A DNA stretch of 38,147 bases, taken from positions 1 to 38,147 of the IMG/VR virus record IMGVR_UViG_3300017737_000023. One strand, given 5' to 3'. The position numbers and the translations under genes were made by a program. The notes under the pieces were generated by a model. It made no database searches and was not told where the DNA came from. It saw only the letters and a list, made by a program, of their open reading frames with translations. The DNA comes from a virus. Positions 1 to 38,147 of the stretch are shown here, piece after piece (positions within the stretch are counted from its first letter, which is position 1; every line of letters starts with the position of its first letter).

Positions 1-60
1 CAAGGCGAGATCCTTCCTATGGCTGCAGAAGCGCAAGACCAGGCACCAGCGGTAGAGTAA
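1..60 (+). CDS. 3' end of an upstream head-region gene (partial)
   Basis: Frame 1 is open from the first base and closes with TAA at 58-60, giving a 19-residue tail rich in Ala, Gln and Glu that ends APAVE. The start lies outside the window. It sits just before a small lysine-rich gene and the capsid scaffold. In phages with this head module that position is usually held by the portal or another head-assembly protein. Too little remains to tell which. Confidence 0.55.
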   Translation, partial: QGEILPMAAEAQDQAPAVE

Positions 61-82
61 GCGCGTAGCTACTTACCAAGCA

Positions 83-199
83 ATGGCTGAAATGCGTTTT
101 GAAGAGATCAATCCTCCCAAGAAGGAAGAATCTTCTCCTGCTAAAAAGACAAGCAAAAAAGAAAAGGCTACTAAGGTAGAAGAGTCCACTAACTCTTAA
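83..199 (+). CDS. small lysine-rich protein, 38 aa, unknown function
   Basis: ATG at 83 to TAA at 197-199, lying between the upstream head gene and the scaffold, which starts 2 nt after this stop. The protein begins MAEMRFEEINPP and becomes strongly charged: roughly the last two thirds alternate Lys, Glu, Ser and Thr, with motifs such as KKTSKKEK. It has no membrane segment and no recognisable domain, and is probably disordered. I see no clear ribosome binding site. It could be a small head accessory protein, but that is inferred only from position. Confidence 0.55.
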   Translation: MAEMRFEEINPPKKEESSPAKKTSKKEKATKVEESTNS

Positions 200-201
200 A
201 A

Positions 202-906
202 ATGGAAGAACAAGTCATCCAGGAAACGCCCGTGGCGTCACCTGAACAGCCCGTGGCTGCGACTGAAACTCCTGCTGTTGATTCATCTGTTTACGAACAG
301 CAAATTAAAGCTGAAAAAGCCCGTGCTGAAGAAGCCGAGGGCAAATTCCAGCGGATTAAAGACAAGATGAATGCTCTTGATGAAAAGATGCGTTCAGAAC
401 GTCAAAAAACGCTGGAAGATCAAGGCCAGTGGAAAGACCTCTGGGAAGAGGCCAACAAAACTGGCCAAGAAAAAGATCAGCGTATTGGCGATCTAGAGCG
501 TCAAATCTCTGATTTGCAGTCATCTAACGAGACTGCAGCAATGAAAACTGCTGCTCTTTCAGCGATTGGCCAGGCTGGTGCTGTCAATGCCGACCAAGTG
601 CTTCAGCTTGTTCAGAGTAATCTGAAAAAATCAGAGTCTGGTCAAGTTGTCGTCCTAGACGGCGGTATTGAGCAAGATTTGAATGTTTATCTAGCCAAAT
701 TAAAGAACCCAGGTTCTGGTTGGGAACATCAATTCAAGCCCAGTGCTCAAGCTGGTATGGGCGCTAAGCCTGCAACCGGAACTGCAGGTGCTGCCGGAAT
801 CACAAATCCTTGGGCAGAAGGTAGTATTAACTTAACAAGGCAAATGACCTTGGATAATACCGAGCCTGAACTTGCAGCCGTGCTGCGAAGAGAGGCAGGT
901 AAATAG
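202..906 (+). CDS. capsid assembly scaffolding protein
   Basis: A 234-aa acidic protein directly upstream of the major capsid gene. Residues 1-30 are Pro/Ala/Glu-rich and probably disordered. Residues about 30-115 form a long charged coiled coil (Glu/Lys/Gln heptads). The C-terminal 40 residues carry the family signature: an NPWAEG turn, then SINLTRQ, then a helix ending LRREAG. In scaffolds of the GP20-like type this tail binds capsid subunits. The role is to nucleate and size the procapsid before being removed. Its position between head genes and the capsid gene, the coiled coil and the NPW...NLT tail agree. The start at 202 follows the previous stop by 2 nt. Confidence 0.85.
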   Translation: MEEQVIQETPVASPEQPVAATETPAVDSSVYEQQIKAEKARAEEAEGKFQRIKDKMNALDEKMRSERQKTLEDQGQWKDLWEEANKTGQEKDQRIGDLERQISDLQSSNETAAMKTAALSAIGQAGAVNADQVLQLVQSNLKKSESGQVVVLDGGIEQDLNVYLAKLKNPGSGWEHQFKPSAQAGMGAKPATGTAGAAGITNPWAEGSINLTRQMTLDNTEPELAAVLRREAGK

Positions 907-940
907 TCCCCGTGGGACACCATTCCTAAGTCCGTGACTT
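906..940 (+). other. two small hairpins with CGT loops in the scaffold-capsid gap
   Basis: GTCCC-CGT-GGGAC (906-918, sharing the last base of the scaffold stop codon) and AAGTC-CGT-GACTT (928-940) are two perfect 5-bp stems with the same 3-nt loop, 9 nt apart. Neither is followed by a T-run, so they are not ordinary terminators. They lie 35-68 nt upstream of the capsid start and could act as mRNA processing or stabilising elements. The first also contains GTGGGACAC, close to the 9-mer clustered at 32.7-32.9 kb. Confidence 0.4.
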
Positions 941-974
941 GGAACTCCAGTAAACCCCAACTTTAAGGAAAGAA

Positions 975-2054
975 ATGGCCGCACCATTTCAGAATTATTC
1001 CGGCGGTGTCCTACTCGCGGACATCGTCAAAAGGAATAATCTCAGCACTTATGTGTCTGAGGCGATTAAAGAGCGCAGCCTGTTCATCAAGAGCGGTGCT
1101 GTTGTTCGCAATTCACTGCTTGATTCCCGCTCAGGCGGTACTCGCATTCAAGTTCCCGAGTTCAATCCTGTATCTCCAACAGAAGAGATCATGGACGGGA
1201 CTGCTACGTGGGGTTCCAGCTCTGCTGGTTACCTGACGCCACAAAAGATCGGAACTGGTACTCAAATTGCCAGCATCTGTCACCGTGGCTTTGCGTATGC
1301 CGTAGACGACATCGCAGTTTTGGCGGCGGGCGAAGACCCTATGCTTCACATCCGCAACCAACTGGCTGATGCAATCAACAAGCTGAACAGCGCACGTCTG
1401 TTCTCACAGCTTGCTGGACTGTTTGGCACGGCACTTTCTGCCAATGCCCTTGATAAAGGCAAGGCAGCAGCTTCTGGCGCTACTGAGGCTAACTTCCTTA
1501 GTGCAACCATGGTTGCTGAAGCCCGCTCCAAGATTGGTGAGCGCGGCGAAGAGCTGGACACTCTGATTGTCCATCCTTCTGTTGCTTACTACCTGTATCA
1601 GGTAGGAATGCTGACCTTCTCTACTGCAGCACTCGCCGCTAATGGTGCAGTGACCTGGGGTGGTGGTGGCGTAGGCATTGGCGCTCGCGAAGTCGGACAA
1701 TTCGCAGGAATGCGGGTCGTTACCGACAGCTCAGTGAACACTGTTGCTCCTGGCACTGGTGGTCACCAACGTGAGTTCTATTGCTATCTGATTAAGTCAG
1801 GCACCATCCTTGAAGGTGTGCAGCAAGAGCTTCGGATTGAAGCGGATCGCAACGTGCTCTCGAAGCAAGACGTGCTTTCTGTGGATTACCACTCGACCTA
1901 TCATGTGATGGGAACGAAGTGGTCTGACGCTGGTGATAACCCCACCAACGCCAACCTGGCTACCGCTAACAAATGGGCAGCCACTTATGACATCGACTTG
2001 ATCCCTATGGTTCAGTTGACTGTCAACTCTCCGCTGGATACCAGCACCATCTGA
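975..2054 (+). CDS. major capsid protein (HK97 fold, Gp13-like)
   Basis: A 359-aa protein, within the usual range for an HK97-fold capsid subunit. The N-terminal part runs LLADIVKRNNLS, then LFIKSGAVVR, then GGTRIQVPEFNP. This is followed by a Thr/Gly-rich strand and the helix AGEDPMLHIRNQLADAIN. That order matches the family of capsid proteins often annotated as major capsid protein 13-like. Residues 190-260 hold the LIVHPSVAYYLYQ segment and a GMRVVTDSSV strand common near the end of these proteins. No separate protease is visible in the window. The SD-like AAGGAAAG lies just before the ATG. The scaffold upstream and a strong terminator downstream fit a highly expressed capsid gene. Confidence 0.9.
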   Translation: MAAPFQNYSGGVLLADIVKRNNLSTYVSEAIKERSLFIKSGAVVRNSLLDSRSGGTRIQVPEFNPVSPTEEIMDGTATWGSSSAGYLTPQKIGTGTQIASICHRGFAYAVDDIAVLAAGEDPMLHIRNQLADAINKLNSARLFSQLAGLFGTALSANALDKGKAAASGATEANFLSATMVAEARSKIGERGEELDTLIVHPSVAYYLYQVGMLTFSTAALAANGAVTWGGGGVGIGAREVGQFAGMRVVTDSSVNTVAPGTGGHQREFYCYLIKSGTILEGVQQELRIEADRNVLSKQDVLSVDYHSTYHVMGTKWSDAGDNPTNANLATANKWAATYDIDLIPMVQLTVNSPLDTSTI

Positions 2055-2070
2055 TCCTGATCAGACCAAA

Positions 2071-2103
2071 GGCCCTACCATTAGGTGGGGCCACCTTCTT
2101 TTT
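2071..2103 (+). terminator. Rho-independent terminator after the capsid gene
   Basis: GGCCCTACC (2071-2079), loop ATTA, GGTGGGGCC (2084-2092): a 9-bp stem with one G-U pair, then a T-rich tract (2095-2103). It lies 16 nt after the capsid stop and just before the next start. It would let capsid mRNA exceed the mRNA of the downstream neck and tail genes by partial termination. Confidence 0.85.
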
Positions 2104-2108
2104 GCCTT

Positions 2109-2639
2109 ATGGCTGCCACAATCGACGCCACCCTCAAGAGCGCAACAGCTAACAGCTATGTGACGTTGGCAGAAGCAGACGCGTATTTTGAAACCGTCCC
2201 AAGCTCAACGCAGTGGGACAACAAACAAGACGACAACAAAAATCGTGCCTTGATCACAGCTACAGGCTGGATCGACACGTTGAATTTCTATGGTGATCGT
2301 TGCGATTCAGGCCAAGCTTTAAGTTGGCCACGCAATAATTATCATGTGGATCGCGTAGAGCTAGCTTGCTCTGCAATCCCAAACTCAATTAAAAAGGCTA
2401 CATATCTATTAGCGTTTGAGCTGGCTAATGACACGGACGCAATTACAGGGACTACCGGCGATAAGGGGTTATACGAAGAGGTCAAACTCGGAGACCTCCA
2501 AGTCAAGTACAACACTGATAGCCAAGCTGTTGGAACTGTCAATAACGTATTCGACGTTTACCCTTGGCTGCAGTCTTATCTTGGTGCTTATTGCCTTGGA
2601 GGTTCTGGCACTTATCAAGTTCGTATGGTGAGGGGTTGA
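2109..2639 (+). CDS. head-tail connector (DnaT-like / gp6-like adaptor)
   Basis: A 176-aa protein beginning MAATIDATLKSATANSYVT. The block ANSYVTLAEADAYFE, followed by W...DNKNRALITAT and ALSWPR, is the signature of the phage family labelled DnaT-like ssDNA-binding protein or head-tail connector. Genes of that family sit right after capsid genes and form the adaptor ring under the portal. A GTG at 2085 is in frame but lies inside the terminator, so I take ATG 2109. No clear ribosome binding site is visible. The next gene starts 1 nt after this stop. Confidence 0.75.
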   Translation: MAATIDATLKSATANSYVTLAEADAYFETVPSSTQWDNKQDDNKNRALITATGWIDTLNFYGDRCDSGQALSWPRNNYHVDRVELACSAIPNSIKKATYLLAFELANDTDAITGTTGDKGLYEEVKLGDLQVKYNTDSQAVGTVNNVFDVYPWLQSYLGAYCLGGSGTYQVRMVRG

Positions 2640-2640
2640 G

Positions 2641-3018
2641 ATGTCATTAGTAGACACCACGTTCAAGTCGATCCCCAAGGCATTACTTGATGACTGGGGC
2701 CAAGACATAACTCTGGTTAAAACGACAACACCACGGACCTACAACCCAACAACAGGTGCCGTGACTGGTGCGGATACATCAGTTGTGTTGAAAGGTTTAA
2801 TTTCAAGCGTGACGTCTAAGGAAAGCCAAGGTCTTTACCAAACGACTGACGTCAAGGTAATTATTGGCGGTGACGAGCTGGGTTCTTACTACCCAACTGA
2901 AGCTGACCGTATCCAGTATTCACAGGCTGGTGCGACAAGGGAAGCCAAGATTTTAAATGTAGAAAGCTTTAGGGGTGAAGACCCCTTGCTTCACACGATC
3001 ATTGCGAGGCCGCAGTAA
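2641..3018 (+). CDS. head completion / stopper protein
   Basis: A 125-aa protein in the second neck position, between connector and HK97-gp10-like protein. It starts with a short helix (MSLVDTTFKSIPKALL) and then is mostly beta: YNPTTGAVTGADTSVVLKG, a VKVIIGGDELG segment, and an ILNVESFRGEDP segment that ends in beta strands. This size and layout fit stopper proteins (lambda FII and SPP1 gp16 type), which seal the portal channel and join it to the tail. The assignment rests mostly on gene order. It overlaps the next gene as TAATG. Confidence 0.65.
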   Translation: MSLVDTTFKSIPKALLDDWGQDITLVKTTTPRTYNPTTGAVTGADTSVVLKGLISSVTSKESQGLYQTTDVKVIIGGDELGSYYPTEADRIQYSQAGATREAKILNVESFRGEDPLLHTIIARPQ

Positions 3019-3557
3019 TGGCTAATAAGGATCTTAAGTTTTTAATAAAGGATATAGAGGACGCTACTGTTGAAGGGGCTCGAACAGCTTGCGTTCAAAT
3101 AATGAACGATCTTGTTGAAGCTGGCCCGGCTTATTCAGGAGAATTTTCAGCATCCTGGTATGCAGTTGCACCAGGCAAAGGCCCTGGAAACCCTCGCAGT
3201 TCCACAGGTTTATACAAATATACTTTAAGAAACGTGCCTAAAACTAAATTTAAAGCAACGGGTTTATACACGATATTAAACACTTCTCCACATGCAAATA
3301 AGGCAATGGATCTTCGCTCTTACGCAAAACCCACGAAAGACTTAGACGAACGAAAAGTGCTTAGCAAAACAATAAAAACCGGTAGACGCTCGCCGGGAGA
3401 CACGCGTGGACAAGTGCGAGGAGATGGAGGCGCTACAAGTTCTGCACCTGCTGACTGGTGGTCAACCTTCGGGTTAGGCGGACCTTTAACCAAGTCCCTT
3501 GAAAAAGGTTTTCGCAAAGGACTTCTTACATTTGGTAAAGCAAAAGGATTCGGCTAA
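3018..3557 (+). CDS. neck / tail completion protein (HK97 gp10-like)
   Basis: A 179-aa basic protein. The N-terminal helix (residues 1-35) is followed by the segment EAGPAYSGEFSASWY. This corresponds to the 'aP.dTG.lr.Sw' signature of HK97 gp10 / lambda Z-like tail completion proteins. Residues 55-75 (GKGPGNPRSSTGLYKY) and the C-terminal FRKGLLTFGKAKG are Gly/Lys-rich. A Ser/Gly-rich low-complexity stretch lies at about residues 120-145. Its position, third after the capsid and before the tail terminator, is the usual place of this protein at the head-tail joint. TAATG overlaps at both ends indicate coupled translation. Confidence 0.7.
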   Translation: MANKDLKFLIKDIEDATVEGARTACVQIMNDLVEAGPAYSGEFSASWYAVAPGKGPGNPRSSTGLYKYTLRNVPKTKFKATGLYTILNTSPHANKAMDLRSYAKPTKDLDERKVLSKTIKTGRRSPGDTRGQVRGDGGATSSAPADWWSTFGLGGPLTKSLEKGFRKGLLTFGKAKGFG

Positions 3558-3988
3558 TGAACTACCAAGCAATTCGAGCTGCAGTCGAAAATCCGCTTTT
3601 GACGGCTTTTAACAACCTGTCGCCAGCCGTACCAGTCTTCTTCGACAACATCACTGCCGTTCCAGCTAACACCACAACTGAGTACGTTCGCATCAATGTG
3701 ACTTTTGGCCTTACTAACGAGGCAACATTGACCAGCAGCGTAGACAATGCTCGTGGTGCGATTGTTATTCGTATTTTTACGGAGAAAGGCAAAGGTCCAG
3801 CACGTAATCAGACGTTACTGACAACTGCTGTAAGCGTTTTGGAGACGTTGAACAATACACCCAAGACAAATAGCGGTGTATTTTTTCGAGTTAGCGGCAT
3901 TAACGGACCAACGTTTTCCGCTACTGAAGACTCTCCGATGTTTATGGGAAGAATCGACACAGGCTATGTGGCGACAGTGATGTCTTGA
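3557..3988 (+). CDS. tail terminator protein (gpU-like, DUF4128 type)
   Basis: A 143-aa protein with a first helix (NYQAIRAAVENPLLTAFN), then strands VPVFFDNITAV and YVRINVTFG, a Gly/Lys turn (TEKGKGPARNQ), a long helix and a beta C-terminus (GRIDTGYVATVMS). This matches the DUF4128 / gpU-like tail terminator family, which caps the tail tube and docks it to the neck. It lies exactly between the neck protein and the tail tube gene. It starts at TAATG with the previous stop. About 67 nt with a small hairpin separate it from the tube gene. Confidence 0.75.
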   Translation: MNYQAIRAAVENPLLTAFNNLSPAVPVFFDNITAVPANTTTEYVRINVTFGLTNEATLTSSVDNARGAIVIRIFTEKGKGPARNQTLLTTAVSVLETLNNTPKTNSGVFFRVSGINGPTFSATEDSPMFMGRIDTGYVATVMS

Positions 3989-4014
3989 TTGCTTTGCGCT
4001 AATCTGTTAATAGC

Positions 4015-4027
4015 CGGGCTGTGCCCG
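4015..4027 (+). other. small hairpin upstream of the tail tube gene
   Basis: CGGGC-TGT-GCCCG forms a perfect 5-bp stem. It lies 27 nt after the terminator-protein stop and 28 nt before the tube start. No T-run follows, so termination is unlikely. It may be a processing site or simply chance. Confidence 0.3.
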
Positions 4028-4055
4028 CAGAAACCCTATTTCTCTGGTACGCCCA

Positions 4056-4826
4056 ATGGCAGCCACCGTTCTATCCGGCACTTCAGGTGCTCTCTATTAC
4101 AAGCCAGCTGGCACGTTGGGTCAGTTTGCTGAAAGCGACGTCACTGTTGCTGCGGACACCGTCACTGTCGCAACTTACCTCAACTTTAAGGCAGGCGATC
4201 CCGTCAAGTTCAGCGTAGTCAACACCACAACAGGTGCTGCTGGCTCTGGAACGTTGCCTGCTGGCATTGCCGCTGGCACGACCTACTACGTTATTTCTTA
4301 CGTGGCAGCGACTGGTGTAATGCAGGTTTCTGCAACATCAGGCGGTTCTACCATTACGATCACAGACGACGGCACCGCTGTCGCTCCAAACAAGTTCCAG
4401 GTTGAATATGCAGCTTTTGCAGCTGTCGGCCAGGTTCGTGAATGGAATTTTGAGATCACCCGTGACGAAATTGACGTCACAACCATTGGTGCTACGCCTG
4501 GGCAGTACGTTCCCTTCAAGACCTTTATTGCAGGTTTTGCTGATGGTTCGGGAAGCGCAACTGTGTACTTCACTGACACTGACGATGCTCTGGGCAACCG
4601 GATGGTCGAAGACGTGCTTCAGCGTGTTCAGACCGGTTGTAAGTTCAAGCTTTATACCGATCAGCAATTTAGCGGTGGCACCTTGAACGACACACTGAGC
4701 CGTTCCATCGAGTTTGAGGCAAACTTGACTACAGCAAGCTTGGCCATCAACCCTGATGACGCCCAGTCTGTTGAGATCAACTTCCGTCCTACAACAACAC
4801 CGACTTTCGACTTCGCTAAGTCCTAA
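4056..4826 (+). CDS. major tail (tube) protein
   Basis: A 256-aa beta-rich protein in the tail-tube position. Residues about 30-110 form an inserted Thr/Val/Gly-rich domain (TLPAGIAAGTTYYVISYVA and a GGSTITITDDGTA turn). Residues 125-250 carry the tube fold: VREWNFEITRDEIDVTTIG, a GSGSATVYFTDTDD strand, a helix with VLQRVQTGCKFKLY, and a final strand with SVEINFRPT. The EIDVTT block is typical of lambda V-like / TP901-like tube proteins. Two later proteins (14452-15758) look like diverged copies of this fold. A terminator follows 20 nt after the stop, consistent with high expression. Confidence 0.85.
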   Translation: MAATVLSGTSGALYYKPAGTLGQFAESDVTVAADTVTVATYLNFKAGDPVKFSVVNTTTGAAGSGTLPAGIAAGTTYYVISYVAATGVMQVSATSGGSTITITDDGTAVAPNKFQVEYAAFAAVGQVREWNFEITRDEIDVTTIGATPGQYVPFKTFIAGFADGSGSATVYFTDTDDALGNRMVEDVLQRVQTGCKFKLYTDQQFSGGTLNDTLSRSIEFEANLTTASLAINPDDAQSVEINFRPTTTPTFDFAKS

Positions 4827-4846
4827 TTCGTAGTTAAAACAAGAGA

Positions 4847-4873
4847 AGCTCTGGTTTATCCGGGGCTTTTTTT
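4847..4873 (+). terminator. Rho-independent terminator after the tail tube gene
   Basis: AGCTCTGG, loop TTTAT, CCGGGGCT: an 8-bp stem with two G-U pairs, followed by seven T. It is immediately followed by ATTGCA and an extended -10 element, so one transcript ends where another can begin. Confidence 0.85.
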
Positions 4874-4880
4874 ATTGCAC

Positions 4881-4889
4881 TGCTACAGT
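4881..4889 (+). promoter_or_regulatory. candidate extended -10 promoter for the tail assembly genes
   Basis: TGCTACAGT matches an extended -10 (TGn followed by TACAGT). It starts 8 nt after the terminator T-run and about 20 nt upstream of the chaperone start at 4912. No good -35 is visible because the terminator occupies that place. The same 9-mer occurs at 35046 and 37997. Confidence 0.5.
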
Positions 4890-4911
4890 CAACACATACA
4901 CAATCATTTGT

Positions 4912-5265
4912 ATGGCTGCTGCATCTTCTTTGCGAGCAATTGATCGTCTTCGGAAAGCTGCAAATCTGGAACCTTCCAAGAAGGTAGTAGAACTTTCTGA
5001 TGGCACAGAGTTTGAAATGTATGTGACACCTTTGACAATGGCTGAGCGCGAACGTGCTCAAAAGCAAGCTAAATCCGATGATGCCAATGCTTTTGCACTA
5101 CAGCTGTTGATTGCTAAGGCACAGGATGCAAACGGAAACAAGCTGTTTACTGCTGGTGAGATTGACGTTCTAAAGAACGAAGTCAAAGATAAGGATCTTC
5201 AGTCTTTGATGCTTGGAGTGCTGAGCGAAGGTGAAGACGAAGCGGCAATCGACCCAAAATCCTAA
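4912..5265 (+). CDS. tail assembly chaperone, short form (gpG-like)
   Basis: A 117-aa helical protein directly upstream of the tape measure gene, where siphophages encode the chaperone that coats the tape measure during tail assembly (lambda G). After a basic N-terminus it shows VVELSDGTEFEMYVTPLTM, a beta pair common in these chaperones, then a charged helix (AERERAQKQAKSDDANAF) and an acidic C-terminus (SEGEDEAAIDPKS). A slippery heptamer 6 nt upstream of the stop codon's last base pair of codons lets a fraction of ribosomes shift -1 and produce a longer form ending at 5450. Confidence 0.8.
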   Translation: MAAASSLRAIDRLRKAANLEPSKKVVELSDGTEFEMYVTPLTMAERERAQKQAKSDDANAFALQLLIAKAQDANGNKLFTAGEIDVLKNEVKDKDLQSLMLGVLSEGEDEAAIDPKS

Positions 5266-5450
5266 GCGCGGAGCTTCGTAAGGACAATTGGCTCATGCTG
5301 CAATTTGGCGTTGCCAAAGAGCTTGGCATGAGCTTGTCGGAAGTTCGCGCCACAATGACACCAGAGGAACTGCTTGGTTGGAGCGCTTATTTCAGCGTGA
5401 TCAATGACGAGCAGCAGAAGGAAATGGATAAGGCACGGCGTAGGCGCTAA
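4912..5450 (+). CDS. tail assembly chaperone, frameshifted long form (gpG-GT-like)
   Basis: The predicted -1 product is 179 aa: residues 1-116 are shared with the short form and 63 come from the overlapping frame (5259-5450). The extension starts ILSAELRKDNWLMLQFGVA and contains MTPEELLGWSAYFSVINDEQ, then a basic end ARRRR. The block 'mtpeEllgW.ayf....' with a charged tail is what GT-type extensions look like. In lambda the T domain binds tube subunits while G binds the tape measure. The extension has no SD-supported start of its own, and the tape measure SD lies 11-19 nt after its stop. This supports frameshift expression. Confidence 0.8.
5253..5259 (+). promoter_or_regulatory. -1 ribosomal frameshift site C CCA AAA
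   Basis: Frame-0 codons are GAC CCA AAA TCC TAA. The seven bases C CCA AAA fit the X XXY YYZ rule for -1 tandem slippage. One sense codon (TCC) separates the heptamer from the stop. After slippage reading continues ATC CTA AGC and stays open to 5450, giving a fusion of 116 + 63 residues. Confidence 0.8.
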
Positions 5451-5477
5451 ACTCTTAGAGCAGAGAGGAGTTTTGCT

Positions 5478-8400
5478 GTGGCCGACTATCAAGCAAAAAT
5501 TAATTTGCTTGTAAGCGGTCAAGCCCAACTAAAAGCTCTTACACGAGAACTAAAAGCAGCGAACGAGGAAGCTGAAACTTTAAAGAGAAAAGCTCAGTCT
5601 CTTGGGGGCGTTGCGTCAAGAGCCCGGCAAGTCCTTGGAGTAACTGGCCGAGATCAACCACGCGGAGAAAAAGGACGTTTCGCTAAAGACCCAAACAGAG
5701 CATCACGACTTAACGCTTTGCAGTCAGAGCGTGGAGCACAAAGAGCAGCATTTTTAGCTGATCGCACCGCTAAATTGCAGTTTGCAACGGCAAGGGGCGT
5801 TCAAAAACAAATAGAAGGCCAAAAGCAACTAAACAACCTTGTTGCAAAACAAACCCGTACTCAAATTGATCTTAATAAGACTACTGATTTATTTGAAACT
5901 CGTTTAGCAAAACTTAGGCGCGGACGTGTTCAAGATTCAAAAGGAAGCCAGCCTGAGATTGATGCTATACGTGCTTCAAGCCAGCAACTTCAACAAGCAT
6001 TTAAGGCGGCGTTAGCAGGGGGAGAAGCAAACCTGCAGCTACTTAAAACCACTGCCGACGCAATGGGCAAGTTGGTGGAACGTCAGAATGAACTCAACCG
6101 TCTTTCAAAATTAAGATCTAAAGGTTTTGAAAAAGGCAGGGGACTGCAAGAGCGAGTTGACACACTTGCAGAATCTGGTCGATTTGCTCCTCAAAAAGTT
6201 AGACAGGCAAGAGCCCTTTCAACTGAGGTCATAACTGCAGCGAACGTAGGAGACGCAACAAAGTACGCCAACGCTCTTGGCAAAGCAGAAGCTTTTATAC
6301 GTCGTCAAGAGGAATTTTTAGGCAAGGTCAGAGCGGGACAAAAGAGCATAAACGTTGCCCAAAGAAGTTTAAACAAACTTAAATCCCTGGAGCTTGCAGA
6401 CCAAAAATTAATTGCAGCAGTACAGGGAAAGTTAAGCAAAGCCAATGTAGAAGCACTTAAGGGCAATGTAACCAAAGCCAGACAAATTACTGACGAAGTT
6501 ATTGAAGAGGTTAACGCCCACAAAGCAGTTGTAGCCGAGCTAAAAAGAGAAAATGTTCAGAGAGATAGAGGCCTTGCCAGAACCAGAAAACAAGCTGATA
6601 AAGATGCTAGAGACGCCAAAGCAGCAAAAGCAAGAGAACGTAAAAAAACAGGAAAGCTAGGCACCAATGTTGCTTTAGGAGCGGGCTTCCCATTGCTGTT
6701 TGGAGGCGGCCCTGGATCCGTTCTTGGGGGAATTTTAGGCAGTGCTTTCGGCATGGGGGGTTCCGTATTAGGAGGAGCCCTAGGTCAACAGTTCGACAAG
6801 CTTGGTGCAGCAGCACTCAGCACCGGAAAAGCTTTCAACAAAGCTTCTGACAATATCGATAAGTTTGTTTCGCTTATCGGGCAAAACGGCTCTAAAGGTT
6901 TTGCCGGAAGAGCAGAATTTTTGTCTTCACAAGGTTTAAGTTCTCAAGTTGCTGTTGCAGCAATCCAAGAGTTTGAGAAGGTTTATGGCACGGAAGCAAG
7001 AAAGAAATTTGAAGAGCTGGGCAGGACATCTAAAGAGTTTGACAATGTAATGAATGACATAGGAGTTACATTGCAGTTGCTGATGGCGGGCCCCTTAAAG
7101 GGTTTGTTAGACATAATCAAACAAATAACAGGCGCTGGAACGAGAGAACCTCAAGGGCAAGAAGCAAGTAAGCAAAGGTTCCAAAAGAAAGCTGATACTG
7201 CTGCTATAGGCATAGCAAATCTGGCTACAAAAGTACAAGGCATGGAACCTGGAGACGAAAGGTTCGCACTAGCACAGAAACTTAATACTTTAATAATTGA
7301 AAGAGCAGGCAATTTAAGAATGGTGGAGGATTATAACAATAGAGCCGCAAACAAAACACGTGAAATTCTTAGTTTAGAGAAGTTGTTAACTAATGAGGTA
7401 GGAAAACGTAAACAACTTCAGGCAGATGAAACAGCTATAGTTAGAGATAGATTAACAGCAAGACGTGATACTCTTGCTACAATGCAAGGAGATTTAGATC
7501 TAAATAAAGCAACTGCAGATGTAGAAAAGTTAAGAGCAGAATTAGCAGCAGAAATATCGTTGTCTGGGGAACTTAGTACCAAAAGTCTTACCGTACAAAA
7601 TAACCTTAACAAAGCTATAGGCGTTCAAAACAGAGCACGACTTAACGGAGCAAACAATATTTTGCTTACGCAACGTGCGATTAATCGTGAAGTTGTTAAT
7701 AACGAAATGGCCACAATGGCCTCACGGCAGGCTCTAGACAGTGTAAACAATAGCCTAAGGGCTTTTCAAAAAACAGCGGTAGAACGATACGAAGATGAGC
7801 TAACTCTTATCCAAAGTCAATTCTTTATTACAGCAGATCTTTTAGATATAAAAGAAAGGATAGAAAAGACGGGTATTAACGAAAAAGAAATTATAGATGC
7901 AATCACAGTTAAATACGAGATGCTGCGTAACCTTGAAAAAGAACGAGCAGAGCTTGCAACCGAAACAGCCAGGCAAAGAGAGCTGGAACGTTTAGACGTT
8001 CAGCAGCAGATTAAAGATCAAGCCGCATTAAACAATTTAAAAGCCGCTTCTTCTGCTGAAAAACAAATTCGTTCTCTTAGCCCTGAGACAACAGGAGAGT
8101 TTTTAGGGACTGGCTTTGGGTTCTTCGACGGAAGTTCTCGGCTAGAAGCGGAGTTAGGGGAAGATCGAATCAGACAAACTCAAGCTTATAGCTTGGAAAT
8201 ACAAGCACTAACCGACAGGATTGCAGATCTTCGCGCCAAGGGAGGCGATGTAGAACTGATAACCGGCAAAGAAAAGGACCTTAAAGAAGTACAGAGGCTT
8301 GCAGATAATTACGCTAAATTACAACCCGGAATTGATGCTGCCCGTGTTTCTCAAGAGCGCTTTAACGAAGCTTTTGCGCTTACCGCCCCAGCCGTTAATT

Positions 8401-9038
8401 CAGTGGTGAATGGTTTAAGTGAGGTTATTCAGGGCACTCAAACAGCAACTGAAGCATTCGCTAATTTCTTGAGAACCATTGGGAACATGTTAGTCCAAGA
8501 AGGTACGAGGATGATTGCTACTTACATTGCGATCGGCATTGCGAAGGCATTTGCCGGGATGAGTGGCGGTGGCGGTGGCAGTGGTTCCGGCGCTGTTGAT
8601 CCTGGCATTGTTATCCAAGATGGAAGTGGATTTGGCCTTTCTGGCGACATAATTCAGCAAGGCGGCCCTGGCTTTTCAGCTCTTAACCTTCCAACTGCTG
8701 CAAACGGTGGCCCTGTTGAAGGTGGTCAGCCTTATCTGGTTGGAGAGCGTGGCCCAGAGCTATTCGTTCCAGGGCAATCAGGCGGTGTCATGCGTAATGA
8801 GGACATGCGCTCCCTTATGGGTCGTTCTCCTGCTTCAGGAGGCGCACCATCCATGAACTTCAGCTTTGAGACAACCAGTATTGGTGGAACGGAATACGTC
8901 AGCCGTGAGCAGCTTGAATCTGCAATGGCAGTGACCCGTAAACAAGCGTCTAATGACGGAGCAAAGCGAGGTATGAGCATGACGCTAGATAAGATGCAGA
9001 ATAGTCCTAGAACTAGATCCAAGATTGGTCTTCGCTGA
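5478..9038 (+). CDS. tape measure protein
   Basis: An 1186-aa protein, the second longest in the window. Start is GTG 5478, supported by a strong SD (AGAGAGGAG) 7 nt upstream. Residues 1-390 are Lys/Gln/Ala-rich coiled coil. Residues about 394-445 hold glycine-rich hydrophobic segments (LGAGFPLLFGGGPGSVLGG), which may insert into the membrane at injection. A second long helical region follows. The C-terminus (about 1080-1130) has NGGPVEGGQPYLVGERGPEL and FVPGQSGGVM, a signature of many tape measure C-termini. At about 0.15 nm per residue the tail would be roughly 180 nm long. Codon use is A-rich in the middle. It ends in a TGATG overlap with the next gene. Confidence 0.9.
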   Translation: MADYQAKINLLVSGQAQLKALTRELKAANEEAETLKRKAQSLGGVASRARQVLGVTGRDQPRGEKGRFAKDPNRASRLNALQSERGAQRAAFLADRTAKLQFATARGVQKQIEGQKQLNNLVAKQTRTQIDLNKTTDLFETRLAKLRRGRVQDSKGSQPEIDAIRASSQQLQQAFKAALAGGEANLQLLKTTADAMGKLVERQNELNRLSKLRSKGFEKGRGLQERVDTLAESGRFAPQKVRQARALSTEVITAANVGDATKYANALGKAEAFIRRQEEFLGKVRAGQKSINVAQRSLNKLKSLELADQKLIAAVQGKLSKANVEALKGNVTKARQITDEVIEEVNAHKAVVAELKRENVQRDRGLARTRKQADKDARDAKAAKARERKKTGKLGTNVALGAGFPLLFGGGPGSVLGGILGSAFGMGGSVLGGALGQQFDKLGAAALSTGKAFNKASDNIDKFVSLIGQNGSKGFAGRAEFLSSQGLSSQVAVAAIQEFEKVYGTEARKKFEELGRTSKEFDNVMNDIGVTLQLLMAGPLKGLLDIIKQITGAGTREPQGQEASKQRFQKKADTAAIGIANLATKVQGMEPGDERFALAQKLNTLIIERAGNLRMVEDYNNRAANKTREILSLEKLLTNEVGKRKQLQADETAIVRDRLTARRDTLATMQGDLDLNKATADVEKLRAELAAEISLSGELSTKSLTVQNNLNKAIGVQNRARLNGANNILLTQRAINREVVNNEMATMASRQALDSVNNSLRAFQKTAVERYEDELTLIQSQFFITADLLDIKERIEKTGINEKEIIDAITVKYEMLRNLEKERAELATETARQRELERLDVQQQIKDQAALNNLKAASSAEKQIRSLSPETTGEFLGTGFGFFDGSSRLEAELGEDRIRQTQAYSLEIQALTDRIADLRAKGGDVELITGKEKDLKEVQRLADNYAKLQPGIDAARVSQERFNEAFALTAPAVNSVVNGLSEVIQGTQTATEAFANFLRTIGNMLVQEGTRMIATYIAIGIAKAFAGMSGGGGGSGSGAVDPGIVIQDGSGFGLSGDIIQQGGPGFSALNLPTAANGGPVEGGQPYLVGERGPELFVPGQSGGVMRNEDMRSLMGRSPASGGAPSMNFSFETTSIGGTEYVSREQLESAMAVTRKQASNDGAKRGMSMTLDKMQNSPRTRSKIGLR

Positions 9039-9445
9039 TGGCAACAAGATTTCCGACAATGACGCCGTCGTCTAGAAAGATCACAATGGGCGATCTGCCC
9101 ATTAAGGTTTACAGGGCAATGTCTGGCGCGACAGTACGTCGTGCTTTTGGTAATCAAAAGACGCAGTATGTTTTGAAACTACAGTTCAACAACATTGGTG
9201 ATGACATTGAGCTGCGTCGAGGTGCCGGAACTGTTTTAGATATTTTGAAGCATTACGAGTCCACCAACGGAACTCTTGAAAATTTTCAGCCAGGGACAGG
9301 TTTATTGCGGGGAATGGGTAATGCTTCTAAGGTTTATATTAAAGACGTAATAAAGTGGCGTTATGCCAAGCCCCCTGAGATACAAAGCGTAAAAGAGGGA
9401 GTTAGTAACGTTTCCATTGAACTTATAGCGGAGCTTGACGCATAA
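9038..9445 (+). CDS. minor tail tip protein (gpM-like position)
   Basis: A 135-aa protein directly after the tape measure. It has a short N-terminal linker (RFPTMTPSSRKITMGDLPIK) and then alternating strands with YVLKLQFNNIGDD and VLDILKHYESTNGTLENF, ending SVKEGVSNVSIELIAELDA. The 'Y.l.l.F.ni' strand, a helix, a Gly-rich loop and a closing strand resemble the small tail-tip proteins encoded in the lambda M slot. That slot and the coupled TGATG and TAATG junctions are the main support. Its exact family is not certain. Confidence 0.6.
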   Translation: MATRFPTMTPSSRKITMGDLPIKVYRAMSGATVRRAFGNQKTQYVLKLQFNNIGDDIELRRGAGTVLDILKHYESTNGTLENFQPGTGLLRGMGNASKVYIKDVIKWRYAKPPEIQSVKEGVSNVSIELIAELDA

Positions 9446-9915
9446 TGAGTAACGAAATCCGAATTTGTCAATTCATTGAAATTGACCCTAGCAAAGGCAT
9501 GGTTAAGCGTTACCAGAATTATTTTATACAAGAAACCAAGATTTTTAAAGGTGAAAATTATAGTTTTGCTCCTTTTGAAGCAGAAGGCGGCGTGTCTAGC
9601 TTAAATGCGGAAAATCAGCAAGTTATTATTCGTTTGCCAGCCAGTGAGTACGCAATACGTCTTGTAGAAGAAGGCGACGGCAATAGGTTGAGTAAAATGC
9701 TTTTGTGTACCAGATTTATTACGGTTGGTGGCTCTATACCCGACACTGGACCAGAGGAGTACTACGTAGGGATTGGAGCGTCATTTAGTGACGACACGAT
9801 TGAGCTTCGTTTTCGATCTGCCTTAGATGGTGTTGCAGGAGGCTTTCCGGCTAGAACCCTGACGGAAAGAAACGTTGGCATTCTGCCACTTGACTCAAAC
9901 TTGTCATTGCGATGA
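9445..9915 (+). CDS. tail tip protein (gpL-like, DUF1833 type)
   Basis: A 156-aa protein. It begins with strands (IRICQFIEIDPSKGMVKRYQ) and a block FKGENYSFAPFEAEGGVSS. It ends NVGILPLDSNLSLR; the 'R.vG.LPl' ending is typical of lambda L-like tip proteins, which form the collar between the tape measure end and the J protein. Lambda L binds an Fe-S cluster through C-terminal cysteines. Here only single scattered cysteines are seen and none near the C-terminus, so no cluster is expected. It overlaps the next gene as ATGA. Confidence 0.65.
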   Translation: MSNEIRICQFIEIDPSKGMVKRYQNYFIQETKIFKGENYSFAPFEAEGGVSSLNAENQQVIIRLPASEYAIRLVEEGDGNRLSKMLLCTRFITVGGSIPDTGPEEYYVGIGASFSDDTIELRFRSALDGVAGGFPARTLTERNVGILPLDSNLSLR

Positions 9916-10286
9916 ATGACTTAATCGGGCTGGAATATTGCTGGGGCGCACACCCAGCAGACGGACGAAATAAGACTGATTGCTTTCAGTTGCTTTGTGA
10001 AATCCGTTCACGGCTTGGGTTGTCGGATTACAAAGAGCAGTTTTGTTGGGTTTACTGGCTGTACTCAGCCGAAACACTTAAACCAAGTCAGATGGCTCGG
10101 TGGTTACTTCAAAGCGGGAAGCGGCTTAAGATACCAAAAGTTGGTGCTGCCGCTTTGCTTGCTGAGCCAAACAATGCTGCGCTTGGAACGGTGACTGATC
10201 AGGGTTTGATCTGTCTTGCTCCTGGCGGCCAAGTTGTTTGCGTTCCAGTTGAGCGCGTCAATGCACATTATTTCTGGTTGAACTGA
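9912..10286 (+). CDS. NlpC/P60-like tail protein (gpK-like), probably degenerate
   Basis: A 124-aa protein in the slot of the lambda K peptidase. Its N-terminus, LIGLEYCWGAHPADGRNKTD followed by CFQLLCEIRSRLG, matches the start of NlpC/P60 cysteine peptidases, with Cys24 in the nucleophile position. The usual catalytic His in the following strand (the 'HvGi' motif) is not visible. The matching place reads GTVTDQGLICLAPGGQVV, ending near VPVERVNAHYFW. The protein may keep only a structural role in the tail tip, or use a different His such as the one in NAHYF. It overlaps L by ATGA and J by TGATG. Confidence 0.6.
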   Translation: MNDLIGLEYCWGAHPADGRNKTDCFQLLCEIRSRLGLSDYKEQFCWVYWLYSAETLKPSQMARWLLQSGKRLKIPKVGAAALLAEPNNAALGTVTDQGLICLAPGGQVVCVPVERVNAHYFWLN

Positions 10287-13200
10287 TGGATCGGAGACTG
10301 CTGCCTTACGAGTACCAGCTGATTGAAGCGCTGGGGGTAAGCAAGGAAGAGTATCTGGAGTTTGTTGCGCTACAGCAGGAATATAAGGATCCAAAAGCTG
10401 GCAGTGCGCTTGACGTTAGGAATGAAGTGGGAACGATTGCGCTTGTCCTAACGGTTGTTGGGATTCTGTTTCAGGTTGGAGCGGCACTATTAGCACCCAA
10501 GCCAAATGTTCCTGGTCTTAAAAACGATAAAAGGAGTAGACAGCAACGTTTTGCGCCCTCTTCTGGTTTTAATAGCGCCCCAGAGCTTGCGTCTTACGGT
10601 GATCCAGTAAACCTTGTCTACACCAATAAAGACCACAATCGATCAGGAGGAGTTCGTGTTAGCGGCTCTTTAGTCTGGTCGTCAGTGGATAATTATGGTT
10701 CATCGCAGTTTATGCAGCTGCTGTTTGTTCTTGGTGCGGCGCAAATACTAAACCTTAGTATCAAAAGAACTGCTTTTGGTTCTCTTTCGGTTGACCAGTT
10801 AGACCCAGCGACAGTTTTTTTATTTTATAAGAGCGCAGCTGAGGGCAAAAATCCAGCATTTAATGATCTTGCATTGCCCAGAGGAGGTGATCTCAGCTTT
10901 TATCCACAAGACCTGAAGCGTGACAATAATCAGGCAGTTTGTCAAGTTGTTACTATTAAAAATAGCAGTGGTACGGCAGGATTCAGCCAAGCATATTCTC
11001 CTACTACTTCATCATCAATCGGAGTTTATGACCCTATCCCTGTCAACGTAGAAATGGTGACAAGAGATACTAACGGCGAGGAACGATACGCTATCAATGG
11101 AATTGAGCTAGAACAACTTGACTGGACAAGTCCAAGTTTTCAGTACACAAAAGGCAAGGAAATTATAGTTAGATTTCAGTCTAAAGGTTACGAACGCCAC
11201 AACGATAATGGTGAAGCACGCCCTTTAGGTGTTAATCTTCGCCGTCAAGCAGTAAGTGCTTTGGACTTTGGAAGCACTTATATGTTGGGATCTGCAAAAT
11301 TTCGTTTAATTAGTTTTGGAAACTCTAAGGATATTGATGATGGTGACGTAAACGCAACTTTTAGGTGCGTAGAGAGCGGCTTCTGCCCAACCGCCCCATA
11401 CGATGAAGTGTTGCCCGTGCAGGAGGCAAAAGAGGAAAAAGCAAAGTTAGAGCAGCATATGAAAATACTAAGAAATGTGACGGAAGACGAAGAAGCAGTA
11501 CCTGACCCTCCTACTCAAAGCAATAAAAATTTTCAAGACTTGTCTGCCGTTGAGAAAGAAACAGAAAAAGAATCGAATCTACGACAATACATAAGAACAA
11601 GATTTCAAAATACTTATCAGCTAGGCCACTGCAAAGTCAATTATGATTTTAATAGCGACCGTATAGTTAGTTGGATAAACGTACTTGATGAAATAAAGTA
11701 TAAAGCAATTGATCCGGGGGGTTCAATTGAATATACAAAAGAATTACAACGTGAGTTTATGGCAGACCCGCCAACCATTAAACGGTCGAAAGTTATTGAT
11801 GAGTTGGAAAGTGATCGCGATAAAGCGCAAGAGGTAATTGCTGAAGTTATTGCCGGAGAGCATGATAAGTCAGATATTTGGCTAAGCATAATTACTATAG
11901 GTGGTCAACCTAGAGGTTTAAGATCCGCTATTATAGTAGCAATTAAAGAAGATAAGCAAAAAGGGGAGCTGGGTGTACTGCTTAGCGAGCTAGATAGTAT
12001 AAAAAATGATCTAAATAACATTAAGTCAAGAATTCGTGAAGGTCTTAATAAGTCAAAACGAGTTAAAGAGTCTTCTTTCAACCAAGCGACCAAGTCAAGT
12101 AGTGCAAAGGGCGTGTACAGGATACCCAGTTGGGATCAACTAAGAGACGAGAAAACAGGAGGTATGTCATTAAGGCGCTCAGCAAGCAAACTCGAAATAA
12201 AACTTTCTGAAGTAAAAGATAAAATTCAAGCTAGGCGCGAAGAGATCAAGGCTAAGGAAAGAAGGCCGGTAATTAGGCAACTGCGAAAGGCAGAAAGCGC
12301 TTTTACGAGTCTTTCCCCAGTTGAGAATGGTTTGAACGTAGAGAATAGATACGGCTTTGGCGGCCTTAATGCAATGAACAGACTGCTAAATAGTTTGCCA
12401 AAGGGTAAAAAAATTGTTGACGAAGACGCTATAAATGCAGCAGGGAGAGTATTCGGGAAAATTTTAGCAGATAAAGGAAACGCTAAACGTGCAATTAATC
12501 GTTTTTTAGATAACTGGGAGGACTGCTTGAAGGCAGCTGATAACCATTTCTTTGTTAAGGCTTTAGTAAAAGCAGAATCAGCGGCATACGAGACGATGAG
12601 CGAAGTTGATCAAGTTAAATTTTCAATTAAATCAAAACTGTTTAGACGAATATCTGGCCGTCAAAAAAAGTATGGCGAGATACGGGCATCAAAAAGATAT
12701 TCAAGAGGCGACAACGGAATACATGCACGCCAAGCTTTCTTTAGGTTTTCCTACAAGAAAGAATCAGCCACGCGCTATACAGTGCATCCAGTGCTTTTCT
12801 CTTTGCGCCAAGCTTCAGAAAGCGATGCGTACACTGATTTTAATTTTCTTGCCCCAAGCCGTGCCAGGTATGCTTTCAAGCTCGAACCTGTCTATGACGT
12901 AGCTTCTGAGCTTAGATTAAACGGCCAAGAAACGATTGTTGTTTTAAGCAGCAACGAAACAAGCAAGTCTACAAAAAACGCTGTTGACTCCGTAATTGTA
13001 TGGTACAAAGGCTCAGAAATACATATAGCGGAGCAAAAGAAAAAGAACGAGCCATATCTTATAGAGCGTGGGCCTGAGCTTATAAATGAGTGGGACGTAT
13101 TTTCGGTTAACACTGACACTGAAATTCAGTTTAGCCTTGAGAATGGCCCCGAAATGTCATTAACCGCTGTAACTGAACAACAAATCCAAAGCGCCAAAGG

Positions 13201-14419
13201 AATCTACAACGACCTTTCAATGCTTGGATTAAGCATGTTTGCCGGTCGAAATGTTCAAGATATGCGTAATGTGAGTGCATTTGTGGAGCAAGGTAAAACA
13301 AGTTATACAGTGAACGACTTTGACAGCCTACCCACTGCAAGCACAAGCTTTGCCCCTGACATTTTTGTAGACACCGTCCTTGACAAAAGAAATGGAATTG
13401 GCAAATACGCGCCAAAATCTGTTTTAGATCAAGATAGCCTTCAGCTTGCAAAAAGATTCTGCCAACGAAATAATCTGCCTGGTCACTTTGAAGAGAACGA
13501 GACGCCGACAAGCATTAGATTGTTTATGGATTGTGTAATTGCTGATGACTCGTCTTGGCGCGAGTTCTGGGTAAGCAATGCTCCTTTTAGCTTGCTTGAG
13601 TTTGCGCGAAAAAATGGCAAGGAGACTCTAGTTCCCGTTGTGCCCGTAACCGGAAGTGGCAGAGCAGCCGAAGACGATGGACGCCCCATCTCTCTGGCTA
13701 TTTCCGCATTGTTCACGACAGGAAACATACTGGAAAATTCTTACAAGGAAGAGTTTCTGGACTATGGCGCAAGTACTCAAGACTTAATTGCAAGTGTCAT
13801 TTACAGAGAAGAATACGCAGAAACGGTTTTTCAGCGTAAAAGAACAGTTCAAGTTAAAAGAAAAAATACTAATGTAAACAAAGCAATTAAAGAAACGTTT
13901 GACGCAAGTGGTTTTATTACGAGCAGGCAACAAGCAATTTTGTTTGGCAAGATGCTTGTCAACCAGCGTAAATTTATCAGGCGTGGCGTTGAGTTTAAGA
14001 CGTTCCCTTCAAACAATCCAGTTGAGCCTGGAGCCTTTATTTATGTAGACATCGGTCTTACTAACTGGGAAAGACGGTCTTCCGGCGTTATTGGTACGGA
14101 CGGAATTTTAAATTCGCCATTGCAAGATAAAATTGAAGACGGAACTTATAGCTTTTTAATTTACGATCGAAACGATAGCAAGGTGCACGCTAGAGACTTA
14201 GTAGCAGTGTCAGGCGGAGTTGCCTCTCAGCTTAGTGAGAACGCACAAAACCTGTATGTGATGGGGATTGATCCGGGGAAGAAGCGTGTGTTCCGCATCA
14301 CGGAAGTAGAAATGGATCAGGATGGAGAGGTGACGGTAAGGGCTGTCGAGTATCCGTGCGATGATGAGGACCGCGCTTATGTTGCAGACTTTAGGTCCAC
14401 CGAGTTTGATGTGAGCTAG
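10286..14419 (+). CDS. tail tip attachment protein (gpJ-like) with large charged insertion
   Basis: A 1377-aa protein, the longest in the window. Residues 1-45 are a charged helix. Residues 49-70 are hydrophobic (VGTIALVLTVVGILFQVGAA), then APKPNVPG. Residues 95-370 give the hub-like beta domain (SYGDPVNLVYTNKDHNRSGG, MQLLFVLGAAQ). Residues about 375-830 are Lys/Glu-rich helices, unlike normal J proteins, and codon use is AT-rich there. The rest returns to tip-type beta domains (GREFWVS-like region, FLIYDRNDSK, VFRITEVEMDQDGEVTVRAV). J forms the tail tip and contacts the host. Its place after M-, L- and K-like genes and its length support the call. Confidence 0.8.
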   Translation: MDRRLLPYEYQLIEALGVSKEEYLEFVALQQEYKDPKAGSALDVRNEVGTIALVLTVVGILFQVGAALLAPKPNVPGLKNDKRSRQQRFAPSSGFNSAPELASYGDPVNLVYTNKDHNRSGGVRVSGSLVWSSVDNYGSSQFMQLLFVLGAAQILNLSIKRTAFGSLSVDQLDPATVFLFYKSAAEGKNPAFNDLALPRGGDLSFYPQDLKRDNNQAVCQVVTIKNSSGTAGFSQAYSPTTSSSIGVYDPIPVNVEMVTRDTNGEERYAINGIELEQLDWTSPSFQYTKGKEIIVRFQSKGYERHNDNGEARPLGVNLRRQAVSALDFGSTYMLGSAKFRLISFGNSKDIDDGDVNATFRCVESGFCPTAPYDEVLPVQEAKEEKAKLEQHMKILRNVTEDEEAVPDPPTQSNKNFQDLSAVEKETEKESNLRQYIRTRFQNTYQLGHCKVNYDFNSDRIVSWINVLDEIKYKAIDPGGSIEYTKELQREFMADPPTIKRSKVIDELESDRDKAQEVIAEVIAGEHDKSDIWLSIITIGGQPRGLRSAIIVAIKEDKQKGELGVLLSELDSIKNDLNNIKSRIREGLNKSKRVKESSFNQATKSSSAKGVYRIPSWDQLRDEKTGGMSLRRSASKLEIKLSEVKDKIQARREEIKAKERRPVIRQLRKAESAFTSLSPVENGLNVENRYGFGGLNAMNRLLNSLPKGKKIVDEDAINAAGRVFGKILADKGNAKRAINRFLDNWEDCLKAADNHFFVKALVKAESAAYETMSEVDQVKFSIKSKLFRRISGRQKKYGEIRASKRYSRGDNGIHARQAFFRFSYKKESATRYTVHPVLFSLRQASESDAYTDFNFLAPSRARYAFKLEPVYDVASELRLNGQETIVVLSSNETSKSTKNAVDSVIVWYKGSEIHIAEQKKKNEPYLIERGPELINEWDVFSVNTDTEIQFSLENGPEMSLTAVTEQQIQSAKGIYNDLSMLGLSMFAGRNVQDMRNVSAFVEQGKTSYTVNDFDSLPTASTSFAPDIFVDTVLDKRNGIGKYAPKSVLDQDSLQLAKRFCQRNNLPGHFEENETPTSIRLFMDCVIADDSSWREFWVSNAPFSLLEFARKNGKETLVPVVPVTGSGRAAEDDGRPISLAISALFTTGNILENSYKEEFLDYGASTQDLIASVIYREEYAETVFQRKRTVQVKRKNTNVNKAIKETFDASGFITSRQQAILFGKMLVNQRKFIRRGVEFKTFPSNNPVEPGAFIYVDIGLTNWERRSSGVIGTDGILNSPLQDKIEDGTYSFLIYDRNDSKVHARDLVAVSGGVASQLSENAQNLYVMGIDPGKKRVFRITEVEMDQDGEVTVRAVEYPCDDEDRAYVADFRSTEFDVS

Positions 14420-14451
14420 TATAAAAACAATGTTCCAAGCCTAGCGAAGTA

Positions 14452-14886
14452 ATGGCCTTCTACACCGGACGCAGTGGCTCATTGGTCTTCGACAGCAAAC
14501 CTGTCGCTAAGATTCGTGACTGGTCTGTAGAGACCACGCTTGAGTTGCTGAGCACCAACACTATTGACAGCGCAAGCAATACCTTTACTCCTGGAGTCAA
14601 GAGCGCAACAGGTAGCGCAACTTTGATGTACTACAGGCTTGATGGAGGGGAGAGTGCAAGCTTTACTGAGTTTACAAAGTTGCTATCAAAGATTCACAAG
14701 ACTGGCTCTATCGAGACAAGTGACAGGGTGCTTATGGAGCTAAACGTTGGAACGGGGGACTTAGACGACATTAAATTTAACGCTTACATCACATCTGCAA
14801 GCATTTCAGTTTCGACTGGTGAGCTAAGTGTTGTTCCAATTAATTTTACGGTTGACGGCGACTTTATTCAAGTTATTAGTTCATGA
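14452..14886 (+). CDS. tail-tube-fold protein, 144 aa (second tube-like paralogue)
   Basis: The protein begins MAFYTGRSGSLVFDSKPVAK, then IRDWSVETTLELLSTNTID, a block FTPGVKSATGSATLMYYRL, a helix FTEFTKLLSKIHKTG, and ends ISVSTGELSVVPINFTVDGD. The 'irdWs.ett.e.l.t' strand, the GSATL strand and the closing VPINFTVDG strand match the layout of phage tail tube proteins. It resembles the C-terminal half of the tube protein at 4056-4826 (REWNFEITRDEIDVTT; GSGSATVYF). Its location between J and the fibres suggests a distal tail or baseplate role rather than the main tube. It overlaps the next gene as ATGA. Confidence 0.6.
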   Translation: MAFYTGRSGSLVFDSKPVAKIRDWSVETTLELLSTNTIDSASNTFTPGVKSATGSATLMYYRLDGGESASFTEFTKLLSKIHKTGSIETSDRVLMELNVGTGDLDDIKFNAYITSASISVSTGELSVVPINFTVDGDFIQVISS

Positions 14887-15758
14887 CGTTTTTTCTTGGC
14901 AGCCAAGGCAATATCCGGTTACGTCGTGGAACGCAAATTGTTTTAGGCAATTTAGCGGAGCAAGTTTCTAGCGACGACATCAGTACGACGCTTAGCCGCA
15001 TTGGGACGTCAAGCGGGGTAGACAATCTTTTTACAGGAGACAAGGTTGATATTGGAACAAGTGACGCACGTAATCTTTTGTTCATTCCAGCCTCTAACTG
15101 GTCTTCTGGAGCAATAGAAGACACTTTTAGCGCTTTTGTAAATGTAAATGCTGCTGGTGGCTTGCGCTTATACCCGACATTTGCTGATGCTGTAAATAAT
15201 AATCGGACAAGCGAAGTTGCCTTGCAATCGTTTACGGGAGATCCTATTGCGATAACAATTGATGTTAGAGACGTCGGCTCTAATATCCTTGGCGATGTCA
15301 CGAACTACGAATTTAACGCCAGTCGTGAGCAGGTTGACACAACAACGCTTTCGGACAAGTTTAAGAATCAATACAATGCTGGCTTGATTAGTGGCAGCGG
15401 GCGTATTGAGTGCATTTTTAACAATGCGACTAATGGCGCAAAGGAGACGTCACTCTTGATGCTTCAGTTGATACAAAGGTTAGATTTAGGCTGTGCCTTT
15501 GACCTTTTCCTTCATTTAGTTGATAACGATTTAAGCCCAACAGAGCAGAGCATTTTTTACTCTCTCACTGCTGTTGTCACCAATTCTGGCGTTTCAGTTG
15601 ACCTAGATGACGCAATTAGATGCACTTTGGATTTTGTGACGACCGGCGAGTTAAAGCTTGTGGTTGGCACGTTTGCCGAGTACCTGCTGAAAGAAGATGA
15701 CGATCGAATCCGTCAAGAGCAGTCTCTCAATTTCCTGTTGACGGAAGTTACGGATTAA
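14883..15758 (+). CDS. tail-tube-fold protein, 291 aa (third tube-like paralogue)
   Basis: The C-terminal part reads VTNYEFNASREQVDTTTLSD, then LISGSGRIECIF, a helix MLQLIQRLDLGCAFDLFLH and RCTLDFVTTGELKL. These line up with VREWNFEITRDEIDVTTIG, GSGSATVYF, VLQRVQTGCKFKLY and SVEINF of the main tube protein at 4056-4826. The N-terminal part (FTGDKVDIGTSDARNLLFIP, GGLRLYPTFADAVNN) also resembles the inserted domain of that protein (FKAGDPVKF, TLPAGIAAGTTYY). I infer duplication and divergence of a tube gene. It lies just before the fibres and may form the platform to which they attach. Confidence 0.6.
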   Translation: MTFFLGSQGNIRLRRGTQIVLGNLAEQVSSDDISTTLSRIGTSSGVDNLFTGDKVDIGTSDARNLLFIPASNWSSGAIEDTFSAFVNVNAAGGLRLYPTFADAVNNNRTSEVALQSFTGDPIAITIDVRDVGSNILGDVTNYEFNASREQVDTTTLSDKFKNQYNAGLISGSGRIECIFNNATNGAKETSLLMLQLIQRLDLGCAFDLFLHLVDNDLSPTEQSIFYSLTAVVTNSGVSVDLDDAIRCTLDFVTTGELKLVVGTFAEYLLKEDDDRIRQEQSLNFLLTEVTD

Positions 15759-15795
15759 ACTAAACGCACGTACCCCTGGCGTAAGGAGCTGAGCC

Positions 15796-18700
15796 TTGGC
15801 TGACCAACGAATTACGCAGCTTAACGAGCTGTCCAAGGCTGGGGTTGCAGCAGTAGACGTTCTGCCTATTGCGGACATTAGCGGTTCCGAGACCAAGAAG
15901 GTTACTGTAAAAAACCTTGTTGAAGCTGGTTTTGACCTGCTCGACGCCAACACCGTTGACCTAAGCAAGCTTGATCAAAGCAGTACGACAAAGCTAGGCA
16001 CAGTTTCGATTGCTGATGACGCAATTACCTATGCCAAGGTTCAAAACGTTACGGCCACTGATCGTTTGCTGGGACGGAGCAGCGCAAACGCTGGAATTAT
16101 TGAGGAAATTGTTTGTACCGCTGCAGGCCGAGCGTTACTAGATGACTTAAGTGCTGCAGCTCAACGAACAACGTTAGGTCTTGGCACGATTGCCACGCTT
16201 AATGCTGACGGATCAACCCTTACAAACCTGACCGTTACCAGTGGCACGATCACTGGCATTACAGACATCACCATTGCGGATGGTGGAACGGGAGCAAGTG
16301 ATGCAGCCAATGCACGGGTAAATCTTGGTATAGCAATAGGCACCAATGTCCAGGCTTATGACGCTGGCCTGCAGTCAATAGCAGCATTAACGACTGCCGC
16401 AGACCAAGGCATTTATGCGACTGCATCTAACACATATAATGTCTTTTCATTAACTGCAGCAGGCAGGGCGCTGCTTGCTGACACTGATGCCGCAACTCAA
16501 CGCACCACGCTTGGTCTTGGGACGTTAGCAACACAAAACGGAACCTTTGCTGGAACGCATTCGGGCACAAGCTCCGGCACTAATACTGGTGATCAAACGA
16601 TCGCACTGACGGGAGCTGTTACCGGTACAGGTACAGGTTCATTCGCGACAACACTCGCAGCAGGGATTGTTGACGAAGCAAACATTGTCAACGATGCCGT
16701 TACTTATGAAAAAATTCAAAATGTAACAACAACTGATGTAATTTTAGGTCGAGAATCTAGTGGTTCTGGCGTAATTGAGCAGATTGATTGTACTGCCGCA
16801 GGTCGGGCGTTAATTGACGACGCTGATGCTGCTGCTCAAAGAACAACTCTGGGCCTTGGAACGTTAGCCACACAAAGCGCCACAGTTGCTGGCACTCATT
16901 CAGGTACGAGTTCAGGCACTAATACAGGCGATCAAACAATTGAGCTTACTGGCGCAGTTACAGGTACTGGCACCGGATCTTTTGCAACCAGCCTTTCTTC
17001 AAACATTGTTCAGACAAATAATATTGCGTCAGACGCAGTCACTTACGACAAGCTGCAGGACACCACGTCTGCTGATGTACTTTTAGGCCGTGCATCTGGC
17101 GGTTCAGGCACAATTGAGCAGATTAGTTGTACTCCTGTAGGCCGTGCGTTAATTGCTGATGCCAATACTGGAGAACAAAGAGCAACATTAGGACTTGGAA
17201 CGTTAGCCACGCAAGATGGCACTTTCAGTGGTTCACATTCAGGCGCAAGTACCGGCACTAACACTGGTGATCAAACAATTACATTGAGCGGTGTTGTCAC
17301 AGGCACGGGCACAGGATCATTTGCAACAAGCTTTGCCGCTGGAGTTGTTAACAGTGCAGCTATTGCCAGTGACGCTGTCACCTATGACAAAATTCAAAAC
17401 ACAGCCAGCACTGACATAATTCTTGGCCGGAGCTCTGTAGGCGGCGGTTTAATTGAAGAAATAGCTTGTACTGCGGCTGGTCGAGCTTTACTTAATGATG
17501 GGGCGGCAGCTGACCAACGCGCCACACTAGGCCTTGGGAATTTAGCCGTTGCTAATGGAACCTGGACAGATGGTTCAGTGTTTAGCGGAACCAGTAGCGG
17601 AACAAATACTGGCGATCAAACAATTACATTGACTGGGGCCGTAACAGGCAGCGGCACTGGATCGTTTGTAACAGCACTTGCCAATGACATTGTTCTTGAA
17701 GCGAACCTCGGAACCAGCTCGGTAACAAGTGGAAAGCTTCACGCCAGTTCAGTTATTGCAGAAAAAATTGGTGATCAAGCGACCTGCATTGTTAGCAGTG
17801 CTACTCCTTCAGGAACAGGTGAGTACATAGGCCAAGGTTGGTATAACACCAGTACAAGCATTGCGTATCGCTGGAGCGGATCAGCTTGGTCACAAGAGGC
17901 TGGCATTCAATCAATAACAGTTACAGAATCAACCCCATTCGCTGTTGTTGTTAGCAACCCAACTGCATTTACAACTGATCTTTCGCTGTCACTTGATACG
18001 CAAGTTGCAGCAAGTGTATTTGTGGGGCCAGCTACTGGAGCGGATGCCGCACCAACATTCCGCAGTTTGCTGCCAACTGACTTGCCTGATGCAACAGCAT
18101 CTGCAAAGGGGATTATTCAGCCCGGAACAGGCTTAGCAGTCACAAGTGGAACATTGAATCATAGTAATTCCGTAACTGGAGCAACAGTTAGCGGAGTTAC
18201 ATTTGACGCTCAAGGTCATATTACTGCAGCAACTGCGCTGCTTTACACAGATATTCCTGATCTTGATGCAGCAAAGATTACAACAGGTGAGTTTTCAACT
18301 ACTCATATTTCTGATAGCGCAATTACTGGAAGCAAGCTTGCCGACAGTTCTGTCACTACATTTGGCGAATCCTTGCCAACTGCTGCATTTAAAGGACAGT
18401 TATTTTTCAACCCGCTTGAAAAAAACTTCTTTGTTTGGGATGGCAACGTTTGGCAACCGCTTGGTATCTCAGCTGGCGCAATTATTCTTGCTGGTACTTA
18501 CAACGCAACAACAAACAAAGTCGCAAGTGTTACTGGGGAAGGTTCTGCTTTAGGACTAGGTGTTGGCAATGCTTTGCCTTCTCCAGATTCAGAAAACTCA
18601 AATTATTATCTTGTTGTCGCGATTGGTGGCACGGGAACAGCACCAGCGCCTCAAGTATTGCTTTCTCCGCCTGACATCCTTTTATCAGACGGAACAAATT

Positions 18701-19419
18701 GGATTGAAATCGATGTTTCGTCTACTTATACGTCGCAAACAGCTAATAATGTTTCATTTTCCCCTGCGGCAAATCTTACCAGCACAAACGTACAGCTAGC
18801 TCTTGAGGAAGTCAGTACCCAATTCCGTGTTGCTACCAACCTGACCAGTGGAATGCTGGCTGTACCTCGTGGAGGTACTGGGATTGCCTCTTATACAAAG
18901 GGCGATCTGATCGTTTCAACAGCAGCAACAACTCTGGCCAAGCTTGGTGTTGGAACTAATGGTTACGTCCTCAGCGCTAATAGCAGTGAGACAACTGGCC
19001 TTGAGTGGGTTGCTAATCAGGCTGGCACTGTCACTAACGTCACCGGCACCGCTCCAATTCAGATTGCAACTGGAACAACAACGCCTGCAATTTCAATCAC
19101 AACTGGTACGACAAGTGCAGTTGGTGTCCTGCAGCTGACTGATGGCGTTGCAAGTTCTAGTACAACAACTGCTGCCACACCAAATGGGGTCAAGACAGCG
19201 TATGACTTGGCTGCACTGGCATTACCAAAAGCTGGCGGCACGATTAGCGGTCAATTGTTGTTTGACGAAAACGCATCACTGGCATTTGAGGGTGCCAGCC
19301 CTGATGATTTTGAAACAACTTTGGCGGTTGCCGATCCAACAGCAGATCGTGTTGTGACGTTGCCTGATTTGACTGGAACGGTTGCTTTAACCAGTCAGCT
19401 GGATGACGGCAGTTTTTGA
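15796..19419 (+). CDS. tail fibre protein 1 (repetitive)
   Basis: A 1207-aa protein starting at TTG 15796 with SD AAGGAG 7 nt upstream. The N-terminus MADQRITQLNELSKAGVAAV, with DVLPIADISGSETKK after it, is a common virion-attachment start in cyanophage fibres. The middle has tandem 113-aa units with motifs AAGRAL, QRTTLGLGTLAT, GTSSGTNTGDQTI and TGTGTGSFAT. Later come a FFVWDGNVWQPLG segment and LAVPRGGTGIASYTKGDLIV, both known from phage fibres. The C-terminus (about 1155-1200) matches a module inside the next protein. Composition is Thr/Ser/Gly/Ala-rich and nearly free of Cys. It probably forms a trimeric beta fibre that holds or extends the receptor-binding fibre. Confidence 0.85.
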   Translation: MADQRITQLNELSKAGVAAVDVLPIADISGSETKKVTVKNLVEAGFDLLDANTVDLSKLDQSSTTKLGTVSIADDAITYAKVQNVTATDRLLGRSSANAGIIEEIVCTAAGRALLDDLSAAAQRTTLGLGTIATLNADGSTLTNLTVTSGTITGITDITIADGGTGASDAANARVNLGIAIGTNVQAYDAGLQSIAALTTAADQGIYATASNTYNVFSLTAAGRALLADTDAATQRTTLGLGTLATQNGTFAGTHSGTSSGTNTGDQTIALTGAVTGTGTGSFATTLAAGIVDEANIVNDAVTYEKIQNVTTTDVILGRESSGSGVIEQIDCTAAGRALIDDADAAAQRTTLGLGTLATQSATVAGTHSGTSSGTNTGDQTIELTGAVTGTGTGSFATSLSSNIVQTNNIASDAVTYDKLQDTTSADVLLGRASGGSGTIEQISCTPVGRALIADANTGEQRATLGLGTLATQDGTFSGSHSGASTGTNTGDQTITLSGVVTGTGTGSFATSFAAGVVNSAAIASDAVTYDKIQNTASTDIILGRSSVGGGLIEEIACTAAGRALLNDGAAADQRATLGLGNLAVANGTWTDGSVFSGTSSGTNTGDQTITLTGAVTGSGTGSFVTALANDIVLEANLGTSSVTSGKLHASSVIAEKIGDQATCIVSSATPSGTGEYIGQGWYNTSTSIAYRWSGSAWSQEAGIQSITVTESTPFAVVVSNPTAFTTDLSLSLDTQVAASVFVGPATGADAAPTFRSLLPTDLPDATASAKGIIQPGTGLAVTSGTLNHSNSVTGATVSGVTFDAQGHITAATALLYTDIPDLDAAKITTGEFSTTHISDSAITGSKLADSSVTTFGESLPTAAFKGQLFFNPLEKNFFVWDGNVWQPLGISAGAIILAGTYNATTNKVASVTGEGSALGLGVGNALPSPDSENSNYYLVVAIGGTGTAPAPQVLLSPPDILLSDGTNWIEIDVSSTYTSQTANNVSFSPAANLTSTNVQLALEEVSTQFRVATNLTSGMLAVPRGGTGIASYTKGDLIVSTAATTLAKLGVGTNGYVLSANSSETTGLEWVANQAGTVTNVTGTAPIQIATGTTTPAISITTGTTSAVGVLQLTDGVASSSTTTAATPNGVKTAYDLAALALPKAGGTISGQLLFDENASLAFEGASPDDFETTLAVADPTADRVVTLPDLTGTVALTSQLDDGSF
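16440..17690 (+). repeat. tandem 339-bp repeats in fibre 1
   Basis: Anchoring on the codon after LGLGT, equivalent positions fall at 16522, 16861, 17200 and 17539, so three successive periods are exactly 339 bp (113 aa). Each unit encodes GRAL...QR.TLGLG, GT(S/A)...GTNTGDQTI, TGTGTGSF and a (Y)(E/D)K(I/L)Q block. A partial earlier unit starts near 16021. Third positions vary freely while the protein is kept, so the copies are old and under protein-level selection. Confidence 0.85.
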
Positions 19420-19468
19420 GTCTCGTAAGATAGAGCCATAATTTCCGGCCTGGCAACAGGTATTAAGG

Positions 19469-22225
19469 ATGGCTCTACAGCACTTGCGTTCTGGCACAGC
19501 AAATAAGCGTCCTATCGCAACCGCAATGTCGGATGGGCAGCTTGCTGTCAACACTAATCTTGATAGCCCTGGTCTGTTCTTTAAAAACAGCAATGGCGAT
19601 CTAGTCAAAGTTGGTCCAGTTCATATTGGTTCGACCGCACCTAATGCTTCGCCAGCCAGTACGGCTGCAACGGCGTTGGTCTCCGGCACTGCTTATCAAA
19701 TCCTGACGGTTGGGACGTCAGATTTTACGACTGTTGGTGCGGGCTCAAATGCTGTTGGTGTTGTCTTTACGGCAAGTGGCACAACAACTGGCACAGGCAC
19801 GGTTAGTGGCCAGCAGGGCAATGAAAGAGGAGAAATGTGGCTTGACAACACAGGGGGGAGGTACGTACTAAAGATTTATGACGGCACTGCATGGCGCAGT
19901 GAGGCTGATGAATTTGTGAATGCCACTGGCGACACAATGACCGGCGATCTACTTTTCAATAACGCAAATATTGTATTTGAAGGTTCAGCAGCCGATGAGC
20001 ATGAAACTACGTTAACGGTTGCAAATCCAACAGCAGATCGCACAATTACGCTGCCGAATGTTACCGGAACGGTATTAACAACTGGCGATACAGGAAGTGT
20101 TACTAGCGCGATGATTGTTGACGGTACTATTGTCAATGCAGACGTCAATGCTAGTGCCGCTATTGGTCTAAGCAAGCTAGCTACAGGTGCTCTTCCCACT
20201 GGGATCACCGTAGCCTCAGCCAATATCGTTGATGGTTCTATTGTTAACGCAGACATTAATGCGTCTGCAGCGATTGCTGGTACGAAAGTTAGTCCTGACT
20301 TTGGTAGTCAGGCTATTACAACAACTGGAATCATTAATGCCAATGGCAAAGTTAGTTTTCCGCTTGGTAGTGAATCCGCACCAAGCTTGCTGCCTGGGAG
20401 CGATACTAATACTGGAATCTTTTCACCTGGAGCGGATTCATTAGCGATTACAACTTCTGGAACGCAACGAGTTGTTGTTGACAGCTCGGGCGATGTCCAC
20501 ATCGGCGGCACCCTACCCTCAGCACCAAACATCTCGCTAAATGCAAACGGCGGCGCCACGTTTGCTGGCGTAGTCACTGCTCCTACAGCAAACAGTGGAA
20601 CAAATACTACTCAGGTTGCTACAACAGCTTTTGTAACAGCAGCTGTTCCTGATGTAAGTGGCAAAGCAAATTTAGCTTCTCCTACATTCACTGGCACCCC
20701 AGCAGCTCCTACTGCGAGTAGCGGGACAAACACAACTCAAATTGCTACAACAGCGTTTGTAACAGCCGCTGTTCCTAATGTCAGCGGTAAGGCTGATCTA
20801 GCTTCGCCTACATTTACCGGCACACCAGCAGCTCCTACTGCAAGTGGCGGTACCAATACAACACAACTAGCTACTACAGCATTTGTAACAGCCGCTGTTC
20901 CTGACGTAAGTGGCAAAGCAAACCTAGCTTCTCCTACATTTACTGGAGTTCCAGCAGCGCCTACTGCGGGTAGCGGGACAAGCACGACTCAAATTGCTAC
21001 AACAGCGTTTGTAACAGCCTCTCCTACTTTTACTGGAACGCCTGCAGCTCCTACTGCTGGTAGCGGCACTAATACAACACAATTAGCTACTACAGCATTT
21101 GTTACTGCAGCAGTTGCTGGTGGTGGTGGCTCATCGTTTTCAACAGACATAGTAGTTAACTCATTAACAGTTGGTCGTGGCGCGGGTAACGTTTCAAGCA
21201 ATACAGCGTTTGGCGACGATGCTCTTGGTGCAAGCACTTCTGGAGCTAACAACGTAGGGGTTGGAAAGGATGCTCTTTCTTCACTTACCAGTGGCAATAA
21301 TTGCACGGCTCTTGGAAAGGATGCTTTACGGTCTAACACAGCAAGCGATCTTGTAGCCGTTGGTAAAAATGCCCTTTATTTCAACACAACTGGGGGTTCA
21401 AATGCAGGCTTTGGAACCGGTGCTCTCTTCACCAATACGACTGGTTCTGGCAATTTAGCAATTGGAATCAGAGCTGGCGACAATATCACTACTGGCAGCC
21501 AGAACATTGTTATAGGTACGGATGCAGACGCAAGTACCGCAACAGTCAGCAACGAGATTACTTTAGGAAGTACAGCTATCAACAGTCTGCGTATTCCTGG
21601 CTTGCAGGCTGGTGCATCCGACGGGGATGTTTTAACTTACAGCTCATCAGCGGGGAAGATTACGCTTGCTGCTGCTAGTGGTGGTGGTGGTGGTGGTGGG
21701 GCTATGGAATACATCAGCACAACTACGATATCAGCTGCTACTGCAAATGTTGGATTTGATCTTTCAGATGCAAATTATGATTTTTTCGTACTTAAAGCCT
21801 ATGGGTGTAAGTTTACTGCAACACCTACTAATGGGTATTGTGTATATTTTAATTTTTATGATGGAGCCTACAACCCAAGTAGCGTTGGCACTAACAGGAT
21901 GAGTTTTTTATACCAGCGAAATAGACTGGACGGCAGCACTATAGCTTCAAGTAGTGCTTACTCTCATAACTTGACATTGTTTTTAGGTTGGACACCTACT
22001 ACTTCAGCTAATTTTGGGTTTAGTGCAGAAGTTGGTGGCAAAACAAATTCACCGGTTACTATTAATAGCAATTTTCTAGAAGGCACAAGCACCTCTTCTG
22101 GCTGTCCTAGCGCCGCCGGAGTAGCACCTAACTCATCAAATAACATGACTTATATGACAGTCATGCCAAGTACAACCACGTTTGCTGCTGGCACGTTTTT
22201 GCTGTACGGTATTAAAAACTCGTAA
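19469..22225 (+). CDS. tail fibre protein 2, probable receptor-binding fibre
   Basis: A 918-aa protein, ATG preceded by AAGG. It opens MALQHLRSGTANKRPIATAM, followed by LAVNTNLDSPGLFFKN, a common phage fibre start. Residues about 70-120 hold ALVSGTAYQILTVGTSDFTT, a module seen in cyanophage structural proteins. Then come a GDLLF...FEG...TLPNVTGTV module shared with fibre 1, four to five 42-aa TTAFVTAAV / ASPTFTGTPAAPTA repeats, and head-like repeats of trimeric adhesins (NTAFGDDALG, NNVGVGKDALSSLTSGNN, TGSQNIVIGTDAD). After a glycine run the last 150 residues form a distinct domain (MEYISTTTISAATANVGFDL) that is the best candidate for the host-binding tip. Confidence 0.85.
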   Translation: MALQHLRSGTANKRPIATAMSDGQLAVNTNLDSPGLFFKNSNGDLVKVGPVHIGSTAPNASPASTAATALVSGTAYQILTVGTSDFTTVGAGSNAVGVVFTASGTTTGTGTVSGQQGNERGEMWLDNTGGRYVLKIYDGTAWRSEADEFVNATGDTMTGDLLFNNANIVFEGSAADEHETTLTVANPTADRTITLPNVTGTVLTTGDTGSVTSAMIVDGTIVNADVNASAAIGLSKLATGALPTGITVASANIVDGSIVNADINASAAIAGTKVSPDFGSQAITTTGIINANGKVSFPLGSESAPSLLPGSDTNTGIFSPGADSLAITTSGTQRVVVDSSGDVHIGGTLPSAPNISLNANGGATFAGVVTAPTANSGTNTTQVATTAFVTAAVPDVSGKANLASPTFTGTPAAPTASSGTNTTQIATTAFVTAAVPNVSGKADLASPTFTGTPAAPTASGGTNTTQLATTAFVTAAVPDVSGKANLASPTFTGVPAAPTAGSGTSTTQIATTAFVTASPTFTGTPAAPTAGSGTNTTQLATTAFVTAAVAGGGGSSFSTDIVVNSLTVGRGAGNVSSNTAFGDDALGASTSGANNVGVGKDALSSLTSGNNCTALGKDALRSNTASDLVAVGKNALYFNTTGGSNAGFGTGALFTNTTGSGNLAIGIRAGDNITTGSQNIVIGTDADASTATVSNEITLGSTAINSLRIPGLQAGASDGDVLTYSSSAGKITLAAASGGGGGGGAMEYISTTTISAATANVGFDLSDANYDFFVLKAYGCKFTATPTNGYCVYFNFYDGAYNPSSVGTNRMSFLYQRNRLDGSTIASSSAYSHNLTLFLGWTPTTSANFGFSAEVGGKTNSPVTINSNFLEGTSTSSGCPSAAGVAPNSSNNMTYMTVMPSTTTFAAGTFLLYGIKNS
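20580..21117 (+). repeat. tandem 126-bp repeats in fibre 2
   Basis: The Leu codon of LASPTF falls at 20672, 20798 and 20924, exact 126-bp (42-aa) periods. Each unit encodes LASPTFTG-PAAPTA, SGT(N/S)TTQ(I/L/V)ATTAFVTAAVP and (D/N)VSGKA. A last copy near 21018 has lost the VPDVSGKANL linker, so one unit is shortened. These coiled-rod repeats are common in phage fibres and can change number by recombination. Confidence 0.85.
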
Positions 22226-22241
22226 TTAACAGGAGACAAGC

Positions 22242-22520
22242 ATGAACAGAATGGAGAATGGCGTTGCCGTTACTATGACAAGCGCCGAAATAGCTGCATG
22301 GAACGCAGAGCAAGAAGCTTATGTCCGTGATGTCTTGCCTGTAGAGCAGATGGCAGCAATGCGAGCCGAACGCGACAGGCTTTTGGCTGGCACTGATTAT
22401 CTAGGATTGTCTGACGTTACGATGAGCGCAGATATGCAAACATATCGTCAGGCTTTGCGCGATCTGCCTGCTAATACTAGCGATCCTGCAAGCCCAACTT
22501 GGCCCGTTAAACCTTCCTAG
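22242..22520 (+). CDS. tail fibre assembly chaperone-like protein
   Basis: A 92-aa protein with a strong SD (AGGAG about 6 nt before ATG), directly after the fibres. Its C-terminal half reads MRAERDRLLAGTDYLGLSDV, then TYRQALRDLPANTSDP and a final TWPVKP. The pattern 'RaeRdrLLa.tDy...., YRQALRDlP, WP..P' is the signature of phage tail-fibre assembly chaperones of the Phage_tail_APC type (T4 gp38-like / Mu gpU-like). The N-terminal half is a charged Ala/Glu helix. It probably helps the preceding fibre trimerise. Confidence 0.75.
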   Translation: MNRMENGVAVTMTSAEIAAWNAEQEAYVRDVLPVEQMAAMRAERDRLLAGTDYLGLSDVTMSADMQTYRQALRDLPANTSDPASPTWPVKPS

Positions 22521-22525
22521 CCCTG

Positions 22526-22750
22526 ATGTCTGACACCCTGACCGCTGAAGAAATTGCAAGACATTATTCTGCAGCAATGGACAGCGTAAATTTAATCAAC
22601 GCTTTAGCGGCTCAAGAAAGCCGCACCACCGAAGAACAAAACACGGTGAGTCGAAATGTCGAACACCTTGAGATTATGGTCGCTAAGGACTACTGGACAA
22701 CAGAAGACCTTGCGCCTTTAAGCTCCGCAATCACCGCAGGCAAGGCTTGA
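22526..22750 (+). CDS. small acidic helical protein, unknown
   Basis: A 74-aa protein starting 5 nt after the chaperone stop. It is mostly helical (LTAEEIARHYSAAMDSVNLI; a Glu/Gln/Asn-rich middle; DLAPLSSAITAGKA at the end), without a membrane segment or Cys. I do not recognise a family with confidence. Its place between the fibre chaperone and another small cyanophage protein suggests a tail or fibre accessory role. That is inference from context only. Confidence 0.65.
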   Translation: MSDTLTAEEIARHYSAAMDSVNLINALAAQESRTTEEQNTVSRNVEHLEIMVAKDYWTTEDLAPLSSAITAGKA

Positions 22751-22752
22751 CC

Positions 22753-23067
22753 ATGGCTACAACTTTCACTTGGGCAATTGCCAACCTAGATCGTGAAACA
22801 TCCGACGGTTTCGTTTTCACTGCTCACTACACCGTTTCAGCTGCAGACGACACCTATTCATCTGGTGCGTATGGAAGCATCAACTTTGAGCGTCCTGACA
22901 CGCTGATTGCTTTTGCCGACCTGACCTCTGACATTGTTGTCGGTTGGGTCAGAGATGCTTTGACTGCGGAAAAGGTCACTGAAATTGAAACTGCTTTGCA
23001 AGGTCAGATTGATGAGCAACGCGCTCCAACCAAAGCTGCTGGTCTGCCTTGGGATGCTGCTAAGTAA
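22753..23067 (+). CDS. conserved cyanophage beta-rich protein, 104 aa
   Basis: ATG 22753 is preferred over the in-frame TTG 22747. The protein starts MATTFTWAIANLDRETSDGF and continues VFTAHYTVSAADDTYSSGAY, then ERPDTLIAFADLTSDIVVGW, a helix with VTEIETALQGQIDEQ and the ending GLPWDAAK. I recognise this pattern (TFTW...L.re..DG.v..aHYtv.a, ending P...GLPW) as a common marine cyanophage protein of unknown function found near tail genes. It overlaps the next small gene as TAATG. Confidence 0.7.
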   Translation: MATTFTWAIANLDRETSDGFVFTAHYTVSAADDTYSSGAYGSINFERPDTLIAFADLTSDIVVGWVRDALTAEKVTEIETALQGQIDEQRAPTKAAGLPWDAAK

Positions 23068-23171
23068 TGACGTTTATTCTTGGTGCGTTGGCTGGGGTTG
23101 TATTGACAGCCCTTGTCCTGGCGTTTAATCCAGACGATGACCTGTATGAAGATGAACGACGTGACTGCTAG
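23067..23171 (+). CDS. single-membrane-span microprotein, 34 aa
   Basis: ATG 23067 overlaps the previous stop as TAATG and the frame closes at TAG 23169-23171. Residues 2-22 form one hydrophobic span (TFILGALAGVVLTALVLAF). An acidic tail follows (NPDDDLYEDERRDC). The coupling and the clean span-plus-tail layout suggest a real membrane microprotein. The function is unknown; it could be a lysis or envelope accessory. Confidence 0.6.
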   Translation: MTFILGALAGVVLTALVLAFNPDDDLYEDERRDC

Positions 23172-23358
23172 ACCTGATCCAATGATCCCCTGCAAGCCAG
23201 GTGCAGAGGATTTAACTGCAATGCGAAATCGAGTGGAATGGATGGAGATGCTCTTCATGCTGGAAGGGCGGGACAAGCCAGACCATCCAAGGCGGGGCCT
23301 TTTTACGGGCTTGCACAAGAAGCACTTTTCTACGTTCCCTGGAACGGATGAAAACTAA
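23152..23358 (+). CDS. small protein of unknown function, 68 aa
   Basis: ATG 23152 overlaps the end of the microprotein in another frame. The protein begins MNDVTARPDPMIPCKPGAED, has a Met-rich helix with RVEWMEMLFMLEGRD, and ends with a basic part (HPRRGLFTGLHKKHFSTFPG). An upstream in-frame ATG (23113) would add 13 residues that overlap the microprotein; I prefer 23152. No family is recognised. It is the last gene of the rightward structural run before a promoter-like region. Confidence 0.55.
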   Translation: MNDVTARPDPMIPCKPGAEDLTAMRNRVEWMEMLFMLEGRDKPDHPRRGLFTGLHKKHFSTFPGTDEN

Positions 23359-23369
23359 GGAGCAGATCC

Positions 23370-23397
23370 TTAACTGTCCATTGACTGTCTCAGTTAA
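23370..23397. promoter_or_regulatory. perfect 7-bp dyad TTAACTG-N14-CAGTTAA (operator candidate)
   Basis: TTAACTG at 23370-23376 and CAGTTAA at 23391-23397 are exact inverted copies 14 bp apart. The dyad encloses a -35-like TTGACT (23381-23386). The arms are about two helical turns apart centre to centre (21 bp), as expected for a dimeric repressor site on one DNA face. Confidence 0.5.
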
Positions 23398-23409
23398 TGT
23401 ACCTACAGA
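23381..23409 (+). promoter_or_regulatory. candidate sigma-70 promoter for the signal-peptide protein
   Basis: TTGACT (23381-23386), a 17-bp spacer and TACAGA (23404-23409), about 20 nt upstream of the start at 23430. The -35 is good, the -10 moderate. A dyad overlaps the -35. Confidence 0.45.
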
Positions 23410-23429
23410 AAACGTTGACTCTTTCAACA

Positions 23430-23798
23430 ATGATCAAAGCATTAATTGCAAGCTCTGCTGTAGTTGGAGCTGCCTTGGCACCAATGTCGGCTATCGCTGG
23501 CCCTTATTTTAACCCAGAGTTCAATGGTTCAACCTACGCTGAGGAGTATCTTGGCGGCGTTTTAACCATGGACATTGGTTATGAAGGCGGCGGTGAAGGC
23601 TTCTCTTGGTATGTGCAGGGTGGCCCTGCCGCTGTAATGCCTGAAGGCGCTGACAACGAAGTTGAATTTGCTGGCAAGTTTGGCGGCTCTGTCGTTGTTG
23701 ACGCTGCTGAAAAAATCTCTGTATATGGAGAACTGAGCGGAATCACTGGCGATGATTTTGGCTGGGGATCAAAACTCGGTGCAAAGTACGCTTTCTGA
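23430..23798 (+). CDS. exported outer-membrane-like protein, 122 aa
   Basis: ATG 23430 gives a classical signal peptide: MIKALIASSAVVGAALAPMS then AIA, cleaved before GPYF. An upstream in-frame ATG at 23397 would bury this signal, so 23430 is preferred. The mature part is beta-rich with alternating residues (FSWYVQGGPAAVMPEGADNE; VEFAGKFGGSVVV; ISVYGELSGITGDDFGWGSK) and ends in Phe, as outer-membrane barrel strands often do. I recognise it as similar to small porin-like proteins in marine cyanophages. It is likely placed in the host envelope during infection. Its own promoter, a dyad and a following terminator make it a single-gene transcription unit. Confidence 0.7.
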   Translation: MIKALIASSAVVGAALAPMSAIAGPYFNPEFNGSTYAEEYLGGVLTMDIGYEGGGEGFSWYVQGGPAAVMPEGADNEVEFAGKFGGSVVVDAAEKISVYGELSGITGDDFGWGSKLGAKYAF

Positions 23799-23836
23799 GC
23801 TATAACTAGCTTAGGTTTCTCACACAGACCGACAAG

Positions 23837-23862
23837 AGGTTCCCGCAAGGGGGCCTTTTGCT
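23837..23862 (+). terminator. Rho-independent terminator with GCAA tetraloop
   Basis: AGGTTCCC, loop GCAA (GNRA class), GGGGGCCT: an 8-bp stem with two G-U pairs, then TTTTGCTTT. It lies about 40 nt after the exported-protein stop and just before the next start at 23878. Confidence 0.75.
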
Positions 23863-23877
23863 TTATCTGGAATCATC

Positions 23878-24117
23878 ATGCAAAAAGTCTTTAATCTGCT
23901 TGGCGCTACAGCGTTTGTTATGTCTGGAGCGATGGTCGTTGGAACGTTGGTGCTTTACACGCGCATCCCAGCACTGACGAAGTATTACATGAGCGAACTA
24001 AAGCTTGAGCTGACAAAGCTAGTGACTGACATGGTGCCAGGTCAAATCGATGATGTGATGCCTGAATTGCCATCAGCTACAGGCCCAGCAATTGAAACTC
24101 CTAAGTTGCCGTTCTAG
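23878..24117 (+). CDS. small membrane protein, 79 aa (cyanophage family)
   Basis: Residues 5-27 are a single hydrophobic span (NLLGATAFVMSGAMVVGTLV). An amphipathic helix follows (SELKLELTKLVTDMVP), then a Pro-rich end MPELPSATGPAIETPKLPF. A membrane anchor with a Pro-rich C-terminus ending KLPF is familiar from cyanophages, with no known function. It starts 15 nt after a terminator, so it needs readthrough or a promoter I cannot see. Its TAG stop shares CTAG with the stop of the opposite-strand gene. Confidence 0.65.
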   Translation: MQKVFNLLGATAFVMSGAMVVGTLVLYTRIPALTKYYMSELKLELTKLVTDMVPGQIDDVMPELPSATGPAIETPKLPF

Positions 24118-24392
24118 TGAGCTTCCGGCCCGAAGCCTTCTTTTGCAATCAGAGCCATATCTACCCCTGAGGCAGGAGCTTCCGCGCTGTCATCAAAACT
24201 TGCCAGCCATTCACGCACAGAGTCGCCTGTAGGAGTGCCCTTTGGCCAACGGATAAATTTTAAAACTTCTTTTTGATCAACAAAACCCATTGAGCTAAAG
24301 CCTTTCAGTACGGTGTAACTAATAGGCGGTCCTTCGCGGTTTTTCTTACGCTCGATCCATAGTTGACCTGCGACAAATCGCTCTGACTTCAT
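24114..24392 (-). CDS. protein of unknown function, 92 aa, inverted between two + genes
   Basis: The start is taken at 24392 (MKSERFVAGQLWIERKKNRE), continuing ISYTVLKGFSSMGFVDQKEV, then FIRWPKGTPTGDSVREWLAS, with an acidic C-terminus. The longer open frame upstream is antisense to the next gene and is not used. The gene fits its gap exactly. Its stop shares the palindrome CTAG with the + gene on its right-to-left end, and its ATG shares CATG with the + gene at 24391. The sequence is balanced and protein-like (Trp, Gly and charged residues well spaced). I do not recognise a named family. Confidence 0.6.
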   Translation of the reverse strand: MKSERFVAGQLWIERKKNREGPPISYTVLKGFSSMGFVDQKEVLKFIRWPKGTPTGDSVREWLASFDDSAEAPASGVDMALIAKEGFGPEAH

Positions 24393-25146
24393 GCCTGAAA
24401 TACCTGAGATTGGGGTAGGACGTATTGAAATTACTGAGATACCTGTTTGGAGAAGCATCCCACCGCAGAGTATTCCATCAGAGCCACCAATCACATTGAT
24501 GCTTGGCTTTCCGATTGCGGATATACCTGGCTGCGTTGAGACAAGAAATACACAGCCTGGAAACGACAAGGCTTATGACAATGACCCAAAAGGCAATTTT
24601 ACGGTTTGCGATGGAACGATGCCATCGTTTCCGGCTGCGTTGGACTTTACGCCTGGCACGCTGACTTATTCACGAGCCAAGCCGCCAGCAATAAGCCCAG
24701 AGAAAAAACCGGCTGACAAGCAACCGGCTAAGTCCCCTTCGCCAGACGTTCCTCCAGCGTCTGACATTCCAAATGTAGAGGCAGAACTGCCATGTCCGCC
24801 ACCAGACGCAATACCTATAGGCGCAAAAAACAAGCAGCAGACTGCGGTTATTACTGGTTATAAGCTGATAAATGGAAAATGCGAAACACAATTCGACACG
24901 TTGGACCTACCAACAATTGTCGGCAATTATTTGCCTGGTGGTCCTGTCGTAATGACAACCGCAACGATTGCAGCAGTCGCAACTACAACAGCCATCATTG
25001 CCAAACCATTAGGCGATATTCTGCTGAAGGCGGTCAAGCCCATCGTTAAAAAGACGATCAAGAAAATTAAGGAGAAGCTGGGGAAAAAGGTTGCTGTTGA
25101 GTCGGATTGGCAACGGCGGAAGTTTCAACGGTCCTTGAAGAAGTAG
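24391..25146 (+). CDS. proline-rich membrane protein of cyanophage type, 251 aa
   Basis: The protein begins MPEIPEIGVGRIEITEIPVW and continues RSIPPQSIPSEPPITLMLG, then DIPGCVETRN. I recognise this as a protein widely present in T4-like and other marine cyanophages, of unknown function. Residues about 105-145 are Pro/Lys-rich (SPEKKPADKQPAKSPSPDVP). Residues about 185-210 form a hydrophobic span (VVMTTATIAAVATTTAIIA). The C-terminus is very basic (VKKTIKKIKEKLGKK). It may be a virion or envelope protein. Its last 80 bp overlap the 3' end of the convergent minus-strand gene. Its start codon overlaps that of the divergent gene. Confidence 0.75.
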   Translation: MPEIPEIGVGRIEITEIPVWRSIPPQSIPSEPPITLMLGFPIADIPGCVETRNTQPGNDKAYDNDPKGNFTVCDGTMPSFPAALDFTPGTLTYSRAKPPAISPEKKPADKQPAKSPSPDVPPASDIPNVEAELPCPPPDAIPIGAKNKQQTAVITGYKLINGKCETQFDTLDLPTIVGNYLPGGPVVMTTATIAAVATTTAIIAKPLGDILLKAVKPIVKKTIKKIKEKLGKKVAVESDWQRRKFQRSLKK

Positions 25147-25798
25147 GAATTGAGTGCTTGTGGGGCGGTAAGACACCTGGCGGATTAACTAAGACGACAT
25201 CAGCACAGATCTTGCTATACGGCGACTTGGGATGAAACATCACACCGTCTTTCATCAGGTCAGCGCAGTTACGCAACCTAGCTATTTCGTAATTCAGGCG
25301 TTTATCAGCAAGTGCAGCATCCATCAACTCAACTTGCTTTATTGCCGCTTTGCGACAAGTGCGGATATGGCTGCGATCTAGCGGGATTGAGATCTGCGCA
25401 GTAATGCCACCGTTGACGGAAAAGTTAGTTTTCTGGCCTGTTCTCATTGGCTTATGAAACAAGACGCGGCCTGGGTTGTCAGGTCTGCCATCTGGAAGGG
25501 GATTCCCTTCTGGGTCAAACGCACCAGTTACATCAATCGTGTCGTAGACCGGTTCGTTGTAATACCTTTCATACGGATCAGACCAACCAGTGGTTGAACT
25601 AAGGAAAGGGTTGATGTGGAGCGTTGCACCTTGGCACTGAACACCGTTGATAACGGATGCAAAAGTTTTGCTCGGTACTACCTGGACAGCCTGGTTTGTG
25701 ACTGAGCCACTACTGTTTGCGACTGGAGCGGCAGTGCTTGAAACCTGAGCGTTTACCGGACCAGCAAATAACAGCAACGCTGCTAAGACACGCTTCAT
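25067..25798 (-). CDS. secreted cyanophage protein, 243 aa
   Basis: A signal peptide (MKRVLAALLLFAGPVNAQ, cut after VNA) is followed by VSSTAAPVANSSGSVTNQAV, then GVQCQGATLHINPF. A Pro/Asp-rich middle (DPEGNPLPDGRPDNPGRVLF), a glycine-rich strand (NFSVNGGITAQISIPLDRSH), a helix with paired Cys and KDGVMFHPKSPYSKICADVV complete it. I recognise this layout as a conserved protein of T4-like marine cyanophages, function unknown. It is the last gene of a four-gene leftward operon with 4-nt ATGA overlaps. The final 80 bp overlap the + gene ending at 25146, so the two ends constrain each other. Confidence 0.75.
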   Translation of the reverse strand: MKRVLAALLLFAGPVNAQVSSTAAPVANSSGSVTNQAVQVVPSKTFASVINGVQCQGATLHINPFLSSTTGWSDPYERYYNEPVYDTIDVTGAFDPEGNPLPDGRPDNPGRVLFHKPMRTGQKTNFSVNGGITAQISIPLDRSHIRTCRKAAIKQVELMDAALADKRLNYEIARLRNCADLMKDGVMFHPKSPYSKICADVVLVNPPGVLPPHKHSIPTSSRTVETSAVANPTQQQPFSPASP

Positions 25799-26214
25799 TG
25801 GGTAAAGGTGCTGGTGGTCTCCGTAAGTGATTCGATGTCAGTTTCTCTATTTATTAGCGTGTGATTCATAAGTCCTGGTCCAGATAAAGTCTCAACTATG
25901 GAAAAAGCAGCACCCGGCTTAACGATGCTCCATGTTGGTCTAGATGCAGGATCGAGCCCAGTCCATCTGCTTGAAATACCGTTCAACGTATTGGCTGTTG
26001 TCGTCAAGCTTTGTGGAGCAAGACCTGCAGAAGACTCTATGTTTGTGCCGCTTGCTGTGTACTCATAACCCGTACGGTATTCGTAGGAGTTGATGACTTC
26101 GTTGACTTTAGAAGTTGTCCTTGTTGTACTGGAAAGTGTGCCTTGCTGAAAGTTAGGAACGATTGGTATGGCTGCCGCTGGAGCAGCCAAAAGCAACAAC
26201 AGCAGTATTCTCAT
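25795..26214 (-). CDS. secreted cyanophage protein, 139 aa
   Basis: A short signal peptide (MRILLLLLLAAPAAA) is followed by IPIVPNFQQGTLSSTTRTTS and then NEVINSYEYRTGYEYTASGT. The C-terminal half has PTWSIVKPGAAFSIVETLSG, then PGLMNHTLINRETDIESLTE and ends TSTFTQ. The starting IP(I)VPNF...G...S.T.T and the GPG...I.R.T.IES pattern are familiar from T4-like cyanophages. Mature protein is Thr/Ser-rich and beta-type. It overlaps both operon neighbours by ATGA. Its role is unknown, possibly in the virion or host periplasm. Confidence 0.75.
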   Translation of the reverse strand: MRILLLLLLAAPAAAIPIVPNFQQGTLSSTTRTTSKVNEVINSYEYRTGYEYTASGTNIESSAGLAPQSLTTTANTLNGISSRWTGLDPASRPTWSIVKPGAAFSIVETLSGPGLMNHTLINRETDIESLTETTSTFTQ

Positions 26215-26708
26215 CGAATAGTTAGCTCCTGAATAACTTGGCCAATTGCAGTCGTACCAGCACCGCCAGCGGTAATTGTTAGCGCACCATCAGTTGCAAT
26301 TGTGCCAGCCAAAGTGCCTGCTACACCGCCCGAAGTTGTAGTGTTGCTGCCAAAGATAGGCATAGCAGGTACTACGCCCGCCGTAACGGTTGTTGAAAGC
26401 ACGGTTGGAACGTCATCACCTTCTATGTACGACTCTGTATATGAAAAGCTGTCACCAGCAGTAGTAATACTGTAAGCACCAGGAGTGTACCCAAGAGCAG
26501 TGCCGGAAGTAAGTGTCCCCAAAGTAGGAGCAGTACCCAAAGTGACGTTAGAGCCAGATACTGCCACTGAAGACGGTACGCGCGTTGAGATTGATCCCGC
26601 TCCATCAACAGTTAGTGAGATTGAGGACTTAATAGCGTGCGTGATGTCCGCCGAAGCAGGACTTATCGCAAAAAACGTTAGACACGATACAAAGAGAAAA
26701 CGTCTCAT
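26211..26708 (-). CDS. secreted cyanophage protein, 165 aa
   Basis: A signal peptide (MRRFLFVSCLTFFAISPASA) is cleaved before DITHAIKSSISLTVDGAG. The mature protein is Ser/Thr/Gly-rich with SVAVSGSNVTLG, a YTPGAYSITTAGDSFSYTES segment with acidic EGDD, and a Gly/Ala-rich end that closes IGQVIQELTIR. The DITH.IKSS..LTVDGA start and the AGD.FSY.ES block are features I associate with conserved exported proteins of T4-like cyanophages. It is in a tight leftward operon (ATGA overlaps on both sides). Confidence 0.75.
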   Translation of the reverse strand: MRRFLFVSCLTFFAISPASADITHAIKSSISLTVDGAGSISTRVPSSVAVSGSNVTLGTAPTLGTLTSGTALGYTPGAYSITTAGDSFSYTESYIEGDDVPTVLSTTVTAGVVPAMPIFGSNTTTSGGVAGTLAGTIATDGALTITAGGAGTTAIGQVIQELTIR

Positions 26709-26974
26709 TTTGGTTTGGACGTAGGGGTTTGTTCAGCAATTGTAGGCTCTTCTTTCTTCTTGCCATTGGCGCGTTTGATGTTGACGCCTACGGAACTCAG
26801 CGTTCCTGTCAACAAGCTGGCGGGAAAAGTTGGGTCCATGGCTTTGACGTGGCCCAGGTAATTAAGGGTCAGCATCGCAATCGACCACGTAAGAACAGCG
26901 AGTTTTACAAAATCCGCCAACGGCGTTGATTCGGATTCCTGCTCCTGTTCTTGCTTAACCTGTTCTTCTGCCAT
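26705..26974 (-). CDS. small membrane protein, holin candidate, 89 aa
   Basis: It has an acidic N-terminus (MAEEQVKQEQEQESES). Residues 22-42 form a hydrophobic span (FVKLAVLTWSIAMLTLNYLG) and a weaker second hydrophobic stretch lies at about 50-65 (PASLLTGTLSSVGVNI). The C-terminus is Lys-rich. A short charged-end protein with one or two spans, first in an operon and beside a peptidase region, is compatible with a holin, but membrane topology alone cannot prove it. It diverges from the + gene at 26998 with only 23 nt between the two starts. Confidence 0.55.
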   Translation of the reverse strand: MAEEQVKQEQEQESESTPLADFVKLAVLTWSIAMLTLNYLGHVKAMDPTFPASLLTGTLSSVGVNIKRANGKKKEEPTIAEQTPTSKPK

Positions 26975-26997
26975 GATGAAACAACGCTATTGGTCGG

Positions 26998-27252
26998 ATG
27001 GTGGTTGAAATTTGGGCTGCTGTTGCTGGTGCGTCAATAGGCGTAGCCGCTTCTGGACTGAAAGGTGCCAACCGTGAAGGCCAGCATGGAAGGGATTCGT
27101 TGGTACGTCTGACCTCAGCTGTGGATAATTTAGCGAGCCGTATGGATGTGCTCCATGCGGATCTAAGGGTTAGGGACCAGGAGCTATTCGCTCGAATCTC
27201 AGACCTAGAGCAGAATGTTGCCAGGCTTGAGGGTCATCAAAACCGCGTCTAG
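26998..27252 (+). CDS. membrane-anchored coiled-coil protein, 84 aa (i-spanin-like?)
   Basis: The N-terminus (VVEIWAAVAGASIGVAASGL) forms a short hydrophobic span. After a basic Gly-rich turn, residues 35-84 make a heptad coiled coil (LTSAVDNLASRMDVLHADLR; ISDLEQNVARLEGHQ). A short anchor followed by a periplasmic coiled coil is the shape of inner-membrane spanins. Similar proteins recur in cyanophages beside the two genes that follow here. No lipoprotein partner is visible nearby, so the spanin idea stays tentative. Confidence 0.65.
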   Translation: MVVEIWAAVAGASIGVAASGLKGANREGQHGRDSLVRLTSAVDNLASRMDVLHADLRVRDQELFARISDLEQNVARLEGHQNRV

Positions 27253-27276
27253 TATTGCGGCAAATACAGTGCCGTC

Positions 27277-27450
27277 ATGGTGTTACTGCTAAAGCCAATC
27301 CTGTTTGGCTTCATCAAGTCAAAAGCCGTAAAACAGTTATTGCTGGATTGTCTGGTCAAGATCAGCGAGCAGACAGACAACCAGCTAGACGATGTGGCTT
27401 GTAAGTATGTCCGAGATCTACTGTTCCCCGAGGATCGCGTTGAGAAGTAA
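27277..27450 (+). CDS. small cyanophage protein, 57 aa
   Basis: ATG 27277 to TAA 27448-27450, with the peptidase start immediately after the stop. It begins MVLLLKPILFGFIKSKAVKQ, a partly hydrophobic amphipathic helix, followed by LLLDCLVKISEQTDNQLDDV and an end with FPEDRVEK. This order ('lkPil..f.KskavKqLl.dll....T.N.lDD') is a small family common in marine cyanophages. It may associate with membranes. A TACAGT -10-like element lies at 27265-27270, only 7 nt before the ATG. Confidence 0.75.
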   Translation: MVLLLKPILFGFIKSKAVKQLLLDCLVKISEQTDNQLDDVACKYVRDLLFPEDRVEK

Positions 27451-28170
27451 ATGTGGGTTTGGGCTGTAGTTGTGGGCTTGTTGTCACTCCTTCCGTTTTT
27501 TCAGTTCTTCAAAAAAGGCGATCCACACCAGCTGGCTGCTATTGCAGAGCTGGAACGTGCTATCGACCAAGACCTTCTCGATGATGAAGCTGAATGGTTT
27601 TCCATGTGGAAGACAAGCGGCATCCATCAAGAGGTCTATGGCGTCCCGTATTACAACCAACTAGATAGTCCTACTGGCTACGGCTATAGGGAGTGTTTTG
27701 ATGCAGCAAGCGCCATGATTGTGGCGTTCCACCGCAACGTAAAAAGCCAAGACGCTTATAGGCAAGTACGCCGTAAATACGGCGATACGACTGAGGTTCA
27801 CTCCCAAGTATCTGCAATGCGATCCCTGGGTCTTGACGCTGAGTTTCGCAAAAACGTAAGAGTCGAAGATATTGAAATTGAGATTGATGCGGGCAGGCCA
27901 ATTATGGTTGGCTGGCTTCATAGGGGTGATCTAACTAAAGGCAAACCAGCGGTATGCGACGGCAATGGTTGTGGGCATTGGAGCGTAATCATTGGCTATG
28001 ACAAGGATGATTTCATTGCTATGGATCCAATGGGCAAGCCAGACATGGAACATGGTGGCCATGACACCACAAAATCTGGTGAGTTAATCAAGATGTCGCG
28101 TCCTGCTTTCTACCAACGTTGGTCTATTGAAGGAGAAGCAAGCGGCTGGGCAGTATTTGTGGATCGATGA
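27451..28170 (+). CDS. C39-like cysteine peptidase, membrane-anchored; lysis enzyme candidate
   Basis: A 239-aa protein. Residues 2-20 form a hydrophobic anchor (WVWAVVVGLLSLLPFFQFF). The peptidase C39-like domain (about 62-235) has VPYYNQLDSP, then the nucleophile segment YRECFDAASAM (Cys82), the histidine in GCGHWSVIIGYD (His176) and an acidic partner in AMDPMGKPD (Asp192). All three catalytic residues of the papain-like fold are therefore present. In cyanophages that lack an ordinary lysozyme or amidase, this type of protein is a usual candidate for peptidoglycan peptide cleavage. No other muramidase is visible in the window. It starts right after the previous stop and overlaps the next gene as ATGA. 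Confidence 0.75.
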   Translation: MWVWAVVVGLLSLLPFFQFFKKGDPHQLAAIAELERAIDQDLLDDEAEWFSMWKTSGIHQEVYGVPYYNQLDSPTGYGYRECFDAASAMIVAFHRNVKSQDAYRQVRRKYGDTTEVHSQVSAMRSLGLDAEFRKNVRVEDIEIEIDAGRPIMVGWLHRGDLTKGKPAVCDGNGCGHWSVIIGYDKDDFIAMDPMGKPDMEHGGHDTTKSGELIKMSRPAFYQRWSIEGEASGWAVFVDR

Positions 28171-28376
28171 ACTGGGGTTATATCAGTGCGTTTTGGACGA
28201 CAGTCGTGATGAACTGTGTTCAACCCGTAAATTGGCAGGCTTGTTTACCAGTGCAGGACTGGTTGTTCCCGGCTATAGGTGATTACATACGGTTCAAGAC
28301 AGAGGAGCCCTATGCCTCCGAAAAACGAGCCATCCGAGCCATCAATGGAATGGATGCACATCACCCAAAGCCTTGA
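28167..28376 (+). CDS. small Trp-rich protein, 69 aa, unknown
   Basis: It starts inside ATGA with the peptidase stop. The N-terminal half is hydrophobic with several Trp (NWGYISAFWTTVVMNCVQPV; ACLPVQDWLFPAIGDY) and could lie on or in a membrane. The C-terminal half is charged. It overlaps the next gene (28312) in another frame. Tight coupling to the peptidase suggests a lysis accessory, but no family is recognised. Confidence 0.55.
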   Translation: MNWGYISAFWTTVVMNCVQPVNWQACLPVQDWLFPAIGDYIRFKTEEPYASEKRAIRAINGMDAHHPKP

Positions 28377-28560
28377 AGAAGAACTAACCCTGGAACGCAG
28401 CATCAGAGAAATCGAAGACTGCGAAAACATAGATGTGTTGTCACAGCTATGCGTTGCCATGGCACGTCAACAGTGGCATCAAGGAAAATTACTTAAACAG
28501 GCGGTTGGTCACATTGCTTTATTGGACGCCGTACTTTCCGGCTCAAAAGAGACTGCCTAA
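28312..28560 (+). CDS. small helical protein conserved in marine picocyanobacteria, 82 aa
   Basis: ATG 28312 is chosen because AGAGGAG lies about 5 nt upstream; a longer in-frame start at 28279 has none. After a Pro/Glu-rich start, residues 27-75 form two helices: SLEEELTLERSIREIEDCEN, then VLSQLCVAMARQQWHQGKLL and KQAVGHIALLDAV. The ELTLERSIREIE...WHQ.KLLKQAVG pattern resembles small hypothetical proteins of marine Synechococcus as I remember them, suggesting a host-shared gene. The LTLE...helix pair is also vaguely like NblA, the phycobilisome-degradation adaptor, but without convincing key residues. Its last 68 bp overlap a minus-strand gene. Confidence 0.6.
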   Translation: MPPKNEPSEPSMEWMHITQSLEEELTLERSIREIEDCENIDVLSQLCVAMARQQWHQGKLLKQAVGHIALLDAVLSGSKETA

Positions 28561-28690
28561 TAGCTTTTTCAAGTGTCGTTAGCTTCGGGTTTGACTCATG
28601 CAGCGTTTCCTTGGCCCGAGCTTTTGCAGCGTCGATATTGTCTTGCGGCCTTGTGCTCCAGCTACTTGCGGAGCAAGAGTTACTTGTCAT
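28493..28690 (-). CDS. small basic protein, 65 aa, unknown
   Basis: The start at 28690 has GGAGGT 8 nt upstream on the minus strand. It overlaps the stop of the preceding minus gene by 11 nt. Ser/Thr-rich at first (MTSNSCSASSWSTRP), then a basic helix (NIDAAKARAKETLHESNPKL; LEKAIRQSLLSRKVRRP). It converges with and overlaps the + gene ending at 28560. It would be the last gene of the long leftward replication operon. Reality depends mainly on the ribosome binding site. Confidence 0.45.
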   Translation of the reverse strand: MTSNSCSASSWSTRPQDNIDAAKARAKETLHESNPKLTTLEKAIRQSLLSRKVRRPIKQCDQPPV

Positions 28691-28889
28691 TTTCAAGTAC
28701 CTCCAGTAACTCTGCATCAATAAAAAACAGAGCTTTTAAATGCCGCGAAGCGTCTAACGCCATGTTTTTATTCCGGTAACTGCAAGCATCTTCTAAAAAC
28801 GGCGTAAACAAACAAACTTGTCTAGGATTTTTATAAAAAGCTGCCAAGTACAAAGGACCATGCTGGTGCGTTTTTAATATGTATCTCAT
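28680..28889 (-). CDS. small protein of unknown function, 69 aa
   Basis: The start at 28889 is 1 nt after the previous stop and has AAGG 7 nt upstream. It begins MRYILKTHQHGPLYLAAFYK, then LFTPFLEDACSYRNKNMALD, a helix with ASRHLKALFFIDAELLEVLE. A compact alpha/beta protein is likely. A longer upstream start (28973) would overlap the ribbon-helix-helix-like gene heavily and is less likely. No named family is recognised. Confidence 0.6.
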   Translation of the reverse strand: MRYILKTHQHGPLYLAAFYKNPRQVCLFTPFLEDACSYRNKNMALDASRHLKALFFIDAELLEVLENDK

Positions 28890-28890
28890 A

Positions 28891-29139
28891 TCAATCCTTT
28901 TGCTTGGAACGGCCTTCAACACGTTTACGAATAGATTGTCGCCACTCTGCTTGATCTTTAGCCATTGCTTCATTATACAAAGAAGCGGGAGTAGATCTTT
29001 TTAGTTCAGAGTAGATGGCTTCTCTTATCCAAGCTGTAGCTCTTTTGTCTTCTTTCGCTGCAGCTTCTTGAATCATTTCCGCTCGATGGGGATCTAACAA
29101 GATCTGAAAGTAAGTTTTATTGCCGTGCCGGAGGGCCAT
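28891..29139 (-). CDS. ribbon-helix-helix-like protein, 82 aa
   Basis: The protein begins MALRHGNKTYFQILLDPHRA, followed by EMIQEAAAKEDKRATAWIRE and AIYSELKRS. A strand (TYFQILLDP) followed by two helices, the second with 'ra.awIReAi...l', is the shape of ribbon-helix-helix DNA-binding dimers. The C-terminal half (AKDQAEWRQSIRKRVEGRSK) is basic. I associate this layout with small proteins of cyanophages and marine Synechococcus. A 7-bp dyad lies 12-37 nt upstream of its start, fitting autoregulation. Confidence 0.65.
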   Translation of the reverse strand: MALRHGNKTYFQILLDPHRAEMIQEAAAKEDKRATAWIREAIYSELKRSTPASLYNEAMAKDQAEWRQSIRKRVEGRSKQKD

Positions 29140-29150
29140 GTTGTTCAGAG

Positions 29151-29176
29151 TATTACAACTATACTACCATGTAATA
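29151..29176. promoter_or_regulatory. dyad TATTACA-N12-TGTAATA, operator candidate
   Basis: Perfect 7-bp arms at 29151-29157 and 29170-29176, 19 bp centre to centre. It lies just upstream of the ribbon-helix-helix-like gene (start 29139, minus strand) and covers the last codons of the preceding minus gene. On the minus strand TATAGT inside the spacer could be a -10. The arrangement suits repression of this gene by its own product. Confidence 0.5.
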
Positions 29177-29367
29177 GACGAATCGGTTTTCTTTTTCCAG
29201 GCGGTTGATTGAGCACGGCGAGCTTGAGCACGCTGGTTCGTACAGCCCGCCCGTACTTTTTTTGCTTCTTCTAAAAACATTGCAGCTCGCTGAAGATCAC
29301 CTGCAGTAGCGGTGCGAATAGCCTTGTTTAAGCGTTCCATTACTATTTGCCTTCCTGTAAGCGGCAT
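29164..29367 (-). CDS. small basic helical protein, 67 aa
   Basis: The start at 29367 (MPLTGRQIVMERLNKAIRTA) is supported by AGGAGG 6 nt upstream on the minus strand. It continues TAGDLQRAAMFLEEAKKVRA and ends with a basic, disordered-looking stretch. Two short helices are likely. It overlaps the small gene 29297-29455 in another frame by 71 bp. No family recognised. Confidence 0.6.
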   Translation of the reverse strand: MPLTGRQIVMERLNKAIRTATAGDLQRAAMFLEEAKKVRAGCTNQRAQARRAQSTAWKKKTDSSITW

Positions 29368-29455
29368 CCATAGCCTCCTGCAAATTCTTGTGATACATTA
29401 CCGTGCCTTTACAAGAAGAAAACCACCCCATGTCTGTGCAGTAAACGCTGATCAT
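29297..29455 (-). CDS. candidate microprotein coupled to the polymerase, 52 aa
   Basis: ATG at 29455 overlaps the polymerase TGA as TGATG, the pattern used for translational coupling. The frame reads MISVYCTDMGWFSSCKGTVM, then YHKNLQEAMDAAYRKANSNG and ends HRYCR. Three cysteines and a short strand-helix order could make a compact fold. It fills the otherwise empty 88 nt after the polymerase gene and runs into the next gene in a different frame. Confidence 0.45.
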   Translation of the reverse strand: MISVYCTDMGWFSSCKGTVMYHKNLQEAMDAAYRKANSNGTLKQGYSHRYCR

Positions 29456-31254
29456 CAGTGAGTTTCCTCCCAAGTTTTACCAGTAGAAACCTCTGCTAAC
29501 GCTGGTATGTCACCAAGCCAGTGAGCTTCGGCCTCCTCCATTACTTGTTTTAGGGTTTTTGCCCATTCTTCGGCTGCCTCCTCCCGAACTAGAAGCAAAA
29601 TTTCATCATGCACAGCAGCAGCAATCTTTACTATGTCCTCCCCAGCTTCTTTGACCAAAGGCCAGAGGTTGCCAAGAGCAAGCTTAAGGATGGCAGCGCC
29701 CGCACCTTGAACTGGTGTGTTGCACCGAATAGTCAACCTATTCATGTCTGTTAATAGCTCTCGTTTCATACCAGATACAGGTACGCGTATTTGACTTATG
29801 CAATTAGACTCTTCAGCTTCTTTAGACATATCTTTGTGCCAAGAAGCAATACCATCAAAAGCTTTAAACCAATCAGATCTAATTTTTGTAGCCTCCTCTA
29901 AAGTCATGCTCACCCCCATACCTGCAGCGTAATTTCTGAGACCGTTTGGCCCAGAACCATATAGAAGACCGAAGTTTGCTGATTTAGCTATTTGGCGCGT
30001 ACACCCAATGGATTCAGCTGTAACACTATGCAGGTCTTGACCGTCTTTGAACGCTTGACTCATCTTTTCATCTTTGGCTATAGCAGCAGCCAGTTTTAAT
30101 TCCATTTGACTAAAGTCAGCATCTACCAAAAGCCAACCTTCAGGAGCTTCTACGCATCCACGAAACTGTGGATCTTTAGGTATCTGTTGGTTATTGGGGT
30201 TAAAACATGTCATCCTTCCCGTTTCTGCACCCAACTGCATGTAACTGGCTCTGACAAAACCGTCAGGCTGCATTTTTTCTTGTATTGAAGTAATCATTTG
30301 GCGTCTCTTTTCAGCTTTCTTCCAATCCAAATAAACTTGAATAACAGGGTGGTGCCCCGCAAATTCACGCAAAGACTGCCTTGAAACACTATCAAGTTTG
30401 CACTTAAGTACAGCAGATAACTTTTCCTTCAACTGTTTTGGGCTATTTAAGTTAAAACCTTTGTATTTTTTAGTCCCAGCTCGCACGCTGCCTTCGTCTC
30501 TGGGGCGTAAATTAAATGTGTCATCCTCATCCCTGGGTAACTTATCTGATTTTGGAAGAGCTGCATCCAGCATCCGAACAAAGTCCTTTGCATATTCCTG
30601 TATATCATGCTCGTAATCTATTTTCTTACCATTAAGTCTTTTCCCGTTCCAAGGCAACCCTGTTCTTTGCATTTGCGCCATAGCAGGTAAAGCTAAACAC
30701 TCTAGTCTGTAAGCACCAGCAAGACTAAATTCGGCTAATTCTTGTTTTAATATACTATCTAATTCGCACAAGACTTCTACATCTTTAGCTGCATAGTTAA
30801 TTTGTTCATCGGTTAAATCACCAGACCAATCTGATCTTTGCTGCTCCTTATCTAGGTCAATGCTCAGGTATTTTTTAACAACACTTTTGAGGCTGTGTTT
30901 TCTGTTGGGGAGTCCGTTGGAGAGAAGACGGCTGGCCAGCATGGAGCAACCGAGGTTTGCCGGATTTGGGTGGATGTCGTATTGCTGAAGCCACCCAATA
31001 TCAAACACAGCGTTATGGGCAAGCCAGAAACGGTCTCCGTTGCTGAAGAAGCGGCCCAACACGTCCCAGTCGCTTTCATTTAATTCAAAACAATCGATGA
31101 CAACAATAATCTTTCTGACCTGACAGCCCAGCTGTATTAAGCGAAGTTTCCCTTGTTCAGGTTGAAGCTGGAGCGTTTCCACGTCAAAGCAAATCGACAC
31201 AGCCGTGTCAATTTCTTTCAGGTGCTCGATACCTATGAGAACTTTGTAGCTCAT
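29455..31254 (-). CDS. polA: DNA polymerase A with 3'-5' exonuclease
   Basis: A 599-aa protein from ATG 31254, which overlaps the previous stop as ATGA; an upstream in-frame start is less likely. The 3'-5' exonuclease has Asp24 and Glu26 (CFDVETL), Asp85 (LAHNAVFDIGW) and Tyr154/Asp158 (YAAKDVEVL). The polymerase has motif A with Asp380 (DADFSQMELKLAA), motif B with Arg420, Lys424, Phe428 and Tyr432 (RQIAKSANFGLLYG) and motif C His549-Asp550-Glu551 (VHDEI). The 5' nuclease domain of bacterial PolA is absent, as in T7-like phage replicases. It should be the phage replicative polymerase, working with the primase-helicase encoded in the same leftward operon. The Phe at the E. coli 762 equivalent is typical of many virulent phages. 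Confidence 0.97.
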   Translation of the reverse strand: MSYKVLIGIEHLKEIDTAVSICFDVETLQLQPEQGKLRLIQLGCQVRKIIVVIDCFELNESDWDVLGRFFSNGDRFWLAHNAVFDIGWLQQYDIHPNPANLGCSMLASRLLSNGLPNRKHSLKSVVKKYLSIDLDKEQQRSDWSGDLTDEQINYAAKDVEVLCELDSILKQELAEFSLAGAYRLECLALPAMAQMQRTGLPWNGKRLNGKKIDYEHDIQEYAKDFVRMLDAALPKSDKLPRDEDDTFNLRPRDEGSVRAGTKKYKGFNLNSPKQLKEKLSAVLKCKLDSVSRQSLREFAGHHPVIQVYLDWKKAEKRRQMITSIQEKMQPDGFVRASYMQLGAETGRMTCFNPNNQQIPKDPQFRGCVEAPEGWLLVDADFSQMELKLAAAIAKDEKMSQAFKDGQDLHSVTAESIGCTRQIAKSANFGLLYGSGPNGLRNYAAGMGVSMTLEEATKIRSDWFKAFDGIASWHKDMSKEAEESNCISQIRVPVSGMKRELLTDMNRLTIRCNTPVQGAGAAILKLALGNLWPLVKEAGEDIVKIAAAVHDEILLLVREEAAEEWAKTLKQVMEEAEAHWLGDIPALAEVSTGKTWEETH

Positions 31255-31505
31255 TTGATGTCCTCGGGGCAATACAGGCCGAAATTAAGCCAGTCCGATT
31301 CCGTGATCATTTCACCGGTTTCAGGGCATGGAGCGTACCAACCACCTTCATCTAGTTCCCAACCGGCGGCAACACGGATGTCGTAAATACGGTCTTCTTC
31401 TGCGATAGCAGCCTCAACCTTGTCCAAATGGTCATACCAAGTAGGACAGGTTTCCAGCATACGGAGATCTTCTTGTGCCCTGTAGAGGGCTGCTGAGTCA
31501 GACAT
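31251..31505 (-). CDS. small acidic protein, 84 aa, upstream of the polymerase
   Basis: The start is taken at 31505 (MSDSAALYRAQEDLRMLETC). A helix runs to about residue 45 (YDHLDKVEAAIAEEDRIYDI), then an aromatic C-terminal part (GWELDEGGWYAPCPETGEMI) with two separated Cys. An extended start (31538) would cover the promoter-like element at 31529-31537. It overlaps polA as ATGA, so the two are made together. No named family is recognised. Confidence 0.65.
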   Translation of the reverse strand: MSDSAALYRAQEDLRMLETCPTWYDHLDKVEAAIAEEDRIYDIRVAAGWELDEGGWYAPCPETGEMITESDWLNFGLYCPEDIK

Positions 31506-31528
31506 GTGTGGTGTCAAGCAACTCTGGC

Positions 31529-31537
31529 AGTGTAGCA
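31529..31537 (-). promoter_or_regulatory. candidate extended -10 promoter for the polymerase genes
   Basis: On the minus strand the bases read TGCTACACT, an extended -10 one base different from the TGCTACAGT found at 4881, 35046 and 37997. It lies about 24 nt upstream of the start at 31505 and could give polymerase its own transcript. Confidence 0.4.
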
Positions 31538-31539
31538 CA

Positions 31540-31887
31540 CTACTTCGTGACTATGTGTTCCAAGAATGGAAAATGATCTAAATCGTAAAAACTCATAACA
31601 GCCACATCAATACCGAAGTTCAAAGCAGCTGTAACCTGGCATTGAAATTCTGTGTGACCATCTGCGTCATCCCGGTACGTCACTTGTTCCACAGCTAAAA
31701 CTCTGTTTTCAGGGTCATAGCTTGTATAACGCGCAAGAGCTAACCTTTCGTATGTAATGCAGTCTGCTGTCATTAGCGTTTTGCAATAGGTAAACTGAAC
31801 ATTGTCTCTCACGCTGGGGTACCGCCTGATAGGACCATGACGTTGTTTAAAACACCAGCGTGCAACACAGTTAAGAAGCCAATTCAT
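31540..31887 (-). CDS. protein of unknown function, 115 aa
   Basis: The start is taken at 31887 (MNWLLNCVARWCFKQRHGPI), overlapping the ribbon-helix-helix gene by 17 bp; the longer form from 31908 is possible. Basic hydrophobic N-terminus, then DNVQFTYCKTLMTADCITYE, strands with LAVEQVTYRDDADGHTEFQC, and an end with VAVMSFYDLDHFPFLEHIV. Alternating strands suggest an alpha/beta or beta fold. There are several Cys but no metal motif. Function not recognised. It is the last gene before the polymerase promoter element. Confidence 0.6.
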   Translation of the reverse strand: MNWLLNCVARWCFKQRHGPIRRYPSVRDNVQFTYCKTLMTADCITYERLALARYTSYDPENRVLAVEQVTYRDDADGHTEFQCQVTAALNFGIDVAVMSFYDLDHFPFLEHIVTK

Positions 31888-32125
31888 TAAAAACAATGGC
31901 AACAACATTTTCTAGTTGTCTCTTGTCAATACCGCTGCCTGTTCTGCGCCTGACTAAGCTCACTAAATTGTGAAAATCTTTAGGCCCGTAATTTCCTACA
32001 CTTTTGTTGTTTGTAGGCACAAGCTTGGCTCGTATAAACTGAGCCCTTGAAATATGTTCAAGACCAGCTTCTTTGTCTAGCTGAGCTAAAACGTCTTCAG
32101 GGATTCGGACTGTAATTTCTTTCAT
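31871..32125 (-). CDS. ribbon-helix-helix transcription regulator, 84 aa
   Basis: Residues 1-45 give a standard ribbon-helix-helix: MKEITVRIPEDVLAQLDKEA, then GLEHISRAQFIRAKL. The strand EITVRIP inserts in the DNA major groove in CopG/Arc-type dimers, and the two helices dimerise. The C-terminal half (DFHNLVSLVRRRTGSGIDKR) is a basic helix that may help DNA or protein binding. The ATG overlaps the previous stop as TAATG. Located in the replication operon, it may regulate it; possible targets are the dyads at 29151, 23370 and 35128. Confidence 0.75.
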   Translation of the reverse strand: MKEITVRIPEDVLAQLDKEAGLEHISRAQFIRAKLVPTNNKSVGNYGPKDFHNLVSLVRRRTGSGIDKRQLENVVAIVFNELAS

Positions 32126-32343
32126 TAAAGGTACTCGTTGTAAAAGGCACTACCGGGTCCATATTTGGACACAATCTCTGGAAACGCATCCAGAATCCTG
32201 GAGCGATTACGGGGATCAGCTAGCAGTGCCGCTTCAGCTAGCTTACTAAAGAACTCACCACCGTAATGATGAGCTGTCTTGATGCTGGCGCGGGTTTGTT
32301 TTTCTGTCACAGCTCGATAAATAACAGTGGTACCGTAGCACAT
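32125..32343 (-). CDS. small protein of unknown function, 72 aa
   Basis: ATG at 32343 overlaps the previous stop as TAATG. It begins MCYGTTVIYRAVTEKQTRAS, then a helix with EFFSKLAEAALLADPRNRSR and ends ILDAFPEIVSKYGPGSAFYN. A longer frame extends to 32556 but is antisense-free overlap with the neighbouring gene, so I keep the coupled start. The segment 'EFF.kLAeAaLlaDp.Nr.ri..aFPEi..kYGPgs.FY' looks like a conserved phage protein. Function unknown. Confidence 0.6.
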   Translation of the reverse strand: MCYGTTVIYRAVTEKQTRASIKTAHHYGGEFFSKLAEAALLADPRNRSRILDAFPEIVSKYGPGSAFYNEYL

Positions 32344-32612
32344 TATAGTTTTCCCCGCAATTGCAGGCTTTCCCAAAAAACATCCCAGGCTAATTCTGGG
32401 TGACTTACAAAATATTCTTCGTACTCGATTTTGGGGTTCTCGGTAAGCCGACAAGCAAGTGGTGGGTCCCCTAAAGACTCGTTTAAAAGACTCCACCATT
32501 CTTTGATGGATGTTCTCCGAGCAACGCTGTTCGGCTTGCCCGGAAACGCATCCCAATTCATCTGTTCTCCCTGAAGGTGGTAATCCTTCGGGCGTTCAGC
32601 TTTTCGTTTCAT
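32343..32612 (-). CDS. small Trp-rich protein, 89 aa, coupled to the primase
   Basis: ATG at 32612 overlaps the primase stop as ATGA. It starts MKRKAERPKDYHLQGEQMNW, then DAFPGKPNSVARRTSIKEWW and ends with an acidic helix (EEYFVSHPELAWDVFWESLQ). Five tryptophans in 89 residues are notable. The tight coupling on both sides (ATGA and TAATG) shows that it belongs to the replication operon. No family recognised. Confidence 0.65.
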   Translation of the reverse strand: MKRKAERPKDYHLQGEQMNWDAFPGKPNSVARRTSIKEWWSLLNESLGDPPLACRLTENPKIEYEEYFVSHPELAWDVFWESLQLRGKL

Positions 32613-35044
32613 CTGCCCCATATTTTGTTGGCGTTAAGCATGAGCTGGTGCAAATCCTCTGGAGATCGCCTCGCGGGGGGATATTGATCTGAGTGTCCCA
32701 CTGAGGCAGATCCCTTCGTATCACTAGGTTTAGCAGTGGGACACTTTACTGTTTTCGTGGGGGCTGTCCCACTGGTCTTTGATGAGTGGGACACCTTCTC
32801 CGTTTTTTGCGCTTGTCCCACTGCTTGTCCCACTGCAGAATCCGCTCCAGTATTGGGTTTAGGTGTAAGTGGGACACTTTTCTCAACCTCTCCGCGCACG
32901 CGTGTGTGTGGGGGTTGTTCAATAATCGCCTTGTAAAGCAGTGGAGCGCCCCCACCTTTGCCCTTAATCACCACCCCTTCTGAAGTTTCGATCAGCCCAC
33001 GCTTAACCCAACGCTGGAGCGACTTCCGTATAGCCGCGACATTGCCACCAACAATTGGATCCGAGTCCAACTCTGTTCTGCTGATGGATCGTGGGTAGAT
33101 GGAGCGCACCCGAGCCAAGACCCGATCACTGATCCCACTGGGTGATGTGTTGGTGCTGTCAATTTCAGCGGTGAAGTCTGAGATGGAGAAAGTCAGGTCA
33201 GATTCCTGCTTCATGATCAGAGCTGTTCCGCTACGCCCGCTGCGACTCTTCTCAACGCTGATGATCCGGCTGTGGGGCGTAGTGGCATCGTTGCTCTCTA
33301 ACTGCTTGTCAGTCGGTTCAGACAGCCTCCAAGTCTCTGTAACGGCGTCTCTGATGGCGGTAGTACCTCTAAAGCCGCCCTGCTTGTTTGCGTGGTGAAT
33401 GATCAGGATCGTGGTCGCCGGGAATAAAACCCCGTTGTTCCGCGTCAGCCAATAGAGCGGCGTAGCAAAATCCGACTTGTTTTCATCAAAGGCACGTCCG
33501 CCAGAACAACCAATCAAGGAGTCAACGATGACCATCTTTGGCTTGCGCTCTTTCATCAGAGCCTGGAACTGGGCGTAATACTGCAAATTCCAGTTGTTAT
33601 GGATCATCACGTCAGGCGTGCGAGGAAACTCAACCTCATCAAGCTGACTATCCAAATCATCCAAAGGCTGGTCACCATTCAAGATCAAACAGCCACCTTT
33701 TTGCACTGGAACGTGCTTACCCCGAACGACAAAAGGTGTTCCATTTACAACGTGCTTAGCCAGCGTCCAAGCAGCAGTTGATTTTCCTTTACCGCCTTCG
33801 GCATATATGAGAACTACAGCAGGCTTAGCAAGAACATCAGGAATTAAAAACTCACGTCCAGTTATCTTTCCTTTTAATTTATCCAATGTAAAAGATCCTT
33901 CGTCTTGTTCAAATCCTATATGGTCAGCATAAACCTGCTCAAGTTTTGCCTGATCCCTATACTTACACTCTTGAGCAATTCTATTAGCTTCAAAGTTACG
34001 TTTACCTGGGTTCGATATTTTCATAGCCTCACCCATCTGCTTCATCGCTTCTTCAAATGAAAGCGTTGCATCTCTGAAACTTATTGGTGTCTGATCGATT
34101 TCAGCCACCACCGATGCAAGATTGTCCCTTTGAAATCGGGCACGCTTTGGGTCGTAGTGGTCTGCGTAACTTATGAGGCTGCCAAAGCTCAGTCCACCAT
34201 TGGACTTAAACCCAGCTTCCCAACGCTTGAGGCATGGGTCGTCGTTCTCCCAGTCCTCTCTATATTCTTCATCCTGTAAAGACCATTCCCGCCAAATATT
34301 TAAACCATCCTCATTAGGTAACTCTGAATGAAGCATGGCTCCAATACGCCACCAAGTATCTTCAGATCCGCGTCCCTCGGGCTGAATTACGGATAAACAA
34401 GACTTTGCAATAGCAATAAGCTCTTCCCTGGAACGTGACGCATACCTAAAATCTTTTAAAGTTCTACCTTCAATTTTTTCATTATGTTCTCTAAAAGACT
34501 CCTGCATTTCTGCTAAAAGCCAACCAGGAATCTCTGGAATAACATTAATATCACCTTTAAAAACATATTCCCCGCCTTTTGGGTACGCACCGCTAATTAC
34601 ACCCTGCTTGCCCCACAAAACTTCCCAACCAGCGTTGGTTTGAGAAAGCACTAGACCTCTGACTTCATGCCAGTTCTTCTCTGGGATACGAAACAGATAT
34701 TTGGCAGCATTTTTCTTAGGTGAAATAACAACTGGAACGTCCTTAAAAGTCGTGCCCCACTTCTTTTTCAGTATTGAGAGGTTGGCGTCAACATCAAGAA
34801 TTACGAGCCCATCACTGCATGGCCCTGTATAGACACCGATCGCTTTAAAAACGTCAGGCTGTTGTTCGATATATCGGGCAGCCGCGTAAGGCCGCACAAT
34901 CCTGTGTGGTTCGGTGCCAGCCTTGTTAAGCGGAGACTTGCCACAAGCTGGGTGGCCTGTTTTTGGCAGTGGGACGCCCTTTGCGTAGATAGGCCCAGTA
35001 GCCCAATTTTCAGGCAAAGAGCGGACAAATTTGACGAGATCCAT
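32609..35044 (-). CDS. primase-helicase (prim-pol + RepA-like ATPase)
   Basis: An 811-aa multidomain protein. Residues 1-180 form a bifunctional primase/polymerase domain with GLVILDVDANLS (Asp84 and Asp86 as metal ligands) and the segment SPKKNAAKYLFRI, where the usual His of this motif is replaced by Lys. Residues 215-300 resemble a primase C-terminal helical domain (WWRIGAMLHSELPNEDGLNI). Residues about 390-620 are a RecA/RepA-like ATPase with Walker A AEGGKGKST (near 412), Walker B KMVIVDSLIG (near 504) and LIIHHANKQGG. About 640-700 is a winged-helix-like part. The last 110 residues are Ser/Thr/Lys/Pro-rich and disordered; the DNA there carries seven copies of AGTGGGACA. It should load and unwind at the origin and make primers for the PolA. 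Confidence 0.9.
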   Translation of the reverse strand: MDLVKFVRSLPENWATGPIYAKGVPLPKTGHPACGKSPLNKAGTEPHRIVRPYAAARYIEQQPDVFKAIGVYTGPCSDGLVILDVDANLSILKKKWGTTFKDVPVVISPKKNAAKYLFRIPEKNWHEVRGLVLSQTNAGWEVLWGKQGVISGAYPKGGEYVFKGDINVIPEIPGWLLAEMQESFREHNEKIEGRTLKDFRYASRSREELIAIAKSCLSVIQPEGRGSEDTWWRIGAMLHSELPNEDGLNIWREWSLQDEEYREDWENDDPCLKRWEAGFKSNGGLSFGSLISYADHYDPKRARFQRDNLASVVAEIDQTPISFRDATLSFEEAMKQMGEAMKISNPGKRNFEANRIAQECKYRDQAKLEQVYADHIGFEQDEGSFTLDKLKGKITGREFLIPDVLAKPAVVLIYAEGGKGKSTAAWTLAKHVVNGTPFVVRGKHVPVQKGGCLILNGDQPLDDLDSQLDEVEFPRTPDVMIHNNWNLQYYAQFQALMKERKPKMVIVDSLIGCSGGRAFDENKSDFATPLYWLTRNNGVLFPATTILIIHHANKQGGFRGTTAIRDAVTETWRLSEPTDKQLESNDATTPHSRIISVEKSRSGRSGTALIMKQESDLTFSISDFTAEIDSTNTSPSGISDRVLARVRSIYPRSISRTELDSDPIVGGNVAAIRKSLQRWVKRGLIETSEGVVIKGKGGGAPLLYKAIIEQPPHTRVRGEVEKSVPLTPKPNTGADSAVGQAVGQAQKTEKVSHSSKTSGTAPTKTVKCPTAKPSDTKGSASVGHSDQYPPARRSPEDLHQLMLNANKIWGR
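32694..32876. repeat. iteron-like cluster: seven exact copies of AGTGGGACA in 183 bp
   Basis: Copies are at 32735, 32785 and 32868 (read on +) and at 32694, 32765, 32814 and 32826 (read on -), each 9 bp. Centre-to-centre distances are 41, 30, 20, 29, 12 and 42 bp, close to whole helical turns. The copies lie in the coding sequence for the disordered primase tail but in different frames, giving VGQ, VGH, SGT, CPT, VSH and VPL. The conserved unit is therefore the DNA, not the protein. Single or near copies occur at 2212 (exact), 912, 34968 and 35666 (8 of 9). A replication origin or regulator-binding array is the best explanation. Confidence 0.75.
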
Positions 35045-35045
35045 T

Positions 35046-35054
35046 TGCTACAGT
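35046..35054 (+). promoter_or_regulatory. candidate extended -10, rightward, antisense to the primase leader
   Basis: TGCTACAGT, the same 9-mer as at 4881 and 37997. No matching -35 at normal spacing (TTGACG at 35031 is too close). If active it would start a short RNA near 35061 that ends at the terminator at 35113. Confidence 0.4.
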
Positions 35055-35060
35055 GACGTG

Positions 35061-35113
35061 GTTAGTAGTTCAACAGTGACCTCCAGAGGCTTCTCCGGCC
35101 CTGGAGGTTTTTT
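35061..35113 (+). ncRNA. candidate short RNA (about 53 nt) between promoter and terminator
   Basis: Bounded by the extended -10 at 35046 and the strong hairpin plus T-run ending at 35113. No open frame of note lies inside. It would be complementary to the 5' leader of the primase mRNA, so it could act as an antisense regulator. There is only sequence support. Confidence 0.35.
35079..35113 (+). terminator. strong rightward terminator hairpin
   Basis: ACCTCCAG (35079-35086) pairs with CTGGAGGT (35101-35108). Inside, GGC pairs with GCC around a TTCTCCG loop, leaving one bulged A, about 11 bp in all. Six T follow. No rightward gene precedes it closely. On the opposite strand it becomes a stem-loop in the primase leader, without a T-run. 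Confidence 0.8.
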
Positions 35114-35114
35114 C

Positions 35115-35143
35115 ATTCTACAACAGTTGACACCCGCTGTCAG
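35115..35143 (-). promoter_or_regulatory. leftward sigma-70 promoter for the primase/polymerase operon
   Basis: On the minus strand: -35 CTGACA (35143-35138), 17-bp spacer, -10 TAGAAT (35120-35115), each 5 of 6 to consensus. Start expected near 35108, so the leader of about 64 nt begins with the hairpin at 35108-35079 and ends at the primase ATG (35044). Confidence 0.65.
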
Positions 35144-35154
35144 TGTGCTACCTT
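35127..35154 (+). promoter_or_regulatory. rightward sigma-70 promoter for the SSB/nuclease operon
   Basis: -35 TTGACA (35127-35132, perfect), 16-bp spacer, -10 TACCTT (35149-35154) preceded by TGC, an extended -10. It overlaps the leftward promoter so that their -35 boxes form the dyad TGACA-CCCGC-TGTCA. The gene at 35193 begins about 32 nt after the expected start. Confidence 0.65.
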
Positions 35155-35192
35155 TTTAGAGCACCGGGCAATCAGCCCTCAGCATCTACAAA

Positions 35193-35783
35193 ATGCCATT
35201 TCTTTCCAAAAAAGCCTCATCTGCAGTAGCAGGCAGCGGCGACCGTCCTTATCTAAATCCTTCCAAAATTCCTTCCGGCGAGACTGTTCGCTTTGTTCTG
35301 CTTAACGACCAACCCATTGAGTTCTACGAGGTCTGGGGTTTATCTACAGACGGCGAAGAAAAAAAGAAGGCGTTCCGTTTTGTGCAAGATCCCACTTCAG
35401 AAGAAATTGAAGCTGAAATGGGCGACAATTTTGAACGCCGCGTAGGTTTTGATGGCGAAACTGTTGAGCCAGCTAAAATGGCTGTTGCTGCTCCGGTTTA
35501 CAACTACACGACCGCAAGAGTTGAAGTAATGCAAATTACTCAGAAGAGCATCCTTCGTGAGTTGGATGGCATCTCCCAAATGGAGGATTACTCCAATCTG
35601 CTAGAGCACGACTTTGTTCTTGGCAAAGAAGGCTCAGGCAAAGGGAGTGAGTACAGCTTGCGTCCTGTCCCACAAAAGAAAGGCAGTGAAAAGACAACCA
35701 AAGCTGCCTGGGACGACGTCTTAGAAGCTGGTTTCGACATTGATCGAATGCTGGATGACGGCAATCCGTTCAGTGCTGAGTAA
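35193..35783 (+). CDS. probable ssDNA-binding protein
   Basis: A 196-aa acidic protein. The order is MPFLSKKASSAV, a strand with GETVRFVLLNDQPIEFYEVW, an acidic middle (PTSEEIEAEMGDNFERRV), strands with VAAPVYNYTTARVEVMQITQ, a helix with KSILRELDG, then a Gly/Ser turn and the acidic end DDGNPFSAE. The 'v.nY....vevmqitQksI...l' block is typical of phage OB-fold ssDNA-binding proteins. An acidic C-terminus with a Pro-Phe near the end recalls the protein-binding tail of SSBs. It is the first gene of the rightward replication operon, next to a nuclease, and is followed by its own terminator. Confidence 0.65.
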   Translation: MPFLSKKASSAVAGSGDRPYLNPSKIPSGETVRFVLLNDQPIEFYEVWGLSTDGEEKKKAFRFVQDPTSEEIEAEMGDNFERRVGFDGETVEPAKMAVAAPVYNYTTARVEVMQITQKSILRELDGISQMEDYSNLLEHDFVLGKEGSGKGSEYSLRPVPQKKGSEKTTKAAWDDVLEAGFDIDRMLDDGNPFSAE

Positions 35784-35796
35784 AACAGCATGTTTC

Positions 35797-35819
35797 AGGG
35801 GCTTAACCGCCCCTTTTTT
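35797..35819 (+). terminator. Rho-independent terminator after the SSB-like gene
   Basis: AGGGGC (35797-35802), loop TTAACC, GCCCCT (35809-35814), then six T (35814-35819). The following ATTGCA is the same as after the tail-tube terminator. Confidence 0.8.
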
Positions 35820-35825
35820 ATTGCA

Positions 35826-35831
35826 TACAAT
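35826..35831 (+). promoter_or_regulatory. candidate -10 element for the small gene and nuclease
   Basis: TACAAT (5 of 6 to TATAAT), 6 nt after the terminator T-run and about 20 nt before the start at 35852. No clear -35, because the terminator hairpin occupies that place. Confidence 0.4.
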
Positions 35832-35851
35832 GAATCAGCTTTATCCCTTCA

Positions 35852-36043
35852 ATGCCTGATCGTCACTACGAAAAACCTTTACCAGAGACGATCACCACAA
35901 TCTTGGAAGACGGCAGAGTTTCAATTTCAGTAGGAAATATCACCGGAATTGTTAGTTCAATGCACTTGATAGAACCCAAAGCTCATCAGCTACAAAAAGC
36001 TTGGCTCAAGAATCAGATGGATTTGGTAGATGCAAGCAACTGA
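35852..36043 (+). CDS. small protein of unknown function, 63 aa
   Basis: ATG 35852. It reads MPDRHYEKPLPETITTILED, then GRVSISVGNITGIVSSMHLI and a helix ending with KNQMDLVDASN. Two strands plus a helix are expected. It overlaps the nuclease start by 14 bp, so translation is linked. No family recognised. A replication or recombination accessory role is inferred only from its operon. Confidence 0.6.
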   Translation: MPDRHYEKPLPETITTILEDGRVSISVGNITGIVSSMHLIEPKAHQLQKAWLKNQMDLVDASN

Positions 36044-36833
36044 TTCCCAAAATGCACTAGCTGGTTTACGCCGCTGGACCCTGGAGCGTGATGACTCTGG
36101 TCCGCACCGTGTGTATCGCGATGAGTCTGGTGTGTCTTACGCCTCAGTGACACACATCCTGAAAGAAACCTCACCCCAATGGCAGAAAGATGCACTCGAC
36201 CGCTGGCTGGAACGCCCAACTGCTCCCATGGAGCGTGACATTGCTTGCCAGCGTGGCACTTTGGCGCACAATCACGCGGAATATGTCCTCAAGACGGCAG
36301 CAAAGCTGGCGCGACAGTCTGCAAACAAGCGAGGTAGCTGGAGGGCTGGAGATGACGGCCTGGAACGTGCCCCTAAAGGAATCACTAGCTGGGCAATCGA
36401 AAAAGCCATTCAAGGGGCTCCTAGGGTCTCCTGGAGTGCCTCTGGGTACGCCCGAGGTCTACGGTCTTGGATCGGAGAGAACGTAACGGCTATCCATGCC
36501 ATCGAGTTCTCCATTCATGACCCACGAGGCTGGGCTGGAACGGCTGACGCCCTTATCGACCTAGATGGAAAACTCTGCATCGCTGATTGGAAGACCAGCG
36601 TTAATGCCCGTAGTGAAGAAATGTTGTCAAACTACATCTGCCAGACCGGAGCATATTCTCTGGGATTGCAGCACCTGACCGGGCTTAAGCCTAAGTGTGG
36701 AGCGGTTGTAGTAGCTCGGCGCAGCGGAGCACCACAGGTCCGGTTGCTCAGTGAGTTAGAATTACGCGGGGCGGAGTGTCAATGGTTAGAGAGAATGAGC
36801 CTTTATACGGCCCAGCAAGCCCTAAAGAACTAA
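36030..36833 (+). CDS. PD-(D/E)XK nuclease (RecB/Cas4-like exonuclease)
   Basis: A 267-aa protein with all motifs of phage PD-(D/E)XK exonucleases. The N-terminal motif is RGTLAHNHAEYVL (Arg75, His80). The core is IEFSIHDPRGWAGTADALID (Glu159 and Asp173), then ADWKTS with Asp186 and Lys188 as metal and catalytic residues. YICQTGAYSLGL with Gln205 and Tyr209 is the QxxxY motif. Such nucleases act in recombination, replication-end processing or host DNA degradation. Its place after the SSB-like gene supports a role in phage recombination or replication. The start at 36030 overlaps the previous gene. The last 52 bp overlap the following gene. Confidence 0.9.
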   Translation: MQATDSQNALAGLRRWTLERDDSGPHRVYRDESGVSYASVTHILKETSPQWQKDALDRWLERPTAPMERDIACQRGTLAHNHAEYVLKTAAKLARQSANKRGSWRAGDDGLERAPKGITSWAIEKAIQGAPRVSWSASGYARGLRSWIGENVTAIHAIEFSIHDPRGWAGTADALIDLDGKLCIADWKTSVNARSEEMLSNYICQTGAYSLGLQHLTGLKPKCGAVVVARRSGAPQVRLLSELELRGAECQWLERMSLYTAQQALKN

Positions 36834-37015
36834 GTAGAGCATTGGAATGTCTCTATACGGGACAGATGAACGTGGCTATACAAGCCAGGGCATTAAGGAT
36901 GTCCCTGGAACGTTTAAAGCAGCTGTTCAACGCCTACGTGGCAGAACGCCCCATCGATATAAACGATGAGGAGGTATTTTCTGCCGGTCTACAATTAACG
37001 TGGCCATTCGCTTAA
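36782..37015 (+). CDS. small helical, HTH-like protein, 77 aa
   Basis: ATG 36782 is used; a GTG 6 nt upstream is also possible. Sequence: MVRENEPLYGPASPKELSRA, then LECLYTGQMNVAIQARALRM, then SLERLKQLFNAYVAERPIDI. The middle two helices (AIQARALRMSLERLKQLF) resemble a helix-turn-helix, and the pattern '.ELsrAle.l..GQ.NVAIQARALR.S..RL..LF..YV.eRP' is one I associate with marine cyanophages and Synechococcus. It may bind DNA. Its TAA shares TTAA with the stop of the opposing gene. Confidence 0.65.
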   Translation: MVRENEPLYGPASPKELSRALECLYTGQMNVAIQARALRMSLERLKQLFNAYVAERPIDINDEEVFSAGLQLTWPFA

Positions 37016-37188
37016 CCCTGGAACGTAACAAAGAATTGATCTGGTCTGCCATTCATGGTTACTTCATCTTGCCAGGTCAATCCAATGCAAGTGTCATTGA
37101 GTAGGCACTTAATCAAAAACTCATCTATCTGTGGAGCGTATGTAACAACGTAGGCTTCACTTGCCCAGTGGACTGTTTTTCCGGCCAT
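37012..37188 (-). CDS. small protein of unknown function, 58 aa
   Basis: ATG at 37188 overlaps the preceding minus-strand stop as TAATG. The stop (37014-37012) shares the palindrome TTAA with the + gene on the other side. Sequence: MAGKTVHWASEAYVVTYAPQ, then IDEFLIKCLLNDTCIGLTWQ and the end DQFFVTFQG. It looks like a small alpha/beta fold (strand, helix, strands). The overlaps at both ends support a real gene, and it fills an otherwise empty 170 bp. Family unknown. Confidence 0.65.
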   Translation of the reverse strand: MAGKTVHWASEAYVVTYAPQIDEFLIKCLLNDTCIGLTWQDEVTMNGRPDQFFVTFQG

Positions 37189-37388
37189 TACAGCGGCTTT
37201 GATTTCAGCGAGGTTCGTTGTTGATGACCGTGGGTTTGGATGTACTGGTGGATTTTGGTTTGGAGCTTCACTAGCTCCCTGGAACGTGCAGAGTCAGCCC
37301 ACCCACTTTTCTCGAAGATCGCAAACTCCCAATAAAGGGAGTCAGCGAGTAGGTGTAATTCCTGGATCGTAAATCGATTCATTTTCAT
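37188..37388 (-). CDS. small helical protein, 66 aa, unknown
   Basis: The start is taken at ATG 37388 (MKMNRFTIQELHLLADSLYW). A TTG at 37403 overlaps the upstream TGA and could also serve. It continues EFAIFEKSGWADSARSRELV, KLQTKIHQYIQTHGHQ, then a basic end. Two helices are expected. It couples to the next minus gene by TAATG. Function unknown. Confidence 0.55.
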   Translation of the reverse strand: MKMNRFTIQELHLLADSLYWEFAIFEKSGWADSARSRELVKLQTKIHQYIQTHGHQQRTSLKSKPL

Positions 37389-37399
37389 GAGACAAAATC

Positions 37400-37753
37400 T
37401 CAAACTGTTTGAGACATACCACCCATGCGGGCGAGTCTTTCGTATTCACGGACTAAGCGTGCATAATCTTGAACGTTGCCACCTTTAAAGGCAGTGATTA
37501 ACAGTTGGCGCGTCATTCGCATGAGCGCATCGCGGTCTTCGTAGGAAATCCCTGGAACGGAATCCGCATCGATGCCCGCATCCTCAGCAAAGCGTTGAAT
37601 GTCGGCTGATTCGCAGTCCCGATATGCTGTCGCTCTGCTGAGCGCGTAATCCCGTTGGAGTGTTGCAGCAACGTCCGCACGCTTTAAACCCATATCTAGA
37701 AGGCGCTTTGCTTCCTCTATTTGTGCGTCTCTTTCTTGATTGGTGCGCTTCAT
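37400..37753 (-). CDS. helix-turn-helix DNA-binding protein, 117 aa (small terminase subunit candidate)
   Basis: ATG at 37753 overlaps the previous stop as ATGA. Residues 1-55 give a helical DNA-binding domain: NQERDAQIEEAKRLLDMGLK, then RADVAATLQRDYALSRATAY with the recognition helix SRATAYRDC. The C-terminal half has an acidic turn (GIDADSVPGISYEDRDALMR) and a long helix with LVREYERLARMGG. An N-terminal HTH with 'yglSraTAYrd' plus an oligomerising helix is common in phage small terminase subunits. If so, it is far from the usual place and on the opposite strand to the head genes. A plain transcription regulator is the alternative. Confidence 0.6.
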   Translation of the reverse strand: MKRTNQERDAQIEEAKRLLDMGLKRADVAATLQRDYALSRATAYRDCESADIQRFAEDAGIDADSVPGISYEDRDALMRMTRQLLITAFKGGNVQDYARLVREYERLARMGGMSQTV

Positions 37754-37974
37754 TCTGCGATCTCCCACTGAACGTCGTCTAGGTAAACCGTGACGGTTGC
37801 AACGCAGTGAGCTGGCCCGAACTGAGCAGGTTCCGCGATGTCTGGCGGAAACATAACTGCTGGAACGGTTTGCACCATGTCGCCAATGATGGCGCTGACT
37901 CGTAGCTCGATCTCTCCGGTGTGGTGCGATCGGATCACCTCCACGTCTTCGATTCTGAGAATGTCCTGGTCCAT
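37750..37974 (-). CDS. small beta-rich protein, 74 aa, unknown
   Basis: The start at 37974 gives MDQDILRIEDVEVIRSHHTG, then EIELRVSAIIGDMVQTVPAV and an end with ATVTVYLDDVQWEIAE. Alternating strands suggest a small barrel or sheet. It is the first gene of the leftward group 37.0-38.0 kb and lies back to back with the gene at 38032. No family recognised. Confidence 0.6.
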   Translation of the reverse strand: MDQDILRIEDVEVIRSHHTGEIELRVSAIIGDMVQTVPAVMFPPDIAEPAQFGPAHCVATVTVYLDDVQWEIAE

Positions 37975-37977
37975 CGG

Positions 37978-38009
37978 TTGAATCCGTTGCTTACTCTGCT
38001 ACAGTAGCA
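37978..38009 (+). promoter_or_regulatory. promoter with palindromic extended -10
   Basis: -35 TTGAAT (37978-37983), 16-bp spacer, -10 TACAGT (38000-38005) preceded by TGC. The -10 lies inside the perfect palindrome TGCTAC-A-GTAGCA (37997-38009), which could also bind a regulator. It is well placed for the gene at 38032. Confidence 0.6.
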
Positions 38010-38031
38010 TCAGTTCAACCAACACCGCAAC

Positions 38032-38147
38032 ATGCAAGCAACCCTGGAACAAGTCCAAGCTCGAAACCAGTTCAACGCTTTTTGCAACCTTACTGAAGGT
38101 CACCTCGTCCGTTTACTCAATGATTGGCAGGATCAGAAGGTGTGGAA
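38032..38147 (+). CDS. start of a rightward gene (partial), unknown
   Basis: ATG 38032, open to the end of the window (38 codons). It reads MQATLEQVQARNQFNAFCNL, then TEGHLVRLLNDWQDQKVW. It looks helical at first. The start bases ATGCAAGCAAC are the same as those of the nuclease gene at 36030. A good promoter lies just upstream. The product cannot be identified from this fragment. Confidence 0.6.
   Translation, partial: MQATLEQVQARNQFNAFCNLTEGHLVRLLNDWQDQKVW

Follow-up and report, generated by a model that had tools for sequence, protein, structure and literature searches.

A symmetric array of inverted iterons in a phage primase-helicase gene: a likely replication origin and its probable self-encoded initiator

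In this work, we analyzed the whole 38,147-base IMG/VR virus record IMGVR_UViG_3300017737_000023 (hereafter, the window), in which the gene of a putative replication initiator overlaps a cluster of short inverted repeats. The features of this locus are as follows:

32609 to 35044, minus strand: gene of the predicted 811-aa initiator, with primase, helicase core, winged helix and disordered tail (domain and structure searches)
32927 to 33142, minus strand: winged-helix DNA-binding domain, residues about 635-706 (AlphaFold models and fold comparison)
33026 to 33028, minus strand: codon of Arg673, the fifth recognition-helix residue, which covaries with iteron positions -2/-1
32669 to 32920, minus strand: codons of the disordered C-terminal tail, residues 709-792 (pLDDT <50), overlapping the array
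32694 to 32876, no strand assigned: iteron array, the seven-site form of an eight-site symmetric array (site coordinates and comparison with relatives)
32868 to 32876, plus strand: iteron s1, outer and gene-proximal, exact AGTGGGACA
32826 to 32834, minus strand: iteron s2, exact AGTGGGACA
32814 to 32822, minus strand: iteron s3, an inner site that is optional in relatives, exact AGTGGGACA
32785 to 32793, plus strand: iteron s4, exact AGTGGGACA
32765 to 32773, minus strand: iteron s5, exact AGTGGGACA
32735 to 32743, plus strand: iteron s6/s7, exact AGTGGGACA; of two sites, both present in L060 and L281, one is retained
32694 to 32702, minus strand: iteron s8, outer and distal, exact AGTGGGACA

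The primase part of the protein carries an AEP-like DhD motif (VILDVD) and a PriCT_2 domain at residues 213-294. The AAA_25 domain (residues 386-556) forms a RepA/RecA-like helicase core, and the best structural matches of this core in the AlphaFold model include RSF1010 RepA (1nlf, 1olo, 1g8y). The winged helix comprises, in the AlphaFold models, helices 635-648 and 656-660, the recognition helix 669-682 and a wing at 685-706; fold comparison returned generic matches only, with no named family.

Within 183 bp, inside codons ~723-784 of the 811-aa gene, the 9-mer AGTGGGACA occurs seven times without mismatch, three copies in one orientation and four in the other, at start-to-start distances of 41, 30, 20, 29, 12 and 42 bp, as the initial annotation had reported. 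The copies mostly alternate in orientation, as inverted pairs, and the claim that they fall in different reading frames also held, all three codon phases being used (SVPL, AVGQ, AVGQ, VSHS, SGTA, CPTA and SVGH). A scan of the window found an extra exact copy at 2212 and 24 matches with at most one mismatch; 100 dinucleotide shuffles gave 7.3 ± 2.75 and never reached 24. The array is the densest 9-mer cluster of the window, and after shuffling the 1.4-kb region, no 9-mer reached three copies within 260 bp. No second array, comparable to the ori and crr of P4, was seen in the window or in 10 further contigs of 37-56 kb, each with one array cluster.

Viral contigs were scanned with the best 80 matches kept per query, and a single scan yielded 387 matching relatives; together with five genome contigs, all the scans supplied 155 distinct relatives, with 54 representatives at 85% identity. 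When these relatives were searched for the cluster at the same position of the gene, at least four sites (xGGGACA or xTGGACA) were present in 146 of the 155, most of which have six to eight, and the array is kept at 45-70% protein identity. The only relative without GGACA sites (L126) was considered as a case of array loss and rejected as such, since six copies of a motif of its own, ATGCGACA, occupy the same place. The order, orientation and spacing of the sites are kept while the motif switches at all of them together (AGTGGGACA, AATGGGACA, AGGGTGGACA, AGGGGGGACA and others). It varies by lineage and is shared by the sites within one genome, some genomes being less uniform: the window has AGTGGGACA, L011-L014, L051 and L054 have AATGGGACA, L015, L018, L021 and L041 have AGGGTGGACA, L016 and L060 have GGTGGGACA, L073 has AGGGGGGACA, and AGGCTGGACA is common in L019, L025 and L067. 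Between the window and L011-L014, the same single base differs at all seven sites and the rest is identical (56/63), with tail columns outside the iterons 68-70% identical. Megablast found no close phage relative of the window, and the records of cultured phages gave only weak protein matches, to S-EIV1 and S-CBS4, neither of which is a close relative or has such a 9-mer cluster.

As three codon phases and both strands are occupied, the concerted change of the sites reflects selection on the DNA. This had been argued from the reading frames alone, in preference to selection on the protein, and the relatives agree with it, both in switching their motifs in concert with the geometry kept and in the position of their arrays. 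Among the 146 relatives, the array lies inside the frame in 95, straddles the stop codon in 35 and is mostly or wholly 3' of it in 16; where the protein has 715-770 aa (L281, L256, L059, L221, L188, L192, L201 and L348), the array straddles or follows the stop. The initial annotation would have given up its proposal had, among other things, relatives kept the tail and lost the 9-mers; the opposite was found, short proteins keeping the array outside the coding frame. Because of these short-protein relatives, the array is best seen as a DNA element that the gene has probably overprinted, and the tail as a reading frame extended over this element. A chance cluster, or a repeat at the protein level in the tail, would fit the location of the sites inside a coding region, but the three codon phases on both strands, the shuffles, the concerted switching and the non-coding copies in relatives make it so improbable that it can practically be disregarded. 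Phage lambda also has its origin iterons inside an initiator gene, O, an arrangement found here in the window and in 95 of the 146 relatives and not in the other 51. However, lambda O is not known to be a helicase or primase and its origin consists of four direct iterons and an AT-rich element with no known inverted array, whereas an inverted array and a helicase-primase occur together here.

Reading in the gene sense and measuring between GGACA starts, the full eight-site array, as in L281, is - 45 + 13 + 14 - 22 + 14 - 13 - 45 +, and thus its own mirror image. The window, with - 46 + 12 + 25 - 24 + 26 - 45 +, has seven of the eight sites and one half about one turn longer; the inner sites at 13-bp spacing are optional (26-27 = 13 + 14). 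The distances from half to half are near 66, 75, 88, 99, 109, 132 and 143 bp, with one at 116 bp. Their periodogram over 38 representatives peaks at 11.1 bp (R = 0.75), a periodicity that null models with uniform or in-frame steps matched in at most 1 of 2000 draws (p about 0.0005). Half distances quantized at ~11.1 bp therefore support family-wide the earlier idea, drawn from the window, that the sites are phased at near-whole helical turns.

The identity of the binder was approached through the association between motif and protein residues. Residue 673 shows the strongest one (rank 1 of 655 testable columns, z 19.2): arginine is found with TG-GGACA in 26 of 27 representatives, lysine with GG/AG-GGACA in 8 of 9, and Q, H, G or T with T-GGACA in 12 of 12. 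On a tree built from protein residues 330-625, the motif class changed at least 15 times and no independent pair was opposed, the five well-supported pairs being too few for significance alone. In the count of co-changes on branches, column 673 came out on top of 657 (p 2.3e-7), followed by wing residue 699. Since the three motif classes had been defined with the data in view, we ran the tests again on raw bases and with the tail left out; over 561 columns, 673 came top for positions -1 and -2, 699 for -3 and 698 for -4, and wing residues 698-700 follow motif positions -3/-4. For position -1 alone, 673 was not among the top five columns in branch co-change, where 699 and 680 lead, and the winged-helix columns as a whole were not enriched in the raw-base test. 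Exceptions to the residue code are L108 and L034 (R with T; outside the representatives), L179 (K with TG), L048 (R with a mixed motif) and, by eye, the Anabaena plasmid (R with TTGGACA). A recognition helix that follows the inner bases and a wing that follows the outer ones is the pattern expected of a winged helix.

Self-binding of the array by the primase-helicase is strongly supported in statistical terms, by the modelled winged helix and by the covariation of residue and motif, and the binder is most likely the initiator's own winged helix, not a ribbon-helix-helix protein. The latter, an RHH_1 protein of 84 aa, is encoded two genes downstream of the initiator, and the array could be its centromere-like or repressor site. 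No RHH match was found beside the array in many relatives, L070, L055 and L054 going straight to the DNA polymerase, and the motif covaries with the winged helix of the initiator. As its gene was not found beside many arrays, we rejected this protein as the array binder and regard the corresponding reading as highly improbable.

The palindrome of sites also fits a long hairpin or cruciform as the selected feature, acting as a single-strand origin or RNA structure with the repeats as its arms, as proposed for pRN1 and BIP-1. In favor of this possibility, the strand folds far better than its dinucleotide shuffles (z -6.65 in the window and -10.1 in L015), and with the sites fixed and the spacers shuffled the mean z is still -1.46, with 30 of 38 values negative. 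However, the inverted sites themselves account for most of the folding, extra pairing in the spacers is lacking in many arrays, and no Rfam match was obtained. Besides, one motif is common to all sites of a genome and not only to mirror partners (flank identity 0.475 for partners and 0.411 for others), and its changes track a protein residue. The stem-loop was rejected as the primary feature, being mostly a by-product of the inverted sites, and we find its selection in its own right quite improbable.

Other observations concern the surroundings of the initiator gene. A 196-aa protein (35193-35783, plus strand; no Pfam or PHROG match) is encoded divergently from it, and a PD-(D/E)XK exonuclease at 36030-36833 (plus strand); both are present beside the initiator in most relatives. 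In the window, we counted 24 copies of the octamer CTGGAACG/CGTTCCAG (often CCCTGGAACGt), e.g. at 36360, 36905, 37018, 37279 and 37552, where 1.0 would be expected; the 54 representative loci, e.g. L015, L086 and L048, have 260 copies against 16 expected. Its strand bias is 216 to 44, with CGTTCCAG on the primase-sense strand and, in the window, regardless of gene direction; it is possibly a Chi-like or other polar recognition sequence. Several relatives also have other dense repeat clusters, different in sequence, ~4-5 kb upstream from where the initiator gene ends (relative to the end of the initiator match, -4846 to -4776 in L072, -4202 to -4088 in L050 and -4813 to -4660 in L053).

Regarding the function of the array, replication origin is the most economical role, since the binder is fused to a helicase and a primase, there is one array per contig in ten further contigs, and most relatives with enough flanking sequence have a family-A DNA polymerase gene downstream. 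As in iteron origins, short repeats are clustered near an initiator gene, and the initiator has a DNA-binding domain matched to them, statistically, through the winged-helix model and covariation. We consider it highly probable that the protein encoded by the overlapping gene has its binding platform, and most likely its replication origin, in this array. The array also occupies the gene's 3' end, and the genes downstream of it, on the same strand, lead to the DNA polymerase; as the winged helix is moreover a common repressor fold, the array might instead be an operator by which the initiator controls its own message or the downstream replication genes and not the start of replication. Yet the array keeps its place next to the winged-helix codons in relatives whose downstream genes and distances differ, up to eight symmetric and helically phased sites exceed usual operator needs, the binder is fused to replication enzymes, and analogous arrays adjoin plasmid AAA_25-wHTH genes. 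As a substitute for the origin, an operator seems unlikely; as an additional role, it is possible. The switch of GC skew expected at 32.8 kb was absent, cumulative skew turning near 28.5 kb, where gene orientation changes; we discarded GC skew as origin evidence, as this turn tracks gene orientation. No AT-rich unwinding element was found at a fixed place, AT-rich stretches being mostly downstream at variable distance.

From the sites, models and covariation, we infer that replication would start at the array as follows. The C-terminal winged helix of the 811-aa initiator would attach the protein to each 9-mer, R673 of the recognition helix reading the TG immediately 5' of GGACA and the wing contacting bases further 5'. 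On each of the two mirror-image half-arrays, which lie a whole number of helical turns apart, a helicase-primase assembly would form; the two assemblies, head to head and presumably hexameric, would open the strands, prime the DNA and depart in opposite directions, followed by the phage family-A DNA polymerase in bidirectional replication.

The phage system belongs to none of the known systems tested, from which it is set apart by its RepA/RecA-like helicase, its PriCT_2 primase and a symmetric array that usually overlaps coding sequence. In P4 alpha, the helicase is of the SF3 type and the origin repeats lie outside the alpha coding sequence. The present array, in contrast, overlaps the initiator's own codons, and PriCT_2, AAA_25 and a RecA/RepA-like fold are found instead of TOPRIM and SF3. 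Both have primase, helicase and C-terminal winged helix in one chain, the winged helix here coming from model and covariation; in P4 alpha, one polypeptide with a TOPRIM-type primase, a helicase and a winged helix binds the origin repeats, then unwinds and primes (PMC4234260). RSF1010 has a RepA-like helicase fold, a primase and iteron binding as well, but in three separate proteins, RepA, RepB' and RepC (PMC4234260), and not in one. SaPI Rep and SCCmec Cch2 recognise iterons directly downstream of their own genes by a C-terminal domain (PMC7581432). They belong to other helicase families, their origin is 3' of the gene, whereas the present array is mostly inside, and they are not known to have such a palindromic eight-site geometry or a one-residue code. 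For the pRN1 and BIP-1 proteins, binding to motifs 3' of the respective gene has been proposed, the motifs themselves being left unidentified (PMC4234260). pRN1 ORF904 and the BIP-1/BPP-1 replication protein differ in their SF3 helicase and in an element described as a stem-loop; the array region is foldable, mostly through its inverted sites. In BPP-1 (L353:1108-1212), we found only four copies of AACGAGGCAA, as two inverted pairs, downstream of the replication protein gene, ~470 bp 3' of bbp29 and beyond the small gene bbp28. The CyRepA1 plasmid Rep family (Prim-Pol and PriCT_2, then a DEXD-type helicase) was discarded, as only the N-terminal third is similar and the helicase here is AAA_25; CyRepX1/2 are a different family, since they are described as resembling DEXDc/HELICc helicases (PMC10899382). 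By analogy, the best reading is a self-encoded initiator with a cis-embedded origin, which would work like P4 alpha, SaPI Rep and pRN1.

Analogous clusters of 9-mers in both orientations were found in five cyanobacterial plasmids, directly after the wHTH codons of an AAA_25-wHTH gene, either within the gene, across its stop or shortly after it (L352:3417-3636, L358:4154-4418, L361:3765-4041, L360:3845-4014 and L362:3835-3910). pANACY.03 has ATTGGACAA, TTGGACAA eight times, Nostoc HK-01 plasmid3 has AGTCAACA, Nostoc C057 p057_I has AACCTAACAC, Aulosira plasmid4 has AACCTAACA just behind the stop, and Synechocystis B12 has CTAACACC, a weaker case; the motifs of the last three are related, and their wHTH sequences look similar by eye. 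The protein of pANACY.03, through which alone the other four plasmids were found, matches part of the window protein at 27% identity and differs from it in having no PriCT_2 match, and the plasmid arrays differ from the phage array in motifs and spacing. These clusters are candidate plasmid origins and lend independent support to an origin role of the phage array; two Gloeothece plasmids and the CyRepA1 plasmid showed no clear array.

Open-access literature yielded neither experiments on these genes nor a description of such a system, and novelty is provisional because it rests on this search. With this provision, we lean towards a class of one-gene replicons that is widespread among phages and cyanobacterial plasmids and hitherto undescribed. 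In it, a ring helicase with a winged helix, plus a primase in phages, would be paired with a symmetric, helically quantized array of its own sites right after the codons of the DNA-binding domain. Initiator and origin would travel and switch specificity as a unit, under a code at residue 673 of R for TG, K for GG/AG and Q/H/G/T for xT. The array, if it is the origin, would give a concrete origin and initiator to a large group of uncultivated viruses (the 387 IMG/VR matches of one scan), and candidate motifs for the type of initiator-origin contact for which the pRN1/BIP-1 model named none. The coevolution of initiator and origin would become directly testable through the variation that exists in nature at a single residue and a single dinucleotide, and inverted 9-mers directly after winged-helix codons may be a route to the origins of AAA_25-wHTH plasmids.
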